Assembly (NCBI RefSeq): GCF_019711495.1
Contig: NZ_JAIGNM010000001.1
Location: 1,178,001-1,242,000, forward strand
Source of the DNA: Qipengyuania xiamenensis
GTDB taxonomy: Bacteria; Pseudomonadota; Alphaproteobacteria; Sphingomonadales; Sphingomonadaceae
DNA: 64,000 nt
Direction of reading: 5' to 3'
Both the position numbers and the translations under genes were made by a program. Numbering within the stretch: position 1 is the first letter of the stretch; each line of letters opens with the position of its first letter. Positions 1 through 64,000 of the stretch are shown here, piece by piece. The notes under the pieces are model-generated. The model was not told where the DNA came from. It did not search any database and saw nothing but the letters and a program-made list of their open reading frames with translations.

Positions 1-200
1 CTACTCTTCGCTGGGAGAAGGAGGTCGCTGTCACTGACGAGGCCGGATATTTCCAAATCGAGACCGCGCCATCAGCTGAAATTGATGTTCATCCTATCGG
101 AGGCGGGCATCTCGAATTCCAGATGCCTGAGTTCGACGATTCACTGGACTTCATCCGTATTGGGCCGGTTACTTTTAAACAATCGAAAGAAGGAATGTAA
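1..200 (+). CDS. C-terminal fragment, probable pilus usher
   Basis: An open frame enters from the left edge (codons from base 3) and stops at TAA 198-200, giving the last 65 or so residues of a protein. The fragment reads as an alternating beta-rich domain (W-E-K-E-V-A-V-T-D-E-A-G-Y-F-Q-I-E near its start). The stop overlaps the ATG of the next gene as TAATG, so the two are translationally coupled. Because the next gene encodes a pilus periplasmic chaperone, the likeliest identity is the outer-membrane usher/TcfC-like protein of the same operon. That is inference from position; the fragment is too short to prove it. Confidence 0.45.
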   Translation, partial: TLRWEKEVAVTDEAGYFQIETAPSAEIDVHPIGGGHLEFQMPEFDDSLDFIRIGPVTFKQSKEGM

Positions 201-883
201 TGTCGGTTCTGAAAGCAATTTTTTTAGCTTTTCTAGTGGTTGCTCTACCTTCGGCCGCTCATGCAAGCCTCGCGCTGGATCGCGTTATTGTAGACATGGC
301 AAGCGACCAGCCAGCTCGAGCTGATATCGAGTTAACGAACGAGGGCGAAGAGCGCATGTACGTCGCTGTTGAACCATTCGAGATTTTGCATCCTGATACA
401 GAGGAGCAACAACGAATTGAGCTGGATTTAGGGAGCGAGAATACGCTTTTTGTTTCCCCACGCCGCCTGGTCCTTGAGCCCGGTGAAAAGAGGCTTGTTC
501 GTATCGCGGCCATTGGCGCGCGCCCGGCGATTGAGAGGACATTTCGAGTGCGAATTCGCCCAGTGGTCGGAGAAGTGGTTGGCGAGGATGACGGCTTAAA
601 GCTGCTGGTTGGTTACGATACTCTTGTCTTGTTGAGACCCGATTCATTGACCGGACAGCTAGATGTGCAGCGGAAAGGTGATGCAGTTTGGATTCGCAAC
701 AATACAAACTCGTCCTACGAATTTTTCGACGGAAAGGCATGTTCCGAGCGCTTGCCGACCTGTCGTGAACTTCGGCCAAACCGTCTATACCCAGGCGAAG
801 TTTGGGAGATCGCTGCCTTGCCTGACGAGAAGATCCAATTTACTCGCATCGTCGAAGGCACAGCCCAGAGGTTCGAGATCTGA
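200..883 (+). CDS. PapD-like periplasmic pilus chaperone
   Basis: 227 residues. The N-terminus is a clear Sec signal peptide, cut after about residue 22 (A-H-A, then SLALDR). The mature part has the chaperone immunoglobulin-fold pattern: a strand near residues 28-34, 'ELTNEGEERMYV', and the typical 'SPRRLVLEPGEKRLVRI' G1/F1 region at about residues 84-100 whose strand donates to subunits. Family role: periplasmic chaperones of the chaperone/usher pathway bind pilin subunits and hand them to the usher. The start is fixed by the TAATG overlap with the upstream probable usher. It appears to be the last gene of the pilus operon, since no pilin follows. Confidence 0.85.
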   Translation: MSVLKAIFLAFLVVALPSAAHASLALDRVIVDMASDQPARADIELTNEGEERMYVAVEPFEILHPDTEEQQRIELDLGSENTLFVSPRRLVLEPGEKRLVRIAAIGARPAIERTFRVRIRPVVGEVVGEDDGLKLLVGYDTLVLLRPDSLTGQLDVQRKGDAVWIRNNTNSSYEFFDGKACSERLPTCRELRPNRLYPGEVWEIAALPDEKIQFTRIVEGTAQRFEI

Positions 884-1187
884 CCGGGCATAGGGATCCA
901 AGTCGATCATATGCCTTACCATCACTTCTCAGTCGTTGCGGCTCGCGCCGAATTCTTAGAGGCTAACAAGCAACTGTGGCCCGCATTGCAGATGATATTA
1001 GAGATGGTTCGTCGCAATTTTCGACGAACTACCTCGTTTAGCTCGCAGCTAGTTGATGCAGACCTTAATAATAAAGCCCTGAAAAATAACATGTAATCTC
1101 TACGTAACGTTACATAGGCTGTGTTAAACTACAATTTCGTAGCAGATATGCCCATTCTTCGTTCACTAGTTGAATGGAGCATGCGCA
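884..1187. other. Intergenic region after pilus operon
   Basis: About 300 bases without a convincing gene. A 61-codon frame at 911-1096 has no family resemblance and was not accepted. The only structured element is the palindrome at 1101-1116, listed separately. The last part is AT-rich and probably carries the promoter of the small secreted protein that starts at 1188; no terminator with a T-tract is visible behind the chaperone gene. Confidence 0.5.
1101..1116. promoter_or_regulatory. Inverted repeat, possible operator
   Basis: TACGTAACGTTACATA is a palindrome apart from a single mismatched pair in the outer arms, centred on AACGTT. It lies about 70 bases before the start codon at 1188, a position suited to a dimeric regulator. 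No regulator can be named from the sequence. Confidence 0.3.
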
Positions 1188-1553
1188 ATGAAACTCTTTG
1201 CCAAACCGATTTGTATGTTTTTGGCGAGCGTGACAGCGACAATGATTGTCGGCGCATCTGCGGCATTTGCAGGCGGGCACGCTGAAGGCCGAGTGTCGAT
1301 AAGAGTATCTGTGCTTTCTGATGCAGATGCGGCATCGAGGTCAGCAGCAAAGCGCGTGAACGATCAACGGGGTTGGGCTGGCCTTTGCCAAGCGCTTTCC
1401 AGTTCGGACCTATTCAAGATTGTGACATTGGACGGAGACGCAGTTCGCAATGCAGGCAGTTCTTCTTGTGACCTTTCGCGCAAAGTTGATTCGACGGAGG
1501 TAGAACATCGGAGCAAGAGCAAGCCTTTGGCGTTAATGGTCAGTCCGATTTAA
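1188..1553 (+). CDS. Small secreted protein of unknown function
   Basis: 121 residues when started at ATG 1188; a start at 1170 would add six residues before the signal peptide and is less likely. Residues 1-28 form a standard signal peptide (K near the start, a long hydrophobic core, then S-A-A-F-A before GGHAEG). The mature protein is about 90 residues, with two cysteines (C-Q and S-C-D-L) that could form a disulfide in the periplasm. I recognise no family. It stands alone behind the pilus genes with its own upstream region, so a role in that pilus is possible but not shown. Confidence 0.6.
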   Translation: MKLFAKPICMFLASVTATMIVGASAAFAGGHAEGRVSIRVSVLSDADAASRSAAKRVNDQRGWAGLCQALSSSDLFKIVTLDGDAVRNAGSSSCDLSRKVDSTEVEHRSKSKPLALMVSPI

Positions 1554-1714
1554 AGCGGGCGTAGGAGAATTGACGCCAACTGATCTTCTAAAGGTTCGCT
1601 CGCAGGGTCAGATTTATCAACCACAGCTTCTTGCCGCTCTTTGCAATTCCAAGGTCCCCACCCCACCCAGTTCGCGACTGATTTGCGGAGGTCGCGCTAT
1701 ATCAGAGGCGTACG

Positions 1715-2188
1715 CTATCGTCCTTCCTTTGCGGCGATAATTTCATCCGGAAGTTCGTCGAAATCCTCAGATTTCTCGATCTCTTTCTTGAGGGCACCGA
1801 ACCTTCGATCAGTACTCTCTAGGGGTGGCGCCTCTGCATCGAGGTGCTGGCGAACGATTTGCAGACCCTCGATATCGCCGTCTGTCATACGATCGAGCGC
1901 GCTGCGGCCGCCGAAGATGGGCGCCTTGTTCGGCTTTTTCACCCATGCATTAGCGACCTCTTTTCGCGGCAGTAGCTTGTTGATGGCACGGAAGATGCCT
2001 AGGACATACGAAATGCGCAGGATCGTCGCCTGGCCGACCTCCGGTCCCTTTCCTTTCTTCCATGCACGCATCGTCTCGCGATCGAGCTGGCCCAAAACGG
2101 CTGCCTCGTCGCTCTCGCTAAGATCCCAGGCCTTCGCGATGTTGAAAAATGCCTTCAGCCCAATTCTAGCCGTCCGCTCGTCAATCAC
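1715..2188 (-). CDS. MbcA/ParS/Xre-type antitoxin, orphan
   Basis: 157 residues. The N-terminal part (about 1-60) has the helical Xre-like region with 'LGQLDRETMRAWKKGKG', as in helix-turn-helix antitoxins. The C-terminal part (about 75-120) matches the MbcA/ParS toxin-binding domain (DUF2384): P-I-F-G-G-R-S-A-L-D-R-M, then D-I-E-G-L-Q-I-V-R-Q-H-L-D. Family knowledge: such antitoxins bind and silence RES-domain toxins and repress their own operon. Here no RES frame can be found on either side: 1554-1714 has no suitable frame, and the upstream gene is unrelated. A charged tail of about 30 residues follows the domain. Confidence 0.8.
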   Translation of the reverse strand: MIDERTARIGLKAFFNIAKAWDLSESDEAAVLGQLDRETMRAWKKGKGPEVGQATILRISYVLGIFRAINKLLPRKEVANAWVKKPNKAPIFGGRSALDRMTDGDIEGLQIVRQHLDAEAPPLESTDRRFGALKKEIEKSEDFDELPDEIIAAKEGR

Positions 2189-2364
2189 AACTATTCTCCA
2201 TCTGCCCCGAAAAAGGGGAAAGTCCTTCGGTCGATCCCAGTATCAATCATGCGGAGAGCCGAAACAATCGCGATAACTGCGCTTCACCCAATTGCGGAGC
2301 AGACGGAAACCATGTTGCAGGCGTCGAGCGGGACCCCGCGCAATAGATCCACGAAAACGACCCC

Positions 2365-2619
2365 TCAGTCGGGATGGACCGAGAACTCGCCGCGCAAATA
2401 ATCGAAATAGAATCCGTAAACCCCGCGGCGGCGGTGGCGAATACCCTCGGGCAATGGCTCGTGAGGCAGGCTGGCATCGCGTGCAGCGTCGCGTACGATC
2501 CGGTCGAACAGGTTGCCCTCGGGCCAAGTCGCGCAAAGCCTTACATTGCCTATCTTCCAACTAAGCACCCTGCCGTGATCGGCAGTGTATTCCTCCTCCG
2601 CCTCGCCCGATCGTTCCAA
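2365..2619 (-). CDS. Small hypothetical protein
   Basis: Up to 84 residues, from TTG at 2619; a stop lies two codons further upstream, so it cannot be longer. A GTG about 17 codons in, followed by 'LSWKIGNVRL', is an alternative start. The C-terminal half (G-V-Y-G-F-Y-F-D-Y-L-R-G-E-F) is aromatic and looks coding, but I recognise no family. It lies upstream of the antitoxin gene on the same strand with a gap of 176 bases. Overlapping frames here give only low-complexity arginine-rich translations, which favours this frame. Confidence 0.35.
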   Translation of the reverse strand: MERSGEAEEEYTADHGRVLSWKIGNVRLCATWPEGNLFDRIVRDAARDASLPHEPLPEGIRHRRRGVYGFYFDYLRGEFSVHPD

Positions 2620-2887
2620 GCCGCCTTAAAAGTCCCGAGAACGAGAAGCCAGCGCTGTAGACGGGGCGGGCGAGCGTTCTAGGTTAGAAAAATCTGGAAT
2701 CCTATATTTCGATGTTAATTCACCAAGCATGAGCCGGAGCATCGGTGGCAGGTGACCTTTTCGAAGCCTCCACGCGCGTGCGCGTGTCTCTGCAGAAATT
2801 ACCGCTCCATGAGCATGTGGAGCACTACGCGCGGGCGCGCGAACATATAGCTAGCTAGAGCGTCCACTCTGGCGCGTTCTCGAAGAA

Positions 2888-2922
2888 ATGCGGACATTCC
2901 GCTAACGACCCGATTGCGGACA
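2888..2922. repeat. Dispersed intergenic repeat, copy 1 (short)
   Basis: Contains GCGGACATTCCGCTAACG followed by CCCGATTGCGGACA. The block GCTAACGACCCGATTG recurs at 5583-5599, and in degenerate form at 6980-6996. It is non-coding and only the tail end of the longer unit is present here. Confidence 0.55.
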
Positions 2923-3005
2923 CGTGCGCAAGAACCAGGCTTGGGTGATTGAGGAATATGATCCGGAGCCGGGCGTCGATGTTCGATCGAATGCTTGGAC
3001 GCCGC

Positions 3006-3042
3006 GAAAAAGGGCCTCCACTCCCTTGGGGAAGCGGAGGCC
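3006..3042 (-). terminator. Rho-independent terminator
   Basis: On the minus strand GGCCTCC, a 16-base loop region, then GGAGGCC is followed by CTTTTT. It lies 80 bases past the stop of the antitoxin-domain gene at 3122-3364 and is oriented to end its transcript. Confidence 0.7.
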
Positions 3043-3121
3043 TGAAGTTGAAGCGGCGCCGCAAGAACAGCACCACCCCTCGGGTCGCCTCGTTGCAGGC
3101 GCACTGCATTCCGCTGTGTCG

Positions 3122-3364
3122 CTATTCCTTTTTCACGCATGCTTGCAGATACTCGATACCTGCGAGTTCTCCTTCGACACGTTCGCGCCCTTCTTCGCTT
3201 TCGATGACGAGGTCGATCGGTCTTCCGCCCAACTGATGATTGGGCTCGTTCATGAAGGAAATTGCAGCCTCTCGCCCTAGGACGATCATTGCCAATCGTG
3301 TTGTATCGCTCTGTCGCTTCGCCGCAGCCGGCGTTAGACGCGTTCCCCAATCGCGGTCCGACAT
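3122..3364 (-). CDS. Short MbcA/ParS toxin-binding-domain protein
   Basis: 80 residues, consisting almost only of the DUF2384 domain: 'RLTPAAAKRQSDTTRLAM', then L-G-R-E-A-A-I-S-F-M-N, L-G-G-R-P-I-D-L and E-E-G-R-E-R-V-E-G-E-L. The helix-turn-helix part seen in full-length antitoxins is missing. The ATG at 3364 overlaps an upstream stop as TGATG; that upstream frame encodes only a short peptide, so a leader peptide is possible. A terminator follows at 3006-3042. No RES toxin is adjacent. Such stand-alone domains occur in sphingomonads as far as I recall, so this is probably a complete gene and not a remnant. Confidence 0.75.
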   Translation of the reverse strand: MSDRDWGTRLTPAAAKRQSDTTRLAMIVLGREAAISFMNEPNHQLGGRPIDLVIESEEGRERVEGELAGIEYLQACVKKE

Positions 3365-3834
3365 CAGGTGTCGACTTCCACGGCGAACTCGAACTGATAA
3401 AATGGAAAATCCACATTGCCCTCCTCGTTAAAGCGGGAGCACAACGTATCTCTCAGTCGCAGTACGCTCAGTGGTACCAACTGCGATAATGCAGTGTCTA
3501 TCAGAGTTGACCGGGCATGTCTTGAAGTAAAAATTTGCTGGTTGTTGGCTAGCTCGGATCATCCAACCCCAAGACTCAACAAATTTCGACATCGCATAAA
3601 CCCGCAGCGAGCTTACGGCGGCAAGGGCCTGCCAGCAATTTTTACACTCTTCAATATCCGTCATTGTAATTTTTTTGCACGCTGCTATATGGAAATTGCC
3701 TAACGTCGTTTGCGACGGATATTGATTGCCACCAGCTACGCACAAGCGTGCTACCCGCACCTCGTCCATTTCATCCTTCTTGGCTCCGCAGCGGTACTCG
3801 TCCGCGCGGGTGATTTTTCGTATGCTAGGATGCT
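3365..3834. other. AT-rich region with no secure gene
   Basis: About 470 bases of lower GC. A minus-strand frame of 113 codons (3428-3769, inner ATG at 3664) exists but has no recognisable family and no Shine-Dalgarno. A second, ATG-less minus frame ends at the TGATG before the antitoxin-domain gene; a GAGGAGGG sequence at about 3419-3426 could serve a 16-residue leader started at GTG 3414. The right end must hold the promoter of the IF-1 gene. Confidence 0.4.
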
Positions 3835-3837
3835 TTG

Positions 3838-4104
3838 TTGGCGAAAGAAGAGCTCATAACGATGGAGGGTGCGATCGATGAGATCCTGCCCGATGGTCGC
3901 TTCGGCGTCGTCCTCGATAATGAGCATCGCATCATCTGCTACACTGCAGGCAAGATGCGTCGCTATCGCATCCGATCGGTCGTTGGAGACCGCGTACATG
4001 TCGAAATGACGCCATACGATCTGAGCAAAGGCCGGATCGTCTTCCGTGAACGAACACAAGGGCCCATGCCCGCCGGTGCTCGCAAGCGCGGATACAGGCG
4101 CTGA
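3838..4104 (+). CDS. infA: Translation initiation factor IF-1 (paralog)
   Basis: 88 residues from TTG 3838, giving [11 protein letters not shown] as in standard IF-1; AGGA at 3827-3830 is well spaced for it. The S1/OB fold is complete: '[11 protein letters not shown]', [32 protein letters not shown]-1 binds the ribosomal A site and helps start-site selection. The protein is about 16 residues longer than the usual 72, with a basic tail rich in G, R and K. Placement before a cold-shock gene and among tiny accessory proteins suggests a second, conditional IF-1 and not the housekeeping copy, but the main copy is outside the window. Confidence 0.88.
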
Positions 4105-4148
4105 GATCTGAAGAAGGCGGCGGGAAGACCCTGCCGGAATTACACATA

Positions 4149-4301
4149 ATGAATACACTAAACGCGCGCGATGCCTCGCGCCCCAAGCTTTCCCTCCGTT
4201 TCGGCGCCATCCATGCGCAGCGTGGTGCGCGGGAAAACGCCAATCCTGGCCTCATGGCAACCGCCGAGCTGCGACGTGTCGTCGCAACGATGATCGACTG
4301 A
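4149..4301 (+). CDS. 50-residue hypothetical protein
   Basis: ATG 4149 to TGA 4301. The sequence begins MNTLNARDASRPKLSLRFG and ends L-M-A-T-A-E-L-R-R-V-V-A-T-M-I-D. The tail looks like a conserved short amphipathic helix, and I recall similar endings in small sphingomonad proteins, but no function is known to me. It lies between the IF-1 paralog and another small gene on the same strand. Confidence 0.45.
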   Translation: MNTLNARDASRPKLSLRFGAIHAQRGARENANPGLMATAELRRVVATMID

Positions 4302-4359
4302 GCCACAAACAACTTTCGCGGCCATGCATCAGCATCCCCGCCACTACAGGAGAACTGTC

Positions 4360-4584
4360 ATGGACCTGAATCATCAATACGCCCAGCACCAACGGGCCCT
4401 CATGAGTGCCGAACGTGCTGCAAACGATGACGACCGCCTCGCCAAACTGGTGAAGGCTTCACACATTGCCGGACGCATAAGCGAATTCCAGCACGGACTG
4501 GGCGCTGCCGCAGCCTGTGCCTGGAGCAAAGCGCAATTTGCCAATCCGGCAACCCTGACGACAGGCTTCGAAGCAACTCACTAG
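4360..4584 (+). CDS. Small helical hypothetical protein
   Basis: 74 residues from ATG 4360, preceded by AGGAG about 10 bases upstream; an in-frame ATG at 4324 lacks such a site. The start 'MDLNHQYAQHQRALMSAE' resembles a group of short alphaproteobacterial proteins with a 'MDLNYLYHRHQ'-like beginning. It is predicted all-helical with no signal peptide or membrane segment. Function unknown. It precedes the cold-shock gene by about 190 bases. Confidence 0.55.
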   Translation: MDLNHQYAQHQRALMSAERAANDDDRLAKLVKASHIAGRISEFQHGLGAAAACAWSKAQFANPATLTTGFEATH

Positions 4585-4777
4585 TAAGTGAGACTTCTGT
4601 CGCCCAAAAAAATGCTCACGTTGAATTTCGACGGATATCGACGCCTGGCTAAGCAATCGGACATCTCCGGTTCGCGCGCCTTCAATACGGCGACCTCCTT
4701 TCAATTGACGACTTGACGCACGAACCCGGCTCGCAATCTCGCCAACCGGACACAAACGTTTCTTGAAAGGAAACGAA

Positions 4778-4987
4778 ATGACTACTGGTACCGTAAAATT
4801 CTTCAACAGCGACAAGGGCTACGGTTTCATCCAGCCCGATGACGGCTCGGCCGACAGCTTCGTCCACATTTCTGCCGTCCAGGCGGCAGGTATGGCGACA
4901 CTCGATAAGGAGCAGCGCCTCAACTACGAAGTTGAAACCGGCCGCAACGGCAAGGCAAGCGCGGTCAATATCTCGGCTGCCGACTAA
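4778..4987 (+). CDS. Cold-shock domain protein (CspA family)
   Basis: 69 residues from ATG 4778, with AAAGGA upstream; a start at 4763 would add five atypical residues. The cold-shock fold is complete: GTVKFFNSDKGYGFI with the RNP1 motif K-G-Y-G-F-I, and RNP2 F-V-H-I-S. These proteins bind single-stranded RNA and act as chaperones that melt structure. The leader from the previous stop is about 190 bases, consistent with the long 5' UTR of cold-inducible csp genes. A strong hairpin follows the stop codon. Confidence 0.93.
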   Translation: MTTGTVKFFNSDKGYGFIQPDDGSADSFVHISAVQAAGMATLDKEQRLNYEVETGRNGKASAVNISAAD

Positions 4988-5003
4988 TCAGCTTACCCGA
5001 GTT

Positions 5004-5039
5004 CCTCTCGCGTGCTTTTGCGACCCGGCACGCGAGGGG
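5004..5039 (+). terminator. Hairpin after cold-shock gene
   Basis: CTCGCGTGC (5007-5015) pairs perfectly with GCACGCGAG (5028-5036), and three more pairs extend the stem. There is no T-tract, so this may be an RNA 3'-end or stabilising hairpin and not a classic intrinsic terminator. Confidence 0.5.
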
Positions 5040-5075
5040 GACACCCGTATATGATCCAGACTTGAGAGATGCACA

Positions 5076-5303
5076 TTGTACCAATCGTTCGAATTTTACG
5101 AAGCGCGTGCGCAAGAAGCAGCTCTCGAAGCCGAGGCGGCGACGCTCGACAATGTCAAAAATCGCAACCTGCGTGCCGAGAAGTCGTGGACAAGGCTTGC
5201 TGAACTTGCGCGAAAAGTAGCGACAGACCGCGCAAAGGCCGAGCAAACCAAGGCGGAAAAGCGAGATGCCGAGCTTGCCCTGCAACTCTCGCAATTGAGC
5301 TAG
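5076..5303 (+). CDS. Small coiled-coil-like hypothetical protein
   Basis: 75 residues starting at TTG 5076. The protein is nearly all Ala, Glu, Lys, Arg and Leu in heptad-like order ('YEARAQEAALEAEAATLDNVKNRNLRAE' region), so a long helix or coiled coil is predicted. I recall similar short proteins with a 'LDNV..R..RA...W' core in sphingomonads, but know no function. It is followed 12 bases later by another small gene, so the two probably form an operon. Confidence 0.5.
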   Translation: MYQSFEFYEARAQEAALEAEAATLDNVKNRNLRAEKSWTRLAELARKVATDRAKAEQTKAEKRDAELALQLSQLS

Positions 5304-5315
5304 AGCGAGGCTGCC

Positions 5316-5504
5316 ATGTCTCTGCCCAAGGGATTTGCCATGTTCCGCCGAACCGACGGCACGGCTGCTGCTTGCCGGGTTTCGGCAATCCTTTTCGTCG
5401 GGAAAAACGAACGCGGTGTCGTTCTGAACTTCGCGGGCGGTGCACAGGTCAATGTGCATGAAGACTTCGATGAAGTGATGGCCTTGCTATCAGCAGAAGC
5501 TTGA
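5316..5504 (+). CDS. Small hypothetical protein
   Basis: 62 residues from ATG 5316, 12 bases after the previous gene. It appears to be a small beta-rich protein: 'CRVSAILFVGKNERGVVLNF' followed by A-Q-V-N-V-H-E-D-F-D-E-V. No signal peptide or membrane span. Function unknown. It is the last of a run of five small plus-strand genes after the IF-1 paralog. Confidence 0.5.
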   Translation: MSLPKGFAMFRRTDGTAAACRVSAILFVGKNERGVVLNFAGGAQVNVHEDFDEVMALLSAEA

Positions 5505-5516
5505 ATGGCAACGGCT

Positions 5517-5610
5517 GCGTCCGCTTTCCACCCACCTGGTGACGCTTTCACCGAGCTAGGAATGTGCCAGGAGCTGACGGGCGGCTAACGACCCGATTGT
5601 GGACATTCTG
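5517..5610. repeat. Dispersed intergenic repeat, copy 2
   Basis: Unit of about 95 bases: GTCCGCTTTCCACCCACCTGG, then CTTTCACCGAGCTAGGAATG, CAGGAGCTGACGGGCGGCTAACGACCCGATTGTGGACATTC in pieces. The same order of blocks is found at 6914-7003. It lies between two convergent genes. Confidence 0.6.
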
Positions 5611-5636
5611 CTAAGCTCGAACTTGAGAAACCGTAC

Positions 5637-6689
5637 TCAGTGTGCGGCTTGCTGCTCTGAAATATTCTCGCAGGTCAGCTCGGACCTGAAGCCGACCATT
5701 GCGGGACCGGCCGAGTGAACCGCGCCCGCCTGCATTGCAAAGGCTTCCATCAGCTTAGACCCGAGGCCCTTCTCGTTCTGGCCCTTGGAATCGAGCCCCA
5801 GCCCATCATCCTCGATCGTCAGACTCCAGTCTCCTTCCTTTGCATGGAAATACACGCCAATCGTTCCGCTTCTGCCTTCGGGGAAGGCGTACTTGAGCGC
5901 GTTGGATATCGCTTCGTTCATGTACAGACCCAGGGCGGCTGCGATCTCACGCGGCAGCTTGCATCGGTCGATTTCCCGAAAGAGTCGCACACCCTTCGGT
6001 AGAGCCGCGCTTTCGAGCCGATCAAGCAGACTGTCCATGAACACCTTTGTATCGACCTCAATGGTTTCTGATTGCTCTAGTGCAAGTTCCGAATATGCGT
6101 CCGCGAATGTTCGAACGCGGCCCGCTGCATCGTTCAGATGTTCATGAATGAGTGGGTCGGTGGCACTTCGCTTCTGTATTTCCAGCATGCTGGCAACGAG
6201 GGCGAAATTGTTCTTGGTGCGATGCTCGAGGTCGGCAAGCAGGATCAAGCGGCGATCCGCCGCAGCCTGAATTTCATCGACGGTCCGACGTGCCGCTCTT
6301 CGAAACGCTTCAGCAAAAATTACAACGATAAGGCAGCATGCCGCATTAAGGGCCACCCGCGGCGGGTCTGCCGGATCGATAAACTGAAACCCGCGGGTCT
6401 CGGGAAGAACAAAATACCATGCCCAGACGAACGTTACCGCGAATGCGGTCACTCCTGCCTGCCAGTGACCATAGAGTGTTACTAGCAACAAGGTTGGATA
6501 TATAAGGGCAAAGGGACCCGACGTCGGAGCCCATAAATCGAAAACCGAACGCAGACTGATCATTGCGGCCGAGCACAATACCCCGAAAGTGATCTGGGCG
6601 GCGAACTGGCCCTGCCTAGTTAGGAACTGGTGGGTAACGTCAAATTGCGCGAGACGCTGCATGACAAACTTCCCGGGCGAAAAATGCAT
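5637..6689 (-). CDS. Membrane HisKA_2-type sensor histidine kinase
   Basis: 350 residues; an inner ATG at residue 10 is an alternative start. Four hydrophobic segments fill about residues 30-130 (a DUF4118/KdpD-like membrane module: 'GPFALIYPTLLLVTLYG'). Then comes the dimerisation/phosphoacceptor part with 'LADLEHRTKNNFALV' (His 156), typical of HisKA_2/HWE-related kinases. The ATPase follows with N-box 'MNEAISNALKYAFP' and G-box D-D-G-L-G-L. There is no periplasmic sensor domain. No response regulator is adjacent, so the partner is unknown; kinases of this class often feed PhyR-type regulators in alphaproteobacteria. Confidence 0.88.
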   Translation of the reverse strand: MHFSPGKFVMQRLAQFDVTHQFLTRQGQFAAQITFGVLCSAAMISLRSVFDLWAPTSGPFALIYPTLLLVTLYGHWQAGVTAFAVTFVWAWYFVLPETRGFQFIDPADPPRVALNAACCLIVVIFAEAFRRAARRTVDEIQAAADRRLILLADLEHRTKNNFALVASMLEIQKRSATDPLIHEHLNDAAGRVRTFADAYSELALEQSETIEVDTKVFMDSLLDRLESAALPKGVRLFREIDRCKLPREIAAALGLYMNEAISNALKYAFPEGRSGTIGVYFHAKEGDWSLTIEDDGLGLDSKGQNEKGLGSKLMEAFAMQAGAVHSAGPAMVGFRSELTCENISEQQAAH

Positions 6690-7054
6690 CCGGAGGCCAA
6701 TTGCAACCGAAGCGTCGATACCCTTCCGCCCATCGACATTAACACACTAGGCCAGTTGGGAATATAAGTCGATGGCGGACTCTTTGCGTAGAAAATACAT
6801 ATGCATGCAGACTGTGTTGGTATTGCGGCAGGTGAGAGTGGCTCGCAGCTCAAAATTCAGCCGATCACCACATAGCGTCTACGAATGACTTCTCTGAATT
6901 TTCAAAGCGGGGGACGTCCGTTTCCCACCCAGTTCGTGGCAGCTTCACCGAGCTAGCGCCGTGACAGGAACGGACAGGCAGCTAACGACCGCGCTTGCAG
7001 ACATTAGGCCGCGGCTTTCACTCACTCATTGGGCACAACTTCGTATCTCTCTCT
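6690..7054. other. Intergenic region with repeat copy
   Basis: About 365 bases between the kinase start and the stop of a small membrane protein. The left part is AT-rich and should hold the kinase promoter. The right part is occupied by repeat copy 3. No gene is supported. Confidence 0.5.
6907..7014. repeat. Dispersed intergenic repeat, copy 3
   Basis: Carries GTCCGTTTCCCACCCAGTTCG, GCTTCACCGAGCTAGC, GACAGGAACGGACAGGCAGC and TAACGACCGCGCTTGCAGACATT in the same order as copy 2. Divergence of about a quarter of positions suggests an old, non-mobile repeat. Confidence 0.6.
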
Positions 7055-7369
7055 CTAGGCCTTCAGAATCCGTCGGCGAGCCAAGAGAAAGAGAAGGCTC
7101 GGCCAAAAGACCGTGTTCGCGACGTCGACCATGGGAGCAAACAGGCCGAAGTGTTTGTCAGGGGTGAAGAGATCTGCCAGTTCGTTTGCGAAAGCAAAGA
7201 GATAGACCAGACCGATGGGAACCCACGATCTCATTCGGCGCCTGAAGAGCAACGACCCCAGAAAGAAGATTAAGAGGCCGGCGTGAAGGTGTAGCAGGGC
7301 TTCAGACGCGGCGAAGTAGTCGCCTATTGCACGCTTGGTCTCGGAATAGGTGATGAACCAGTTTGCCAT
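7055..7369 (-). CDS. Small integral membrane protein (VanZ-like)
   Basis: 104 residues with three predicted membrane helices (about 22-42, 48-66 and 78-97), separated by short basic loops 'FRRRMRSW' and followed by 'ARRRILKA'. The pattern 'SWVPIGLVYLFAFANELADL' resembles small VanZ-like membrane proteins. Function unknown. It lies upstream of nothing obvious: the gene below it on the minus strand, the kinase, is separated by 365 bases. Confidence 0.6.
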   Translation of the reverse strand: MANWFITYSETKRAIGDYFAASEALLHLHAGLLIFFLGSLLFRRRMRSWVPIGLVYLFAFANELADLFTPDKHFGLFAPMVDVANTVFWPSLLFLLARRRILKA

Positions 7370-7432
7370 CGTGGCGTCCTAGTGAGAAGAGAATTGGGTG
7401 TCACTGCGAATGTGGCAATCTCACTACGTCGG

Positions 7433-8059
7433 CTACCTGATCTGGAAATCAAGCAACGTAAAGCGAGCCGGCCCTGTCGCATAAACCCCGTGCCCCCGTC
7501 CGCCGGACCAGCCCATTACAAACCCGACCTTTTCCGCATTCTCCAAAGCTGCGCGAAATCCACGCATGTTTTGCATGCGACCACCGGTCACCGGGATCCA
7601 GTCATCGGCCAAATCAACGGTGAGCGTGTGCTGACCTGGCGAAAGGGGTACCGTTTTCTCGGGTGCCGAATACCACCGATACGCGGAGTACTTTCCGCGG
7701 CCTGACCAATTATCGCCCTCCCTCTGAAAGTACAGGCTCAGGATGGCTTGCGCCCCGGGCTTTTCGTTGGGGATAAAGCGCGTGCCTGGTGAAGCATCGA
7801 TGCGATAAGTTATGGTCATGCTACGAGCGTACGTGAGTGGGCCCGTCTGCATCGTGATATATTTTACCTTAGCTTGCCGACTGGTTGGAAAGTCGAAGGC
7901 GGGTCCTGCATGGGCAACAGACATCACAGCGGGCATACCCACCGAATAGTTTTTTCCTCGGATTTCAGGGCCGATTTGCCATTCTGAATTGGCTTCAGAA
8001 GCAAAGACAGAGGCAGACAGGAGCGTTGCTGAAGTCAGAATGAGAACACGGATACTCAT
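7433..8059 (-). CDS. Secreted protein of unknown function
   Basis: 208 residues from ATG 8059. A 50-residue upstream extension is open but lacks coding character, and the signal peptide begins at 8059 (MSIRVLILTSATLLSASVFA, cut before SEANSEW). The mature protein is beta-rich: W-Q-I-G-P-E-I-R-G-K-N-Y-S-V-G-M-P, 'YRIDASPGTRFIPNE', G-D-N-W-S-G-R-G-K-Y-S-A-Y-R-W-Y. It resembles a family of secreted sphingomonad proteins that I know only as hypothetical, perhaps carbohydrate-binding by fold. A start in the repeat-containing stretch is excluded by the signal peptide. Confidence 0.75.
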   Translation of the reverse strand: MSIRVLILTSATLLSASVFASEANSEWQIGPEIRGKNYSVGMPAVMSVAHAGPAFDFPTSRQAKVKYITMQTGPLTYARSMTITYRIDASPGTRFIPNEKPGAQAILSLYFQREGDNWSGRGKYSAYRWYSAPEKTVPLSPGQHTLTVDLADDWIPVTGGRMQNMRGFRAALENAEKVGFVMGWSGGRGHGVYATGPARFTLLDFQIR

Positions 8060-8367
8060 GCATCCGACATCGCATTGTGGAGGTTTCTCGGCACTGAACG
8101 CTCGTATTGAAGCGGTACCTAGCCTGCTGATGTCACGTCCATCGTCTGCTTGCCACCCAGTAGCAGACTTACAGCCTCCCACGTGACGATCCTGAAAGCT
8201 GCCGCTCAAAGGTCCTCAAGTTTGAAAGCTGCGCACCCAAGATTGTTGGTGGGGATTCAGTGGGACCGGGCCATTCACGTGCTCAAAGCGCCCCAAGCAG
8301 GACCCAAGCGCGCGACCAGCCGAACGGCCCTTCCGCAGTAAGGTTCGAGTTTTGCTTCTGAAAGGGG
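8060..8367. other. Intergenic region before tRNA-Thr
   Basis: About 300 bases with no supported gene. It contains a degenerate copy of the dispersed repeat (8132-8170) and then DNA of rising GC that leads into the tRNA gene. A short direct repeat TGAAAGCTGC occurs at about 8191 and 8222. No clear attachment-site duplication of the tRNA end is visible. Confidence 0.45.
8132..8170. repeat. Dispersed intergenic repeat, copy 4 (partial)
   Basis: GTCTGCTTGCCACCCAGTAG followed by CAGAC corresponds to the GTCCGCTTTCCACCCA block of copies 2 and 3, with several changes. Only this part is present. Confidence 0.4.
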
Positions 8368-8443
8368 TGGTGCCGCTTACGTGACTCGAACACGTGACCC
8401 CATCATTACGAATGATGTGCTCTACCAACTGAGCTAAAGCGGC
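8368..8443 (-). tRNA. tRNA-Thr (CGT)
   Basis: Minus-strand cloverleaf: acceptor GCCGCTT pairs with AAGCGGC, D arm GCTC/GAGC, anticodon stem CATCA/TGATG around loop TTCGTAA (anticodon CGT, reading ACG), T arm ACGTG-TTCGAGT-CACGT, discriminator A and an encoded CCA. 76 bases. Confidence 0.95.
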
Positions 8444-8469
8444 ACATTCTCTTGCAAAAGGAAGAGAAG

Positions 8470-8543
8470 TGGAGGCCCGAGCCGGAATCGAACCGGCGTG
8501 CAAGGATTTGCAGTCCTCTGCGTAACCACTCCGCCATCGGGCC
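8470..8543 (-). tRNA. tRNA-Cys (GCA)
   Basis: Minus-strand cloverleaf: acceptor GGCCCGA pairs with TCGGGCC, anticodon stem AGGA/TCCT region with loop CTGCAAA (anticodon GCA), T arm GCCGG-TTCGATT-CCGGC, discriminator T and encoded CCA. It sits 26 bases upstream of tRNA-Thr and is probably co-transcribed with it. Confidence 0.95.
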
Positions 8544-8657
8544 TCACCCGACCTCTCGGAACGGGAAGCGGCCCACTAGCGATTCTCGGAAAGCTTTGCA
8601 ATCGCCTTACGTAACGTCAGTCTGGACGAAGGGGCGAAGGCGGGCAATGAGTGGCAA

Positions 8658-9437
8658 ATGAGTATCGCCAGCCTGACCGATCCGATCACCGCCGAGGGCG
8701 GGAATACCCGCTTCGAAAATCTCGAACACTGGCTTCAGGGCCGCACCATGTATGGCGGAGCCTCCGCGCTCGTCGCCTATACGGCCGCGATCAAGGCGTT
8801 CACCGACCTGCCTCCTCTGCGCGCTGCGCAGGTAGCCTTCGTCGCGCCGACCGGGCCGGAAGTGGAGCTAAAGCGCGAGATCGTTCGGCAGGGCCGAAAT
8901 GTAGCCCAGGTCCGCAGCGAAATCTGGTGCGAGGGCAAATGCACCCTCACCGCCTTCTGGCTGTTCGGCACCGAGCGCGAGCCCAATGCGGTGCACGAAG
9001 CGGCTCCGGTCGACAACTGGCCCGGCCCGCCCGAGGAGGCGCCCTACACGATGACCGACAAGGGGCCAGCCTTCATCCGCCACAATTTCGAACTCAAGCG
9101 CGCGCAGGAGCAGCGCGGACCGGGCGATCCGGTGGTGCGGCGCTGGGCGCGGTTGGCCGACCGCGAAGGGCTCGATCCGGTCAGCGAGCTGATCCTGCTC
9201 GGCGACGTCCTGCCGCCGGGTGCCATGCGGGCAATGCAGCGGCAGGGGCCGATCAGTTCGATCAACTGGTCGTTCAACCTGCTCGAAACCGCGCCCTCGA
9301 CCCGCGATGGCTGGTGGCTGTCCGAAAACGCCAGCCAGCATGCAGCGGGCGGTTATTCCTCGGAACGGCTGCGGCTGTGGAATGCCGATGGAAAGCAGGT
9401 CCTCGACGGGATGCAATCGGTCGCGATCTTCGGCTGA
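8658..9437 (+). CDS. Acyl-CoA thioesterase, hotdog fold
   Basis: 259 residues. Two hotdog halves can be followed: 'GRTMYGGASALVAYTAAI' with 'PPLRAAQVAFVAPTGPEVEL' in the first, and 'PGAMRAMQRQGPISSINWSFNLL' with a closing 'ADGKQVLDGMQSVAIF' in the second. This is the 4HBT_3/TesB-like layout of double-hotdog thioesterases, which hydrolyse acyl-CoA to free acid and CoA. ATG 8658 fits the family start. It is monocistronic, just after the tRNA pair, and marks the beginning of the dense high-GC part of the window. Confidence 0.8.
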   Translation: MSIASLTDPITAEGGNTRFENLEHWLQGRTMYGGASALVAYTAAIKAFTDLPPLRAAQVAFVAPTGPEVELKREIVRQGRNVAQVRSEIWCEGKCTLTAFWLFGTEREPNAVHEAAPVDNWPGPPEEAPYTMTDKGPAFIRHNFELKRAQEQRGPGDPVVRRWARLADREGLDPVSELILLGDVLPPGAMRAMQRQGPISSINWSFNLLETAPSTRDGWWLSENASQHAAGGYSSERLRLWNADGKQVLDGMQSVAIFG

Positions 9438-9541
9438 TGTGAACCACTGCGACGCGCGGTGCAGCAATCGCGCGGGAGCGACCGAACGCCAGCTTGCCTG
9501 ATCACCCGATGGCTGCCAGTTTGCGCAGCGACGGGACACGC

Positions 9542-10372
9542 ATGACAGGGCTTTCTATCAGGACCGCGTTTGCAGCGACGCTTGTTTCGGCAGGCGCGAT
9601 GCTGTGTGCGCCACTTGCCCATGCGCAGTTTGCAGAGCAGGCCCTGCAGGTACCGCCTGCATGCTTGGCCGAGAATCCTCTGCCCGAGCCAGCCCCGCCC
9701 GCCGAGCCGGACGAAGACGCCTACGTCATGCCGACCACAGGTTTCGTCTTCACCCTGCCATCGCAAGAAAGCGAGATAGCCACAGAGCCGGAAGCCCCCC
9801 GCGCCCTTCACCATTGCGCACCGCCGCTGCCGGTGCCTCCCGTACGACCGACAGCGCCGAGCCTCTTCAGCATGACCGCGCTGCCCGTGGGAGGCGGCAC
9901 CGTGCCGACGCGCAAGTGGGACGCAGCAAGGCTTGCGCGGCTGACCGTCCAAGCCGGCCCGTGGAATGCGATGCTGGCCGAGGCGATCGCCAGCCCCTCG
10001 CGCGATCCGCTGCTGGCGGTCAACAACTGGGTCAACTGGAACCTGCGCTACCAGGACGACGCCTATGGTGACCAATGGTCGAGCGCTCCTGCCACCCTCG
10101 CCCGCGGCTATGGTGACTGCGAGGATTTCGCGCTGGCGAAAATGGCGCTGCTGGAGAAGCTCGGTGTGCCGGGCCACGACATGTACCTCGTGGTCCTGCG
10201 CGACCGGCAGGATGTCGAGCACGCGATCCTTGCGGTGAAGCGCGGCGGTCGCCTGATGGTGCTGGACAACCGGACCGACAAGGTGCTGCCAGCTGAGCTG
10301 GTGCACGATTACCGGCCGATCATGAGCTATTCGGGGCCGTTTTCGTGGATCTATGGCGAGAGGGCGCGCTAA
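9542..10372 (+). CDS. Transglutaminase-like cysteine protease (BTLCP)
   Basis: 276 residues from ATG 9542; upstream codons to 9494 precede the signal peptide and are unlikely. Signal peptide of about 28 residues ends A-L-A-H-A before QFAEQ. A proline/glutamate-rich linker of about 90 residues follows. The catalytic domain has Cys 193 in Y-G-D-C-E-D-F-A, His 227 in V-E-H-A-I-L, and Asp 242 in L-D-N, the triad of bacterial transglutaminase-like cysteine proteases (LapG group). In LapG systems the enzyme cuts a surface adhesin under c-di-GMP control, but no LapD or adhesin gene is nearby, so the substrate is unknown. Confidence 0.88.
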   Translation: MTGLSIRTAFAATLVSAGAMLCAPLAHAQFAEQALQVPPACLAENPLPEPAPPAEPDEDAYVMPTTGFVFTLPSQESEIATEPEAPRALHHCAPPLPVPPVRPTAPSLFSMTALPVGGGTVPTRKWDAARLARLTVQAGPWNAMLAEAIASPSRDPLLAVNNWVNWNLRYQDDAYGDQWSSAPATLARGYGDCEDFALAKMALLEKLGVPGHDMYLVVLRDRQDVEHAILAVKRGGRLMVLDNRTDKVLPAELVHDYRPIMSYSGPFSWIYGERAR

Positions 10373-10387
10373 ATCTCTTTGACAGCG

Positions 10388-10401
10388 GTGCAGGAATTCC
10401 T
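10388..10401. other. Perfect 14-base palindrome between convergent genes
   Basis: GCAGGAATTCCTGC lies in the 46 bases between the stop codons of the protease and the AraC gene. It could fold as a small hairpin for both transcripts, but no T-tract follows on either side. Confidence 0.3.
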
Positions 10402-10418
10402 GCGAATTGGCACAGGCC

Positions 10419-11246
10419 TCAGGCGACCTCGCTCGGCGCTTGGAGAACCTGCATGGGTTTGCCAGCGATCTCTGTCCGGGCCTTGGCTGCAGCCCACAAC
10501 ACCGGATGGGGTTCTGCCGCGAAGGCACTCGGGGTCGCATCCATGAACCGGCGGAAATCGCGAATGAAATGCGGTTGGTCGACATATTGGGAATCGAGGG
10601 TGTCGATCCACGAAAGAGAGGGGTCCAGCATGAACTGGGCTAGGCTTCGCAGGAAGCGCTGCCGGCGCAGCAGGAGGTTCGGGCTGAATCCGAAGGCGGA
10701 TAGGGACAGCCGCTCGAGCGCACGAACCCCGATCCCAACCTTCTCGGCAAGTTCCTTCACCGTGGTAACGGCGGGATCGAGCAATGCGCAATGGGCCTTG
10801 AAGATAGTGTCTTCCCTGGCAGCCGGCTGGCCCAGCATGCCAATCAGGTGCGCGTCGATCCGTCCCGTCACGTCGGCAAAATCCCTCCCGGCCCGCTCGC
10901 AAGAGAGCAATGGGGCAAAGTTGTAAAGAGGACTATCGCGGCCGAGAATCTCCCAGTGGTCGGCGAACTCGCATGCACGGATGCCGACGAAACGCGCCCA
11001 GCCGAGCGGCAACAGGCTGATCGTCCAATAGCGTCCCGGGGCCAGCGAGAAGCGTGTCGCATGACTGGTCGGACCGATCGCACATATCGGATTGCAGACC
11101 TTTAAGGGGCCGGGCCCAGTGCAGGCAGCCATATCGCCTCCCACCGTCATGCGAACGTTGGGCCATTCCGGATAGACCTGATCGAAAACCGTCTGCCTGT
11201 TCTTTTCCACTACGGTCAGCGAATAGGTGGAAATATACGGGCGCAA
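10419..11246 (-). CDS. AraC-family transcriptional regulator
   Basis: 275 residues. The N-terminal part (about 1-150) is a ligand or dimerisation region of no specific type. The C-terminal part carries the two helix-turn-helix units: 'TTVKELAEKVGIGVRALERLSLSAFGFSPNLLLRRQRFLRSL', broken here only for description, and 'DQPHFIRDFRRFMDATPSAF', the hallmark second HTH with F-x-x-F. The DNA-binding domain stops about 30 residues before the end. It is convergent with the protease gene; its targets are not evident, although the next minus-strand genes are lipid and amino-acid enzymes. Confidence 0.88.
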   Translation of the reverse strand: MRPYISTYSLTVVEKNRQTVFDQVYPEWPNVRMTVGGDMAACTGPGPLKVCNPICAIGPTSHATRFSLAPGRYWTISLLPLGWARFVGIRACEFADHWEILGRDSPLYNFAPLLSCERAGRDFADVTGRIDAHLIGMLGQPAAREDTIFKAHCALLDPAVTTVKELAEKVGIGVRALERLSLSAFGFSPNLLLRRQRFLRSLAQFMLDPSLSWIDTLDSQYVDQPHFIRDFRRFMDATPSAFAAEPHPVLWAAAKARTEIAGKPMQVLQAPSEVA

Positions 11247-11478
11247 CCGCTCAGCGGGCAGCGCGTAGCTGACCGAGACGCCTTGGTTCGCGCTGGCGGT
11301 TCGATTTAGAACTGCGCCCCCCTTGGGTGTTAACGTTCACCGAACTAGCTACAGGGCCGGGGGCTCCAGTTCCAGTAGAAGGTTGAACGGTGCGGCGGAT
11401 GTCCTGCACACGATCCTAACTCGAGGACTGACCGCGTCGTCGAAGATCCGCAATCGGAAGCGCTTCGAAGATGCCGCG

Positions 11479-12273
11479 TCAAACGTCGGTAAAGTTGGGC
11501 GCTCGCTTCTGCATGCCCGCCATGACCGCTTCGATCTGGTTGGGCTTGCGCATCACTGCGTCCTGCTCGACGCTTTCGGCCATCAGGATCTCGTCGCCCG
11601 TTTTCTCGAACATCGCTTCGGAGAGGCGCTTGGCGCCGCGGATGGCTTCGGGATTCCGGTTGGCGATCTCGTTGGCGATGTCGTTCGCCTTGCCCAGCGG
11701 ATTTTCGGTCACGTGAGTAGCAAGACCGTATTCCTTTGCCTCTGCACCGGTGAACTCGCGGTTGGTGTAGACCAGCTCGCGCAGCACGTCGTCGCGGATA
11801 AGGCCGCGCCACAAATTGTAGCCGCCCATGTCGGGGACGAGGCCCCATTTCAGCTCCATGATCGCCATGCGCGTTGCCGGATGGACCACGCGGATGTCCG
11901 CGCCGCTCGCGATCTGCAGACCGCCGCCGAAACAGACGCCGTGCACCGCTGCGATCACCGGCACGGGACACTTGCGCCAGGTCATTGCCGCTTCCTGCGC
12001 CCTGTTGGCATTGCCATGCGTGCGTTCCGCGAGCGGCTTGCGATCCCCGTCGGCAGTGAAGCTCGAGATGTCGAGCCCGGCGCAGAATGCCTTGCCCTCG
12101 CCCGCAAGCACCACAACGCGCAGCCCCTTCATCGTGCGCAGCTTCTCGCCAGCCTCGATGATCGCATCGAACTGCGCCGGGTCGAGCGCGTTCATCTTGT
12201 CGGGACGGTTGAAGCGGACCTGCGCAACGCCGTTGTCGGCAAGGTCAATCGTAACGCGGTTCTCGGTGGTCAT
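11479..12273 (-). CDS. Crotonase / enoyl-CoA hydratase family enzyme
   Basis: 264 residues, full crotonase length. The oxyanion-hole segments are visible: A-F-C-A-G-L-D-I at about residues 62-69 and 'VHGVCFGGGLQIASGADIRV' at about 110-130. Glu at 'MELKWGLVPDMGG' marks the general-acid region. Family reaction: hydration of trans-2-enoyl-CoA or related chemistry in beta-oxidation; the precise substrate cannot be read. The start overlaps the end of the winged-helix gene by 29 bases, which implies coupled translation. Confidence 0.88.
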   Translation of the reverse strand: MTTENRVTIDLADNGVAQVRFNRPDKMNALDPAQFDAIIEAGEKLRTMKGLRVVVLAGEGKAFCAGLDISSFTADGDRKPLAERTHGNANRAQEAAMTWRKCPVPVIAAVHGVCFGGGLQIASGADIRVVHPATRMAIMELKWGLVPDMGGYNLWRGLIRDDVLRELVYTNREFTGAEAKEYGLATHVTENPLGKANDIANEIANRNPEAIRGAKRLSEAMFEKTGDEILMAESVEQDAVMRKPNQIEAVMAGMQKRAPNFTDV

Positions 12274-12844
12274 GGCGTTCCTGCACTCTGCGGTATTCGG
12301 AAGCCTCCTCCTGCGTCATCGCGCCGCGAGTGTCCAGCGCGCGCCCAGCAACGACGCGGATCGCCTCGGCATCACCGTATCGGCGCGAGCCCAGCTGGTA
12401 ACCGCCATCGGGATGCGTGTGGACCAGCCAGCCGAGCTGCGAGACCGCCAGCTTGGCGCGCAGGCGGGAGACGTGAACCTCCAGCGAATTCGTCTCCGGG
12501 TCGTGGCGCAGACGCCAGACATCCTGCAGCAATTCCTTGCGACTGACCTGTCGGTGCGGGGTCTCCGCCAGCCGCCAGAGCAGTCCGAATTCGCGCGGAT
12601 GGAGGCCGATCCAGCGGTCCTTCAATCGCGCATCTCGGTGGAAGAGGTCGAGCACCAGCGGTCCGGCGCGGCGCTGTTGCGGAATGCTTTTAGCAAGCCC
12701 TTCCAGCTTGAGCAGGGCGGGAATGCCTCGCGGCAAATCCTCGCAGCGGAAGAAGGAATGCAGTGTCCAGCCCATGAGCCGGAGGTCCCACCGCCCCGGA
12801 GGGCTGGGGGATACGGAGAGCCATGAATATTCGGCGAGCGACAT
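12245..12844 (-). CDS. Winged-helix DNA-binding protein
   Basis: 199 residues. Residues about 75-160 form an OmpR/PhoB-type winged helix: 'LHPREFGLLWRLAETPHRQVSRKELLQDVW', then 'NSLEVHVSRLRAKL' (recognition helix) and V-H-T-H-P-D-G-G-Y-Q-L for the wing. There is no receiver domain; the N-terminal 70 residues are unlike CheY. So it regulates without phosphorylation, or by an unknown input. GGAG precedes the ATG at 12844. The C-terminal 10 codons overlap the crotonase start. Confidence 0.82.
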   Translation of the reverse strand: MSLAEYSWLSVSPSPPGRWDLRLMGWTLHSFFRCEDLPRGIPALLKLEGLAKSIPQQRRAGPLVLDLFHRDARLKDRWIGLHPREFGLLWRLAETPHRQVSRKELLQDVWRLRHDPETNSLEVHVSRLRAKLAVSQLGWLVHTHPDGGYQLGSRRYGDAEAIRVVAGRALDTRGAMTQEEASEYRRVQERHDHREPRYD

Positions 12845-12917
12845 AAGGAACTCCTATGCCCACCCGTCGCCAAACCAATGGCTGACTTTGGATTTTTCCG
12901 TAATTCCGGTTGATTAC

Positions 12918-14105
12918 CTATGCCTTGGAATGTTCGGCGAGGAACTTCTTGATGTTGCGCGCAGCCTGCCGGATGCGCTGCTCGTTCTCGACCATGGCAA
13001 TTCGGACATAGCCTTCGCCCTCCTCGCCGAAGCCAACGCCGGCAGCGACTGCCACTTCGGCATGCTGTAGCAGTTGCTTGGAAAACTCGAGGCTGCCCAT
13101 GTGTTCGAAACCGGGGGGCAGCTTGGCCCAGGTGAACATGCTCGCTGGCGGGTTGGGAATTGCCCAGCCTGCGCGAGTGAAGCTTTCGACCATGACATCG
13201 CGGCGGTGCTGATAACGCGCACGGTTCTGCTCGACGACCTCCTGCGGTCCGTTAAGAGCGGCACAGGCGGCGGCCTGCACGGGCGTGAAGGCGCCGTAGT
13301 CGAGATAGCTCTTCACCCGCGTCAGCGCGGCGATCAGCTTCTTGTTGCCGACGCAAAAACCGATCCGCCATCCGGCCATGGAGAAGGTCTTGGACATGGA
13401 GGTGAACTCGACCGCCACGTCCTTCGCCCCCGGTACCTCGAGGATCGAGCGCGTGGGCTTGCCGTCGTAATAGAGCTCCGAATAGGCGAGGTCGGACAGC
13501 ACCCAGACCTCGTTCCGCTTGGCCCATGCGACCAGCCGCTCGTAAAAGTCGAGGTCGACGGTCTCTGCCGTCGGGTTGCTGGGATAGTTGCAGACCAGCA
13601 CCGTCGGGCGCGGCACGGTGTAGGCCATCGCGTTGTCGAGCGCCTTCCAATAGTGCTCGTCAGGCGTGGTCGGCACACTGCGGATGGTCGCCCCCGCAAT
13701 CATGAAACCATAGGTGTGGATCGGATAGGCCGGGCTCGGCGCGAGGATGACATCTCCCGGCGCGCTGATCGCGGTCGCCATCGAGGACAGGCCCTCTTTC
13801 GAACCCATGGTGACCACGACTTCGCTTTCGGGATCGAGCTCGACCCCGAAGCGGCGCTGGTAGTAATTCGCCTGTGCGCGGCGCAGTCCGGGAATGCCCT
13901 TCGACTGCGAATAGCCATGCGCATCGGGCTTGGAGGCCACTTCGCACAGCTTGTCGATCACGTGCTGCGGCGGGGGCTGGTCCGGATTGCCCATGCCGAG
14001 GTCGATAATGTCGCGCCCCGCCTGCCGCGCCGCATGCCGCATCGCGTTGACTTCGGCGATGACATAGGGAGGCATACGTTTGATGCGGTAAAATTCGTCG
14101 GACAT
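12918..14105 (-). CDS. alaC: Alanine-synthesising aminotransferase AlaC
   Basis: 395 residues, class I/II PLP aminotransferase. It follows E. coli AlaC closely: 'RIKRMPPYVIAEVNAM', G-M-G-N-P-D, H-G-Y-S-Q-S-K-G-I-P, 'VVTMGSKEGLSSMATAI', P-S-N-P-T-A, and the PLP-binding lysine (K239) in S-M-S-K-T-F-S-M-A-G-W-R. AlaC converts pyruvate and glutamate to alanine and 2-oxoglutarate; this group is often labelled LL-diaminopimelate aminotransferase in annotations. It is the head gene of the minus-strand run; a gap of 73 bases separates it from the winged-helix gene. Confidence 0.87.
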   Translation of the reverse strand: MSDEFYRIKRMPPYVIAEVNAMRHAARQAGRDIIDLGMGNPDQPPPQHVIDKLCEVASKPDAHGYSQSKGIPGLRRAQANYYQRRFGVELDPESEVVVTMGSKEGLSSMATAISAPGDVILAPSPAYPIHTYGFMIAGATIRSVPTTPDEHYWKALDNAMAYTVPRPTVLVCNYPSNPTAETVDLDFYERLVAWAKRNEVWVLSDLAYSELYYDGKPTRSILEVPGAKDVAVEFTSMSKTFSMAGWRIGFCVGNKKLIAALTRVKSYLDYGAFTPVQAAACAALNGPQEVVEQNRARYQHRRDVMVESFTRAGWAIPNPPASMFTWAKLPPGFEHMGSLEFSKQLLQHAEVAVAAGVGFGEEGEGYVRIAMVENEQRIRQAARNIKKFLAEHSKA

Positions 14106-14236
14106 TTAGGCTCTTCCGGGCGTTGATCTGTCACACTGATTACCTATTCACGCAGCATGCGCAAACGCCATTGATGCAGCGCGGCGCGGAATATTCTAAG
14201 TGCGGGACAAACAGCGCTTGCCCCCGCTAAGGAGCG

Positions 14237-16120
14237 ATGATGACCGAAACGCCCGATCCGTTCACCAATCTCTACGAACACCCGGCAAAGCTGGCGCGGG
14301 CGATGTTCGCTCCGCTGACGGGGGCGATCGACCCTTCGCTGATGATGGGCGACACGCCGATGAAGCCCGTAGATGCGCAGGCCTGGGCGGAAACCGGCGC
14401 GAAGCTGCAGGCGCTCTGGGCTCAGTACCAGGCCGAGCAGATGAGCAATCCTCAGGCGCTGGTCCCCTATTTCGATCCGGCGCGCTGGATGGCCCTGGCG
14501 ACCGACTGGTACAAGCAGATGCCCATCGCGCAGCCCGAACAGCAAAAGGCGCTGTGGGACGAAGGCATGGAGCTTTGGAACGCAGTGCTCGGCCAATACG
14601 GCCTCGGCCCGAAGGCGGGCGAGAACGCTGGCGGCGATGTCGAACTGCCCCGCAAGGACCGCCGCTTTGCCGACGAGAAGTGGCGCGCGCATCCCGCCTT
14701 CGCGCTGATCCACCAGACCTACCTGTTCCTTGCCGAGCGGGTCGAGCAGATGGCCGACACGATGGAGGGGCTGAACCCGCAGCAGCGCGAACAGCTCAAG
14801 TTCACCACAAAGGCGATTACCGAGGCGGCCAGCCCGGCGAACTTCCCGCTTACCAATCCCGTCGTCATGGAGCGCACGCTCGAGACCAAGGGGCAGAACC
14901 TCGTCAAGGGAATGGAGCACCTGCTCTCCGACATGCGCCGCGGGCAGCTCAGCCATACCGATGCCAGCGCCTTCACGCTGGGCGAAAATATCGCGACGAC
15001 GCCGGGCAAGGTCGTCCACGAGACCCCGCTCTACCAGCTGATCCAGTACAGCCCGACCACCGACAAGGTCATGGCGACCCCGCTCGTCATCTTCCCGCCG
15101 TGGATCAACCGCTTCTACATCCTCGATCTGAACGAGAAGAAGAGCTTCGTGAAATGGGCTGTCGACCAGGGTGTGACCGTCTTCATGGTCAGCTGGAAGT
15201 CGGCCGATGCGAGCATGAAGGATGTGATCTGGGACGATTACGTCCGCGCGCAGATCGACGCGATTGACCACATCCGCGAGCGGCTGGGCGTGCCGAGCGT
15301 CCACGCCATCGGTTACTGCGTAGCGGGCACGACGCTCGCCGCAACGATTGCCCTGCTCCATCGGCGGGGCGAGGAAGGCAAGGTCAAGAGCGCAACCTTC
15401 TTCACCGCGCAGGTCGATTTCGAAAAGGCGGGCGAACTGCTCAACTTCATCGACGATGGCCAGCTCGGCACGATCAAGGCGCTCAGCCCCGACGGGTACC
15501 TCGACGGGCGTTACATGGCCGCGACCTTCAACCTGCTGCGCGGCACGGACCTGATCTGGAACTACGTGGTCAACAACTACCTGCTTGGCGAAGACTACCC
15601 CGCCTTCGACCTGCTGCACTGGAACGGTGACGTCACCAACCTGCCCGCCAAGTGGCACCAGCAGTACCTGCGCGACCTCTACCGCGACAACCGCCTGGTC
15701 GAGGCCGATGCGCTCAGCGTCGACGGCACGCCGATCGATCTGGGGCAGGTCAAGACGCCGACCTATGTCCAGGCGGGCAAGGAAGACCATATCGCGCCCG
15801 CCGAAAGCGTCTGGCGCATCAAGGAACACTTCACTGGCCCGATCAAGTTCGTATTGGCAGGCTCAGGCCATATCGCTGGCGTGGTCAACCCGCCATCATC
15901 GGGCAAGTACCAGTACTGGACCAATGACGGCGAGCCGCGCAATCTCGCCGAATTCCGCGAAGGGGCGGAAGAACATCCCGGTAGCTGGTGGCCCGACTGG
16001 ATCGACTGGCTGCGCACGCAGGATGGCGAAACCGTGGCTGCCACCGGCAAGCGCAAACCGGGCTCGAAAGGCGATAAAGTGATCGAGGACGCGCCCGGAC
16101 GCTACGTCGCCACGCGCTGA
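14237..16120 (+). CDS. phaC: Class I polyhydroxyalkanoate synthase
   Basis: 627 residues (626 if ATG 14240 is used). PhaC polymerises (R)-3-hydroxyacyl-CoA into PHA on the granule surface. The lipase-like box G-Y-C-V-A-G holds the nucleophile Cys 361; Asp 517 (G-K-E-D-H-I) and His 545 (S-G-H-I-A-G) complete the triad with the spacing of class I enzymes. The N-terminal region (about 1-200) is the usual dimerisation/PhaC_N domain, and 'PPWINRFYILDL' and 'FMVSWKSAD' are signature stretches. The C-terminus has about 30 extra, charged residues. A phasin gene follows after 122 bases with its own promoter. Confidence 0.96.
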   Translation: MMTETPDPFTNLYEHPAKLARAMFAPLTGAIDPSLMMGDTPMKPVDAQAWAETGAKLQALWAQYQAEQMSNPQALVPYFDPARWMALATDWYKQMPIAQPEQQKALWDEGMELWNAVLGQYGLGPKAGENAGGDVELPRKDRRFADEKWRAHPAFALIHQTYLFLAERVEQMADTMEGLNPQQREQLKFTTKAITEAASPANFPLTNPVVMERTLETKGQNLVKGMEHLLSDMRRGQLSHTDASAFTLGENIATTPGKVVHETPLYQLIQYSPTTDKVMATPLVIFPPWINRFYILDLNEKKSFVKWAVDQGVTVFMVSWKSADASMKDVIWDDYVRAQIDAIDHIRERLGVPSVHAIGYCVAGTTLAATIALLHRRGEEGKVKSATFFTAQVDFEKAGELLNFIDDGQLGTIKALSPDGYLDGRYMAATFNLLRGTDLIWNYVVNNYLLGEDYPAFDLLHWNGDVTNLPAKWHQQYLRDLYRDNRLVEADALSVDGTPIDLGQVKTPTYVQAGKEDHIAPAESVWRIKEHFTGPIKFVLAGSGHIAGVVNPPSSGKYQYWTNDGEPRNLAEFREGAEEHPGSWWPDWIDWLRTQDGETVAATGKRKPGSKGDKVIEDAPGRYVATR

Positions 16121-16162
16121 TTTCCGGCCTAACCTGCTGAAAACACGCCTCGTCGCGGTTTA

Positions 16163-16177
16163 TTGTGCAGTGCACAA
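16163..16177. promoter_or_regulatory. Putative PhaR operator 1
   Basis: TTGTGCAGTGCACAA is a perfect palindrome around a central G (arms TTGTGCA and TGCACAA). It lies 7 bases upstream of the -35 box of the phasin promoter. PhaR of alphaproteobacteria is known to bind TGC-rich dyads before phasin genes. Confidence 0.65.
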
Positions 16178-16184
16178 AAAATCC

Positions 16185-16212
16185 TTGACTTCGCACCTGC
16201 AGTGCCTATTTT
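16185..16212 (+). promoter_or_regulatory. Phasin gene promoter
   Basis: TTGACT (16185-16190), a 16-base spacer, and TATTTT (16207-16212) form a good sigma70-like promoter 31 bases before the phasin start codon. It is bracketed by two copies of the same operator; a third half-site core, GCAGTGC, lies inside the spacer at 16199. Confidence 0.65.
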
Positions 16213-16226
16213 GTGCAGTGCAACAA
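16211..16226. promoter_or_regulatory. Putative PhaR operator 2
   Basis: TTGTGCAGTGCAACAA repeats operator 1 with one inserted A. It overlaps the end of the -10 box and the expected transcription start, where a bound repressor would block RNA polymerase. Confidence 0.6.
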
Positions 16227-16242
16227 ATGCGAGGTTACTGAC

Positions 16243-17067
16243 ATGGCTGAAAGCCAGACCAAAATCGATGCTGCTGCCGAAAAGGCTTACGCCGAGGCTG
16301 CCGAAAAGAAGACCGCCGAGGTTAGCGCCAAGGCTGTCGAGAAGGCTGTCGAAGCTGACGCGACTGCGCCGGTGAAGACCGACAAGGTCGCTGAAGCCGT
16401 TGCCGCCAAGCCGAAGAAGGCTCCGGTCAAGAAGGCTGCACCGAAGAAGGCCAAGAAGGTCGCTGCGAAGAAGGCTCCGGCCAAGAAAGCAGCTGCCAAG
16501 AAGGCCGCTCCGAAGAAGGTCGCCGCCAAGAAGGCTGCACCGGCCAAGAAGCCGGTCGCCAAGAAGGCTGCTGCCAAGACCTCTGTTACCCCGATTACGA
16601 AATTGAAGGACACCATCATGGCTACCGCAAAGAACGCTAAGACCACCGACTACACCGCCAAGGCGAAGGAAATGGCTGCCGACGTCCAGACCCGCGCCAA
16701 GGCTGCTTACGACAAGAGTGCAGAAATGACCCAGGACGTCGTCGAATTCCAGAAGGGCAACCTCGAAGCTCTCGTCGAGAGCGGCAAGATCCTTGCTGGC
16801 GGCATGCAGGACATGGGCCGCACCTATGTCGAAGAAGCCAAGTCGGCTGCCGAAACCGTCCAGGGCGACGTCAAGAAGATGGCTGCCGTGAAGTCGCCGA
16901 CCGAGCTGTTCCAGCTGCAGGGCGAAATCGCACGTCGCAACTTCGACGCCATGGTTTCGACCACCTCGAAGAACACCGAAGCCATGCTCAAGCTCGCCAA
17001 CGAAGCTTTCGCTCCGCTCTCGAGCCGCATGAGCCTGGCCGCTGAGAAGGTCCGCAAGGCCGCCTAA
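16243..17067 (+). CDS. Phasin with histone-H1-like N-terminal tail
   Basis: 274 residues from ATG 16243. Residues about 60-120 are a low-complexity tail of repeated A-K-K-A, P-K-K and A-A-K-K units, like histone H1 or the tail of PhaF. Residues about 130-274 form the phasin_2 domain ('YDKSAEMTQDVVEFQKGNLEALVESG', 'MGRTYVEEAKSAAE', 'LQGEIARRNFDAMVSTTSKN'). Phasins coat PHA granules; a basic tail could tether granules to DNA. An internal in-frame ATG at 16618 with GAAGGA seven bases upstream may give a 150-residue tail-less form. Regulated by the operator pair upstream; ended by the terminator at 17143. Confidence 0.92.
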   Translation: MAESQTKIDAAAEKAYAEAAEKKTAEVSAKAVEKAVEADATAPVKTDKVAEAVAAKPKKAPVKKAAPKKAKKVAAKKAPAKKAAAKKAAPKKVAAKKAAPAKKPVAKKAAAKTSVTPITKLKDTIMATAKNAKTTDYTAKAKEMAADVQTRAKAAYDKSAEMTQDVVEFQKGNLEALVESGKILAGGMQDMGRTYVEEAKSAAETVQGDVKKMAAVKSPTELFQLQGEIARRNFDAMVSTTSKNTEAMLKLANEAFAPLSSRMSLAAEKVRKAA

Positions 17068-17142
17068 GCGCGAAACACAATACCAGCTTCAACCCGCCGG
17101 GCATCTCTCTCCTCTCTCCCTTTGCCCGGTGGTTGAAAACGG

Positions 17143-17185
17143 CGGGTCGGATGGCACTTCGGTGTTGTCCGGCCCGTTTGCTTTT
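17143..17185 (+). terminator. Terminator after phasin gene
   Basis: CGGGTCGGA (17143-17151) pairs with TCCGGCCCG (17168-17176), with further pairs closing on a TTCG loop, then TTTGCTTTT. Seventy-five bases after the phasin stop. Confidence 0.75.
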
Positions 17186-17290
17186 GCAGGCACGAAAGCG
17201 GCGAATTGACGTTTTCTTGACCCGTCTCCTCCAAATTCGGACAGGACACCGCTTGCGATTTTCGATCCGGATACGATATTGGCGCCTTCG

Positions 17291-17653
17291 ATGACCCAGC
17301 CGCATCAATTCATGACCATCCGCGCCGCAGGCGACGATGATGATTCGCGCGACGGCGAAGGCCAGACCGGTCTCGCCACCAAGACGCGCGCCAAGCCGAA
17401 GAAGCCCAGCCAGTACAAGGTGCTGCTGCTGAACGACGATTACACTCCGATGGAATTCGTGGTGATCGTGCTGAAGCGCTTCTTCCGCATGGACATGGAA
17501 GAAGCGACGCGCGTCATGCTTCACGTCCACCAGAAGGGCGTCGGCGTCTGCGGCATCTTCCCGTATGAAGTGGCCGAGACCAAGGTGAACCAGGTCATGG
17601 ATTTCGCCCGCGAGAACCAGCACCCGCTCCAGTGCACGCTGGAAAAGGCCTGA
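17291..17653 (+). CDS. clpS: ClpS, adaptor of the ClpAP protease
   Basis: 120 residues from ATG 17291; an earlier TTG (17279) and an inner ATG (17312) are alternatives. The adaptor core is complete: '[17 protein letters not shown]' (with the N-degron pocket Asp-Asp-Tyr-Thr-x-Met), 'LKRFF', '[27 protein letters not shown]'. ClpS delivers N-end-rule substrates to ClpA. The N-terminal 35 residues are acidic then basic, as is common in alphaproteobacteria. The family of DUF427 follows directly behind it. Confidence 0.94.
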
Positions 17654-17762
17654 GGCGATAGCCTTTTTCGGCCATCCTGAACCCGATCCGGTCCGTGAAG
17701 GGCAGGAAAGCGTCTGGGACTATCCCCGCCCCGCTATCCAAGAAAAGACAGGCCGGCATATC

Positions 17763-18164
17763 GTGATCCGCCATCAGGGCGTGACGCTTGCCGATACGCG
17801 GAGCGCTTACCGCACGCTCGAAACCAGCCATCCGCCGACCTACTACCTGCCGCCGCGGGACGTCGCGACCCAGCATCTTGCGCCCAATCCGCGCCGTTCG
17901 CTGTGCGAATGGAAAGGACAGGCGCGCTATTGGGATGCCGTTGTCGACGGCGAAAAGCTCGAGGCTGTGTGCTGGAGCTATCAGGACCCGACCAGCGGCT
18001 TCCTGCCGATCGCGGGCTTTTTCGCTTTCTACCCCGAACCTTTCGATCAATGCCTCGTCGATGGCGAACAGGTCATCCCGCAGCCGGGCGGCTTCTACGG
18101 CGGCTGGATCACCAGCCGCGAGGCGGGCCCCTTCAAGGGCATCCCCGGAAGCCGTTTCTGGTAG
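17763..18164 (+). CDS. DUF427 protein, start uncertain
   Basis: 133 residues if read from GTG 17763. The core of DUF427 is clear: L-E-T-S-H-P-P-T-Y-Y-L-P-P-R-D-V, then 'LCEWKGQARYWDAVV' and 'GFFAFYPEPF'. However, the same frame is open upstream and encodes the conserved family beginning G-Q-E-S-V-W-D-Y-P-R-P, back to 'AFFGHPEP' right after the clpS stop. No ATG, GTG or TTG opens that part; the codon before A-F-F is ATA (17658-17660), preceded by GAGG. So either an unusual start, a lost start codon or a sequence error. Function of the family is not established. Confidence 0.75.
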   Translation: MIRHQGVTLADTRSAYRTLETSHPPTYYLPPRDVATQHLAPNPRRSLCEWKGQARYWDAVVDGEKLEAVCWSYQDPTSGFLPIAGFFAFYPEPFDQCLVDGEQVIPQPGGFYGGWITSREAGPFKGIPGSRFW

Positions 18165-18232
18165 GGCATGACGTGCGCAGATTTTCGCGCTAGGGCCTCA
18201 GCCACAGACGCGACCCAATAGCCGGAACCCGA

Positions 18233-19453
18233 GTGCTCAATTTCCTCCCCGCAATCGACCGCTACATCTTCCGGCTGGTGATCGTCCCCATGCTGGGGGT
18301 CTTCGCGCTGGCGGCCTCGCTGCTGGTGCTCGACAAGATGCTGCGCCTGCTCGACTTCGTCGCGGTGGAAGGCGGACCGATCGGCGTCGTCTTCAAAATG
18401 CTCGCCACGCTGCTGCCCGAATATGCGAGCCTTGCGATCCCGCTCGGCCTGCTGCTCGGCATTCTGCTAGCCTTCCGCAAGCTGGCGACCACCAGCGAAC
18501 TCGATGTCTTCCGCGCCGTCGGCCTGTCCTATGGCCGCCTGCTGCGCGTACCCTTTGCCATCACCGCCGTGCTGATGACGGTCAATGTCGCGCTGGTTTT
18601 CTTCATCCAGCCGGTCAGCCGCTTCACCTACGAACGGCTCGAATACGAACTGCGCTCGGGCGCGCTGGGCGCCTCGATCAAGGTGGGCGAGTTCACCACG
18701 CTGGCCGACCGCATGGCCTTGCGTATCGAGGAGAGCGAGAACGAGGGCCGCCAGCTCAAGGGCATTTTCGCCCGCGTCGCAAATGACAAGGGACAGGTCC
18801 TTTCTATCAGCGCCAAGGAAGGCGCTTTCCTCGCCACGACCGACGATCCCGACACGATCATCCTGCGCCTGACCGAAGGCACCATCGTGCAGGACACCGG
18901 AAGCCAGACCCCGCGTGTGCTCACTTTCACGCGGCACGACCTGCCGATCGACCTGCCCGCAATCGAGGAATTCCGCGCCCGCGGAGAGGACGAGCGGGAG
19001 TACATCCTGCCCGAGCTGTTACGTATCGGCTGGGCCGACAACCAGACCGAGACCAAGCGCGATGCCTCTCAGGCCAGTTTCAATTTCAGGCTGGTCGAGG
19101 TGGTGATGATGGCGCTGATGCCCTTACTCGCCGTCGCGCTCGGCATACCGCCAAAACGAAGTACCAGCGCGCTCGGCGTCTTCCTCTCGATCATCATGGT
19201 GGTCGCCTATCACAAGGTGAACCAGTACGGAGAGGATCTGGCCGCGATAGGGATGTTCGATCCCATCCTCGCGCTATGGGTGCCGTTCTTCCTTTTCGCC
19301 GCGCTGATCATGTGGATGTATTACCGCGTTGCCTTCGTGCCGGGCGGACAGGCCATCGGCGCGCTCGAAAGCTGGTTCTCCAAGATCGCCAAGCGCATCG
19401 GCAAGCTGTTCAAACGCAACCGGCGCGTGGTGGTCGATGAGGAGGCTAGCTGA
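18233..19453 (+). CDS. lptF: LPS export permease LptF
   Basis: 406 residues from GTG 18233. YjgP/YjgQ family: six membrane helices in two groups (about 15-125 and 285-375) around a periplasmic beta-jellyroll ('LADRMALRIEESENEGRQLKGIFA'). LptF with LptG and the ATPase LptB drives lipopolysaccharide from the inner membrane to the Lpt bridge. The stop overlaps the ATG of the next gene as TGATG, so lptF and lptG are co-translated. Confidence 0.92.
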   Translation: MLNFLPAIDRYIFRLVIVPMLGVFALAASLLVLDKMLRLLDFVAVEGGPIGVVFKMLATLLPEYASLAIPLGLLLGILLAFRKLATTSELDVFRAVGLSYGRLLRVPFAITAVLMTVNVALVFFIQPVSRFTYERLEYELRSGALGASIKVGEFTTLADRMALRIEESENEGRQLKGIFARVANDKGQVLSISAKEGAFLATTDDPDTIILRLTEGTIVQDTGSQTPRVLTFTRHDLPIDLPAIEEFRARGEDEREYILPELLRIGWADNQTETKRDASQASFNFRLVEVVMMALMPLLAVALGIPPKRSTSALGVFLSIIMVVAYHKVNQYGEDLAAIGMFDPILALWVPFFLFAALIMWMYYRVAFVPGGQAIGALESWFSKIAKRIGKLFKRNRRVVVDEEAS

Positions 19454-20550
19454 TGCAGCTCGATTTCTTCCCCTCGCGCACGCTGACGCTTTACCTCGCC
19501 AAGCTGTTCGTCGTCCGTATCCTCGCCGTGCTCGTCATGCTGGTGCTGGTGCTGATGATGCTCGACCTGCTGTCGAGCAGCGGCAAGATCCTCGCGGTGG
19601 AGGGCAACGGACAGGGTGAACTGCTCACCTATGCAGGGCTTCGGATACCGCAATTGATCCAGCGCTTCCTGCCTTATTCGGTGTTGCTTGCGACGCTGAT
19701 CTCGCTGGTGACGCTCAACCAGAACAGCGAAGTCATCGCGATGAAGGCCGCCGGGCTGTCGGCGCACCAAGTTCTCGCGCCGCTGCTGCTGACCGCGCTG
19801 GCCGTGGGTGTCTTCAGCTTCGCGTTCAACGAGAGGGTGGTGACCCGCGCCACGGCCACGCTCAAGGCGTGGGAGGCTGCCGAATACGGCCCGATACCCG
19901 AGGAATCCTCGGTCAGGGCCAACGTCTATCTCGCGGAAGGCAGCAATGTCCTGACCGCCGCCCAGCTTTCCGGTAGCGGCGAGACGATCCGCATGCGCGA
20001 CGTCACCTGGTACCGCCGCAGCCCCGATGGCGCGATCATCGAGCAGATCGATGCCGACACGGCCAGCTTTGCCGGCCCCGGCTGGAGGCTGGAGGGTGTG
20101 ACGCGCTTCGATGTCGGTTCCGCTTCCACGCAGGAGCAGGACAGCGTCGTCGTGGGCGAGGAACTGACCCCTGACCAGATCGACCTTGCCAAGATCGACC
20201 CGGACGCGATCCCATTCTGGGAGCTGGGCGAGCAGATCGATGCCTTCAAAGAAGCCGGCAGGCGCACTGGCGAAATGCGCGCCAAGTGGTGGCACAAGCT
20301 GTCCGGACCGCTCTCGTCCTTCCTGATGCCTTTGCTCGGCGCAGTCGCGGCCTTCGGCCTCGCCCGTTCGGGCCAGCTCTTCGTGCGCGCGCTGATCGGC
20401 ATGGCGCTGGGCTTTGCCTATTTCGTGGTCGACAACGCCGCGCTCGCCATGGGCAATTTCGGTGGCTACCCGCCCTTCCTCGCGGCTTGGGCACCGTTCC
20501 TGCTGTTTGCCCTCATCGGCGAGACCGTGCTGATCCGCACAGAGGAATGA
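19453..20550 (+). CDS. lptG: LPS export permease LptG
   Basis: 365 residues. Same fold as LptF: two N-terminal helices after 'RTLTLYLAKLFVVRIL', periplasmic domain in the middle (about 105-265, with 'EGSNVLTAAQLSGSGETIRMRD'), and C-terminal helices ending 'APFLLFALIGETVLIRTEE'. It is the partner permease of LptF in the LptB2FG transporter. It starts in the TGATG overlap with lptF, and its own stop overlaps the next start (ATGA), so all three genes form one operon. Confidence 0.92.
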   Translation: MQLDFFPSRTLTLYLAKLFVVRILAVLVMLVLVLMMLDLLSSSGKILAVEGNGQGELLTYAGLRIPQLIQRFLPYSVLLATLISLVTLNQNSEVIAMKAAGLSAHQVLAPLLLTALAVGVFSFAFNERVVTRATATLKAWEAAEYGPIPEESSVRANVYLAEGSNVLTAAQLSGSGETIRMRDVTWYRRSPDGAIIEQIDADTASFAGPGWRLEGVTRFDVGSASTQEQDSVVVGEELTPDQIDLAKIDPDAIPFWELGEQIDAFKEAGRRTGEMRAKWWHKLSGPLSSFLMPLLGAVAAFGLARSGQLFVRALIGMALGFAYFVVDNAALAMGNFGGYPPFLAAWAPFLLFALIGETVLIRTEE

Positions 20551-21065
20551 GCGATTTCGCCATCCGTCTGGCGCGCGCGGAGGATGCCGATGCCCTCCCC
20601 GCGATCGAATTGGCCGCAGGAAAGCTTTTCGAGACTGTCGAAGGTCTGGCGAATGTCGCCGGCATGCATGCCATCCCGGCCGACGAACAGCGCCTCATGA
20701 TCCGCAAGGGCCACTGCCTGGTGGCGACGAGCGAGGACACCATTATCGGCTTCCTCTCGACCGAGCCTTTCCGCCGCGAACTCCATATCCGCGAATTCTC
20801 TGTCCATCCCGATGCGCAGGGCAAGGGGATCGGCAGCGTGCTGCTGCGCGCAATCGCCATCGATGCAAGCAACAGCGGATTTCAGGCCATTACGCTGACG
20901 ACCTTCAGCGATGTGCCGTGGAACGCGCCATTCTACGCAAGGCACGGCTTCGAGACGATTGCCGACCTTGAGGCCCATCCGCGCCTTGCGGCCGACATAG
21001 AGCAGGAAGTCGAACACGGCCTCCCGCGCGAGCGGCGCTGCGCGATGATCAAGTTCCTCGCCTGA
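20547..21065 (+). CDS. GNAT-family N-acetyltransferase
   Basis: 172 residues from ATG 20547, which overlaps the lptG stop; the longer open frame upstream is out of place inside lptG. The acetyl-CoA-binding motif A is present: 'EFSVHPDAQGKGIGSVLLRAI', and motif B 'FYARHGFETI'. These enzymes acetylate an amine on a small molecule or protein; the substrate cannot be inferred. Co-transcription with lptFG is likely, but a link to LPS is not shown. Confidence 0.87.
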   Translation: MSDFAIRLARAEDADALPAIELAAGKLFETVEGLANVAGMHAIPADEQRLMIRKGHCLVATSEDTIIGFLSTEPFRRELHIREFSVHPDAQGKGIGSVLLRAIAIDASNSGFQAITLTTFSDVPWNAPFYARHGFETIADLEAHPRLAADIEQEVEHGLPRERRCAMIKFLA

Positions 21066-21134
21066 ACATCTTTACGGGAACCGCCTCAATTTTGGCGCAT
21101 TGATGACACAATGCTGCCATAAAGGAGATACGGC

Positions 21135-21374
21135 ATGAAGAAGTTTGCAATTCCCGCCCTCGCCGCCGCCATGGCTCTGGCCGCTTGCGGTGAAGCAGAA
21201 GCACCCGAAGCCGAAGGCGATACCGTTGTCGTCGAAGAGCCGGCTGCAACCGAAACCGTCATGACCGATCCGGTCGCTACCGATGACGAAGGTTCGAGCG
21301 TCACGATCGACGGCGCCGATGTCGATGCGACGATCAGCGAAGACGGTGTACAGGCGGAAATCGACGCCAACTAA
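21135..21374 (+). CDS. Small acidic lipoprotein
   Basis: 79 residues. Signal peptide with lipobox L-A-A-C at residues 16-19, so it is lipidated on Cys 19. The mature part of about 60 residues is almost only Ala, Glu, Asp, Val and Thr, with no basic residue, and is probably disordered. I know no function. AAAGGAGA gives a strong Shine-Dalgarno. A good terminator follows after about 40 bases, so it is a single-gene transcript. Confidence 0.8.
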   Translation: MKKFAIPALAAAMALAACGEAEAPEAEGDTVVVEEPAATETVMTDPVATDDEGSSVTIDGADVDATISEDGVQAEIDAN

Positions 21375-21410
21375 GTCACGACTTTCATGGGGTCGCATGA
21401 CCCGTGATCG

Positions 21411-21448
21411 AAAGGCCGCTCCCAATCACCGAGGGGGGCGGCCTTTTT
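21411..21448 (+). terminator. Terminator after lipoprotein gene
   Basis: GGCCGCTCCC and GGGGGGCGGCC form the stem, followed by TTTTT. The next gene is convergent and ends 21 bases further on. Confidence 0.85.
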
Positions 21449-21468
21449 CGTGCGCGGTCGAAACTGGC

Positions 21469-22560
21469 TTAGGCGCGGCGCCCCATGGTGCTGCGTGCGA
21501 TACGTGCCACCAGCACACCCATGCCCTTGTGGTTCGCACCGTGATAGGTCGAGCTTTCACCCAGTTCCCTGACCAGGCGGCGATGCGCCTCCGGCAGCGA
21601 ATGGTAGGGCATCGAAGGCATCAGGTGATGCAGCGCATGATAGCGCAGGCCGACCGGGGCCCAGATCTCTGCGATACGGCCCGGCGGAGGCACGTTCACA
21701 CTGTCGAGGAACTGCGCGGTGACGGTCATCGCCTCGCCCTCGTTCTCCCACAAATGAGCCACGAGCGTGCGCAGCTGGTTGAGCAGTGCCACGGCCGAGG
21801 CAACGCCGAGCGCGATCAGCAGCGGCTTCCAGCCGAATACGAACACGCTGCCGATCAGGAGCCAGGCCCAGATCGCACCAGCCGCTTCCTGCAACAGCAC
21901 GCGCGGCTTCAGGTCGCCTTCGGGAGGACGACGGCGGAATTCGGGATTGATCGCCAGCGCACTCGCCCGCTGCCACGTGAGCTGGCGGATCGGCGGGATG
22001 ATCGCACCCAGCGGCACCAGAACGGCAAAGCGGAACAGCAGCGCGACCGGCGCAAGGATCGCAATGATCACGAACAGCGGCAGGCTCCACGCATTCATTA
22101 GCGCGAGCGGCAGGTATTCGGGGTCTTCGACAGTCCCGTATTGCGTGCGCTTGTGGTGCAGCGTGTGCACCTGCTCGTACATGAATGACGGGGTCAGCAT
22201 CGGGATGCCGACCAGCGCGTTCCAGGCCGTGCGGAAGCCCGGGAGCGCACCGTTACGGAAATGCGAGATCTCGTGAATGAACAGCAGCGCGCGGTACAGC
22301 GAGAGCACCGACACCACGGCCAGCACCACTGCAAGCGCAGTGCTTTCGATCAGGATCGCGCCCGCAAGCGTAGCATAGCCGATCAGCGCCGAAGCGATCA
22401 TGTCGGTCCAGTAAATCGCGGCGCGATGCTCCGAGATATCCTTCGTCAGGTCGCGTGCTGCACGGAGCATCGCCTTGTCGTCGGCGATCTGCGAATGCCA
22501 GCCGCGCTTGTCGCGCTGTTGCGCGAGATCGGCGGCCGGAAGGGTCTGGTCGAGTTTCAT
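21469..22560 (-). CDS. Membrane fatty acid desaturase
   Basis: 363 residues from ATG 22560 (M-K-L-D-Q), preceded by AGGAAAAAGACC; the longer open frame lacks coding character. Three histidine motifs for the di-iron site: H96-E-I-S-H100, H132-T-L-H-H136, and Y-H-A-L-H-H near residue 325. Hydrophobic segments lie at about 53-90, 110-125, 155-190 and 235-260. The family introduces double bonds into acyl chains of membrane lipids, with electrons from ferredoxin or cytochrome; the position of the double bond is not predictable here. Confidence 0.88.
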   Translation of the reverse strand: MKLDQTLPAADLAQQRDKRGWHSQIADDKAMLRAARDLTKDISEHRAAIYWTDMIASALIGYATLAGAILIESTALAVVLAVVSVLSLYRALLFIHEISHFRNGALPGFRTAWNALVGIPMLTPSFMYEQVHTLHHKRTQYGTVEDPEYLPLALMNAWSLPLFVIIAILAPVALLFRFAVLVPLGAIIPPIRQLTWQRASALAINPEFRRRPPEGDLKPRVLLQEAAGAIWAWLLIGSVFVFGWKPLLIALGVASAVALLNQLRTLVAHLWENEGEAMTVTAQFLDSVNVPPPGRIAEIWAPVGLRYHALHHLMPSMPYHSLPEAHRRLVRELGESSTYHGANHKGMGVLVARIARSTMGRRA

Positions 22561-22719
22561 GGTCTTTTTCCTGGGGGCGGCCTTAGTGCAAAGGCACGAA
22601 AAAGGACAGTGCCCGCTCTCGATCATAGTAATCGAAGCGGCGCGATTCCTTGACAAAGATCAACTGCCATACGCAGGGCTAACCGTGGCTGAACAGAGCG
22701 CCAATCAGAGGACCAATGC

Positions 22720-23877
22720 GTGGCTGACCAGAATATTGTTATCGAAGCTGTCGAAGGCAAGAAGGGGCGCGCCGCCTTCGTCGACCTAGGGCGCGAATTC
22801 GCCGCACGCGTGGAGCACACCGTTCCGCAGATCCGCTCCGAACAGCTCGAACTGATCGATCCGGACAAGAACCCCTTTTTCGGCCATGCCAGCGTCCAGC
22901 TGTTCCTCGCCAGGCGCGGCGGCAAGCCGGTGGGGCGGATTGCGGCCCATATCGACCATCTCGCGCTCGAACTGCCCAAGGAACAGGGCATGGGTCCGGG
23001 AACCGGCATGTTCGGGTACTTCGATGCCGAGGACGAGGTCGTGGCGCAGGCGCTGCTCGCTCAGGCCGAGGAATGGCTCCGCGAGAAGGGTATGACCCGC
23101 GTCATCGGCCCGATTTCGCTGTCGATCTGGGAAGAGCCGGGCCTGCTGGTCAAGGGCCACGACCATTCCCCGATGATCATGATGGGTCACGATCCTGCCG
23201 AATACCAACCCATGATCGAGGGCGCCGGCTACACGCACGCGAAGAGCCTGCTGACCTACGATCTCGACATCAGCAATCCGTTCCCCCGCATCGTGCAGCG
23301 CATCGTCCAGTCTGGCGAACGCAACGAGCGCATTCGCGTGCGCGGTGTCGACAAGTCGCGCTGGGCCGAAGAAATCCGCACGGTCCTAGAAATCCTCAAC
23401 GATGCGTGGTCGACCAACTGGGGTTTCGTGCCCTTCACCGAAGCCGAGATCGCCTACGCCGCCAAGAAGCTGAAACCGGTCGTGAGGCCCGAACTCAACA
23501 TGATCGCCGAACTGGACGGTCGCCCCGTGGCCTTCATGGTGGTGCTGCCCGACCTCAACCGCGTGCTGAAGAAAGTTCGCGGGAAGCTGTTCCCGTTCGG
23601 CTGGTTCCACCTGCTGCGCGCGCTGCGCAAGCCCACCGGGCTCGACATGCGCGTCCCGCTGATGGGCGTGCTCAAGGAATTCCAGAGCTCGCGTCTCGCC
23701 AGCCAGCTGGCCTTCATGATGATCAGCAAGATCCGTGACAATGCGACCGGAATTTACGGGTCGCAGAGGGCCGAAATCGGCTGGATCCTCGATGATAACA
23801 AGGGGATGGTCGCCATCGCCGACGCCATCGAAAGCTCGATCAACCGCGAATACGTGATCTACGAAAAACAGCTTTGA
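22720..23877 (+). CDS. GNAT-like protein, YghO family
   Basis: 385 residues. Reads as two GNAT-like halves: 'ASVQLFLARRGGKPVGRIAAHIDH' and 'GMFGYFDAEDEVVAQALLAQAEEWLREKG' in the first, 'AELDGRPVAFMVVLPDLNRVL' in the second, with the family hallmark 'GPISLSIWEEPGLLVKG'. It is found as YghO-type or 'dATP pyrophosphohydrolase'-labelled proteins; its substrate is unknown to me. Start ATG 22720 lies in the spacer divergent from the desaturase. No operon partner. Confidence 0.75.
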   Translation: MADQNIVIEAVEGKKGRAAFVDLGREFAARVEHTVPQIRSEQLELIDPDKNPFFGHASVQLFLARRGGKPVGRIAAHIDHLALELPKEQGMGPGTGMFGYFDAEDEVVAQALLAQAEEWLREKGMTRVIGPISLSIWEEPGLLVKGHDHSPMIMMGHDPAEYQPMIEGAGYTHAKSLLTYDLDISNPFPRIVQRIVQSGERNERIRVRGVDKSRWAEEIRTVLEILNDAWSTNWGFVPFTEAEIAYAAKKLKPVVRPELNMIAELDGRPVAFMVVLPDLNRVLKKVRGKLFPFGWFHLLRALRKPTGLDMRVPLMGVLKEFQSSRLASQLAFMMISKIRDNATGIYGSQRAEIGWILDDNKGMVAIADAIESSINREYVIYEKQL

Positions 23878-23939
23878 ACGTGCCCGCCGGCGCATTCGTG
23901 GCGCCGCGGCAACACCCGGCTGCACAATCGCATCACACG

Positions 23940-23965
23940 GGAACCGCAGGGCCCCAAGCGCCGTT
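23940..23965 (+). promoter_or_regulatory. EcfG-type stress promoter of response regulator
   Basis: GGAAC at 23940-23944, 17 bases, then CGTT at 23962-23965. This is the alphaproteobacterial general-stress sigma factor consensus. It lies 52 bases before the start codon at 24017. Confidence 0.7.
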
Positions 23966-24016
23966 CGGGAGTTGGGGAGCCGCGATGGGGCGGCATTCCG
24001 ATATTCACGGATCACC

Positions 24017-24454
24017 ATGAAGCGCAGCGGCAATAACAAAGCAGCGAAAAAGCTGCCCCCTCACGTCCTCGTGGTGGAAGACGATGCCATCCTTTCGATG
24101 ACTATCGAGAATGCCCTCGCCGATGCAGGCGTGGGCAAGATCGAACTCTGCGGCAGCACCGAGACCGCGCTCGAGGCGCTGCGCCGCAAGCGTCCCGATG
24201 CAATCGTTCTCGATGTCCACCTGTCCGACCGGGACGACGGCTGGGCGATCGCCGAACTCGTGCGCACTCTCGGCCCCGACGGGCCGCGCATCATCTTCTC
24301 GACCGGTTCGCCGGAAGACATTCCGGAAGAGATCGCCGCGCTGGGTTGCGTGCTCGAAAAGCCCTATGATTCCGCGGACCTCGTCGAGCTGCTCGGCAGG
24401 CCCGAGCGCACCGGTATTTTCTCGCGCCTGCGCGGCGCCCTCACAACCAATTAA
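24017..24454 (+). CDS. Single-domain response regulator
   Basis: 145 residues from ATG 24017. One CheY-like receiver: acidic pair 'VVEDDAI', phosphorylation Asp in I-V-L-D-V-H-L-S-D, Ser/Thr switch at I-I-F-S-T-G-S, and Lys in L-E-K-P-Y. No output domain. The N-terminus adds about 14 basic residues (K-R-S-G-N-N-K-A-A-K-K). An EcfG-type promoter stands in front, so it belongs to the general stress regulon. It is comparable in role to SdrG of Sphingomonas, but lacks the F-A-T-G-U-Y motif of that group. Confidence 0.88.
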   Translation: MKRSGNNKAAKKLPPHVLVVEDDAILSMTIENALADAGVGKIELCGSTETALEALRRKRPDAIVLDVHLSDRDDGWAIAELVRTLGPDGPRIIFSTGSPEDIPEEIAALGCVLEKPYDSADLVELLGRPERTGIFSRLRGALTTN

Positions 24455-24533
24455 TCCCTTCGGGGCCTGTGCCGCTCTTCTTGCGGCGGGGCCACCCGCG
24501 CACCCGCCAGGCCCGGCATAGTAGCCACGCAAG

Positions 24534-24570
24534 AAAAAAGGCCTCCGCTCTCTTGGAGCGAAGGCCTTTC
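24534..24570 (-). terminator. Terminator of the FNR-like gene
   Basis: AGGCCT-C-CGCTC, a short loop, GAGCG-A-AGGCCT; on the minus strand the stem is followed by TTTTTTC. It sits about 120 bases beyond the stop of the minus-strand regulator and may serve the plus-strand transcript too. Confidence 0.75.
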
Positions 24571-24692
24571 GGGATCGTATCACCAGCCGCTTGGACGGGA
24601 GGGGGGGTCTCGGCGGTGACATAAGCTAAATGACCCAGCAGGAATGGGGTTCCCCGATCAGATCAATTTTTTTCGCAAAGCTGTTGCGCCCC

Positions 24693-25469
24693 TCAGATAA
24701 ACGGGCGTGAACCGCGGCCGCTGCGGTCGAATCCGGAAAAATCCGAAGCCTTTTCAAGGTCCGGCACGCACAGCTCGCGCGCGCTCCATTCGACCAACCC
24801 TTCGCGATCGAGCGCGCGGATCGTGCGATTGGTGTGGACGAGCGAGAGGCCCAGCATATCCGCGATCTGCGACTGGGTGACGGGTATCGACAGGGTGTTT
24901 CTTTCATCGGCTACTCCCGTCGCAAGCGCACGGTCGAGCAGCCAGGTGGCAAGATAGACGACCCGCTCCTTCGCGCTGCGCTGGCCGAGCGAGACGATGT
25001 GCCCCTCGAGCTCGGTCTCCTCTTTCGCAGCCAGCCACGTGAGATCGTAGCCGAGGCGCGGGTGCTCCTTGATCAGCGAGGTGAAATCGCTCCTGGGAAA
25101 AACGCACATGCGCGCCGCGATCAGGGCCTCGACCGTGTGACTTGCCGGCTCGTCGAATGCGCCCTGCAGCCCGACGAGGTCACCCGGGAACATGAAGTTC
25201 ACGATCTGCCGCCTGCCATCTTCCAGCGAGCGGTAGCGGATCAGCACGCCTTCGAGGACCGTATAGAGAGAGCGTGCATGTTCGCCCTCGCACAGGATGG
25301 TGTCGCCACGCTCGCAGCGGACCTCGCCGTCCTTGAAGTCGGTCATGTAGGCCCGCTGTTTCTGTTCCAGCGGGCGCAGGCCCCGGCAATCCTGAAGCGG
25401 GCAATTCAGGCAATCATAGGGATCGGAAACTTCGTACACCGCAGCACCCCCAAGTGAGGCGAAATCCAC
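24693..25469 (-). CDS. FNR-type Crp-family oxygen-responsive regulator
   Basis: 258 residues. The N-terminal Cys 20, Cys 23 and Cys 28 (D-C-L-N-C-P-L-Q-D-C) and Cys 122 (A-R-M-C-V-F) match the four [4Fe-4S] ligands of FNR, so oxygen sensing is likely. The cyclic-nucleotide-like barrel covers about 45-150 ('FMFPGDLVGLQGAF'), and the C-terminal HTH is 'VTQSQIADMLGLSLVHTNRTIRAL'. Where E. coli FNR has E-x-x-S-R in the recognition helix, this has V-H-T-N-R, so the DNA target probably differs. It is divergent from phyR with 124 bases between starts. Confidence 0.85.
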   Translation of the reverse strand: MDFASLGGAAVYEVSDPYDCLNCPLQDCRGLRPLEQKQRAYMTDFKDGEVRCERGDTILCEGEHARSLYTVLEGVLIRYRSLEDGRRQIVNFMFPGDLVGLQGAFDEPASHTVEALIAARMCVFPRSDFTSLIKEHPRLGYDLTWLAAKEETELEGHIVSLGQRSAKERVVYLATWLLDRALATGVADERNTLSIPVTQSQIADMLGLSLVHTNRTIRALDREGLVEWSARELCVPDLEKASDFSGFDRSGRGSRPFI

Positions 25470-25539
25470 TCTTCGCCGGGCCGCTTCGTCGGAGCAAATA
25501 TGTCTTTTGTCAATTCGCGGTATTCTGCCAGTAACTTAC

Positions 25540-25564
25540 GGAACCTAACTCGCGCACGGGCGTT
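25540..25564 (+). promoter_or_regulatory. EcfG-type promoter of phyR
   Basis: GGAAC at 25540-25544, 16 bases, CGTT at 25561-25564, 29 bases before the phyR start. An exact match to the general-stress consensus; it implies feedback control of the anti-anti-sigma factor. Confidence 0.85.
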
Positions 25565-25593
25565 CTCCACGCGCAAACCACGGAAGGGGTTAT

Positions 25594-26385
25594 ATGTCGC
25601 TTGGTGACCAGATTGCTAAAAACCTGCCTTACTTGCGCCGCTATGCGCGCGCGCTGACCGGATCGCAGGCAACCGGAGATGCCTTCGTTCGCGCTACCCT
25701 CGAGGCAGCGCTCGCGGACGAGCAGCTCAAGTCTTCGCTCGAAGGTGGCCGCGTGCCGCTGTATCGCGCTTTCAACAAAGTATGGGCCAGCGCCTATCTC
25801 GATGTGAGCGACGATGGCGAAAGCGGCAGCCACGAGGGTGCCGCCCAGAACCGTTTGAAGTCCATCACTCCGCTCAACCGCCAGGCCCTGTTGCTGACCA
25901 CGCTGGAAGATTTCAGCGTCGAGCAGGCCGGCGAGATCATGGAGCTCGAGGCCGAGGAAGTCGAACGCCTCGTGCAGGAAGCGGTCGGCGAAATCGACCG
26001 CGAAAGCTCGACCAGCGTGCTGATCATCGAAGACGAGCCGCTCATCTCGATGCAGCTCGAAGACCTCGTGACCTCGCTTGGTCATGAAGTCTGCGGTACC
26101 GCCGCAACGCGGACGCAGGCGCAGGAAGTCGTCGCCGAGAAGACCCCGGGCCTCGTGCTCGCGGACATCCAGCTTGCCGACGGTTCTTCGGGTCTCGATG
26201 CGGTCGACGACATTCTCGCGATAGACAGCGTGCCGGTGATCTTCATCACTGCCTATCCCGAACGCCTGCTTACCGGCGATCGTCCCGAGCCGACCTATCT
26301 CGTGACGAAGCCGTTCCAGGAGCAGACCGTACGGGCTGCGATCAGCCAGGCGCTGTTCTTCGGATCGAGCCGTCCGCTCGGCTGA
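25594..26385 (+). CDS. phyR: PhyR, general stress anti-anti-sigma regulator
   Basis: 263 residues. N-terminal sigma-like domain (about 1-135: 'LPYLRRYARALTG', 'FNKVWASAYLD', 'LTTLEDFSVEQAGEIMELEAEEVERLVQ') and a C-terminal receiver with phosphorylation Asp 191 in V-L-A-D-I-Q-L-A-D-G-S and Lys in V-T-K-P-F. When phosphorylated, PhyR binds NepR through the sigma-like domain and frees EcfG. nepR and ecfG lie 2 kb downstream, separated by a divergent kinase. Its promoter is EcfG-type, and a perfect terminator follows. Confidence 0.96.
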   Translation: MSLGDQIAKNLPYLRRYARALTGSQATGDAFVRATLEAALADEQLKSSLEGGRVPLYRAFNKVWASAYLDVSDDGESGSHEGAAQNRLKSITPLNRQALLLTTLEDFSVEQAGEIMELEAEEVERLVQEAVGEIDRESSTSVLIIEDEPLISMQLEDLVTSLGHEVCGTAATRTQAQEVVAEKTPGLVLADIQLADGSSGLDAVDDILAIDSVPVIFITAYPERLLTGDRPEPTYLVTKPFQEQTVRAAISQALFFGSSRPLG

Positions 26386-26410
26386 GCCGACGAAAAGTCA
26401 AAAGGGGAAT

Positions 26411-26446
26411 GGCCGCCCGGAGACGATCCGGGCGGCCTTTTCTTTC
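26411..26446 (+). terminator. Terminator of phyR
   Basis: GGCCGCCCGGA, loop GACGA, TCCGGGCGGCC, then TTTTCTTT. Perfect 11-base-pair stem 26 bases after the phyR stop. Confidence 0.9.
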
Positions 26447-26495
26447 TGCCTCTCGATGTCTTGATGTCGCGGCGGCCCGTCCGGCCCCGCGAGGA

Positions 26496-28154
26496 TCAGT
26501 GACCTCTGGTGGAAGGTGAGGAACTGCGCAGTTCGAATTCGCTCGGCTCCCTCACCGGGACGAGCAGCGTGCAGCGCACACCTTCGGGATCGAAGTCGAG
26601 TTCGACCGGGTGGCGCAGTTCATGCGCGACGATCTTCTCGATCAGGTCCGTACCGAAACCGCGCTTTTCGGGCTGCGAGACTTCCGGACCGCCGCTCTCG
26701 ACCCAGCGGATACGCGCAAGCTTGTCGTTCACGAGCGACCAGCGCACCTCGACCTTTCCACCCGTGCAGCTGAGCGCGCCATATTTGGCGGCATTCGTCG
26801 CAAGCTCGTGGATCGCAAGGCCGAGCGAAAGGGCGTCGTTCGGCGCCAGTTCGACATCGGGACCACCGGTATCGACCGTGTGATCATCGTCATTGGCATA
26901 AGGCGCCAGCTCGACATGGACGACCGACGCAATGGGCGTCGTGCCCCACTCGGAATTGGTCAAAAGATCATGCGTCGCCGAAAGCGCACGGATGCGATTG
27001 TCGATACCGGTAGCGAACTCGTCGAGCGACTCCGCGCGGCGGCGCGTCAGCGAGACAATCGAGAGCACATTGGCGAGCGTGTTCTTGACGCGGTGATTGA
27101 GCTCCCGCGTGAGCGAATTGCGGATCGAGTTCTGCTCTGCGAACCATTCCAGCGAGCGACTGTCTTCCTGCGCCTGCCGGGTAAGCAGGCGGGCGACAAC
27201 CAGCAGGAGGCTGGCCACAGCGAGACCGAACAAGAGCGTAATCATGGACAGGGGCGAAAGGACGTCGTCGCTTTGCGATTGCACGACCAGCACCATCGTG
27301 CGGTTCGCCAGGTCCACTTCGCGCTCGACCGTTTCGCCCTCTTCCTTCCAGCCATCCAGCTGCGCCATGAGCTGGCGCTCGCTACCGCGAATATCGTAGA
27401 GCCGGATACCTGCATCTCCGCCCTGTGTGAGGTCGGACGCCGATGCAACGAACTGGGCCGCATTGAACGGGCTGTAGATAAAGCCCTTCAAGCTGCGTGA
27501 CGCACCGAAACCATCAAAGACCGGCATATAGATCAGGAAACCGGCATCCGAACCGCCCCCCTCCTGGATCAGTGTGATCCGGCCGGTGGCAGTCGGCCTG
27601 ACGGTGCGGGTCGCCTCGTCCATCGCTTCGCGCCGGACCTCTTCGGAATACATGTCGAATCCCAGCGCGCGCCGATTCCGCAGCGTGTCGGGCTGGAGAT
27701 AGAGGATCGGGACGAGTTGCCGGCGCGGTTGCTGTTCGAGCGAGGGCGTGATCTTCGTCAGGCCGACCCGGCCTTCGTTCAAGGATTGCTCGAATTCGGA
27801 GACTTGTGAAGTTCCGATGGCCGGGGCCCACCCGATGCCTTCCGCACCTCGATAATCCGCGTCCAGCCGGAGTTCGGAAACGAAGGTACGGAACATCTCG
27901 GCCGTGACTTCGTCCTGCGCCCCGAACAGCGCGGCACCGGCGCGGAGGAATGACGAGTTCGAATAGGCGCGTCGCTCGATGGCCGCGGCCATTGTAACCG
28001 CCTTGCGGTTAAGTTCGGCAGCATCGCGGACGCGTTCGCCGCGCTCGATCGAAAAGACAGCAAGGACGGTGATCGCCGCGATCAACGCGAAAATAGCAAG
28101 CGGCGCGGCTCGCGGATATTCCACGAGCCATCGCTTGCGCTTCCCCCTCGCCAT
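26496..28154 (-). CDS. CHASE-domain HWE/HisKA_2 histidine kinase
   Basis: 552 residues. One membrane helix near residues 15-36, a CHASE-type periplasmic sensor (about 60-285: 'YRGAEGIGWAPAI', 'DMYSEEVRREAMDEATRTVRPTATGRITL'), a second helix at about 300-325, then the kinase: phosphoacceptor His 354 in E-L-N-H-R-V-K-N-T-L-A and ATPase motifs 'LAIHELATNAAKYGAL' and G-F-G-T-D-L-I. It lies between phyR and nepR-ecfG and is the expected input kinase for PhyR. The signal bound by the CHASE domain is unknown. Confidence 0.92.
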   Translation of the reverse strand: MARGKRKRWLVEYPRAAPLAIFALIAAITVLAVFSIERGERVRDAAELNRKAVTMAAAIERRAYSNSSFLRAGAALFGAQDEVTAEMFRTFVSELRLDADYRGAEGIGWAPAIGTSQVSEFEQSLNEGRVGLTKITPSLEQQPRRQLVPILYLQPDTLRNRRALGFDMYSEEVRREAMDEATRTVRPTATGRITLIQEGGGSDAGFLIYMPVFDGFGASRSLKGFIYSPFNAAQFVASASDLTQGGDAGIRLYDIRGSERQLMAQLDGWKEEGETVEREVDLANRTMVLVVQSQSDDVLSPLSMITLLFGLAVASLLLVVARLLTRQAQEDSRSLEWFAEQNSIRNSLTRELNHRVKNTLANVLSIVSLTRRRAESLDEFATGIDNRIRALSATHDLLTNSEWGTTPIASVVHVELAPYANDDDHTVDTGGPDVELAPNDALSLGLAIHELATNAAKYGALSCTGGKVEVRWSLVNDKLARIRWVESGGPEVSQPEKRGFGTDLIEKIVAHELRHPVELDFDPEGVRCTLLVPVREPSEFELRSSSPSTRGH

Positions 28155-28262
28155 AAGATCGTTCTCGACCAGCGTTTTAACTCACTAGAACTGCCTGTGT
28201 GCGCCTACTATCCGCAGGTGCGCAGATTGTTCCGCCACTGCCAAGTCTTTTGCATCGACAAT

Positions 28263-28287
28263 GGAACGGAATGGCCCCGATTGCGTT
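28263..28287 (+). promoter_or_regulatory. EcfG-type promoter of nepR-ecfG
   Basis: GGAAC at 28263-28267, 16 bases, CGTT at 28284-28287. Exact match to the consensus and to the spacing of the phyR promoter; about 90 bases before nepR. Provides positive autoregulation of ecfG. Confidence 0.85.
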
Positions 28288-28376
28288 CAGCGTGCACATG
28301 GGATCGAACACCGGGGGCTTGTCCGTGCATCGCGCGCGAGGCTTCCTCCGGAATGGCAAGGACGTTATCAAACGCG

Positions 28377-28562
28377 ATGAACGCTGAGAAAACTTCAGAA
28401 AATCAGCCCGAGAAGGGCTCCGACGACGCGAAAATCGCGCGCCCCAAGGAGGCCCAGCCCGAATGGGCCAATGGGCTGCGCAAGCTGTATGATTCGGTGG
28501 TGGAAGAACCTCTGCCGGACACCTTCAAGGATCTTCTCTCGCAACTGGATGCCAAGGACTGA
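28377..28562 (+). CDS. nepR: NepR, anti-sigma factor of EcfG
   Basis: 61 residues from ATG 28377; the longer frame upstream covers the promoter and cannot be coding. The conserved part is 'WANGLRKLYDSVVEEPLPDTFKDLL', whose helices bind EcfG or, after stress, phosphorylated PhyR. The N-terminal 30 residues are charged and disordered. The stop overlaps the ecfG start as TGATG, giving tight stoichiometry. Confidence 0.93.
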   Translation: MNAEKTSENQPEKGSDDAKIARPKEAQPEWANGLRKLYDSVVEEPLPDTFKDLLSQLDAKD

Positions 28563-29170
28563 TGGAGGCTACGGAACGGACGGCTTCCGAAAAGGCCGAC
28601 TTCAAACGCGAACTCACCGAAGTGGTGCCGCACCTGCGCGCATTCGCCCGCGGCCTGTGCGGCCGTGCCGACATGGCCGACGATCTCGTGCAGGAAACCC
28701 TGCTCAAGGCATGGGCCGCGCAGGAACGGTTCCAGCCGGGCACCAGCATGCGCGCATGGACTTTCGTGATCCTGCGCAACGCCTATCTCACCGACATGCG
28801 CCGCAACCGCTTTCGCGGCGAATATGACGAGACCGTTGCCGAACGTGTGCTGACCGCACCTGCCGGACAGGAGGAACCGATCCACCTTTCGGACATGCAC
28901 CGCGCGCTGTTGACGCTCCCTCCCGAGCGCCGGGAAGCCTTGCTGCTCGTCGGCGCAGGCGGGTTCTCCTACGAGGAAGCCGCGAATATCTGCGGCTGCG
29001 CAGTCGGCACCATCAAGAGCCGGGTGGGCCGTGCCCGTTCTGCTCTCAACACGATGTTGGCCGACGGCTCGATCCCGAAGCGCTCGATCGACGACGATAC
29101 TGCCCACCGCGCCATTCTCGAGGAACTCGACGATGTGGCGGCCGGCCAGGGCGTAGCGGCGCGCAGTTGA
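28562..29170 (+). CDS. ecfG: ECF sigma factor EcfG, general stress
   Basis: 202 residues. Sigma2 region: 'HLRAFARGLCGRADMADDLVQETLLKAW', followed by the -10 recognising helix 'FVILRNAYLTDMRR'. Sigma4 region: 'LTLPPERREALLLVGAGGFSYEEAANICGCAVGTIKSRVGRAR'. EcfG directs the general stress response of alphaproteobacteria. The C-terminal tail of about 35 residues (I-D-D-D-T-A-H-R-A-I) is longer than in the shortest homologues. Overlap with nepR and the EcfG promoter ahead of both give autoregulation. Confidence 0.95.
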   Translation: MEATERTASEKADFKRELTEVVPHLRAFARGLCGRADMADDLVQETLLKAWAAQERFQPGTSMRAWTFVILRNAYLTDMRRNRFRGEYDETVAERVLTAPAGQEEPIHLSDMHRALLTLPPERREALLLVGAGGFSYEEAANICGCAVGTIKSRVGRARSALNTMLADGSIPKRSIDDDTAHRAILEELDDVAAGQGVAARS

Positions 29171-29213
29171 GGGTTCTTGCCCTCGCCCTGACATCGCGGC
29201 AGACAAGGAAGCA

Positions 29214-30392
29214 ATGAGCGACGGCGACCAGATCAGCGAAAGCACTGCCAGCGAACCGGCCCCACCGGTTCGCGGTCGGCGGCTCGCGTTTGCCGAACAG
29301 GAACTGCGCCTGATTTCGGCACTCGTCGTGCTGATCGGGTTGGGGCTGTTCTTTGCCCTGCCCTTCGTTCTCTCGATCGGTTCGGTCGTGTTCCTGCCGG
29401 TCGTCACGGCGATCATCCTAACCGTAATTCTCTCGCCGCTTGCCGACAGGCTCAATGGCTGGGGCATACCCAATCTCCTGGCATCGCTGACTGCGCTGCT
29501 GTTCTTCTTCGCCATCCTGTTGCTGGCGCTCGCGCTGATCCTGCAACCGGCCGTGACGCTGTTCGACGAATTGCCGACGATGGCGCAGAATGTGGCCGAC
29601 CGGTTTGCCGAGCTGCGCAACCGCTTCGCGTGGATCGGGCAGATGAACGACCAGCTCGCCGACCTCATGAGCCGCGGCGAGGAGCGTGAAGTCGTCGTTG
29701 CGACGCCCAGTCTGCTAGAAGAACTCGCCTTCGCCACACCGAGCTTCGTGATCGAGACGATCCTCACACTGCTGATGGCATTCTTCATGATCGAGGCGCG
29801 CGTCCGCCTGCGCCAGCGCCTGCTGTTCGGGCGGACCAGTTTCGGAACAAGTATCAAGGCCGCGCGCGTTCTGCGCGAAGTGCAGGACCGAGTCGCGGCC
29901 TATATCCTGACCGTCGGCCTCATCAATTTGGGTGTGGGAGTGGTCGTCGCGCTGGGTGCCTGGGCGCTCGGCGTCGACGCGCCGATCATGTGGGGCGGCC
30001 TCGCCGCGATCCTGAACTTCCTGCCCTATATCGGCCCGACGCTGATGATCGCATTGCTGGCCCTGTTCGGCATCGCGACGACCGAGACGGTATTTATCGG
30101 CCTGATCCCGGCGGCGGCCTATCTGGGGCTCCATACGGTCGAGGCCAATGTCATCACGCCGTCGATCCTCGGTGCGCGCTTCACCATGAACCCGGTGATG
30201 ATCCTGATCGCCCTGTCCTATTTCACTTGGATCTGGGGCATTTTCGGCGCGCTGTTGTCGGTGCCGATCCTGCTGATGCTGACGGCCCTGTTCGACCATG
30301 TCGGGCGGCCGAACCTCGTCGGCTTCATCTTCGGCGAGCCACTGTTCGCCAACAACGTCCTCGAGATGGGCCAGGACTCCTCGGATACGTAA
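29214..30392 (+). CDS. AI-2E family transporter
   Basis: 392 residues. About eight membrane helices: pairs at about 35-80, 85-120, 180-205 and 230-370, with the family stretches 'WALGVDAPIMWGGLAAILNFLPYIGPTL' and 'VEANVITPSILGARFTMNPVMIL'. Members export small molecules or ions (AI-2, sodium/proton exchange); the substrate here is unknown. The acidic N-terminus is cytoplasmic. It follows ecfG by 43 bases with AAGGAAG before the start, and could be read from the stress promoter. Confidence 0.88.
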   Translation: MSDGDQISESTASEPAPPVRGRRLAFAEQELRLISALVVLIGLGLFFALPFVLSIGSVVFLPVVTAIILTVILSPLADRLNGWGIPNLLASLTALLFFFAILLLALALILQPAVTLFDELPTMAQNVADRFAELRNRFAWIGQMNDQLADLMSRGEEREVVVATPSLLEELAFATPSFVIETILTLLMAFFMIEARVRLRQRLLFGRTSFGTSIKAARVLREVQDRVAAYILTVGLINLGVGVVVALGAWALGVDAPIMWGGLAAILNFLPYIGPTLMIALLALFGIATTETVFIGLIPAAAYLGLHTVEANVITPSILGARFTMNPVMILIALSYFTWIWGIFGALLSVPILLMLTALFDHVGRPNLVGFIFGEPLFANNVLEMGQDSSDT

Positions 30393-30394
30393 AA

Positions 30395-30427
30395 GGCCCG
30401 CAGCGCAGGAGCGCGGCGGGCCTTCTT
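30395..30427 (+). terminator. Terminator after the transporter
   Basis: GGCCCGC, loop of about 14 bases, GCGGGCC, then TTCTTT. It begins two bases after the stop codon. Confidence 0.85.
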
Positions 30428-30449
30428 TATCTACCGATGTCGGCAGCTA

Positions 30450-31061
30450 TCAGCTCGGATAGGTCCATGCCGTGCCGCGCACGAGGTTCTCGCTCGCGAA
30501 GCTCCAGTTGAGCTTGCCGTTGACCGCGTCGAGATAGGCAGGACGCGCGTTCTGGTGGTCGAGGTAATAGGCATGTTCCCAGAGGTCGATGACCAGCAGC
30601 GGGTTCACGCCTTCCTGATCGGCCAGCGTATCGCCGTCATGCGTTTCTTCGATCGTGAGTTTGCCGTCCTTGACCGCGAGCCAGACCCAGCCGCTAGCGA
30701 AGTGGCCGGCGCCGCGTTCGGCAAGCTTGCTCTTGAGATTGTCGATCGAGCCGAAGGCATCGTCGATCATGCTCTTGAGTTCGTCCGAAGCCGAAGTTTC
30801 TTCTGCAGCCATCGAGTGCCAGTAGAAACCGTGGTTCCAGCTCTGGGCCGAGTTGTTGAACAGGCCCTGGTTGCTGCCACGTGCCGAAGCGATCACTTCT
30901 TCGAGGCTCTTGCCGGCAAGATCGGTGCCTTCGATCGCGGCATTGGTCTTGTCGATATACGCCTTGTGATGCTTGCCGTGATGGAAGCTCAGCGTCTTTG
31001 CGGACACGGCAGGTTCCAGCGCAGTGTCGTCGTAAGGAAGGTCGATCAGCTCAAAAGCCAT
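30450..31061 (-). CDS. sodB: Iron superoxide dismutase
   Basis: 203 residues. Converts superoxide to oxygen and hydrogen peroxide. Metal ligands are His 27, His 77 (S-W-N-H-G-F-Y-W-H), Asp 159 and His 163 (D-L-W-E-H-A-Y-Y). Gln 73 in N-S-A-Q-S-W and 'GAGHFASGWVWL' point to an iron enzyme. Cytoplasmic, no signal peptide. Convergent with the AI-2E transporter and divergent from glmM. Confidence 0.96.
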   Translation of the reverse strand: MAFELIDLPYDDTALEPAVSAKTLSFHHGKHHKAYIDKTNAAIEGTDLAGKSLEEVIASARGSNQGLFNNSAQSWNHGFYWHSMAAEETSASDELKSMIDDAFGSIDNLKSKLAERGAGHFASGWVWLAVKDGKLTIEETHDGDTLADQEGVNPLLVIDLWEHAYYLDHQNARPAYLDAVNGKLNWSFASENLVRGTAWTYPS

Positions 31062-31235
31062 GCGAATTGTCCCCTCTTGGGTTGGTGTGAATATAATTCC
31101 GTTGCGACCCTAACGCACCAGAGCGCGCGAAGTTGCACTAGGCTGCGGCGAAAGGAACGGAAAGGGGGGTAAGCAGTCTTTTCTTCGAGGCTTTTCCGCG
31201 TCAGAAGGGCGCCGCAGACAGACAAGGGGATCCGG

Positions 31236-32573
31236 ATGTCGCGCAAGTTTTTCGGCACCGACGGTATTCGCGGGCGCACCAATGAAGGCGTGATGACCGC
31301 CGCCACAGCGATGAGGGTCGGCCAGGCGGCAGGCACGCATTTCCTTCGCGGAGGTCATCGCCACCGCGTCGTGATCGGCAAGGACACGCGCCTGTCGGGC
31401 TACATGATGGAAAGCGCGCTGGTGGCGGGTTTCACCAGCGTGGGCATGGACGTCATCATGACCGGGCCGCTGCCCACGCCCGCGATCGCGCTGCTGACGC
31501 ACGAGATGCGCGCCGATCTCGGCGTGATGATTTCCGCCAGCCACAATCCTTTCGAGGACAACGGCATCAAGCTGTTCGGCCCTGATGGTTACAAGCTGTC
31601 GGACGAGGCCGAGGCGGCAATCGAACTCTTGCTCGAACAGGAGCCGCTGCTGGTAGAGCCGCACCGGATCGGCCGTGCCCGCCGGATCGACGATGCCGCC
31701 GGTCGCTACATCCATGCCGTAAAGCAGTCGGTCGCCAATGATATCCGCTTCGATGGCCTCAAGGTCGTGGTCGATTGCGCCAACGGCGCGGCCTACCAGG
31801 TCGCCCCCAGCGCGATCTGGGAACTGGGGGCGGAAGTCATCTCCATGGGCGTTTCGCCCAATGGCACGAATATCAACGACGGGGTCGGCTCGACCGCGCT
31901 CGATGCGATCAAGGCCCGCGTGGTCGAGGAAGGCGCCGATATCGGTATCGCACTCGACGGCGATGCCGACCGGCTGATCGTCATCGACGAGAAGGGCGAG
32001 GCGGTCGACGGCGACCAGATCATGGCGCTGATCGCTACCCGCCTGCACGCGCGCGGCGATCTCAAGGGCGGCGGGGTGGTCGCCACGGTGATGAGCAACC
32101 TCGGCCTCGAGCGTTATCTCGACAGCATCGGCCTCACGCTGGAGCGGACAAAAGTGGGCGACCGCTATGTCCTCGAGCGCATGAAGGAAGGCGGTTTCAA
32201 CGTCGGCGGCGAGCAGTCGGGCCACATGATCCTGACCGATTTCGGGACCACGGGAGACGGCACCGTTGCGGCACTGCGCATCCTTGCCAGCGTCGTGCGG
32301 TCCGGAAAGAAGGCGAGCGAACTGCTCCATGTCTTCGATCCCGTCCCGCAACTACTCAAGAACGTGCGTTACCCGGGCGGCAAGCCGCTCGAGAATGAAA
32401 CGGTCAAATCCGTGATCGCCGAGGCGGAAAAGGAACTCGAAGGCTGCGGCCGTCTCGTGATCCGGCCATCGGGCACCGAGCCGGTCATCCGCGTCATGGC
32501 GGAAGGCGACGATGCCGCGCAGGTCGAGGCGGTGGTCGACCGCATTTGCGATGCCGTGAGGGAGGCTGTCTGA
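31236..32573 (+). CDS. glmM: Phosphoglucosamine mutase
   Basis: 445 residues, full length. Converts glucosamine-6-phosphate to glucosamine-1-phosphate for UDP-GlcNAc, peptidoglycan and LPS. Starts '[16 protein letters not shown]'; catalytic Ser 102 in S-A-S-H-N-P-F; metal site D-G-D-A-D-R; sugar site G-G-E-Q-S-G-H; phosphate-binding '[12 protein letters not shown]' near the end. The stop overlaps the next ATG (TGATG), so it leads an operon with a zinc-finger-like protein and thiD. Confidence 0.96.
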
Positions 32574-32797
32574 TGCTCGAAATGCGTCCCGATTGCGAAC
32601 GCTGCGGCACGGACCTTCCCGCTGAAGCGCCCGGCGCCTTCATCTGCAGTTTCGAATGCACCTTCTGCGCCGATTGCAGTGACGCGCTCGACGACCTCTG
32701 CCCCAATTGCGGCGGTGAGCTGATGGATCGCCCCACCCGCCCCGCCAAGTTGCAGGATAAATTCCCGCCGAGCACGGAGCGCAAGTTCAAGGGATGA
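32573..32797 (+). CDS. DUF1272 zinc-ribbon-like protein
   Basis: 74 residues from ATG 32573 in the glmM overlap. Eight cysteines in C-x2-C pairs: D-C-E-R-C-G, F-I-C-S-F-E-C-T-F-C-A-D-C, and L-C-P-N-C-G-G-E-L, which should bind zinc. This is the DUF1272 pattern. Cytoplasmic, function unknown. The stop overlaps the start of thiD (ATGA), so the protein is made together with GlmM and ThiD. Confidence 0.85.
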   Translation: MLEMRPDCERCGTDLPAEAPGAFICSFECTFCADCSDALDDLCPNCGGELMDRPTRPAKLQDKFPPSTERKFKG

Positions 32798-33615
32798 GCG
32801 AGTTCACCTCCCCTCCCCGCATCCTGTCGATTGCCGGATCCGACAGTTCGGGCGGCGCCGGTATCCAGGCCGATATCAAGACTATCGCCATGCTCGGTGG
32901 CTATGCCATGACCGCGATCACCGCTGTCACGGCGCAGAATACGCGCGGGGTACAGCAAGTGGGCGCGATGCATCCCGACCTCGTGATGGAGCAGGTCGCC
33001 AGCTGCATCGGCGACATCGGTGTCGATGCGATCAAGATCGGCATGCTCGGATCGCCCGAAATCGCGATGCGCCTTGCCGAGCGGCTCGACACCTTCGCCG
33101 GGCCGATCGTCTTCGACCCCGTGATGGTCGCAACCAGCGGATCGGTCCTTGCCGACGATGCCACTATCGCCGGCTTCGACGCACTGATGAAGATCGCGAC
33201 CGTGGTCACGCCCAACCTCCCCGAGCTCGCCATCCTTACCGGTCGCGAGGAAATCGACAGCGAGGAAGTGTTCGAGGCCGCACTCGAACTGGCGCGCAAA
33301 TACGACACCACAGTACTCGCCAAGGGCGGGCATGGCGAAGGCGACCAGGTGATCGACTATGTCGTATCTGCCAGCGGCAAGCTTGCCAGCTTCGGCCATT
33401 CACGGATCGACACGCGCCATACGCATGGCACGGGCTGCACGCTATCCGCCGCGCTCGCCACGCTGCTCGCCATGCGCCAGCCGCTGACCCATGCAGTGCG
33501 GATCGCACGCGCCTTTACCTACGCGGCGATAGAACAGGCGCCCGGTTTCGGTGAGGGGAGCGGACCGCTCGGGCACCATGCGGTGCGTAAGCTGTCCACT
33601 CCCGACGAGGGCTAA
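32794..33615 (+). CDS. thiD: Hydroxymethylpyrimidine (phosphate) kinase ThiD
   Basis: 273 residues. Phosphorylates HMP and HMP-P in thiamine synthesis. Ribokinase-like signatures: 'SIAGSDSSGGAGIQADIKT' at the N-terminus, 'FDPVMVATSGS', P-N-L-P-E, and 'RHTHGTGCTLSAALATLLA' with the anion hole and catalytic Asp/Cys region. It ends convergent with a 4-base overlap of the LOG gene. Confidence 0.94.
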   Translation: MSEFTSPPRILSIAGSDSSGGAGIQADIKTIAMLGGYAMTAITAVTAQNTRGVQQVGAMHPDLVMEQVASCIGDIGVDAIKIGMLGSPEIAMRLAERLDTFAGPIVFDPVMVATSGSVLADDATIAGFDALMKIATVVTPNLPELAILTGREEIDSEEVFEAALELARKYDTTVLAKGGHGEGDQVIDYVVSASGKLASFGHSRIDTRHTHGTGCTLSAALATLLAMRQPLTHAVRIARAFTYAAIEQAPGFGEGSGPLGHHAVRKLSTPDEG

Positions 33616-34502
33616 CAGCCCAGATCGTAGAAATCGCAGAGATAGGCCCAGGCTTCTTCCGCGGTTTCACACCAGCGGAACAGGTCTAGGTCCTTCTTCG
33701 AGATCGTGCCTTCCTCGGCAATCGCTTCGAAATCGACGACGCGGGTCCAGAAATCCTTGCCGAACAGCAGGATCGGGATCGGCTTCATCTTGCCGGTCTG
33801 GATCAGCGTGAGCAGTTCGAACAGTTCGTCGAACGTGCCGAAGCCGCCCGGGAACACGGCCACCGCACGCGCGCGCAGCAGGAAGTGCATCTTGCGCAGC
33901 GCAAAGTAGTGGAAGTTGAGCGAGAGGTAAGGCGTCACATACTGGTTGGGCGCCTGTTCGTGGGGAAGGATGATGTTGAGGCCGATCGATTCCCCGCCCG
34001 CCTCGCTGGCGCCGCGGTTTGCCGCCTCCATGATCGAGGGGCCGCCACCCGAGCACACGACGAACTGGCGCTTGCCGTCCTCGATGATCGATTTCTCGGT
34101 CGCCATTTTGCCCAGCTTGCGGGCCTCGTCGTAATACTTGCTCTTCGCGACCAGGTTCTCGACGACCTTGCGGTCGTATTCCGGCAGGTCCTTCGCGCCT
34201 TCCAGCGCGGCTTCGGCCGCCTCGGGCGGGGGAATTCGGGCGCTGCCGTACATGACCAGCGTCGAGCCGACACCGGCTTCGTCGAGGACCATCTCGGGCT
34301 TCAGCAATTCGAGCTGGAAGCGAACCGGGCGCAGTTCCTCGCGCAGGAGGAAGTCCTTGTCCTGAAATGCCAGCTTGTATGAGGGGTGTTCGGTCTGCGG
34401 TGTGTGAGTTTCGAGGCCCTTCTTTTCGAACTGGGCCTCTTTATGTGCAGGGTAGAACTTGCGGTCCTGAATGCCGCGCTTGCGTTTTTCTTCTTCTGTC
34501 AT
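33612..34502 (-). CDS. LOG-family nucleotide phosphoribohydrolase
   Basis: 296 residues. Lysine-decarboxylase-like/LOG Rossmann fold: G-S-A-R-I-P, 'VVCSGGGPSIMEAANRGA', and the P-G-G-F-G-T-F-D-E-L motif. Family members split nucleoside monophosphates to free base and ribose-5-phosphate. The N-terminal 100 residues are a charged extension, longer than the classic 190-residue LOG. It is monocistronic; tRNA-Trp lies 54 bases upstream of the start on the same strand. Confidence 0.87.
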   Translation of the reverse strand: MTEEEKRKRGIQDRKFYPAHKEAQFEKKGLETHTPQTEHPSYKLAFQDKDFLLREELRPVRFQLELLKPEMVLDEAGVGSTLVMYGSARIPPPEAAEAALEGAKDLPEYDRKVVENLVAKSKYYDEARKLGKMATEKSIIEDGKRQFVVCSGGGPSIMEAANRGASEAGGESIGLNIILPHEQAPNQYVTPYLSLNFHYFALRKMHFLLRARAVAVFPGGFGTFDELFELLTLIQTGKMKPIPILLFGKDFWTRVVDFEAIAEEGTISKKDLDLFRWCETAEEAWAYLCDFYDLGC

Positions 34503-34555
34503 GGGTCAGCGCGATAAAGCGCGCAGACGCGGGCGACAAGCAGAATGGAAGAAAA

Positions 34556-34631
34556 TGGCAGGGGTGACAGGATTCGAACCCGTGGCCCTCGGTTTTGGAG
34601 ACCGATGCTCTACCAGCTGAGCTACACCCCT
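34556..34631 (-). tRNA. tRNA-Trp (CCA)
   Basis: Minus-strand cloverleaf: AGGGGTG/CACCCCT acceptor, D arm GCTC/GAGC, anticodon stem TCGGT/ACCGA with loop CTCCAAA (anticodon CCA), T arm with TTCGAAT, discriminator G and encoded CCA. 76 bases. Confidence 0.95.
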
Positions 34632-34721
34632 GCAGCTGGAAGCGCGCGCATTAGTAGAGGTGCGCGCACTTGGCAAGACACGTATCGCACGCTCGCACAA
34701 ACTGTTAGGTTCGCTCACGCC

Positions 34722-35405
34722 ATGCATGCCCCCGTTCCCGACCTGATTCCGGCAGAATTGCTGCTGCGTGCCTATCGCAGCGGCATTTTCCCCATGGCCG
34801 ACCACAGGAACGACCGCGAGGTCTACTGGGTCGAACCGCGCGAGCGTGCGATCATTCCTCTCGACACTTTCCGCATGTCGAAGAGCCTGAAGAAGGTCAT
34901 CCGGCAGGATCGCTACCGCGTGACCTGCGACAGGGATTTTCCCGCCGTCATCTCCGCTTGCGCCGAGCCGCGCGAAGAACACGCCGAAAGCTGGATCAGC
35001 CACCAGATCGAGGCGAGCTACATCGCGCTTCAGGAACAGGGCTATGCCCATTCCATCGAGGTCTGGGAGGATGGCAGGCTGGTCGGCGGCCTCTACGGTG
35101 TCGCCTTCGACCGGGTTTTCTGCGGCGAAAGCATGTTTTCCCGCGCCGACAACGCCAGCAAGGTCGCCCTTGCCTGGCTGGTCGCGGCAATGCGGGCGTC
35201 CGGCTACGTCCTGCTAGACTGCCAGTTCATGACCGACCACCTCGCCTCGCTGGGTGCGGTCGCCATGCCGCAATCGCAATATCTGGGGCTGCTGCACTCG
35301 GCCCGCGGCGTTCCTTCAGGGCGAATACCGCAAGCGATCGCCGCAGCGAATGCTCACTCTTCGCCCGGGAATTCCATCGCGCAGGCCTTGACCCACACGT
35401 CATAG
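34722..35405 (+). CDS. aat: Leucyl/phenylalanyl-tRNA-protein transferase
   Basis: 227 residues from ATG 34722; the longer frame runs into tRNA-Trp. Aat adds Leu or Phe to N-terminal Arg/Lys of proteins, making N-degrons for ClpS-ClpAP; clpS is also in this window. Signatures: 'AYRSGIFPMADHR', 'YWVEPRERAIIPLD', 'SIEVWEDGRLVGGLYGVAF', 'CGESMFSR', 'LLDCQFMTDHLASLGA'. The last 17 codons overlap the convergent DUF2155 gene. Confidence 0.95.
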   Translation: MHAPVPDLIPAELLLRAYRSGIFPMADHRNDREVYWVEPRERAIIPLDTFRMSKSLKKVIRQDRYRVTCDRDFPAVISACAEPREEHAESWISHQIEASYIALQEQGYAHSIEVWEDGRLVGGLYGVAFDRVFCGESMFSRADNASKVALAWLVAAMRASGYVLLDCQFMTDHLASLGAVAMPQSQYLGLLHSARGVPSGRIPQAIAAANAHSSPGNSIAQALTHTS

Positions 35406-35839
35406 ATCGGGTGTTCGACCACGTTGATGGATGGCTTGTTCTTGTACAGCCAGCCGGAAAAGACCTTGCGGAAATCGCTGTCACTGCCGCGTTCGAGCAC
35501 GAGCAACTGGACGAAGGCGCCCTCGTCCTTGTCATATTCCCAGGGCGCGGTGCGTTCGCAGGCGCTCACGCGGACGATGACATCGCCCACGCGCTGCTGT
35601 TCGCCCGGCTTGAGTTCGAGATCCTGGCTGAGGTTGTTGCGCTTGTTGAGCAGGCCGATGGTGGCGGTACGCTCTTCCATCGGCGTGCCGATCCCGGCTT
35701 CCTCGGCCACGATCGCAGGCGGTTCGACGCCTTGCAGTTCTTCGGGAATTTCGGTTTCGACAGGCGCCGGCGCCGTCGGATCGTCCGAACAGGCGGCCAG
35801 CAAGGCTACGCCGGCCAGCAATGCGCCCGCGCGCAGCAT
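35354..35839 (-). CDS. DUF2155 lipoprotein
   Basis: 161 residues from ATG 35839. Signal peptide with lipobox L-A-A-C near residue 16. The DUF2155 domain covers the C-terminal 110 residues: 'ATIGLLNKRNNLSQDLELKPGEQ', 'VRVSACERTAPWEYDKDEGAFVQL', 'FSGWLYKNKPSINVVEHPIYDVWVKAC'. Cell-envelope role unknown. The order aat, DUF2155, NDUFA12 is common in alphaproteobacteria. It starts 2 bases after the NDUFA12 stop. Confidence 0.88.
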   Translation of the reverse strand: MLRAGALLAGVALLAACSDDPTAPAPVETEIPEELQGVEPPAIVAEEAGIGTPMEERTATIGLLNKRNNLSQDLELKPGEQQRVGDVIVRVSACERTAPWEYDKDEGAFVQLLVLERGSDSDFRKVFSGWLYKNKPSINVVEHPIYDVWVKACAMEFPGEE

Positions 35840-35841
35840 CC

Positions 35842-36237
35842 TCAGGCGTCCGGCGACCAGGCTTCGTAGTCGCCTACGGCGCGGGCGCGTTTGCCGCCCT
35901 TTTCCAGCGCACCCTGCGGACGATAGGCAGCGGCCGTACCGGTGGCATTGGGCGTGAAGTCGGCTTCCCAGATTCGCGGAGGCGGCAAATTGCTTTCCGG
36001 GACATCGTCGAACGAGCCGTGCAGCCAGCCGTGCCATTCGCTCGGTACGTTGCTGGCATCGTTGCTGCCGGAATAGATCACCCAGCGGCGTTCGCGCTGG
36101 CCCTTCTTGGGCTTGGACCGGAAATATTCATTGCCCTGCGCGTCGCTTCCGACCTTTTCGCCGTTGCGCCAGCTCCACAGGAGCGTTCCGATGGTGGCAC
36201 CATTCCACCAGGTGAAGATCTTGCCGAGGAAACTCAT
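35842..36237 (-). CDS. NADH dehydrogenase accessory subunit NDUFA12
   Basis: 131 residues from ATG 36237. B17.2/NDUFA12 family: 'FTWWNGATIGTLLWSWRNGEKVG', 'GNEYFRSKP', 'ERRWVIYSGSNDASNVPSEWHGWLHG', and 'YEAWSPDA' at the end. It is an accessory subunit of complex I shared by mitochondria and alphaproteobacteria, attached near the peripheral arm. Cytoplasmic, no membrane span. Immediately upstream of the DUF2155 gene on the same strand, so one operon. Confidence 0.93.
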   Translation of the reverse strand: MSFLGKIFTWWNGATIGTLLWSWRNGEKVGSDAQGNEYFRSKPKKGQRERRWVIYSGSNDASNVPSEWHGWLHGSFDDVPESNLPPPRIWEADFTPNATGTAAAYRPQGALEKGGKRARAVGDYEAWSPDA

Positions 36238-36300
36238 GGCCGCGCGCCTAGCTGATTCGCGCCCGCAGGCCAAGCATCTAGCGAGGGTTCCAGCACGCTT

Positions 36301-36819
36301 TTACCACTCCACGAGGTCGCCGGGCTCGATGCCCAGTTCTTCCGCCCTGCCGCCGCGCAGTTCGAGCACGCCGCTGGTCGAGCCGACCGAATAGACCGAT
36401 TCGAGCGAATAGGGTTCGGTCATGGCGGCGATATTGAGGATGCGGCCGTCCGTGCCGATAAAGATGATGTCGAGCGGGATCGGCGTATTCTTCATCCAGA
36501 AGCTGCGTGCTGTCGGCTGGTCGCTCGGGAAGATCATCGCTTCCCAGTCGCCAAGCTCGGTGCGGAACATCAGGCCCTGCGCCTGCGCTTCGCGGCTGGC
36601 CGCCAGTTCGGCGCGGAATTCATGGACATCGTCGCCGCTGGTCACGGTGACCGGAATGATCTCGAGGCCCGAGACGGGATGTACGCTGGTTTCAGCCTGG
36701 GTCTCTGCGCTGGCCGGAGTGGCCTCGGCCGTAGGTTGCGGCGAACATGCGGCCAGCGCCGTCGCCCCGAGTGCGATGGCAATGCCCCGCAATTTCAATC
36801 CTGTGCGTCCCATGCCCAA
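36301..36819 (-). CDS. DUF192 lipoprotein
   Basis: 172 residues (ATG 36813 is an alternative start). Lipobox L-A-A-C at about residues 22-25. The DUF192 domain spans about 55-172: 'FRAELAASREAQAQGLMFRTEL', 'DQPTARSFWMKNTPIPLDIIFIG', 'VLELRGGRAEELGIEPGD'. Periplasmic, membrane-anchored; function unknown. Its start overlaps the recX stop by 25 bases, so the two are translationally linked. Confidence 0.9.
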   Translation of the reverse strand: MGMGRTGLKLRGIAIALGATALAACSPQPTAEATPASAETQAETSVHPVSGLEIIPVTVTSGDDVHEFRAELAASREAQAQGLMFRTELGDWEAMIFPSDQPTARSFWMKNTPIPLDIIFIGTDGRILNIAAMTEPYSLESVYSVGSTSGVLELRGGRAEELGIEPGDLVEW

Positions 36820-37373
36820 TTCTCCAGATCCTCGATCGATGGCGCCTCGCTGACGCGGCGCGCGTGCTCGAATGAATGGCCCGCGCGGATCATTGCGGCA
36901 AGCTGCTTTTCGCGTCGCTTGTGCGCTTCCTCCACCGGTTCGTCGTCCTTGGAAGCAGCAAAGGGGCCGAACCGCCGCCGCTTGGCGAGCGCGACGATCG
37001 CCTGGCGCGCCTCGGCTTCTTCCGGAGCGGTATCGCTGCGCAGCTGTTCTTCGATGCCGGCCGCGCGCAGGGTCTGCTCGACCCGCCGCGCGCCATAGCC
37101 GCGCGAGAGCAGTCCGTTGGCCTTCGATCGGGCATAGGCCTCGTCGTCGACATAGCCTTTTTCGGCAAATCGCTCGACCAGCGCCTCGATATCGGGCTGC
37201 CCGTCATCCTCCCAGCCACGCTCGCGCAGTTTGCGCTGGAGATAGCTGCGCAACTTGCCCGTAGAGGTCGCGAAACGCGCCACGTAATGCAGCGCGAGAT
37301 CGTTCAGCCGCGTGCGATCAAGCGGTTTGGGAGGGCGGCGAGTGCGACGAGATGTTGCGGAAGCTTCAACCAT
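36795..37373 (-). CDS. recX: RecX, regulator of RecA
   Basis: 192 residues from ATG 37373; the frame is open further but only the part from M-V-E-A-S looks coding. RecX binds RecA filaments and limits recombination. Three-helix repeats: 'LHYVARFATSTGKLRSYLQRKLRERGW', 'ERFAEKGYVDDEAYARSKA', 'RGYGARRVEQTLRAAGIEE', and a fourth 'RFGPF...HKRREKQLAAMIRAGHSFEHARRV'. recA is not in the window. Confidence 0.9.
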   Translation of the reverse strand: MVEASATSRRTRRPPKPLDRTRLNDLALHYVARFATSTGKLRSYLQRKLRERGWEDDGQPDIEALVERFAEKGYVDDEAYARSKANGLLSRGYGARRVEQTLRAAGIEEQLRSDTAPEEAEARQAIVALAKRRRFGPFAASKDDEPVEEAHKRREKQLAAMIRAGHSFEHARRVSEAPSIEDLENWAWDAQD

Positions 37374-37504
37374 CGGCCATATTCTTGCCACACTCCTTAT
37401 CGATTGGGAAACGTCAAGTGACGGGCCGCTATAGGGAGAGCGGCATAATACTACATTAGGGTCGCCGTAAGGCACTGATTTTCAAAAGGTATCATAACAT
37501 AGCC

Positions 37505-39244
37505 ATGAACGACGCCGTTTTGACGCCGACGCCGAACGACTGCAACCTGCCGCGACGCAGGAGCGACTTCGCGACCTTCAACGATGCCATCGACTACGCT
37601 GCCCGCAGCGAAAAGGGGCTCAACTTCCACGATCCGCGCGGAAATCTTTCACGTGTCTATCCCTTCGCCGAGATGCGCAGCGACGCGCACGAACTCGCCT
37701 ACAAGCTGATCGCTTCGGGCATCGGCAAGAACGAGCGCGTGGCACTGGTCGCAGAAACCAGCCCCGAGTTCGCCGCCATGTTCTGCGCCTGCATCTATGC
37801 CGGTGCATGGCCCGTCCCGCTGCCGCTTCCCACGACCTTCGGCGGCAAGGAAAGCTACATCGACCAGCTTTCGGTCCAGCTTCAGAGCAGCGACCCGCGA
37901 ATCCTGCTCTATCCTGCGGACATTGCCGAAATGGCCAAGGCCGCTGCCGACAAGCAGGGCTGCGAAGGCGAGACCTGGGACGAATTCGCCAGCCGCGAAG
38001 GCCCGCAGTGCGAGCTTCCCGAAGCGAAACCCGACGACATCAGCTACCTGCAGTATTCCTCGGGTTCGACCCGCTTCCCGACCGGCGTCGCGGTCACGCA
38101 TGAGGCGCTGCTCCACAATCTGCGCGGCCACGCCCAGTCGATGGATATCGGCACGAACGACCGCGTCGTCAGCTGGCTGCCGTGGTACCATGACATGGGC
38201 CTTGTCGGCTGCTTCCTGTCGCTGATCGCCAACCAGGTTTCGGTCGACCTGCTGCGCACCGAACATTTCGCGCGCCGCCCCCTGGCGTGGCTCGACCTGA
38301 TCAGCCGCAACAAGGGCACCACGCTCAGCTATTCGCCGACCTTCGGCTACGATATCTGCGCGCGCCGCATTTCCAGCCAGAGCCACGTGGCCGACCGCTT
38401 CGACCTTTCGCGCTGGCGCACCGCGGGCAATGGCGCTGACATGATCCGCCCCGACGTGATGCAGAATTTCGTGAACGCTTTTGCCGATGCCGGCTTCAAG
38501 GCCAATGCCTTCACCCCGAGCTACGGCCTTGCCGAGGCGACGCTGGCGGTCACCGTCATGCCGCCGGGCGAAGGTATCCGCGTCGAGCTGGTCGAGGAAG
38601 AGCGCCTTTCCGGCCGTCCGCGCGACCTGTCGAAGCCCGCGCGCTATCGCGCCATCGTCAATTGCGGGAAGGCGATTCCCGGCATGGATGTCGAAATCCG
38701 CGACGAGAAGGGCAATGCCAAGGGCGACCACCAGATCGGCAAGGTCTGGTGCCGCGGCAAGAGCGTGATGCACTCCTACTTCCGCAACGAGGAAGCGACC
38801 AACGACTGTCTCGTCGATGGCTGGCTCGACACCGGAGACATGGGCTATCTCGCCGATGGCTACCTGTTCATCGTCGGCCGTGCCAAGGACATGATCATCA
38901 TCAACGGCAAGAACCTGTGGCCGCAGGATATCGAGTGGGCCGTCGAACAGCTCCCGGGCTTCAACCACGGCGACATCGCCGCCTTCTCGATCGACACCGA
39001 CAATGGCGAGGAAGCGCCCGCCGTGCTCGTCCACTGCCGCGTGTCCGAGCATGACGAGCGCATCAAGCTGCGCGACCAGATCGCCGACAAGGTTCGCGGC
39101 GTGACCGGCATGAACTGCGTTGTCGAACTCGTCCCGCCGCGCACGCTCCCGCGCACCAGTTCGGGCAAGCTCAGCCGCGCCAAGGCCAAGCGCCTGTACC
39201 TCGCCGGCGAAATCCAGCCGATCGAGCTGGAGTTGGCGGCCTAG
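37505..39244 (+). CDS. Fatty acyl-AMP ligase (FAAL)
   Basis: 579 residues. ANL-superfamily adenylation enzyme: Y-S-S-G-S-T-R-F-P-T-G-V-A-V-T-H (P-loop), 'SWLPWYHDMGLVGCFLSLIA', 'YGLAEATLAVTV', D-T-G-D-M-G-Y, and 'RAKDMIIINGKNLWPQDIEWAVE'. 'PFYHDMGL' and the insertion region mark FAAL and not acyl-CoA ligases: the acyl-adenylate is passed to an acyl-carrier protein. No carrier protein or polyketide synthase is adjacent, so the acceptor must be elsewhere. Monocistronic; its stop overlaps a convergent gene by 4 bases. Confidence 0.88.
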   Translation: MNDAVLTPTPNDCNLPRRRSDFATFNDAIDYAARSEKGLNFHDPRGNLSRVYPFAEMRSDAHELAYKLIASGIGKNERVALVAETSPEFAAMFCACIYAGAWPVPLPLPTTFGGKESYIDQLSVQLQSSDPRILLYPADIAEMAKAAADKQGCEGETWDEFASREGPQCELPEAKPDDISYLQYSSGSTRFPTGVAVTHEALLHNLRGHAQSMDIGTNDRVVSWLPWYHDMGLVGCFLSLIANQVSVDLLRTEHFARRPLAWLDLISRNKGTTLSYSPTFGYDICARRISSQSHVADRFDLSRWRTAGNGADMIRPDVMQNFVNAFADAGFKANAFTPSYGLAEATLAVTVMPPGEGIRVELVEEERLSGRPRDLSKPARYRAIVNCGKAIPGMDVEIRDEKGNAKGDHQIGKVWCRGKSVMHSYFRNEEATNDCLVDGWLDTGDMGYLADGYLFIVGRAKDMIIINGKNLWPQDIEWAVEQLPGFNHGDIAAFSIDTDNGEEAPAVLVHCRVSEHDERIKLRDQIADKVRGVTGMNCVVELVPPRTLPRTSSGKLSRAKAKRLYLAGEIQPIELELAA

Positions 39245-39717
39245 TCGCTAAGTTTTATCTCATAGGGTTCAAGAAACTCCCGAGCCTCTTTTGAAGGCTT
39301 GCGTACGCTCCATTTGCCTTCTGCGAAGCCTGCGGCATGCCCGTGCCTCTCTTCCATATATTCAAACAAGGTGTCGTGCGGGATAAGGAACCACGCTCTG
39401 CTCGCTCCCTCGTTCCACGGAGAGCACGGGAACAACATCCAGATTCCACGTCCCGAGTATTTGCCTCGTTCGACATGTAAACGTCCCTTGAGTTGAACTG
39501 CGACGAGATCACCACTGGGTCTGCTCAGGACGAGATCTTCGCCTCCATCATCCGCCTCGGGACGATAGACCTTGTAGCCTTCTCTAATAAGAATGGCTGA
39601 TACTTCCGCTCGGTTGGCGGCCTCGATCAAATTCGAAGAAAGCTTTGGCTTGTTCATAGCTTTTGAAAATTCCATGATAGCCTCTCGAAAGCCACCCTTG
39701 AAACCCGTGTTATACAT
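39241..39717 (-). CDS. PD-(D/E)XK nuclease-like protein
   Basis: 158 residues; M15 (39675) is an alternative start. The first half carries a restriction-endonuclease-like core: A-N-R-A-E-V-S-A-I-L-I-R-E-G-Y, G-G-E-D-L-V-L and V-A-V-Q-L-K-G-R, i.e. Glu, Asp and Gln-x-Lys at the spacing of the active site. Codon use is less GC-rich than the flanking genes. It is inserted tail-to-tail after the fatty acyl-AMP ligase with a 4-base overlap and stands on the opposite strand. A DNA-cleaving role is inferred only; no methylase partner is present. Confidence 0.65.
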   Translation of the reverse strand: MYNTGFKGGFREAIMEFSKAMNKPKLSSNLIEAANRAEVSAILIREGYKVYRPEADDGGEDLVLSRPSGDLVAVQLKGRLHVERGKYSGRGIWMLFPCSPWNEGASRAWFLIPHDTLFEYMEERHGHAAGFAEGKWSVRKPSKEAREFLEPYEIKLSD

Positions 39718-39762
39718 AACTAATACAGGACTAAGGTTCTCACGGAGGTCTGCTGAAATATC

Positions 39763-41013
39763 ATGAGTGACGAAACGCCCAAGGCCGCAACCGCGCCCGC
39801 ACCTGCCAAGGCTGCCCCGACGACGACTGCGGCACCGCCCGAATTCGACCTGACGCCGCCCGATCCGGTACCGGCCGTCGCGCCCGAAAAGGCCGCGGGC
39901 CTCGTCCCCGTTTCGGAAGAAGTGAAGAGCAAGCTCGAGACCAAGGTCGACGGCTTCGTCGAGGACCTGCTCGCGCAGGACGCCAACTCGCCCGAATTCG
40001 GCAAGAAGGTCGACCAGCTGACCAACATGGGCCGCAAGGAAATTCTCGCGGCGGCGGGCATGTCGAACCGCTTCCTCGACCGTCCGGTCCGCGCGATGGA
40101 CAAGGACGAAGGCGTCGGCGCAAACCTCTCGGAACTGCGCCGCGTGGTGGAAGACCTCGACCCGGGCAAACGCGGCAAGCTTTCAGGCACGCGCAAGTTC
40201 CTCGGCATCATTCCCTTTGGCAACAAGCTGACGAACTACTTCCGCAGCTACCAGAGCGCGCAGACGCACATCCAGTCGATCCTCTCCAACCTCGCCAGCG
40301 GCAAGGACGAGCTGATCATGGACAATGCCGCGATCGACGTGGAACGCCAGAAGCTGTGGGAAGCGATGGGCAATCTGGAGCAGATGATCCACATCTCGAA
40401 CACGCTCGATGCCAAGCTGGAAGAGAAGGCCGCCGAACTCGACGCGACCGACCCTGCCAAGGCCAAGGCAGTGCGCGAGACCGCGCTGTTCTACGTTCGC
40501 CAGCGCACCCAGGACCTCCTCACGCAGATGGCGGTCAGCGTGCAGGGCTATCTCGCGCTCGACCTCGTCAAGAAGAACAATGTCGAGCTGGTGAAGGGCG
40601 TCGACCGCGCCAGCACCACCACCGTCGGTGCGCTGCGTACCGCTGTGACCGTGGCCGAAGCGATGACCAACCAGCGTCTCGTGCTGGGCCAGATCACTGC
40701 CCTCAACGACACGACCGCCGGCATCATAGACAGCACCTCCACCATGCTGCGCGACCAGACCGGCAAGATCCACGAACAGGCGGCGGCCAGCACCATCCCG
40801 CTGGAAACGCTGCAGCGTGCATTCCAGAACATCTACGACACGATGGACGAGGTCGACCAGTTCAAGCTGCGTGCACTCGACAGCATGAAGCAGACGGTCA
40901 CCGTGCTTTCGGACGAGGTCGAGAAGTCCAAGGGCTATATCGCGCGTGCCGAGGGCCAGTCGCAGGCGCAGGCGTCGGTCCAGGATTCGGCCCTGCTGAG
41001 CATCGAAGGCTGA
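39763..41013 (+). CDS. telA: TelA-family toxic-anion-resistance protein
   Basis: 416 residues. TelA/KlaA family: after a proline/alanine-rich start (1-50), long helices include 'LSGTRKFLGIIPFGNKLTNYFRSYQSAQTHIQSI', 'LWEAMGNLEQMIHISNTLD' and 'QITALNDTTAGIIDSTSTMLRDQTGKIHEQAA'. Members give resistance to tellurite and membrane stress; the mechanism is unclear. It heads a three-gene operon: the next gene starts 1 base after its stop. Confidence 0.9.
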   Translation: MSDETPKAATAPAPAKAAPTTTAAPPEFDLTPPDPVPAVAPEKAAGLVPVSEEVKSKLETKVDGFVEDLLAQDANSPEFGKKVDQLTNMGRKEILAAAGMSNRFLDRPVRAMDKDEGVGANLSELRRVVEDLDPGKRGKLSGTRKFLGIIPFGNKLTNYFRSYQSAQTHIQSILSNLASGKDELIMDNAAIDVERQKLWEAMGNLEQMIHISNTLDAKLEEKAAELDATDPAKAKAVRETALFYVRQRTQDLLTQMAVSVQGYLALDLVKKNNVELVKGVDRASTTTVGALRTAVTVAEAMTNQRLVLGQITALNDTTAGIIDSTSTMLRDQTGKIHEQAAASTIPLETLQRAFQNIYDTMDEVDQFKLRALDSMKQTVTVLSDEVEKSKGYIARAEGQSQAQASVQDSALLSIEG

Positions 41014-41014
41014 T

Positions 41015-41773
41015 ATGGGCGACCTGACCCGCGACAGCGACCGCATCATCGAGAACGCACGGATCGTGCGCGATGACAATCGCACCGGTGGACGCCACCG
41101 GCGCGAAGTGTCGATCGGCGCCGGTTCGGCCAAGATCAAGAAGGACATCTGGGTCAAGCGCATCCGCAATATCGCGATCGCGCTGTTCGGGATCTGGGTT
41201 GCAACCGGTGTCGCCGGCCTGATCCTGGACGGGATCGGCTTTGCGGGCGTCATGGCACTCGTGGTTGCAAGCGTTATCGCCATCGCGGTGCTGGGCAATT
41301 ACCCCAAGCTCAAGACGCCCCGGCGCGAGAACCTGAACAAGGGCAACGTCAAGGACATGGTCGGTCGCACGGAACTCTGGCTGGAAAGCCAGGCGCCGGC
41401 CCTTCCCCCGCCAGCTGCGAGGATCGTCAGCGACATGGGCGTGCAGCTCGATGCGCTGGGCCTCCAGCTCGAAGGCGTGGACCAGAACCACCCCAAGGCG
41501 CGCGAAGTCCGCAGCCTCGTGGGCGAACAGCTGCCCGAGATGATCGACAGCTATCGCAAGATACCCGCGCACCTTCGCACCGAGCAGCGTGCGGGCGCCA
41601 CGCCGGACGAACAGCTGACCGACAGCCTCGGCAAGATCAGCGGCGAAATCGACTCGATCACGCGCCAGCTGGCCGAAGGCTCGCTCGACGATCTGGCGAT
41701 CAAGCACCGCTATCTCGATTACAAGTTCGGTGAAGGCGCTGCGACCGCACCGGAACTGGAGAACAAGAACTGA
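41015..41773 (+). CDS. Membrane partner of TelA, XpaC-like
   Basis: 252 residues. Two close membrane helices at about 48-70 and 74-93 ('IRNIAIALFGIWVATGVAGLIL'), flanked by a basic N-terminus and a long cytoplasmic helical part ('LWLESQAPALPPPAARIVSDMGVQLDALGLQLEG'). TelA genes are commonly paired with XpaC-type membrane proteins; position and layout fit, direct similarity is weak. The stop overlaps the next ATG (TGATG). Confidence 0.65.
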   Translation: MGDLTRDSDRIIENARIVRDDNRTGGRHRREVSIGAGSAKIKKDIWVKRIRNIAIALFGIWVATGVAGLILDGIGFAGVMALVVASVIAIAVLGNYPKLKTPRRENLNKGNVKDMVGRTELWLESQAPALPPPAARIVSDMGVQLDALGLQLEGVDQNHPKAREVRSLVGEQLPEMIDSYRKIPAHLRTEQRAGATPDEQLTDSLGKISGEIDSITRQLAEGSLDDLAIKHRYLDYKFGEGAATAPELENKN

Positions 41774-42075
41774 TGCGCGTCCCGCTCCCCCATGACCTCG
41801 GCAAGGAAGAGGTCCGCCGCCGCCTTCAGGCACGCAGTCACGAAATCGGCGACGCCATCCCCGGCGGCATGGCCGACGTCGAGACCAGCTGGCCGAACGA
41901 GGACTGCATGGCGCTCGACATCAAGGCGATGGGCAATGTGACCCGTGCGCAGGTCCTGATCGAGGAAACGCAGGTGATTTTTGAGGTCAACCTGCCTCCG
42001 GCCCTGTCCTTCGTGGAGCCGATCGTGGCCAGTGCGATCCGCAAGAAGGGTCAGAAGCTTCTCGAAGCGAAATAA
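41773..42075 (+). CDS. PHA-system family protein (PHA_gran_rgn)
   Basis: 100 residues. 'VPLPHDLGKEEVRRRLQARSHEIGDAIPGGMADVETSW' and 'LPPALSFVEPIVASAIRKKGQKLL' match the small family named after polyhydroxyalkanoate granule regions. Role unknown; thought to be granule-associated. It overlaps the upstream membrane gene as TGATG. Presence in a TelA operon about 25 kb from phaC suggests the name may be only historical, or that TelA acts with granule or membrane functions. Confidence 0.75.
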   Translation: MRVPLPHDLGKEEVRRRLQARSHEIGDAIPGGMADVETSWPNEDCMALDIKAMGNVTRAQVLIEETQVIFEVNLPPALSFVEPIVASAIRKKGQKLLEAK

Positions 42076-42249
42076 GCCCTATTTGGGTAGGAAATTTTTT
42101 CGATATTCATGCCGGAACCTTCCGCGATCTCAATCGCTTCTGCCTGAAGCAGGTTTGTCGGTTTGGCATGCGCATGGCTCCCCGGGTCGCGGTGAGCCGG
42201 GCACCCTTCCCTCGCAATCCCTGTTGGTTATCGGGACGGGGGTTCCAGC

Positions 42250-42786
42250 TTGAGACAGAATTTGAGAATGGCAACGCGTGCAGCCCATGACCGGCTGGAC
42301 CGTATTGCCGCTACAATGCCGTTATCCTCGACAGGCGATTATGCCTTATTTCTTGGCGCGCAGTTCGCCGCGCGTGCGGCGATGGAAGAGACTTTCGCTG
42401 TGAATCCGCCCAGCCAAGTCGGCGAACCCCCGCGGCAGACGCAGCTGATTTTGTCCGATCTTAAAGAGCTCGGCTACGCGCCGCCTCCGCCCGCTGCGCC
42501 TCTCCACCTGGACGGCTCAGCGCAGGCACTTGGTGCGGCGTGGGTTGTCGCCGGCTCCTCGCTCGGGAACCGAGCCATGCTGGCGCAGCGTAACAAGGCC
42601 GGACTGTCTGGCGCGGACCGGTTTCTCTCCGATCCCGCCATGCCCGCCTTTTTCAGGACCCTGCTTGAAGTCCTCGAAACCCCCGACACTCGGGCTTCGG
42701 TCGAAGCCGCAATACAAGGTGCCCAAGCAGCATTCGCCCTGTTCGAATGCGCTTTCGCCGCACGGCAGCTAGAGACCGCAGCATGA
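42250..42786 (+). CDS. bphO: Heme oxygenase, biliverdin-forming
   Basis: 178 residues from TTG 42250 (L-R-M-A-T-R-A-A-H-D-R-L-D); ATG 42268 would remove the first helix. His 13 is the proximal heme ligand. Bacterial HO fold: 'LFLGAQFAARAAMEE', 'GAAWVVAGSSLGNRAML' (distal helix with G-S-x-x-G), 'FALFECAF'. Opens heme to biliverdin, iron and CO. Its ATGA overlap with the phytochrome gene leaves little doubt that it makes the chromophore. Start choice is the only uncertainty. Confidence 0.88.
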   Translation: MRQNLRMATRAAHDRLDRIAATMPLSSTGDYALFLGAQFAARAAMEETFAVNPPSQVGEPPRQTQLILSDLKELGYAPPPPAAPLHLDGSAQALGAAWVVAGSSLGNRAMLAQRNKAGLSGADRFLSDPAMPAFFRTLLEVLETPDTRASVEAAIQGAQAAFALFECAFAARQLETAA

Positions 42787-45344
42787 ACGCCGAAGAGAAC
42801 AAGGTCGATCTGACGAATTGCGACCGCGAGCCGATCCACGTCCTCGGCCAGATCCAGCCTTTCGGGGCCTTGATAAGCATCAATGCGGACTGGTTCGTCA
42901 GCCAGCGCTCTGCCAACCTCGAAGAGATGCTCGGGCTCTCCGATGAAGTCGAGACAGGCGCCCGGCTGTCCGACATCCTTTCCGCCTCCGCTTTTCAAAG
43001 GCTGCGCAGCGCCGTCTCCGCCATTGGCCGGGGCGATCAGGTCGAGCGCCTGTTTGGTATCGACATGCTTGGCGACGGCAGGCTTTTCGATTGCGCGCTC
43101 CACTGCTCAGGTCGATACACGATCATCGAGATAGAGCCGCACGCCGAAGGCGACATAAACCGGCAGATGGCGATCCTGCGGCCGGTCATGGGCCGGTTGG
43201 AGAAATTGTCGGACGTCGACGCTTTGGTCGCGGATGCAGCGCGCCAGTTACGTGCCGTGCTCGATATCGACCGGGTCATGGTCTATCGCTTCCGTGACGA
43301 CCTGTCGGGCGAAGTGATCGCCGAAGCCAAGCGCCACGATCTCGAGGGATTCCTCGGGCTGCGCTATCCGAAGAGCGACATTCCCGCTCAGGCGCGTGAG
43401 CTCTACAAGCGCAACCGGTTTCGCATCATCAGCGATGTCGAGAGCGATCCCGTTCCCATCACACCCCGACAGACACTCGAAGGCGAAGACCTCGATCTTT
43501 CGATGAGCACCCTTCGCGCGGTCTCGCCGATCCACATCGAGTATCTCAAGAACATGGGGGTCGGCGCCTCGCTGTCGATTTCCATCGTGATCGGCGGCGA
43601 GTTGTGGGGCCTGTTCGCCTGCCACCACTATTCGCCCAAGATCCTGCCCTATTCGCAGCGGACGACTGCCGAGCTGTTCTCTGAAACATTCTCGCTCATG
43701 CTGGAGCGAACCCTGTTCCGCGAGAGCGAACGGCTGAGGGAAAGGGGCCGCGAAGTGCATAACCAGCTCATGCGCGACATCGCGGCCGGTACGCCTCTTC
43801 ACGATTGCCTGCCCACGCTCGATCCGGTCATCCAGGACGTGATCCCTCATGATGGTGCGAGCGTGTTCGTGGACGACATCTACGTCGCGCGCGGATCGGC
43901 TCCCAACGAGGAAGAATTCCGCGCCATCGTCGGCCAGCTTAACGGGGCCGCGACAAGCAGCGTTTTCATAACCGACCAGATATCAAGCCGCATCCCGAAG
44001 GCGGAACGGTTCGCAGATCGCGCGACCGGCGCACTCGTCATTCCCGTGTCACGCATGCCGCGCGATTACCTCGTGCTTTGGCGCAAGGGACTGGGCCAGA
44101 CCGTAATGTGGGCAGGCAATCCGGAAAAGCCGGTCGAGCATGGCCCCAATGGCGCGCGCCTTACGCCGCGCAAGAGCTTCGAGGCATGGCAGGAAACCGT
44201 CGAGGGACGCAGCGAGCCCTGGACCTCGGGCGAACGGCAGGTTGCAGAGGGGCTGCGGGTTACGCTGCTCGAGATTATCCTGCGCCTGACCGACGAAGCC
44301 GTGAAGGAAAGGGCCAAGGCGCAAGCGAAGCAGGAACTGCTAATCGCGGAACTCAACCACCGCGTCCGCAACATCCTCAACCTCATTCGCGGACTGATCA
44401 GCCAGTCGCGCAGCGAGGCCACCTCCATCGAGGAATTTTCCGAGATCGTCGGTGGCCGGATCGCCTCGCTGGCTTCCGCGCATGACAATATCACCAAGGG
44501 CAACTGGTCGTCGGCGCCGTTGAGGGGCCTGATCGAGACCGAAGCGCAGGCCTATATTTCCGGCAAGCTCGACCGTGTCGAGATCGAAGGTCCGGAAGTG
44601 CTCATCGTGCCCGAGGCCTATACAGTGCTTGCGCTCGTCATCCACGAGATGATCACCAACTCTGCCAAATACGGATCGCTGAGCGACAGCTCGGGCACGC
44701 TCGAGGTCACGATCAAGCAGACAGGTGATGGATTCCTCCAGATCGGCTGGAAGGAACGCGGAGGCCCTCCGGTCAAGCCGCCCAAGCGCCGGGGCTTCGG
44801 CTCGACCATCATCGATCGCTCGATCCCCTTCGAACTGGGCGGCGAAACCAGCATCGATTACAAACTCGAAGGGGTGGAGGCGACCTTCACCGTGCCCGAA
44901 CGGTTTGTATCCTGGGAATCTGCGGGCAATCCGGCCCCGAGCAAAAAGCCTGTTGAAGAGAAAAAGGCGGCTTCCGCAGACCGCGCCGATGTGCATGTGC
45001 ATGCCCCCGAAACCGTCATGCTCGTCGAAGACAGCATGATCATCGCGCTCGATACGGAAGATTGCCTGAAGGAGCTGGGCGTTTCGACGGTCATCATGGA
45101 AAGCACCGTCGCCGGCGCTCTTCGCGCGCTTGAAAGCGATCGTCCGGACCTTGCCATCCTCGACTACAATCTCGGCAAGGAAAGCAGCGAGAAGGTGGCC
45201 GAGGAACTGGCACGGCAGAACATCCCGTTCTGGCTGGCGACCGGCTATGGCGAGATGAAGGACCGGCTCGATGAAATCGGAGCGCAGGGCCTGCTGGTCA
45301 AACCCTATGGCAAAGCCGACCTCGTAAAGATCCTCAAGGAGTGA
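42783..45344 (+). CDS. bphP: Bacteriophytochrome histidine kinase with receiver
   Basis: 853 residues from ATG 42783. Biliverdin-binding Cys 13 (N-C-D-R-E-P-I-H), PAS_2 domain (about 15-115), GAF (about 140-310) with Y-P-K-S-D-I-P-A-Q-A-R-E-L-Y, and PHY (about 320-500). Then an HWE-type kinase with His 526 in E-L-N-H-R-V-R-N, 'VIHEMITNSAKYGSL', and a C-terminal receiver with Asp 794 (L-A-I-L-D-Y-N-L-G) and Lys in L-V-K-P-Y. Red/far-red light should control phosphorylation. The fused receiver without HPt may act as phosphate sink. Convergent overlap with manA. Confidence 0.95.
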   Translation: MNAEENKVDLTNCDREPIHVLGQIQPFGALISINADWFVSQRSANLEEMLGLSDEVETGARLSDILSASAFQRLRSAVSAIGRGDQVERLFGIDMLGDGRLFDCALHCSGRYTIIEIEPHAEGDINRQMAILRPVMGRLEKLSDVDALVADAARQLRAVLDIDRVMVYRFRDDLSGEVIAEAKRHDLEGFLGLRYPKSDIPAQARELYKRNRFRIISDVESDPVPITPRQTLEGEDLDLSMSTLRAVSPIHIEYLKNMGVGASLSISIVIGGELWGLFACHHYSPKILPYSQRTTAELFSETFSLMLERTLFRESERLRERGREVHNQLMRDIAAGTPLHDCLPTLDPVIQDVIPHDGASVFVDDIYVARGSAPNEEEFRAIVGQLNGAATSSVFITDQISSRIPKAERFADRATGALVIPVSRMPRDYLVLWRKGLGQTVMWAGNPEKPVEHGPNGARLTPRKSFEAWQETVEGRSEPWTSGERQVAEGLRVTLLEIILRLTDEAVKERAKAQAKQELLIAELNHRVRNILNLIRGLISQSRSEATSIEEFSEIVGGRIASLASAHDNITKGNWSSAPLRGLIETEAQAYISGKLDRVEIEGPEVLIVPEAYTVLALVIHEMITNSAKYGSLSDSSGTLEVTIKQTGDGFLQIGWKERGGPPVKPPKRRGFGSTIIDRSIPFELGGETSIDYKLEGVEATFTVPERFVSWESAGNPAPSKKPVEEKKAASADRADVHVHAPETVMLVEDSMIIALDTEDCLKELGVSTVIMESTVAGALRALESDRPDLAILDYNLGKESSEKVAEELARQNIPFWLATGYGEMKDRLDEIGAQGLLVKPYGKADLVKILKE

Positions 45345-46143
45345 TCGGAAGTCCGGCGACGAGGCAGCGCGGGCAATCCGACAAGTCGACCTGATCCAGG
45401 TTGTTCGCTTGGGCGGAGCTGCCCGAGGCGATTTTCAGTGACCCGATCGAGCAATGCCCCTCGAGCGGGATGACCTGCACGGCGCCTTCGAATTTTTCGC
45501 GTACGCCCGCAATCTCGCCGCCCGCGATCTCCGCGACGCTGAACAAGGGGCCTTCGACCAGCATTTGCGTGCATGACGGGTCGATGGTGCGGCGCAGATG
45601 CGCAGGGTGTTCGCCGCCGATCGCGCTCTTCACCGCATCCTCCAGATGCAACGGCCGGTCGCGCCCGTAGTCATAGAGGCGATAGGTAATATCCGTGCTC
45701 TGCTGCACTTCGACCAGAGTCAGCCCCGGCCCCATGGCATGCACCGTTCCGGCAGGCACGTAGAGAAAATCGTTCGCGGCAACGTTGCGCCATGCAAGCA
45801 GGTGCTCGATCGATCCGTCCTGTGCCGCCTCGCGTATTTCCTCTGGGGCGATATCGCGGCGGAACCCCGTCGCCAGCTGCGCGCCGGGAGCAGCATTGAG
45901 GATCAGCCAGCATTCGTCCTTCCCGCGACCGGTCGGGCTCAGGTCGCACCGCGGGTGCACCTGCACCGAGAGCTTGGCGCTGGTGAACAGGTATTTGGTG
46001 AGGATGCTGTCGAGCGGAGCGTCCGGCTGGAACCAGATCTCGCCGACAGCTTCCTCGCAATCGCCGACGAGCGCGGGCGAGAGGTCGTCGCGACCCCACG
46101 GCTTGACCAGCAGCCTCGGCTCAATTGCACTGTTCGAATTCAC
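45334..46143 (-). CDS. manA: Mannose-6-phosphate isomerase, short form
   Basis: 269 residues. Interconverts fructose-6-P and mannose-6-P. Zinc site in the cupin: 'LSVQVHPR', D-E-C-W, and 'VPAGTVHAMGPGLTLVEVQQSTDITYRLYDYGR'. It is the short class without the third domain of E. coli ManA. Its start overlaps the manC stop by 4 bases (ATGA). Last 11 bases overlap the convergent phytochrome gene. Confidence 0.92.
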   Translation of the reverse strand: MNSNSAIEPRLLVKPWGRDDLSPALVGDCEEAVGEIWFQPDAPLDSILTKYLFTSAKLSVQVHPRCDLSPTGRGKDECWLILNAAPGAQLATGFRRDIAPEEIREAAQDGSIEHLLAWRNVAANDFLYVPAGTVHAMGPGLTLVEVQQSTDITYRLYDYGRDRPLHLEDAVKSAIGGEHPAHLRRTIDPSCTQMLVEGPLFSVAEIAGGEIAGVREKFEGAVQVIPLEGHCSIGSLKIASGSSAQANNLDQVDLSDCPRCLVAGLPITP

Positions 46144-47183
46144 TCAGACTTGTCCGTCGCCAGATTCTTTACCGCCTGCGCCGCGTCACGCGACAGGACA
46201 AGCACGTCCTCGCCATCGACGACAACGATGACATTGTCGAGACCGACCACCGAAATTCGTCGATCCATACCGACCGTCATGACGCCGTCCGCATCGATCG
46301 TCCGCGTACCGTCGGCGAGCAGGTCCAGTCCGGCTGCCTCCCGGGCATTCATCAGCGAGTTCCAGTCGCCGATATCGGACCAGCCGATGTCGGCCGACAC
46401 TATGGCAGCGTGGGCCGTATTTTCCATGAGGGCATAGTCCACGCTCTCGCCATTGATCCGGGTGAATGCCGAGCTTTCGGGATGGAACTGCGCCCCGTCC
46501 TCACTGCCGTTCTCGACCGCTTGCCTTGCTGCTTTCGCCATTTCGGGACGGTGCCGGGCCAGCTCGTCCATGAAGGTGCCTGCACGGAAAACGAACATAC
46601 CGCTGTTCCAGGCGAACCTACCGCTTTCGAGATAGGCCTGCGCGGTGGCTTCATCGGGCTTTTCGACGAAGCGCGCTACCTTGTGCCCTTCGCCAAGAGA
46701 CTCGCCCTTCTCGATATAGCCATAGCCTGTCTCGGGGCGATCGGGTTCGATCCCGAAGCAAACCAGCTTGCCGTCCCTCGCGAGGCCTTGCGCCTTGGCT
46801 ACGGCCTCGAGGAATGCCTGTCTGTCGGCAATATGATGATCGCTCGGACACACCAGCAGGATAGTGTCGGGCTCGACCCTTGCTGCGGCAAGTGCAATCG
46901 CCGGCGCAGTGTTGCGCGCTGCCGGTTCGACGATCAGGGAATAGTCCCCAGCCTGCTGCTCAACCAGCGGCACGTGCTTTTCGCCGGCAACAATCAGCGG
47001 TTCCGCAAAGAGACCGCCTTCATTCAGGCGGTCGAGCGTCTGCTGGAACAGCGTCCGCTCATCCAGCAGAGGCAGGAACGGCTTGGGCCTGTCCGCACGG
47101 CTGAGCGGCCACAGGCGCGTACCGCTGCCTCCGCACAGGACGACGGGCTGGATCACTTGCACTTCCTCACTGCGACCGGTCAC
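46140..47183 (-). CDS. manC: Mannose-1-phosphate guanylyltransferase
   Basis: 347 residues. Makes GDP-mannose from GTP and mannose-1-P. Pyrophosphorylase signature 'VLCGGSGTRLWPLSRADRPKPFLPL', 'LVCPSDHHIAD', 'FVEKPDEATAQAYLESGRFAWNSGMFVF', 'ADIGWSDIGDWNSL'. The isomerase domain of long ManC/AlgA forms is absent and is supplied by the overlapping manA. A GDP-mannose pathway for surface polysaccharide is implied. Confidence 0.92.
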   Translation of the reverse strand: MTGRSEEVQVIQPVVLCGGSGTRLWPLSRADRPKPFLPLLDERTLFQQTLDRLNEGGLFAEPLIVAGEKHVPLVEQQAGDYSLIVEPAARNTAPAIALAAARVEPDTILLVCPSDHHIADRQAFLEAVAKAQGLARDGKLVCFGIEPDRPETGYGYIEKGESLGEGHKVARFVEKPDEATAQAYLESGRFAWNSGMFVFRAGTFMDELARHRPEMAKAARQAVENGSEDGAQFHPESSAFTRINGESVDYALMENTAHAAIVSADIGWSDIGDWNSLMNAREAAGLDLLADGTRTIDADGVMTVGMDRRISVVGLDNVIVVVDGEDVLVLSRDAAQAVKNLATDKSE

Positions 47184-47216
47184 TTGCCTCCTGCATAGAG
47201 GCGGGTCGCGCGCTTG

Positions 47217-47942
47217 TCAGTTGAAGAAACGCTGCCGGTAATAGAACGGGGCCGAAACGGGATTGCCCTGCGCATCGCGGGCTGGCTCGAAGCGGATCTG
47301 CTCGTAGGACAGCTGGCAGACCACCGCATCGGTCTCGGGGAAGGGGCTTGCACGGTAGATCGAGCAGGAGGTCACCCTGCCCTCCGGCGAGACCACCAGC
47401 CTGACGATGACCGACTTACCGATGCGCGCCTGCCTGCCGCCCGGCGGGATCGGAAAGGCCCTGCTGTCGGTAATCGAGCGGATGAGCACGGGCTCGGTCG
47501 CAGCGACACCGCCCTGCCCGCTTCCGCCCCTGCCCGATCCGGTGCCCACGCCGCTTCCTTCGGCACCGGTTCCTTCACCCGACTGTGTCGCACCCGAAGT
47601 CGTGGCGCTGCCGGTCGATGCGGCGCGCGGTACGGGCTGGTCTTCCTTGACCTGACGCCTGGGAGTCGGGGCAGTCACCGGCTGCGGGACGGCTTCCTGC
47701 CCCGGATCACCTTGCGCACCCTCGTCCGGTTCGGGCTCGGTAACCGGGGTCTCTTCCTCGGGTGTCGTTACCGTCACCGTGAATGCCGACACGACCGTGC
47801 GTTCGACATCGGCGACCGCCGTGGGCGCCAGCATACGTGCGAGTACGTAGAGGATTCCCAAGTGAATCAGCAGTATAAGCACGATAAGCCACGGATTGAG
47901 ACGCTTCTTCGTCGCGCTGAAATTGGTCGCAGGTTCGGCCAT
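47217..47942 (-). CDS. tonB: TonB energy transducer
   Basis: 241 residues from ATG 47942 (M-A-E-P-A-T). One N-terminal helix ('WLIVLILLIHLGILYVLARML'), a proline/glutamate-rich periplasmic spacer, a Gly/Ser-rich stretch (G-S-G-V-G-T-G-S-G-R-G-G) and a TonB C-terminal domain: 'GKSVIVRLVVSPEGRVTSCSIYRASPFPETDAVVC', 'RFEPARDAQGNPV'. Works with ExbBD to energise outer-membrane receptors; a large receptor gene is 3 kb away. Divergent from the broken kinase gene. Confidence 0.88.
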   Translation of the reverse strand: MAEPATNFSATKKRLNPWLIVLILLIHLGILYVLARMLAPTAVADVERTVVSAFTVTVTTPEEETPVTEPEPDEGAQGDPGQEAVPQPVTAPTPRRQVKEDQPVPRAASTGSATTSGATQSGEGTGAEGSGVGTGSGRGGSGQGGVAATEPVLIRSITDSRAFPIPPGGRQARIGKSVIVRLVVSPEGRVTSCSIYRASPFPETDAVVCQLSYEQIRFEPARDAQGNPVSAPFYYRQRFFN

Positions 47943-48018
47943 GGAGATCAAACGGCGCAACCCGCCGGGACGTTCCGTCGCTTCGACCGGCAAGCTCGAA
48001 AAGGCAGGAGAAACGCTC

Positions 48019-50801
48019 ATGGCCTCAGGCGCCGTCATTATCGACCATGCGGACACGAGGGGGCTGGATGCGCGCCGGTCTACTGCCGCCCGGCTGGGGT
48101 ATCCCGCAGCCGCATTCCTCGCCTTCGCCGCCCTCGCCTATCTCAGCATCGATCTCACCCGCGGCGAAGGCCGGATCGCGGTCGTGTGGTTGCCGAACGC
48201 GCTTGCCGTCGCGTTCCTGCTACGACCTACCGCCCCGCACGAACCGGCACTGTTCGCAGCCATGTTTGTCGGAAATGTGCTGGCAAATACGGCTGTCGGC
48301 GACAGCCTCGTGACTGCGGCCTCGCTGGCTTTGGCAAACTCGGCTGAAATCTGGTTGGCGGTGATCCTCGTCAGGCGGTGGTGCGGCAATCGGCCGGACA
48401 TGTCGAATACGCACGACCTGGCGCGGTTCATGATCTGTGCGGGCCTGGTAGCGCCTATCGCATCTGCCGCTATCGCCTCGCTGACCCTCGTGGGTGCAGC
48501 GGGGTTGGCCATTGCACCGATCCTTCGCTGGGCAATGTCCGACGCGCTCTCGATGCTGATACTCGCACCCAGCGCGCTGGTCCTGCACGATGCGATAGCC
48601 AACATCCGCAAGCCGACCCCGCCCGAAATCTCCGATTGGCTGCTGCTGACGGTCGGCGGCACGACCCTCACATTCGCGGTTTTCTATCAGACCGAATTTC
48701 CCCTGTTATTCTTGATCCCCCCGGTCGTGGTCGCCCATGCCTTCAGGCTGGGCGCGCTTGGCACCGCTTTTTCGGTCATCAAAGTCGCATCGATCGCTTT
48801 GATCCTGACCCAGCTTGGCAGGGGGCCGATCAACCTTGTTCCGGCGTCACTCGACGTCCAGATATTGGTGCTGGAAGGGTTTCTCGCTTCGTGCATGATC
48901 GTCGGCCTGCCGGTAGCCGCAGTGCTCGCCACTCGTGACCGGATTCTGGGCGAATTGGCAGCGGGCAAGAAGCAATTGGCACTGCTGGCGGACAACATCA
49001 CCGATGCGATCCTGCGATACGATATCGACGGGCGCTGTACCTATGCCTCGCCCTCTGTTCGCAATGTCCTCGGGCTGCCGCCCTCACGCTTCCTGGGCCG
49101 ATCGAGCAGCGAGCGCGTTCATCCCGATGCGCAGGCTGCGGTTTCGGACGTCGAAGAAGCATTGCTGACAGGCAAGAAGGACAAGGAGCGCTTCACCTAT
49201 CGCCGATATCTCGATGGCGCTGACGGCAGCCCCGTCTTTATCGAGGCCGATTGCGCAGTCGCTTTCAATCCGGAGACCGGCGAGCGCGAGGGAATTATCG
49301 TCTCCGCGCGCGATGTCACCAATCGTATCGAGCTGGAACGCAAGCTCAAGCGCGCAACGGCGCATGCGTAGAATGCGGCTCGGGCAAAGTCCCAGTTCCT
49401 CGCGAACATGAGTCACGAGATCCGCACACCCATGAACGGCGTGCTGGGTTTTGCCGATCTGCTGAGCCGGATGGAACTCGATCCCGAAGCGGCGCGCTAT
49501 GCCGACCTGATCGTGCGTTCCGGTCGCTCGATGATGATGTTGCTCAACGACATTCTGGACATCTCGAAAATCGAGTCCGGCCAGCTTGTCGTCGCCCACG
49601 AGAGTTTCGACCTGCCACAGCTTATCGGTGACTGCGAACGGCTTCACAAGAGCAGCGCCGAGGCCAAGGGGATTCGTCTCACCGCGGTCTGCCTGCCCGA
49701 TGTGCCGCGCTCCATACGCAGCGATCCGCTGCGATTGCGACAGATCGTCCTCAACCTGCTCGGTAACGCGGTGAAGTTCACCGAGCGCGGCGAAGTAGCC
49801 TTGAAGGTCGATTACGAACCCGGCGAACTGGTCTTGACTGTCGAGGACAGCGGCATCGGGATCGCGCCGAAGCGGCTGAAGAATATCTTCGATCCCTTCG
49901 TACAGGAGGAGGCCAGTACCACGCGGCGCTATGGCGGCACCGGGCTCGGCCTCAGCATATCGCGCCAGTTGGCCGAACTGCTCGGCGGATCGCTCGATGC
50001 GAATTCCACTCCCGGTGTCGGATCGCGCTTCACCTTGCGCCTGCCCTTCGAAACGGCCGAAATCGAGCAGGAGGTCAAGGATGACCATTCCCGTCGCCTC
50101 CAAATTCGGGGCGAATCCTGCTGGCGGAAGATCACGATGTGAACCGGATGCTGGTCACTGCCATGCTGGAACAGCTCGGCCAGCGGGTCGAAACCGCCCA
50201 TGATGGCAACAAGGCGGTCGAGGCCGTAATCGCGGCAAGGGACAGTGACGAACCTTACGACCTGGTGCTGATAGATATCCAGATGCCCGAATGCGATGGC
50301 TATACTGCAGCGCGTCGCATCCGGCGCGCAGGGGTCGACCCGAACAGTCTTCCGATCGTGGCCCTTACTGCCAACGCCTTTCCCGAAGACATCGCCGCCG
50401 CCCTCGAAGCCGGAATGCAGGCCCATCTGGCCAAGCCGCTGGTATTCGAAGAACTGGCACAAGCGCTGGCCCGCTGGATGCCCGTGCACATTGTCGATGA
50501 GGATGCCTTGGCTTCCGCCCCGCGCACGCAGCTCACACCTTCCAATGCGATGGAACAGCGCTGGAACGAGCGGAAAGGCGAGGCGATGCAGGCGGTGGGC
50601 TCCGCCCTGCGCGATGATGCGCTGCAAGGCGCCCATATCGAGGACCTCGCCCGGACCGTACACAAACTGGCCGGAAGCGCCGGCATGTTCGGCGAGGTTG
50701 AACTGGGAGAGAAAGCGGCAGCGCTCGAACGCGCGCTGCGGGCAAGCGTGGAAACCGGCGTGCGCCGCAAGCTTGCCCAGGAATTGCTCGAACTAGCCTG
50801 A
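48019..50801 (+). pseudogene. Broken hybrid histidine kinase (amber plus frameshift)
   Basis: Start ATG 48019 after GGAG. The first part (to 49371) has a MASE1-type membrane module of about 300 residues ('VVWLPNALAVAFLLRP') and a PAS domain; it stops at TAG 49369-49371. In the same frame the protein continues [19 protein letters not shown] (phospho-His at 49414) and an ATPase ([12 protein letters not shown]). At about 50082-50087 the frame shifts by one base; the next frame gives [13 protein letters not shown], a receiver (Asp at 50274) and an HPt domain (His at 50661). The intact gene would give about 927 residues. The coding character remains good, so the damage looks recent. Confidence 0.85.
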
Positions 50802-50830
50802 GCGTTAGAAAGCCCACGGCACAAACGAAA

Positions 50831-50857
50831 AGGGCGACCACTAGGGGCCGCCCTTTC
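50831..50857. terminator. Shared hairpin between convergent genes
   Basis: AGGGCG-ACC and GG-CCGCCCT pair around CTAGG with an unpaired bulge. T-rich runs follow on both strands (CCCTTTCC on plus, CCCTTTTCGTTT on minus). It lies between the kinase remnant and the receptor gene. Confidence 0.6.
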
Positions 50858-50878
50858 CTGTTTCGATTGAACGAAGGA

Positions 50879-53800
50879 TCAGAACTCGTAGCGAGCGCCG
50901 ACCTGGATCTTCCATGCCGAACCCGAGATCGAGATCGACTGGTCATCATCGGGGTTGAAGTTGTCGATGATGTAGCGGCCTTCATCGTCGTAATCCGCGA
51001 ACGAGGTCGGGATGTCGAAGTTGAAGATCACGCGGTTTGCTTCTGCGTCGATCATGTTCAGGACGTTGTCGAAATCGGCGAAGATTTCGAGACGGTCGTC
51101 GACGAGGCCGGTCAGCTTGCCGAAGAACGGCAGTTCCTGGCTGATGCGCATGTCGAGATCGTACGACCACGGGTTACGGCAGGTGTTACGCTCGATGCTT
51201 GCGCCCGGCGTGTACTCGCAGCCCGAAGCAGCAACGTAGTCGATCAGTTCCTGGACCGCAGTTGCGTCCGAGAACGGCGACAGGTTCGGATCGTTGATGC
51301 CCGACGGGACGTAGAGCAGTGCGTTGTCCGAGCCCGAAGCGCTGTCGTTGAACACGCTGCCACCGTCGAACACGAGGCTGTACGGACGGCCCGAGCGGGC
51401 GCGGAAGTACAGGCCGAGCTGGGTCGCGTAGTCACCGAAGAACTCTTCACGGAAGCTGATGGCAGCCGTGAAGTTGTGACGCGTTTCGTAGTTCGAGGTC
51501 GAAACGGCCGGGTTCTGGCGATCGAAAGCAGCCGAACGGTCGAACGACGAGGTTGCAGTCGACGAACCGACGTCACGGTTGTTCTCCGAGTCCGTGAAGG
51601 CGTAGCCGAAGCGGAGGTTGACGCTACCGCCGTCGGTGATCAGGCCACCGTCGAAGCGCTTCGAAAGCAGCGCCGAGGCGATGTGGCTTTCGTAGCTCGG
51701 TCCGTTGGTCAGCTGGATGAAGTCATCCAGGCGCGTACCGAAGCAGTCACCGGTGAGGTTGTCGTATACCGGCGGCGTGCCACCCGTACCAACGAGCGTG
51801 GCGTTACAACCAGCATTGTTGATGTCGAGCGCGTCGTAGATCGGACGACCATCGATGGTGTAGCCGTTGTTGCCCTCATCCGGGTTCGGAGCCTGCACCA
51901 GGTCGACGAAGTTCAGCGTGTCGTTGAACCGCGAGTAGATGTAGTCGAGGTTCAGGCGCCAGTTGCTGAAGAAGCCGGTGTCGGTGCCGAAGTCGGTCGA
52001 GAAACCGAGGTTCGCACGCACCACGGTCGGCACGTCGAAATCGGGATCGGTCGACTGGACGTCACCACCACCGCGAGCGGCGGTGGCCGAACCGGAGTCG
52101 GTCACGCACTGCGGGAAGCCGGTGAACTGGCCCTGCGCATCAAGAACGTTGGTCGGCGTCGATGCACAGAACACCGAGGTGCCCAGAGCGGTCGAGAAGC
52201 CGTTGTTCGAGAAAGCGTTCGAGAAGTACACGACCGGGTCGCCGCCCGAGAACACGCCGACACCGCCGGTGATGCGCGAGTTCGAGAAGAACCCGTCATT
52301 GTCGAGTTCATAGGTGGCGCTGAAGCGCGGCAGCAGGACCGGGTCGAGCTTGCCGAACGAGTTGGCATTGGTGAAGCCAAAGCGGTCGTAGAACGACTGG
52401 TTCGCACGCGGTGCATCGCCGTCATAGATCTGCACGCGCAGGCCGGCGGTGATGCTCAGCTGGTCGGTCGCCTGCCATTCATCCTGTGCGTAGAACGAAT
52501 AGATGTTGCGGTTGAACGTAGCAGCTGCCTCGTTGATGTCGCCGGTCGGCGTGGCGTTGATGTCAGCGCCGTATGCCTGGCCGGTGGCGATTTCGAATGC
52601 GTTCGGGAAGAACTCGAAGCCCTGGCTCAGGACACCGTTTTCGAAGTCGTCGAGGTTTTCGAAGTAGAGCGTACCGGTCGCGTTGATGGCGAACAGGTTG
52701 TAGACTTCGAGCGAGTTGGCTTCGGCACCGATCTTGAACAGGTGGTCGCCAGCGTCGATGTTGACCTGGAACTTGGCCTGGTCGATCTTCGTGTCGAGCT
52801 GGTTGGCCGAACGGAAGATGCCCGGGCCGGTGCTCAGCACGCCGTAGTTGAACTCACCCGGATCGGTTGCATCGGGAACGATGGTGCCGACCGAGAGACG
52901 CACGGTCGGGTTGTCCGACTGTGCTTCACCGAAGCCGACCGGACCCTGCTTGTCGCCAACTTCTGCGCGGCTGAGGCGCAGCTCGGTCGAAACCTTGTCG
53001 CTCCAGTCCGAGTAGAGGCGGACCGAGTAGTAGTCCGAGATCGTGCCTTCGTCTTCGAACGAGTTCAGGCCGGTGATTTCACCGCCGCCGAAGTCGGGCT
53101 CGATGTTCGATTCTTCGAGGCGCTGGTAGGTCGCTTCGAGACGGTGATCGTCGTTGATGTAGGCATCGATACGACCGAAGTAACGGACGCTGGTTTCGTC
53201 CAGGGTGCGCGGATAGCCGCCGATGTCCTGGCCGTAGACGTCACGTGCGATCTGCGCGAAGCGATCGAACTGTGCCTGGGTGACACCGAATTCGGGGTTG
53301 GCGAAGCCGCCGCCCAGCGGGCCTTCGTCGTTCGCGTCGCCGAGATCGGTTTCTTCGTAACCTGCGTAGAAGAACAGGCGATCCTTGATGATCGGGCCGC
53401 CGAGGGTGACACCCCAACGCTCTTCGCTACCCGACGAAAGGGGGACTTCCTCGCCATCCGGACGGATGATCGTGTCGGCCAGCATGCTGTCGTCGTAATA
53501 GGTGTAGAAGGCCGAGCCGTGGAATTCGTTCTGGCCCGACTTGGTCACGACGTTCACGAGGCAGCCCGTGAAGTCGGAGTATTCGACGTCGAACGGCGCG
53601 AATTCGACCGAGGTCTCGCGGATCACGTCGTAGGGAAGCGGCAGCGAGTTACGCGCTGCGAACGGGGTGCCGTTGAGACCGAACACGTCGGCCTGGACGA
53701 TACCGTCGACGGTGAAGGTGTTCGAACGGTCGTTACCGCCGAGGCACGAGATACGGTCGACTTCGTCGGAACGCTCGAGGCTGACACGCGGGTCGAGGCG

Positions 53801-54286
53801 GATGATGTCGCGGACGTCGCGCGAAAGGCTCGGGAATGCTTCGAGGGTCGCTTCGCCGAATGCGGCGCCCGGGCCGACTGCGAGCTGCTGGACGTTCGCA
53901 CGTGCGCCGGTGACGACGATCACGTTTTCGTCTGCGCTCTGCGTCAGTTCGAAGGTGAAGCTGGTGTTACCCGAAACGGTGATGAACTGCTGTTCGACCG
54001 ACTGGCCTTCGTAGCCATCGGCCTGTGCGGTAACGGTGTAGGGGCCGCCCGGGACGAGCGAGCCGACGCGGAACGTGCCGTCGGGGCCCGAGGTCAGGAC
54101 GCTCGACTGACCGGTACGGGTGTCGGTTACGGTGACGGTTGCACCCTGAACAGGAGCACCGGCTTCGTCGACCACGCGGCCTTCGATGCCCGAGGTGATC
54201 TGCTGAGCGGCAGCAGGTGCAGCGACCATGGCGGCCGTTGCGCTGAGGCTGACCGCGCTGGCAGCCAGGAGATACTTGAACTTCAT
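50879..54286 (-). CDS. Oar-like TonB-dependent outer-membrane receptor
   Basis: 1135 residues from ATG 54286 (M-K-F-K-Y-L-L); 14 more codons are open upstream. Signal peptide ends A-P-A-A-A-Q. Next a carboxypeptidase-regulatory-like domain (about 30-115: 'IEGRVVDEAGAPVQGATVTVTD'), a plug ('RVSLERSDEV', 'DGIVQADVFGLNGTPF') and a 22-strand barrel ending in a C-terminal aromatic, A-R-Y-E-F. The CRL-plug-barrel arrangement is that of Oar proteins. Many Cys pairs (e.g. 'CLGGND', 'TGDCFGTRLDD') are unusual for a barrel. Likely substrate: peptide, iron complex or polymer, not determinable. Confidence 0.93.
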   Translation of the reverse strand: MKFKYLLAASAVSLSATAAMVAAPAAAQQITSGIEGRVVDEAGAPVQGATVTVTDTRTGQSSVLTSGPDGTFRVGSLVPGGPYTVTAQADGYEGQSVEQQFITVSGNTSFTFELTQSADENVIVVTGARANVQQLAVGPGAAFGEATLEAFPSLSRDVRDIIRLDPRVSLERSDEVDRISCLGGNDRSNTFTVDGIVQADVFGLNGTPFAARNSLPLPYDVIRETSVEFAPFDVEYSDFTGCLVNVVTKSGQNEFHGSAFYTYYDDSMLADTIIRPDGEEVPLSSGSEERWGVTLGGPIIKDRLFFYAGYEETDLGDANDEGPLGGGFANPEFGVTQAQFDRFAQIARDVYGQDIGGYPRTLDETSVRYFGRIDAYINDDHRLEATYQRLEESNIEPDFGGGEITGLNSFEDEGTISDYYSVRLYSDWSDKVSTELRLSRAEVGDKQGPVGFGEAQSDNPTVRLSVGTIVPDATDPGEFNYGVLSTGPGIFRSANQLDTKIDQAKFQVNIDAGDHLFKIGAEANSLEVYNLFAINATGTLYFENLDDFENGVLSQGFEFFPNAFEIATGQAYGADINATPTGDINEAAATFNRNIYSFYAQDEWQATDQLSITAGLRVQIYDGDAPRANQSFYDRFGFTNANSFGKLDPVLLPRFSATYELDNDGFFSNSRITGGVGVFSGGDPVVYFSNAFSNNGFSTALGTSVFCASTPTNVLDAQGQFTGFPQCVTDSGSATAARGGGDVQSTDPDFDVPTVVRANLGFSTDFGTDTGFFSNWRLNLDYIYSRFNDTLNFVDLVQAPNPDEGNNGYTIDGRPIYDALDINNAGCNATLVGTGGTPPVYDNLTGDCFGTRLDDFIQLTNGPSYESHIASALLSKRFDGGLITDGGSVNLRFGYAFTDSENNRDVGSSTATSSFDRSAAFDRQNPAVSTSNYETRHNFTAAISFREEFFGDYATQLGLYFRARSGRPYSLVFDGGSVFNDSASGSDNALLYVPSGINDPNLSPFSDATAVQELIDYVAASGCEYTPGASIERNTCRNPWSYDLDMRISQELPFFGKLTGLVDDRLEIFADFDNVLNMIDAEANRVIFNFDIPTSFADYDDEGRYIIDNFNPDDDQSISISGSAWKIQVGARYEF

Positions 54287-54536
54287 CGGAGAAGACCCCT
54301 TCGTCTCATCGGATAGAAAAACGTGCACTGGAAATGCGCCGCCCGGCTAGGCTGGCGATGTTTCGGCAAAGCTATCCTTTTGTGACAGAGTCAAGACAAC
54401 GGACCCACCCCTGTGGAGGGCGAGTCACTTTTTCACAAAAAAATAAAGTATTTCAGACGTTTACCGCTGTTGCAAAAACCACACAGCCGCCGAAAAGATT
54501 CGTTTCCCTACGAAACGGACTGCGGCAAAGCGTGGC

Positions 54537-55478
54537 TCAGGCGAGATTGATCTCGCGCAGGCGCTGCATCAGGTACTCATGACTCGAGATCGGCTCGGGG
54601 TGATCGCCCGGGTTTTCCGGGTCGATGCACGAGGGCAGGGTCTCGATCACGTAGTCGGGCCGGAAGTGCAGGAAGAAAGGCATCGAATAGCGTGCGCGAT
54701 AGGCCGCTTCGCCGCGCGGATTTACCACCCGGTGGGTGGTCGAACGCAGCTTGCCGTTGGTCAGCCTGTCGAGCATGTCGCCGACATTGATAACCAGCGC
54801 GCCCTCGGGGACGTCAACGGCTTTCCACTCGCCCTGCTTGGTCAGCAGTTCAAGACCGGCTTCCTCCGCACCGAGCAGCAGCGTGATCGTGTTGATGTCG
54901 CCATGGGCCGCGGCGCGGATAGCGCCTTCGGCTTCTTCGCCTTCGAGCGGCGGATAGCGCAGGAGGCGCATGACCGAATTGCCGTCCTCGACCGTGGACG
55001 CGAAGAAATTGCGCGGCAGGCCGAGGTGGATTGCGATCGCCTCGAGCACGCGGCCACCGGCTTCCTCGAAAGCGGAATAGAGGCCGGAGAAGGTCGAACG
55101 GAACCCCTCGACCTCTTCGGGCCAGACATTGTCCGCCATGTATTCGGCCAGCGGGTGACCTTCGGGCAGTTCGCGCCCGACGTGCCAGAATTCCTTCAGG
55201 TCATGGACATTGGCGTCCTTGGCCTTTTCGGTTCCGAAGGGCGTGTAACCGCGAGCGCCGCCGCCACCGGGAATGTGGTAGGCCTTCTTCACATCGTCGG
55301 GCAGCGCGAAGAATTCCTTAGACAGCTCTTCCGCGCGGTCGATCAGGTCCTGCGGGATCCCGTGGTCGCGGATCACGGCAAAGCCGTATTCCTGGAAGCT
55401 GCGGCCGATCTCGTCGGCAATGTTCTCGAGCGGCTGCGCCAGCGACACAACCGCGATATCGGTGTTCGAATCGGTCAT
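54537..55478 (-). CDS. 2-oxoglutarate/Fe(II) oxygenase, IPNS-like
   Basis: 313 residues from ATG 55478. Isopenicillin-N-synthase-like dioxygenase: N-terminal 'IGRSFQEYGFAVIRDHGIPQDLI', 'GARGYTPFGTEKAKDANVHDLKEFWHVG', and the iron ligands His-x-Asp in A-A-H-G-D-I-N-T-I-T-L-L and His in S-T-T-H-R-V-V-N-P, with the co-substrate Arg in R-Y-S-M-P-F-F. The substrate is not predictable. It lies 14 bases behind the nucleoside transporter gene on the same strand, so likely co-transcribed. Confidence 0.88.
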   Translation of the reverse strand: MTDSNTDIAVVSLAQPLENIADEIGRSFQEYGFAVIRDHGIPQDLIDRAEELSKEFFALPDDVKKAYHIPGGGGARGYTPFGTEKAKDANVHDLKEFWHVGRELPEGHPLAEYMADNVWPEEVEGFRSTFSGLYSAFEEAGGRVLEAIAIHLGLPRNFFASTVEDGNSVMRLLRYPPLEGEEAEGAIRAAAHGDINTITLLLGAEEAGLELLTKQGEWKAVDVPEGALVINVGDMLDRLTNGKLRSTTHRVVNPRGEAAYRARYSMPFFLHFRPDYVIETLPSCIDPENPGDHPEPISSHEYLMQRLREINLA

Positions 55479-55492
55479 AATGGGTGCGCCCT

Positions 55493-56836
55493 TTAGTACG
55501 GAAGGAAGAGTCCTGCCAGCGCGGCACTCATCAGGTTGGCGAGGCTGCCGGCGGCGAGCGCGCGTATACCGAGCTTCGCGATGACCGGTCTTTGATTTGG
55601 CGCAAGGCCGCCGGTGACCGCCATCTGGATCGCAATCGAGCTGAAATTGGCAAAGCCGCACAGTGCGAAAGTCGCGATCGCGCGGCTGCGTTCTGTCAGC
55701 ATGCCGGCTTCGGCAGAACCGAGGTCGATGAAGGCGACGAATTCGTTGAGCACGATCTTGGTACCGAACAGCCCGCCCGCGAACTGCGCCTGGCTCCAGT
55801 CGGAGATGCCGATCATGTACATGACCGGCGCGAAGATATAGCCGAGCAGCATCTGGAAGGTGACGTCGGGATAGCCGAACAGCCCGCCGATCCCGCCAAG
55901 AATGCCGTTCGCAAGCGCAACCAGCGCCACGAAGACCATGACCATCGCACCCACTGCAACCGCGAGCTTCACACCGGTCTGCGTACCCTGTGCAGCAGCC
56001 TCGATGACGTTGGCCGGCTTGTGGCCTTCCTCGAAAGTCTCGGCGACTTCGACTTCGTGCGCCTTGCCACTCTCGGTAAGTGCTGCCGGACCTTCTGCGC
56101 TGATGCGCGCTTCGGGCAGCTTGATCTCCTCGTCCGTGCCCGAAAGCTCTGCCGCGCTGCGGGCGAGTTCGCTTTCGTCGTCGGGCATGATGATCTTGGC
56201 CATCAGGATACCGCCGGGCGCGGACATGAAGGCAGCGGCCAGCAGGAACGGCACGGCTTCCGAACCGATGAAGCTGGCATAGGCGGCAAGGATCGTGCCT
56301 GCGACACCGGCCATGCCCACCGCCATCAGCGTGAACAGGCGGCTCGGCGTGAGCGAAGCGAGATAGGGGCGCACCACCAGCGGGCTTTCCGACTGGCCGA
56401 CGAAGATATTGGCCGCGCTGCCCAGCGCCTCGACCTTGCTGATGCCCGTGATCCAGCCGATCGCACCGCCGACCCAGCGCACGAGGCGCTGCATGATGCC
56501 CCAGTGATAGAGGATCGACACGATCGCTGCGAAGAATACGATCACCGGCAATGCGGCGATCACGAAGGTGTTGGTGAAGGGGTTCGAACCCATCGGGCCG
56601 AACACGGCCTCGATCCCGATCTTAGAATAGTCGAGCAGGGCGATGACACCGTTAGACATGCCCTCGATCAGCTGGACGCCCCAAGGCGTGCGCAGGACCA
56701 GCAGCGCCATGATCGCCTGCAATGCGAAGGCCGCGCCCACGACGCGCAGCTTGATGCGCTTCTTGCCCGTCGAAAGAAGGAAGGCGATCGCCAGGATGGC
56801 GTGAATACCGAGGATATTGATGACTACTGGCGGCAT
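55493..56836 (-). CDS. Concentrative nucleoside transporter (NupC/CNT)
   Basis: 447 residues from ATG 56836 (M-P-P-V-V-I-N-I-L-G-I). About nine or more membrane helices. CNT signatures: 'GPMGSNPFTNTFVIAALPVIVFFAAIVSILYHWG', 'ANIFVGQSESPLVVRPYLASL', and 'GGLFGTKIVLNEFVAFIDLG' near the end. Imports nucleosides with Na+ or H+. The acidic loop at about 245-315 (E-L-A-R-S-A-A-E-L-S...) is longer than usual. Upstream of the oxygenase on the same strand. Confidence 0.92.
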   Translation of the reverse strand: MPPVVINILGIHAILAIAFLLSTGKKRIKLRVVGAAFALQAIMALLVLRTPWGVQLIEGMSNGVIALLDYSKIGIEAVFGPMGSNPFTNTFVIAALPVIVFFAAIVSILYHWGIMQRLVRWVGGAIGWITGISKVEALGSAANIFVGQSESPLVVRPYLASLTPSRLFTLMAVGMAGVAGTILAAYASFIGSEAVPFLLAAAFMSAPGGILMAKIIMPDDESELARSAAELSGTDEEIKLPEARISAEGPAALTESGKAHEVEVAETFEEGHKPANVIEAAAQGTQTGVKLAVAVGAMVMVFVALVALANGILGGIGGLFGYPDVTFQMLLGYIFAPVMYMIGISDWSQAQFAGGLFGTKIVLNEFVAFIDLGSAEAGMLTERSRAIATFALCGFANFSSIAIQMAVTGGLAPNQRPVIAKLGIRALAAGSLANLMSAALAGLFLPY

Positions 56837-56971
56837 GCCGACCCCTTTGGCTACGCGACTAGTTGCGGATGAAATCAGCCGCTGTCTTGCGCGGCGGGCC
56901 CGCTTAGTCAATTTTCGGGGCCGATTCCAGCTTCGGCTATCACCAGACCATAAGGGGCGCAAAACGCCAGC

Positions 56972-57664
56972 ATGACCGACCAACCGGCCAATGAAACCCG
57001 CCTCGCGGCAGCAGCAATGCCTCTCGGGCTCTTCGTATATACGTTGCTGTATGGCGGCATGACCGTGCTTGCAGGCGTGCTCGCCTTCAAGCAGGTCCAG
57101 CTCTACCCGACCGATCTCGCTGTCGAGGCCGGCATCTTCGCCTTCCTCCTGCTGGTGGTGATTTCAAGCACGCTTGCGCAGCTCTACGGCGAAAAGCTGG
57201 CGAACAGGATCGTGTGGTGGGGCTTTATCCCGCTGCTGATCGCGTCCCTGCTGATGCAGTTGGTCCTCAACTTGCCCGCTTCGACCGAAATGGTCGAGTT
57301 CCGCGGCGACGACCTTGCCGCCTTCGAACGCGTGCACGCGACGCTCTGGCGAGTATGGGCCGCAGGGCCCGCTGCCTATATCGTGTCGCTACTGCTCAAT
57401 GTCTGGATCTTCTCGCGGCTGCGCGGCAATTCGGAAGGCGCCTCGACCTTCTCGCTGATGGTCCGCGGGGCGATTGCATCGGCGCTCAGTCAGGCAATCG
57501 ATTCGGTGATCTTCATCACGCTCGCTTTCTACGGCCAGTTCGAGATCACCAACCTGCTAATCGGTCAGGTCATCGCCAAGGTCGCGCTCAGCATCGTGCT
57601 GGTGCCTTTCCTTATCACCGGCGGCGTCGCGTTTGCTCGCTGGCTGGACCAGCGAAAGACCTGA
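56972..57664 (+). CDS. Queuosine precursor transporter (VUT family)
   Basis: 230 residues with six membrane helices. VUT/YhhQ family: 'LLYGGMTVLAGVLAFKQVQL', 'VISSTLAQLYGEKLANRIVWWGF', 'SQAIDSVIFITLAFYGQF' (the Ser-Gln-x-x-Asp-Ser-x-x-Phe core), 'TNLLIGQVIAKVALSI'. YhhQ imports 7-cyano-7-deazaguanine for queuosine tRNA modification. It starts divergently from the nucleoside transporter with 135 bases between them. Confidence 0.88.
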   Translation: MTDQPANETRLAAAAMPLGLFVYTLLYGGMTVLAGVLAFKQVQLYPTDLAVEAGIFAFLLLVVISSTLAQLYGEKLANRIVWWGFIPLLIASLLMQLVLNLPASTEMVEFRGDDLAAFERVHATLWRVWAAGPAAYIVSLLLNVWIFSRLRGNSEGASTFSLMVRGAIASALSQAIDSVIFITLAFYGQFEITNLLIGQVIAKVALSIVLVPFLITGGVAFARWLDQRKT

Positions 57665-57671
57665 TCAGGCG

Positions 57672-58193
57672 TCAGGGCCGCTCGATACCGTCGATAATCC
57701 GGTCTTCGAGATGGTCCCCGTGCAGGACCGATATGTCGCCCGTCGTTTCGAGCACGACGGCGCGAACCTTGTCGAATTCGAGCACGTTAGCTTCGCGCAG
57801 CTTCGCAAGCAGATCGCTCTTGGCGACGCGCGAGGTCTCGAGGCCTTCTTCGATGATCTCGCCGTCGTACATCAGGAAAATGGGACCGTTCTGGATCGCA
57901 TCTTCGAATGCATCCGACGCCCTGCGCCCCTTGGCGACAAGGTATTGCGTGAAGAACAGCGCTGCGGTGGCAAGCAGGGCTTGCGCAAAACCCTCCCATC
58001 CCGTCGCCTGAACCGCCCCGGCCAGAAGCGAGCCCGACGCGACAGTGACGACGAAGTCGAAGTTCGTCATCTTCGACAGCGTGCGCAGGCCGATAATGCG
58101 GATCAGCATGGTGACCCAGACGAGCCCGATTGCGGAAAGAACTGCCGCGCGCACAGCGACGTCGAGGAAAGTGTTATCGAAGAACATAGCCAC
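57672..58193 (-). CDS. DUF421/YetF-family membrane protein
   Basis: 173 residues. Three membrane helices in the first 85 residues ('AVRAAVLSAIGLVWVTMLI', 'VVTVASGSLLAGAV'), then the soluble YetF domain: 'GPIFLMYDGEIIEEGLETSRVAKSDLLAKLREANV', 'DKVRAVVLETTGDISVL'. Function unknown. Convergent to the transporter, stop 8 bases away. An ATG two codons later is an alternative start. Confidence 0.88.
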   Translation of the reverse strand: MAMFFDNTFLDVAVRAAVLSAIGLVWVTMLIRIIGLRTLSKMTNFDFVVTVASGSLLAGAVQATGWEGFAQALLATAALFFTQYLVAKGRRASDAFEDAIQNGPIFLMYDGEIIEEGLETSRVAKSDLLAKLREANVLEFDKVRAVVLETTGDISVLHGDHLEDRIIDGIERP

Positions 58194-58219
58194 CTAACGG
58201 GCTATGGCGTGATAAGCTC

Positions 58220-59209
58220 CTAGGCCGAGCAGCTTGCTCCGCCGAGTACGCAGAAACGCGCGCAATGCGGATGGTTCAAGGGCACATCGCCGCTCGCTTC
58301 AGCCAGGGTTTCGCCGAGGTCGAAACCGTCGTCATAAGGAATGAGCGTACAGGCCACGACACGCGGGGCGGGCTCCCCCTTGCGGTGGACGACCATGCGG
58401 CTCGATGCGCACATGATGTCTTGCGGAGACTTGCCGAGGATGCCCCAGCATTCGGTGGTGATCTCGGCGATGTCCTTGTCCTCGTCCATCTCGGGAAAGA
58501 GGACCAGTCGCGCCGGGTCATGCGCGTCGATGGCGATAGCTTCGCGCTCGAACAGTGCCGCATAGCAATCACGCGCAGCAACTTCGCCTTCCTCGGGCAG
58601 CAGGCGTCCTGCCACTGCGATGGAAAAACCGTTTTGCGACAGCCAGCGAAGTCCGTCGAGGCCCGGTTCCCAGCTGCGCGGACCGCGTTCGCCCTCGTGG
58701 ACTTCCTTCGTGTGATGATCGAGGCTGACACGCAGCGTGAGCTTGTCACCGAACTGCTCGCGAAGCGCGAGCAATGCCGCTTCGTGACGCCGCATCGGCT
58801 TCATCGCATTGGTCAGGACAAGTGCCTCGAACCCGCGTGCGAGGCTGTCTTCCAGCATCACCATCATGTCCGGATTCATGAAAGGCTCGCCGCCGGTGAA
58901 CCCGATTTCGCGCGTCCCCGCTTGCTCTGCTTCGCCAAGGAAACGCGCTGCATGTTCGGCCGACAGATAGACCAGCGCATCGTTGGTCGGGCTGCTTTCG
59001 ATATAGCATGTCGCGCACGCAAGATTGCACAGCGTGCCGGTGTTGAGCCACAGCGTATCGAGCTTCGTCAGCGCGACAGAAGCGCGCTGTTCGCCCTTAG
59101 CGGTTACCAGCGGATCGCTGAATTTTTCCGCCGGAAGCGCGTCAGCCTCGACCCGAAAGGGCGACGGGCCGGTCGGTGCGTTACGTGCGGCTGTACGCGG
59201 TGCATTCAC
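58220..59209 (-). CDS. Radical SAM protein with extra C-terminal cysteines
   Basis: About 329 residues from GTG 59209, which overlaps the stop of the upstream gene (GTGA); ATG 59284 would run into that gene. [4Fe-4S]-SAM motif C61-x3-C65-x2-C68 (L-C-N-L-A-C-A-T-C), then 'EIGFTGGEPFMNPDMM' and 'LTNAMKPM', 'RVSLDHH'. At the C-terminus cysteines in T-E-C-W, I-M-C-A, A-C-T-L and H-C-A-R-F-C-V-L-G-G-A-S-C could carry an auxiliary cluster. Substrate unknown. It is co-expressed with an FAD oxidoreductase. Confidence 0.85.
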   Translation of the reverse strand: MNAPRTAARNAPTGPSPFRVEADALPAEKFSDPLVTAKGEQRASVALTKLDTLWLNTGTLCNLACATCYIESSPTNDALVYLSAEHAARFLGEAEQAGTREIGFTGGEPFMNPDMMVMLEDSLARGFEALVLTNAMKPMRRHEAALLALREQFGDKLTLRVSLDHHTKEVHEGERGPRSWEPGLDGLRWLSQNGFSIAVAGRLLPEEGEVAARDCYAALFEREAIAIDAHDPARLVLFPEMDEDKDIAEITTECWGILGKSPQDIMCASSRMVVHRKGEPAPRVVACTLIPYDDGFDLGETLAEASGDVPLNHPHCARFCVLGGASCSA

Positions 59210-60621
59210 GAGAAGCGTCTCCGCATCGAGGCGAGGAAACCAGCGTATTTCTTCGGGATCGCCCCAAAGACGGTCGGCTCCCACGCAGTGAAGGCGGCGG
59301 CCTTGGTGATCTCGCTGCGGGTCGGATAGGCGATGATCGCCGAACCGAGCGCGAAGGTACTGCTCTTGCCCGTGATCGACTGGCTGATCGGCAGCAGCAA
59401 CTCGCCTGCGTTCTTGCCGACAATGCTCGCGCCGAGGACTTTCTTACCCTTGAGCACCATCTTCATGTGGCCCTTGTCCTTCCCCTCGGCCAGCGAGCGT
59501 TCGTTGTCGTGGAATGTCTCTTTGACCACGGTGACCTTATCGCCATACTTCTCGCGGGCTTCCTTCTCGGTCATGCCGATTTGCGCGACCTCGGGGTCGG
59601 TATAGGTGCACCAAGGCAGCGCCGACCAGTCGACCTTCGTCGGCACGCCAAGCGTAATTTCGAGCGCCACGTTCGAGCCTTCGTATCCCGAGACATGCGT
59701 CAGCCTCGGGCCGGCGCGGCAGTCGCCGATGGCGTAGATGCCTTTGACGGAAGTACGACGACCCTCGTCGACCACGATCCCGCCGCGGCCAATTTCGACA
59801 CCGATGTCCTCAAGCCCGAAGCCACGACAATTGGGCGCGCGACCGGTCGCGATCAGCAGGTGCGATCCTTCGATCACCTCGCCGGCCGCATGGACCTTGA
59901 TCGCGCCAACGCTGCCTTCGACCTTGTCGGCCTGCCCTTTCACAAAGCGGACGCCTTCCGCCTCCATCGTTTCGCGCACGACCGCCACGCTGTCGGGATC
60001 GTCGCGGCCCATGAGCTTGCCCGGTTCGAGCACGGTGACCTTGCTGCCGAGACGACGGAAACTCTGCGCCATTTCCATCCCGATGACACCGCCGCCCACA
60101 ATCACGAGATGATCGGGCAGGACATCGAGGTCGAAGATATTCTCGTTAGTGAGGTAGGGCGTCGCGTCGATACCCTCGATCGGCGGGACAGCGGCTTTCG
60201 AACCGGTCGCGATCACGATCCGCGGCGCGCGCAGCGTGCGTCCGGCGACCTCGACGCTCTGCGGGCCGGTCACTTTCGCCCAGTCGCGAATGACCTCGCA
60301 GCCCATTTCCTCGAACCGCTCTTCGCTGTCATGCGGAGCGATCGCGGCGATGGCATCGTGGATGTGCTTGTGCACCCCGGTCCATTCTACCTTCGGCGGC
60401 TGGAGAGTGATGCCGTAGCGCTCGCTCTCGTTCGCTTCGGCAGCGCGCTTGGCCGCAGCAATCAGCGCCTTCGAGGGTACGCAGCCGTCGTTCAGGCACT
60501 CGCCGCCCATCTTGCGCGCTTCGATCAGCGCGACGTCCAGCCCGAACAGCGCACAACCGCCAGCTGCCGTGAGTCCGGCAGCGCCGCCACCGATCACAAT
60601 CACATCATGGGTGAATTTCAT
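59206..60621 (-). CDS. FAD-dependent disulfide oxidoreductase, MerA/Lpd-like
   Basis: 471 residues from ATG 60621. FAD site 'VIVIGGGAAGLTAAGG', redox pair Cys 42 and Cys 47 in G-G-E-C-L-N-D-G-C-V-P-S-K, NAD(P)H site 'LVIVGGGVIGMEMAQSFRRLG', second FAD motif 'GIYAIGDCRAGPRLTH'. The C-terminal interface motif, H-x-H-P-T in dihydrolipoamide dehydrogenase, reads I-I-A-Y-P-T-R-S-E, so the catalytic histidine is missing. It therefore probably does not act as a classical Lpd. Its stop overlaps the radical SAM start, one operon. Confidence 0.87.
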   Translation of the reverse strand: MKFTHDVIVIGGGAAGLTAAGGCALFGLDVALIEARKMGGECLNDGCVPSKALIAAAKRAAEANESERYGITLQPPKVEWTGVHKHIHDAIAAIAPHDSEERFEEMGCEVIRDWAKVTGPQSVEVAGRTLRAPRIVIATGSKAAVPPIEGIDATPYLTNENIFDLDVLPDHLVIVGGGVIGMEMAQSFRRLGSKVTVLEPGKLMGRDDPDSVAVVRETMEAEGVRFVKGQADKVEGSVGAIKVHAAGEVIEGSHLLIATGRAPNCRGFGLEDIGVEIGRGGIVVDEGRRTSVKGIYAIGDCRAGPRLTHVSGYEGSNVALEITLGVPTKVDWSALPWCTYTDPEVAQIGMTEKEAREKYGDKVTVVKETFHDNERSLAEGKDKGHMKMVLKGKKVLGASIVGKNAGELLLPISQSITGKSSTFALGSAIIAYPTRSEITKAAAFTAWEPTVFGAIPKKYAGFLASMRRRFS

Positions 60622-60729
60622 CGCTTGCTCCGTAACTGAATATGCGTGAGAGGCGAAAGGGAAGATTGAGAAACCGCCCATATTTCGCCCGAAAGAGACC
60701 ATCGGTTACATGGCAATGGCCACCCAAGC

Positions 60730-61743
60730 GTGAGAATCCTCGTCACCGGAACAGCAGGCCTTCTCGGCGGAGAAGTTTGCAAGCGGCTGGTCGCTGGCGG
60801 CCACGAGGTGACCGGGCTGGTCCACCGCAATCGCGACATTCGCGCGAATGACGGGCAGCCGGTGGAGATCGCCACTCTGACAGGCGACGTGTCGCACGAC
60901 CGGTTCGGATGGTCGGAGACCGCATTCGCCGAGGTTGCTTCCGCGCACGACTTGATCGTCCATTGCGCGGCAACCGTCCGCTTCGACCTGGAAGAGGCCG
61001 ACTACCAAGCGGTCAATGTGGAGGGGACCGGCAACGCGCTCGCACTTGCAGCAGCAGGAGACATGGACTTCCTCCACATCTCGACCGCCTATGTCTGCGG
61101 CACGCGCAACGGCGCGATCGCGGAGGACGATCCGCTTCCGGAAAGCGGCTTCGCGAACGGTTACGAGGCGAGCAAGGCAGCGGGCGAGCGCCTGGTGCGG
61201 GACAGCGGCCTGAACTGGGCTATCGCGCGCCCCTCGATCGTGGTCGGCGAGCACGAAAGCGGCCGGATCCGCCAGTTCGACACGACCTATGCCGCCTTCA
61301 AGCTGATTGCTGAAGGCCGCGTGCGGCACATGCCGGCACGCAAGGGGGCGACACTCGATTTCGTCCCGCTCGATCACGTGGCGGGCGGGATCGTGGCCCT
61401 CGCGCAGGCGATGGAGCAAGCACGGGGCGGTACCTTCCACCTTGTCTCGGGCCAGCCGCTGCCGGTCGAGGAATTCACCGGCGCGATCGGCGCCTATGCC
61501 CAATTCCACGAGCCTGAACTGGTTGCGCCAGAGCAATTCGACCCGGCGATGCTGCCCGCGCTCGAGCGGCGCCTCTTCAAACGGGTGGCAGGGCTCTATG
61601 CGAGCTACTTCCAGCGCGACCCGCATTTCGGCGACGCAAATTTGCGTGCGGTGACGGGTTTGGCCTGCCCCGAAACGGGAGCATCTTACGTGCGCAGGCT
61701 CATCGATTATTGCATCGAAGCAGAATTCCTGCCCGAAGCGTAA
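60730..61743 (+). CDS. NAD-dependent epimerase/SDR family protein
   Basis: 337 residues from GTG 60730. Extended SDR: 'ILVTGTAGLLGGEVCKRLV' (T-G-x-x-G-x-x-G), 'LIVHCAATVRFD', Ser/Tyr/Lys active site in H-I-S-T-A-Y-V-C-G and N-G-Y-E-A-S-K-A. It resembles the thioester-reductase-like SDR group ('VEGTGNAL', 'ARPSIVVG', 'DFVPLDHVAGGIVALA'). Reaction unknown. Divergent from the FAD oxidoreductase, with 108 bases between starts; convergent with the glycosyltransferase pair. Confidence 0.85.
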   Translation: MRILVTGTAGLLGGEVCKRLVAGGHEVTGLVHRNRDIRANDGQPVEIATLTGDVSHDRFGWSETAFAEVASAHDLIVHCAATVRFDLEEADYQAVNVEGTGNALALAAAGDMDFLHISTAYVCGTRNGAIAEDDPLPESGFANGYEASKAAGERLVRDSGLNWAIARPSIVVGEHESGRIRQFDTTYAAFKLIAEGRVRHMPARKGATLDFVPLDHVAGGIVALAQAMEQARGGTFHLVSGQPLPVEEFTGAIGAYAQFHEPELVAPEQFDPAMLPALERRLFKRVAGLYASYFQRDPHFGDANLRAVTGLACPETGASYVRRLIDYCIEAEFLPEA

Positions 61744-61752
61744 GCCTGCCGC

Positions 61753-62475
61753 TCAGCGCACGTCGGGATAGTGCCGCTCCATGCGGCCGCGCAGGCCGAA
61801 CGCCCAGAGCATGCCGACCTTGAAGTATATCCAGTTTGCCTTGAGCGGACCCCATGCCGCGATCCGGCGATCCGAGGTATAGACCCTCCGGCGCACCATC
61901 TTCACGCGGCCCAGTCGCGCGAATTTCACGCACAAGTCGGCTTCTTCCATCACCGCATCTCCGGGTGTGCAGCCTCCGACTTTCAGGAAATCCTCGCGCC
62001 GGAAGAACATCGCGTGATCGCCGAACAGGAGGCGGACGCCGCGCACGAACAGGTGCGGCCGCGTCAGCAGCGGGGCGTACCAGGTCTTCGCCCAGTTATG
62101 GATCGTGGTGCCCCACCGCGTCTTCTCCGGCCCGCGAATGACGGGGGTAAAGCTCGCCAGCGCTATGCGTTCGTCCGCCAGCGTCTCCTCGATCACCGCG
62201 ACCATATCGGGAGGCGGGCACGTATCGGCATGCACCACGCAGGCCAGTCTCCCTTCGGCCGCCTCGACCCCCGCGTTGATCTGCCGCGCCCGCCCCTTCT
62301 CGCAGGCCATCACGCGCCAGCCTGCCTCGCGCGCAATCGCGCAGGTTTCGTCGCTGCTCCCGCCGTCGACCAGCAGGATCTCGTGCGGCTTGGGATCGAG
62401 GCGCTCGAACGCGGCGACAAGCTGCGGCAGCGCCTTGGCCTCGTCGAGCGCGGGGACCAGCAGGGTGACGCTCAT
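61753..62475 (-). CDS. Family-2 glycosyltransferase (TIGR04283-like)
   Basis: 240 residues from ATG 62475. 'TLLVPALDEAKALPQLVAAF', G-G-S-S-D-E-T nucleotide-sugar region, 'ARQINAGVEAAEGRLACVVHADTCPPPDMV', and 'VGGCTPGDAVMEEADLCVKFARLGRV'. This is the TIGR04283 arsenosugar-type glycosyltransferase pattern. The start overlaps the stop of the next gene (ATGA). The basic C-terminus is 'LRGRMERHYPDVR'. Arsenic substrate is inference from the family name only. Confidence 0.85.
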   Translation of the reverse strand: MSVTLLVPALDEAKALPQLVAAFERLDPKPHEILLVDGGSSDETCAIAREAGWRVMACEKGRARQINAGVEAAEGRLACVVHADTCPPPDMVAVIEETLADERIALASFTPVIRGPEKTRWGTTIHNWAKTWYAPLLTRPHLFVRGVRLLFGDHAMFFRREDFLKVGGCTPGDAVMEEADLCVKFARLGRVKMVRRRVYTSDRRIAAWGPLKANWIYFKVGMLWAFGLRGRMERHYPDVR

Positions 62476-63047
62476 TGCAGTTCGGGCCACTGGGCGAGGT
62501 CTTCGGCGGTGTCGATATCAGCCAGTTCGGGCAACACCGCCGGGCCATAGCCATGCGCCGCCAGGCGGGCGAGCGTTTCGGGCAGTACTTTCGGCGTGCT
62601 CCATTCCATGTCGTCGAACAGGAAGGGCACTGGCTCGGTGAAGCCGATAAGATAGTAGCCGCCGTCATTGGCAGGGCCGAGCACGACACGGCGATCATCC
62701 AGCGCGCCTGCAGCTGCCTGCAGCAGCGGCACTGAGATCCCCGGACAATCGCTGCCGATCAGTAAAGCGGGTGCCTCGACCCGCCCCATCTTCTCGCCGA
62801 GGTCGCCCCCTCCCTGATCGACCACCTTGGTGTCGGCGCCGAACAGGTCATGGAAAGCCGCGATCTCCCCGCCGGTCACGCGCAACTCGAAGTCCAGCCC
62901 GCTCGCGCGCGCAACCTCGACCGTATGAGCCAGCAGGCGGGCATAGATTCGCGCCGCGCCCTCTTCGCCCACGGCCGGTATGAGGCGCGTCTTCACCTTG
63001 CCCGGCACGGGCAGGCGAGCGAATATCGAAAGTTTCGGGGAAGCCAT
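62472..63047 (-). CDS. DUF2064 glycosyltransferase (TIGR04282-like)
   Basis: 191 residues. 'IFARLPVPGKVKTRLIPAVGEEGAARIYARLL', 'LLIGSDCPGISVPLLQAAAGAL', 'VVLGPANDGGYYLIGF', 'STPKVLPETLARL', 'LADIDTAEDL'. Typical for the TIGR04282 family, which is found with TIGR04283 in putative arsenosugar loci. Nucleotide-diphospho-sugar fold. It leads the pair; the two genes overlap by 4 bases. Confidence 0.88.
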   Translation of the reverse strand: MASPKLSIFARLPVPGKVKTRLIPAVGEEGAARIYARLLAHTVEVARASGLDFELRVTGGEIAAFHDLFGADTKVVDQGGGDLGEKMGRVEAPALLIGSDCPGISVPLLQAAAGALDDRRVVLGPANDGGYYLIGFTEPVPFLFDDMEWSTPKVLPETLARLAAHGYGPAVLPELADIDTAEDLAQWPELQ

Positions 63048-63102
63048 CGCAGCGCAGGATAGCGCGCTTGTCGCAAGGCGAAAGAGGCGATGGGAAGAAA
63101 GG

Positions 63103-63179
<77 letters not shown>

Positions 63180-63269
63180 ACCACGGGCGCTCCCCTAGGC
63201 AGGTGAGCGATGGGGGTCAAGCATGCTTTGGCTTGCCATTCGCCCCATCCGCCACTTAGGTCGTTTCGG

Positions 63270-63863
63270 ATGTCTGACAAGGGATCAATTTCGCAGCCGC
63301 TCGATGCGAAAGGCGCAGACAGCGCCAGCGGTGGGCCGTCCTTTTCGCTGGCGGACAGGATCGCCCGCGTAGTGTGGCAGGTCGCCTGGCTGGTGCTCGC
63401 ACGCTGGACCCCTCCGCCGTTCCATGGCTGGCGCGCCATGGTGCTGAGAATGTTCGGGGCGAAGCTGGGAGACGGCTGCCGCGTGCACGCGAGCGTCCGC
63501 ATTTGGCTACCGGCCAATCTCGAACTGGGCGACAACGTCCTGATCGGTCCGGGAGCAATCCTCTACAATCAGGGCCGTATCGCGATCGACAGCGATGCCG
63601 TGGTGTCGCAGCGCGCGCATCTTTGCGCCAGCACGCATGATGTCTCGGACAGCAATTTCCAACTGGTCCTGCGGCCGATCAAGCTGGGGCCGAAGTCCTG
63701 GGTAGCGGCAGAGGCCTTCGTCGGCCCGGGCGTGACCATGGGGGAAGGCGCGGTCCTCGCAGCGCGTGGCGCGCTGTTCGACGATGCGGAAAGCTGGTCG
63801 ATCTATCGCGGCAATCCGGCCGCGAAACTCAAGCCCCGCGTGCTGCGAGCTGACGAAGCGTAA
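63270..63863 (+). CDS. WcaF-like hexapeptide acetyltransferase
   Basis: 197 residues from ATG 63270. Left-handed beta-helix acetyltransferase of the colanic-acid/WcaF type: 'PFHGWRAMVLRMFGAKLGDGCRVHASVRIWLPANLELGDNVLIGPGAILYN', then 'VVSQRAHLCASTHDVSD' with the catalytic His and 'EGAVLAARGALFDDAESWSIYRGNPAAKLKPR'. Acetylates sugars in exopolysaccharide; the polysaccharide genes are not adjacent. Its last 12 codons overlap the convergent folK. Confidence 0.87.
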   Translation: MSDKGSISQPLDAKGADSASGGPSFSLADRIARVVWQVAWLVLARWTPPPFHGWRAMVLRMFGAKLGDGCRVHASVRIWLPANLELGDNVLIGPGAILYNQGRIAIDSDAVVSQRAHLCASTHDVSDSNFQLVLRPIKLGPKSWVAAEAFVGPGVTMGEGAVLAARGALFDDAESWSIYRGNPAAKLKPRVLRADEA

Positions 63864-64000
63864 GCCCGGTCGCGGGATCGCGCCAGCGCGGCGCGACTTC
63901 TGCCGCAGGAACGAGGACGAAGTCGCGGCCGCGAAATTGCGGATGGGGTATCGTCAGGTTGGGCGCGTTCCACACCCCGCCGCTCCACAGGACGATATCG
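63829..64000 (-). CDS. folK: HPPK (folK), C-terminal part, cut by window end
   Basis: The minus-strand frame from 63999 to TGA 63831-63829 gives the last 56 residues of hydroxymethyldihydropterin pyrophosphokinase: D-I-V-L-W-S-G-G-V-W, I-P-H-P-Q-F, R-D-F-V-L-V-P-A-A-E-V-A-P-R-W, then D-P-A-T-G-L-T-L-R-Q-L. The P-H-P-x-F and R-x-F-V-L-x-P elements are the folK signature. The 5' part lies beyond the window. Overlaps the acetyltransferase gene by 35 bases, tail to tail. Confidence 0.85.
   Translation of the reverse strand, partial: DIVLWSGGVWNAPNLTIPHPQFRGRDFVLVPAAEVAPRWRDPATGLTLRQLAARGA

Follow-up and report, generated by a model that had tools for sequence, protein, structure and literature searches.

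The phasin gene of Qipengyuania xiamenensis at positions 16243–17067 of the window, i.e., of the whole 64 kb stretch of DNA that was analysed, raises the question whether one gene can give rise to two phasins, a tailed and a plain one, from two in-frame start codons. Based on the comparison described below, we consider it highly probable that it does. The gene lies on the + strand directly downstream of phaC (14237–16120, + strand), which encodes a class I PHA synthase (TIGR01838, E 1.4e-192, above cut-off; PF07167, E 2.6e-64), and ends with the stop codon TAA at 17065–17067. Its full-length product of 274 aa (28.7 kDa, pI 9.9) matches Phasin_2 (PF09361) with an E-value of 9.9e-22; the match comprises residues 165–263 of the 274 and positions 2–100 of the 100 profile positions, and a profile search of the genome returned no other PF09361 match. 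The protein begins with a Lys/Ala/Pro-rich tail of 125 aa (16243–16617, + strand), which contains 34 Lys, no Arg, 8 Glu, and 4 Asp, has a pI of 10.2, and is H1-like by composition only. No family was found for this tail in Pfam, and NCBIfam gave weak matches touching it, with scores far under the cut-off. The putative second product would be translated from the internal open reading frame that begins with a conserved ATG (16618–17067, + strand), giving a tail-less phasin of 149 aa (16.0 kDa, pI 8.75), which is 98% identical to its nearest named relative in Erythrobacter sp. SS_bin_117 and 96% identical to that in Qipengyuania xiapuensis. Both forms pass the PF09361 cut-off of 24.9 bits, the full-length protein with 77.5 bits and the short form with 79.6 bits. 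The AlphaFold model of the phasin has a pLDDT of 48.8, which is low throughout including the phasin domain, and is too poor for structural claims.

The internal start had been proposed in an earlier note on this DNA. As described there, the in-frame ATG at 16618–16620 is codon 126 of the open reading frame starting with ATG 16243, and it is preceded with a gap of 7 nt by the Shine-Dalgarno (SD) sequence GAAGGA at 16605–16610 (+ strand). This SD, with the core AAGGA 16606–16610, is conserved in relatives. The ATG was also correctly placed at the border between tail and phasin, as it lies within a linker, with the Lys/Ala/Pro tail in front and the Phasin_2 match starting 39 residues behind. The suggestion that the internal site has the better SD of the two could not be upheld, since its duplex of −5.8 kcal/mol is only moderate and the annotated start with GAGGT at 16231–16235 (+ strand) reaches −6.6 kcal/mol. 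Of the two expected product sizes, 16 kDa agrees with the computed mass, whereas 27 kDa is too low for the long form; on gels, Lys-rich proteins frequently migrate at more than their actual mass. For these duplexes CTGGATCACCTCCTTT was assumed as the 3′ end of the 16S rRNA, a pattern that has one match in the genome of the strain (pattern match alone); a longer 16S-tail pattern has no match there. The arrangement AAGGA-7 nt-ATG is present at two sites of the 64 kb when both strands are counted, and the 121 nt around ATG 16618 are not less structured than shuffled sequences (z 0.84). Since a 5-base SD match is also found by chance at 26 of 716 other in-frame ATGs of the family genes, and a single genome is therefore unconvincing, a comparative test was needed: an internal ATG with an SD is a weak signal when taken from one sequence, and it is the comparison that makes it strong.

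Homologues of the phasin part were found in 116 of the 119 family genomes drawn, representing 89 of 91 genera, and in 59 of 60 genomes of the genus. One locus was used per homologue-bearing genome; a second fragment of G151 was left out, and the family counts exclude L001 (a duplicate of L002) and L172 (a weak second match in G112). Two loci without ATG at the site, L090 and L150, are outside the ATG-based counts (n = 114) and inside the window-rule count (n = 116). L090 has a GTG in place of the ATG, with AAGGA at 9 nt, and L150 has neither an ATG at the junction nor a convincing substitute. According to the window rule, the junction was placed by the phasin alignment and any in-frame ATG with an SD 4–11 nt away was accepted, and control windows were treated alike. 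With a 5-base SD, 96/116 family junctions have such a start, compared to 10, 5, 5, and 2 of 116 and 2 of 111 in five control windows of 40 codons. With a 4-base SD the junction count rises to 111/116 (controls 21, 11, 36, and 8 of 116 and 15 of 111), and for the genus, again with 5 bases, it is 56/59 (controls 8, 1, and 0 of 59 and 0 and 0 of 58). When instead the first ATG was taken, a 5-base SD precedes 87/114 junction ATGs of the family vs 26/716 other in-frame ATGs, and 55/59 vs 2/419 in the genus; among the 27 family genes missed in this way, several have an additional Met ahead of the junction. All 59 named loci, from Qipengyuania/Erythrobacter, Croceicoccus, Novosphingobium, and relatives, have a junction ATG with SD if the best ATG is taken, a choice that leans upwards and that also underlies the SD word pairs, the tree classes, the tail statistics, and parts of the duplex and shuffling data. 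In the first-ATG rule and in the nearest-ATG parts of the GGA and shuffling data, the ATG was chosen regardless of SD strength. As the sampled genomes are related, p-values overstate their independence. In the genus members L142 and L143, close relatives, AAAGAC replaces AAGGAC before the junction ATG, which is a natural weakening of the site.

The start codon itself stands out in the protein alignment as well. Met occupies the junction column in 101 of 112 rows, although the alignment was not anchored on Met. From −14 to +20, no other column exceeds 62% of the filled rows (column +4, 42/68, with 44 gaps), and apart from this one the maximum is 59% (K, 65/110). In an alignment of 35 proteins (our own and 34 named ones), the junction Met is among the columns conserved at 90% or more. 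The junction Met is followed by Ala, Thr, or Ser in 89 of 114 cases vs 253 of 716 for other Mets.

A short form could also arise from a separate internal promoter producing a short mRNA, in which case transcription would determine the two forms. The resulting proteins would not differ, and the short one would still be translated from the internal start with its SD. We consider such a promoter improbable: in a scan for sigma-70-type sites only, no match was found on the + strand after 16265 up to 17300. In front of the gene, the same kind of consensus scan gave a sigma-70-like site, TTGACT-16-TATTTT (16185–16212, + strand), which matches at 9 of 12 positions and is not functional evidence by itself. 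The site is flanked by the perfect palindrome TTGTGCA-G-TGCACAA (TTGTGCAGTGCACAA, 16163–16177), a candidate operator, and by a near copy of it, TTGTGCAGTGCAACAA, at 16211–16226. A TGYARTGYA motif lies within 200 nt upstream of 50 of the 103 tailed family genes. The genome has a single PF07879 (PhaR-type) match, encoded elsewhere, and the palindrome pair is perhaps the candidate operator for this protein.

We favour two forms made from two start codons, and the codons in front of the internal one are informative in this regard. Most members encode Lys-Asp/Glu (AAG GAN) at the SD, a pair for which codon preference would frequently create such a site. It could thus be argued that K-[DE]-x-x-M is a conserved protein feature, e.g., a linker, a helix cap, or a cleavage site, and that the SD is a by-product of the AAG-GAN codons. 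For the 59 genes with Lys-Asp/Glu the SD indeed follows largely from the amino acids, as it is retained in 48.8 of them on average when synonymous codons are shuffled. However, 31 further members (nearest-Met rule) have Lys/Glu-Gly with the SD outside the AAG-GAN frame, and there the glycine is encoded by GGA in 27 of 31 cases vs 4 of 243 such pairs elsewhere in the 114 family genes. Another 20 (best-ATG rule) use Gln-Glu, Ser-Gly, Glu-Glu, Lys-Arg, and similar residues around the SD word, with L157 having no listed word, and the column just before the Met is variable (Ile in 45/110). Shuffling of synonymous codons within each gene (200 runs) in the 111 genes whose upstream frame is open for at least 40 codons, a set that includes a few without recognisable tail, left a mean of 53.2 and a maximum of 64 sites, compared to 88/111 observed. 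By class, 59/59 sites were observed vs 48.8 for Lys-Asp/Glu, 24/31 vs 3.1 for Lys/Glu-Gly, and 5/21 vs 1.3 for the others. A protein feature behind the motif is therefore very improbable, and as the sole explanation it was rejected on the grounds of codon choice, the varied SD residue pairs, and the synonymous shuffling. In a quick protein tree, calculated without a mixture model and with one of the four classes being a single gene without a recognised SD word, the frame class of the SD changed at least 14 times and its distance 21 times. As the SD hops between reading frames, selection on the internal start is thus readable at the nucleotide level.

Moreover, the mRNA is predicted to be open at the junction. 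The mean minimum free energy (MFE) of 45-nt windows is −3.8 kcal/mol there vs about −11 kcal/mol before and after (114 genes), and it averages −10.9 kcal/mol at further in-frame Met codons lying over 25 codons downstream (n = 581). The annotated start is more structured than the junction (−7.4 kcal/mol, 103 genes), and synonymous shuffles lower the junction value from −3.6 to −5.2 kcal/mol. The comparative data support that selection maintains the internal site for translation initiation throughout the family, at the nucleotide level, and that the upstream start and the open tail frame are kept as well. The first part of the earlier proposal, an internal start within the phasin gene, is supported by this family-wide selection on the start codon, on an SD in any frame, and on low mRNA structure.

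Its second part, a tail-less form made from that start, finds a counterpart in natural tail-less homologues that begin at the same Met. L153, L158, and L160 have in-frame stops 5–26 codons upstream and start at the junction Met behind an SD; in L163, L166, L168, and L173 a tail cannot be recognised, and the junction Met is likewise preceded by an SD. In six loci (L150, L158, L163, L166, L168, L173) a different conserved gene, with a frame ending ...DGWWLLRASNTQ..., is found upstream instead of phaC; it presumably encodes a protein resembling phosphoglucomutase/phosphomannomutase. The other families of the order gave 41 PF09361 matches, of which 38 are in open frames of 113–225 aa and three in frames of 292–421 aa. 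Three outgroup open reading frames (182–203 aa) start 58–77 residues before the Pfam match, compared to 39 for the internal Met, and thus not exactly at the same place; they begin with short Lys/Thr/Ala-rich stretches and have no long basic tail. A fourth outgroup locus, L260, is an unrelated frame and was left out. Since most frames in other families are short and the three outgroup frames have no long basic tail, the tail looks like a family addition ahead of an existing gene. These short frames and the tail-less members would also fit the idea that the internal start is a disused fossil of a tail-less ancestor that gained a tail. In this case the start would be expected to decay, yet it is present with a 4-base SD in nearly all family junctions (111/116), with a domain identity down to about 30%, the frame class of the SD changed 14 times in the quick tree, and synonymous codons still favour the site. 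A mere fossil is therefore highly unlikely, and a tail-less ancestor may explain the origin of the internal start, not its maintenance. Seven (G046, G086, G203, G206, G216, G253, G257) of the 57 family genomes for which a PF09361 match was listed carry one or two additional matches in shorter frames of 134–243 aa, so that plain phasin can come from another gene there; L172 in G112 is a further such match.

The upstream start is comparable to the internal one in strength. Among the 103 tailed members the duplex medians are −6.3 kcal/mol for the upstream and −5.9 kcal/mol for the internal start, with the internal SD being stronger than the upstream one in 39 and equal in 5. N-termini similar to SKIDAAAEKAYAEAA recur among relatives, and the open tail frame has a median length of 118 codons. 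The tails differ in length, charge, and sequence across the family, and besides the seven tail-less genes 4 of 114 lack an upstream ATG at a distance of over 30 codons (L096, L108, L115, and L165, the last at a contig end), as might be expected if only the short form mattered and the tail frame were a leader or rarely translated, but the similarly strong upstream SD, the long open frame, and the recurring N-termini make this very improbable. Both starts of the phasin gene appear to be maintained, and the conserved contrast, as read from the sequences, is 'tailed versus plain'. The net charge of the tails is +10 or more in 69 members, 0 to +9 in 22, and negative in 12. The 12 net acidic tails (L149, L095, L116, and nine others) are Ala/Pro-rich and not Lys-rich, and most of these members have kept the internal ATG and its SD.

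For one gene with two starts, the following model can be proposed. Initiation at ATG 16243 would lead to the phasin of 274 aa with the long basic Lys/Ala/Pro tail in front, and AAGGA, located 7 nt before ATG 16618, would recruit ribosomes for synthesis of the plain phasin of 149 aa. As both forms share the phasin domain, they could coat the same PHA granule. The basic tail of the long form would then probably bind DNA and tie the granules to the nucleoid, whereas the short form would dilute or space the tethers. From the sequence we infer that the strain makes both proteins, in some ratio, and that the tail binds DNA. Tethering of DNA by the long form is plausible, judged only by the composition of its own tail and by analogy to PhaF and PhaM; as 12 of the 103 family tails are net acidic, it may hold for only a part of the family. 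A division of labour between tailed and plain phasin is a tentative reading, to which we give slightly less weight than to its opposite.

The phasins PhaF and PhaI belong to the family PF05597. The phasin described here is a PF09361 protein, for which PF05597 gives an E-value of 0.58, under the cut-off, and PF05597 has no match in the genome; neither a PF05597 match nor a C-terminal tail, the marks of a PhaF-type phasin, is thus present at 16243–17067. According to the available parts of two reports, PhaF of Pseudomonas has a histone-like, positively charged DNA-binding tail, and PhaI without such a tail is found on the same granules (PMC5658603, PMC3574117). The proposed pair would resemble PhaF/PhaI, as far as these parts describe them, in providing a tailed and a plain phasin for the same granules. 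However, PhaF and PhaI are encoded by two genes and the tail is C-terminal, whereas here it is one gene with two starts and an N-terminal tail. PhaM of Cupriavidus and PhaH of Caulobacter are likewise described, in the available text of PMC13052382, as proteins that attach to the granule, have non-specific DNA binding, and distribute the granules along the nucleoid, and the same text states for the tethers PhaM, PhaF, and PhaH that the N-terminus binds the granule and the C-terminus the DNA. Compared to the order given there for PhaM and PhaH, that of our phasin would be reversed. It shares with a tether the basic Lys/Ala/Pro-rich tail. An internal start is not mentioned for the PhaM/PhaH tethers in that part of PMC13052382.

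In-frame internal initiation leading to N-terminal proteoforms is known, e.g., for ClpB, InfB, Cas11b, and AerR, as can be taken from the available parts of PMC11005335, PMC11899642, and PMC6199135, and in these cases, too, a second product results from an in-frame alternative start. The features to be expected of such a start, i.e., a conserved start codon with an SD at proper spacing and selection at the nucleotide level, are seen in the phasin genes compared here. Unlike in the known cases, the predicted start would split a tail from a phasin, and it recurs in most sampled genomes of a bacterial family. No internal start in a phasin was reported in the titles and abstract openings of the literature searched, with most subscription journals outside its coverage, nor did these point to an initiation signal or an N-terminal peptide at the site. 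While in-frame internal initiation as such is known, its occurrence within a phasin gene would therefore be new as far as this literature goes.

If the two-start reading is true, the phasin of nearly all sampled family genomes, which has been taken for one protein, is in fact two. The locus would also offer an example of an internal start for which selection is visible in the nucleotides, owing to an SD that moves between frames, and cloning of the long gene for bioplastic phasin engineering would probably co-express the short form. A single mutable ATG would then be a handle on tail density vs the number, size, and inheritance of PHA granules. More tentative still is the wider idea that in Sphingomonadaceae one dual-start phasin gene runs both coating and tethering and replaces the two-gene arrangement of PhaF/PhaI, in which case the initiation ratio would set the tail density per granule, and the site might have been rebuilt in different frames many times because this ratio matters.
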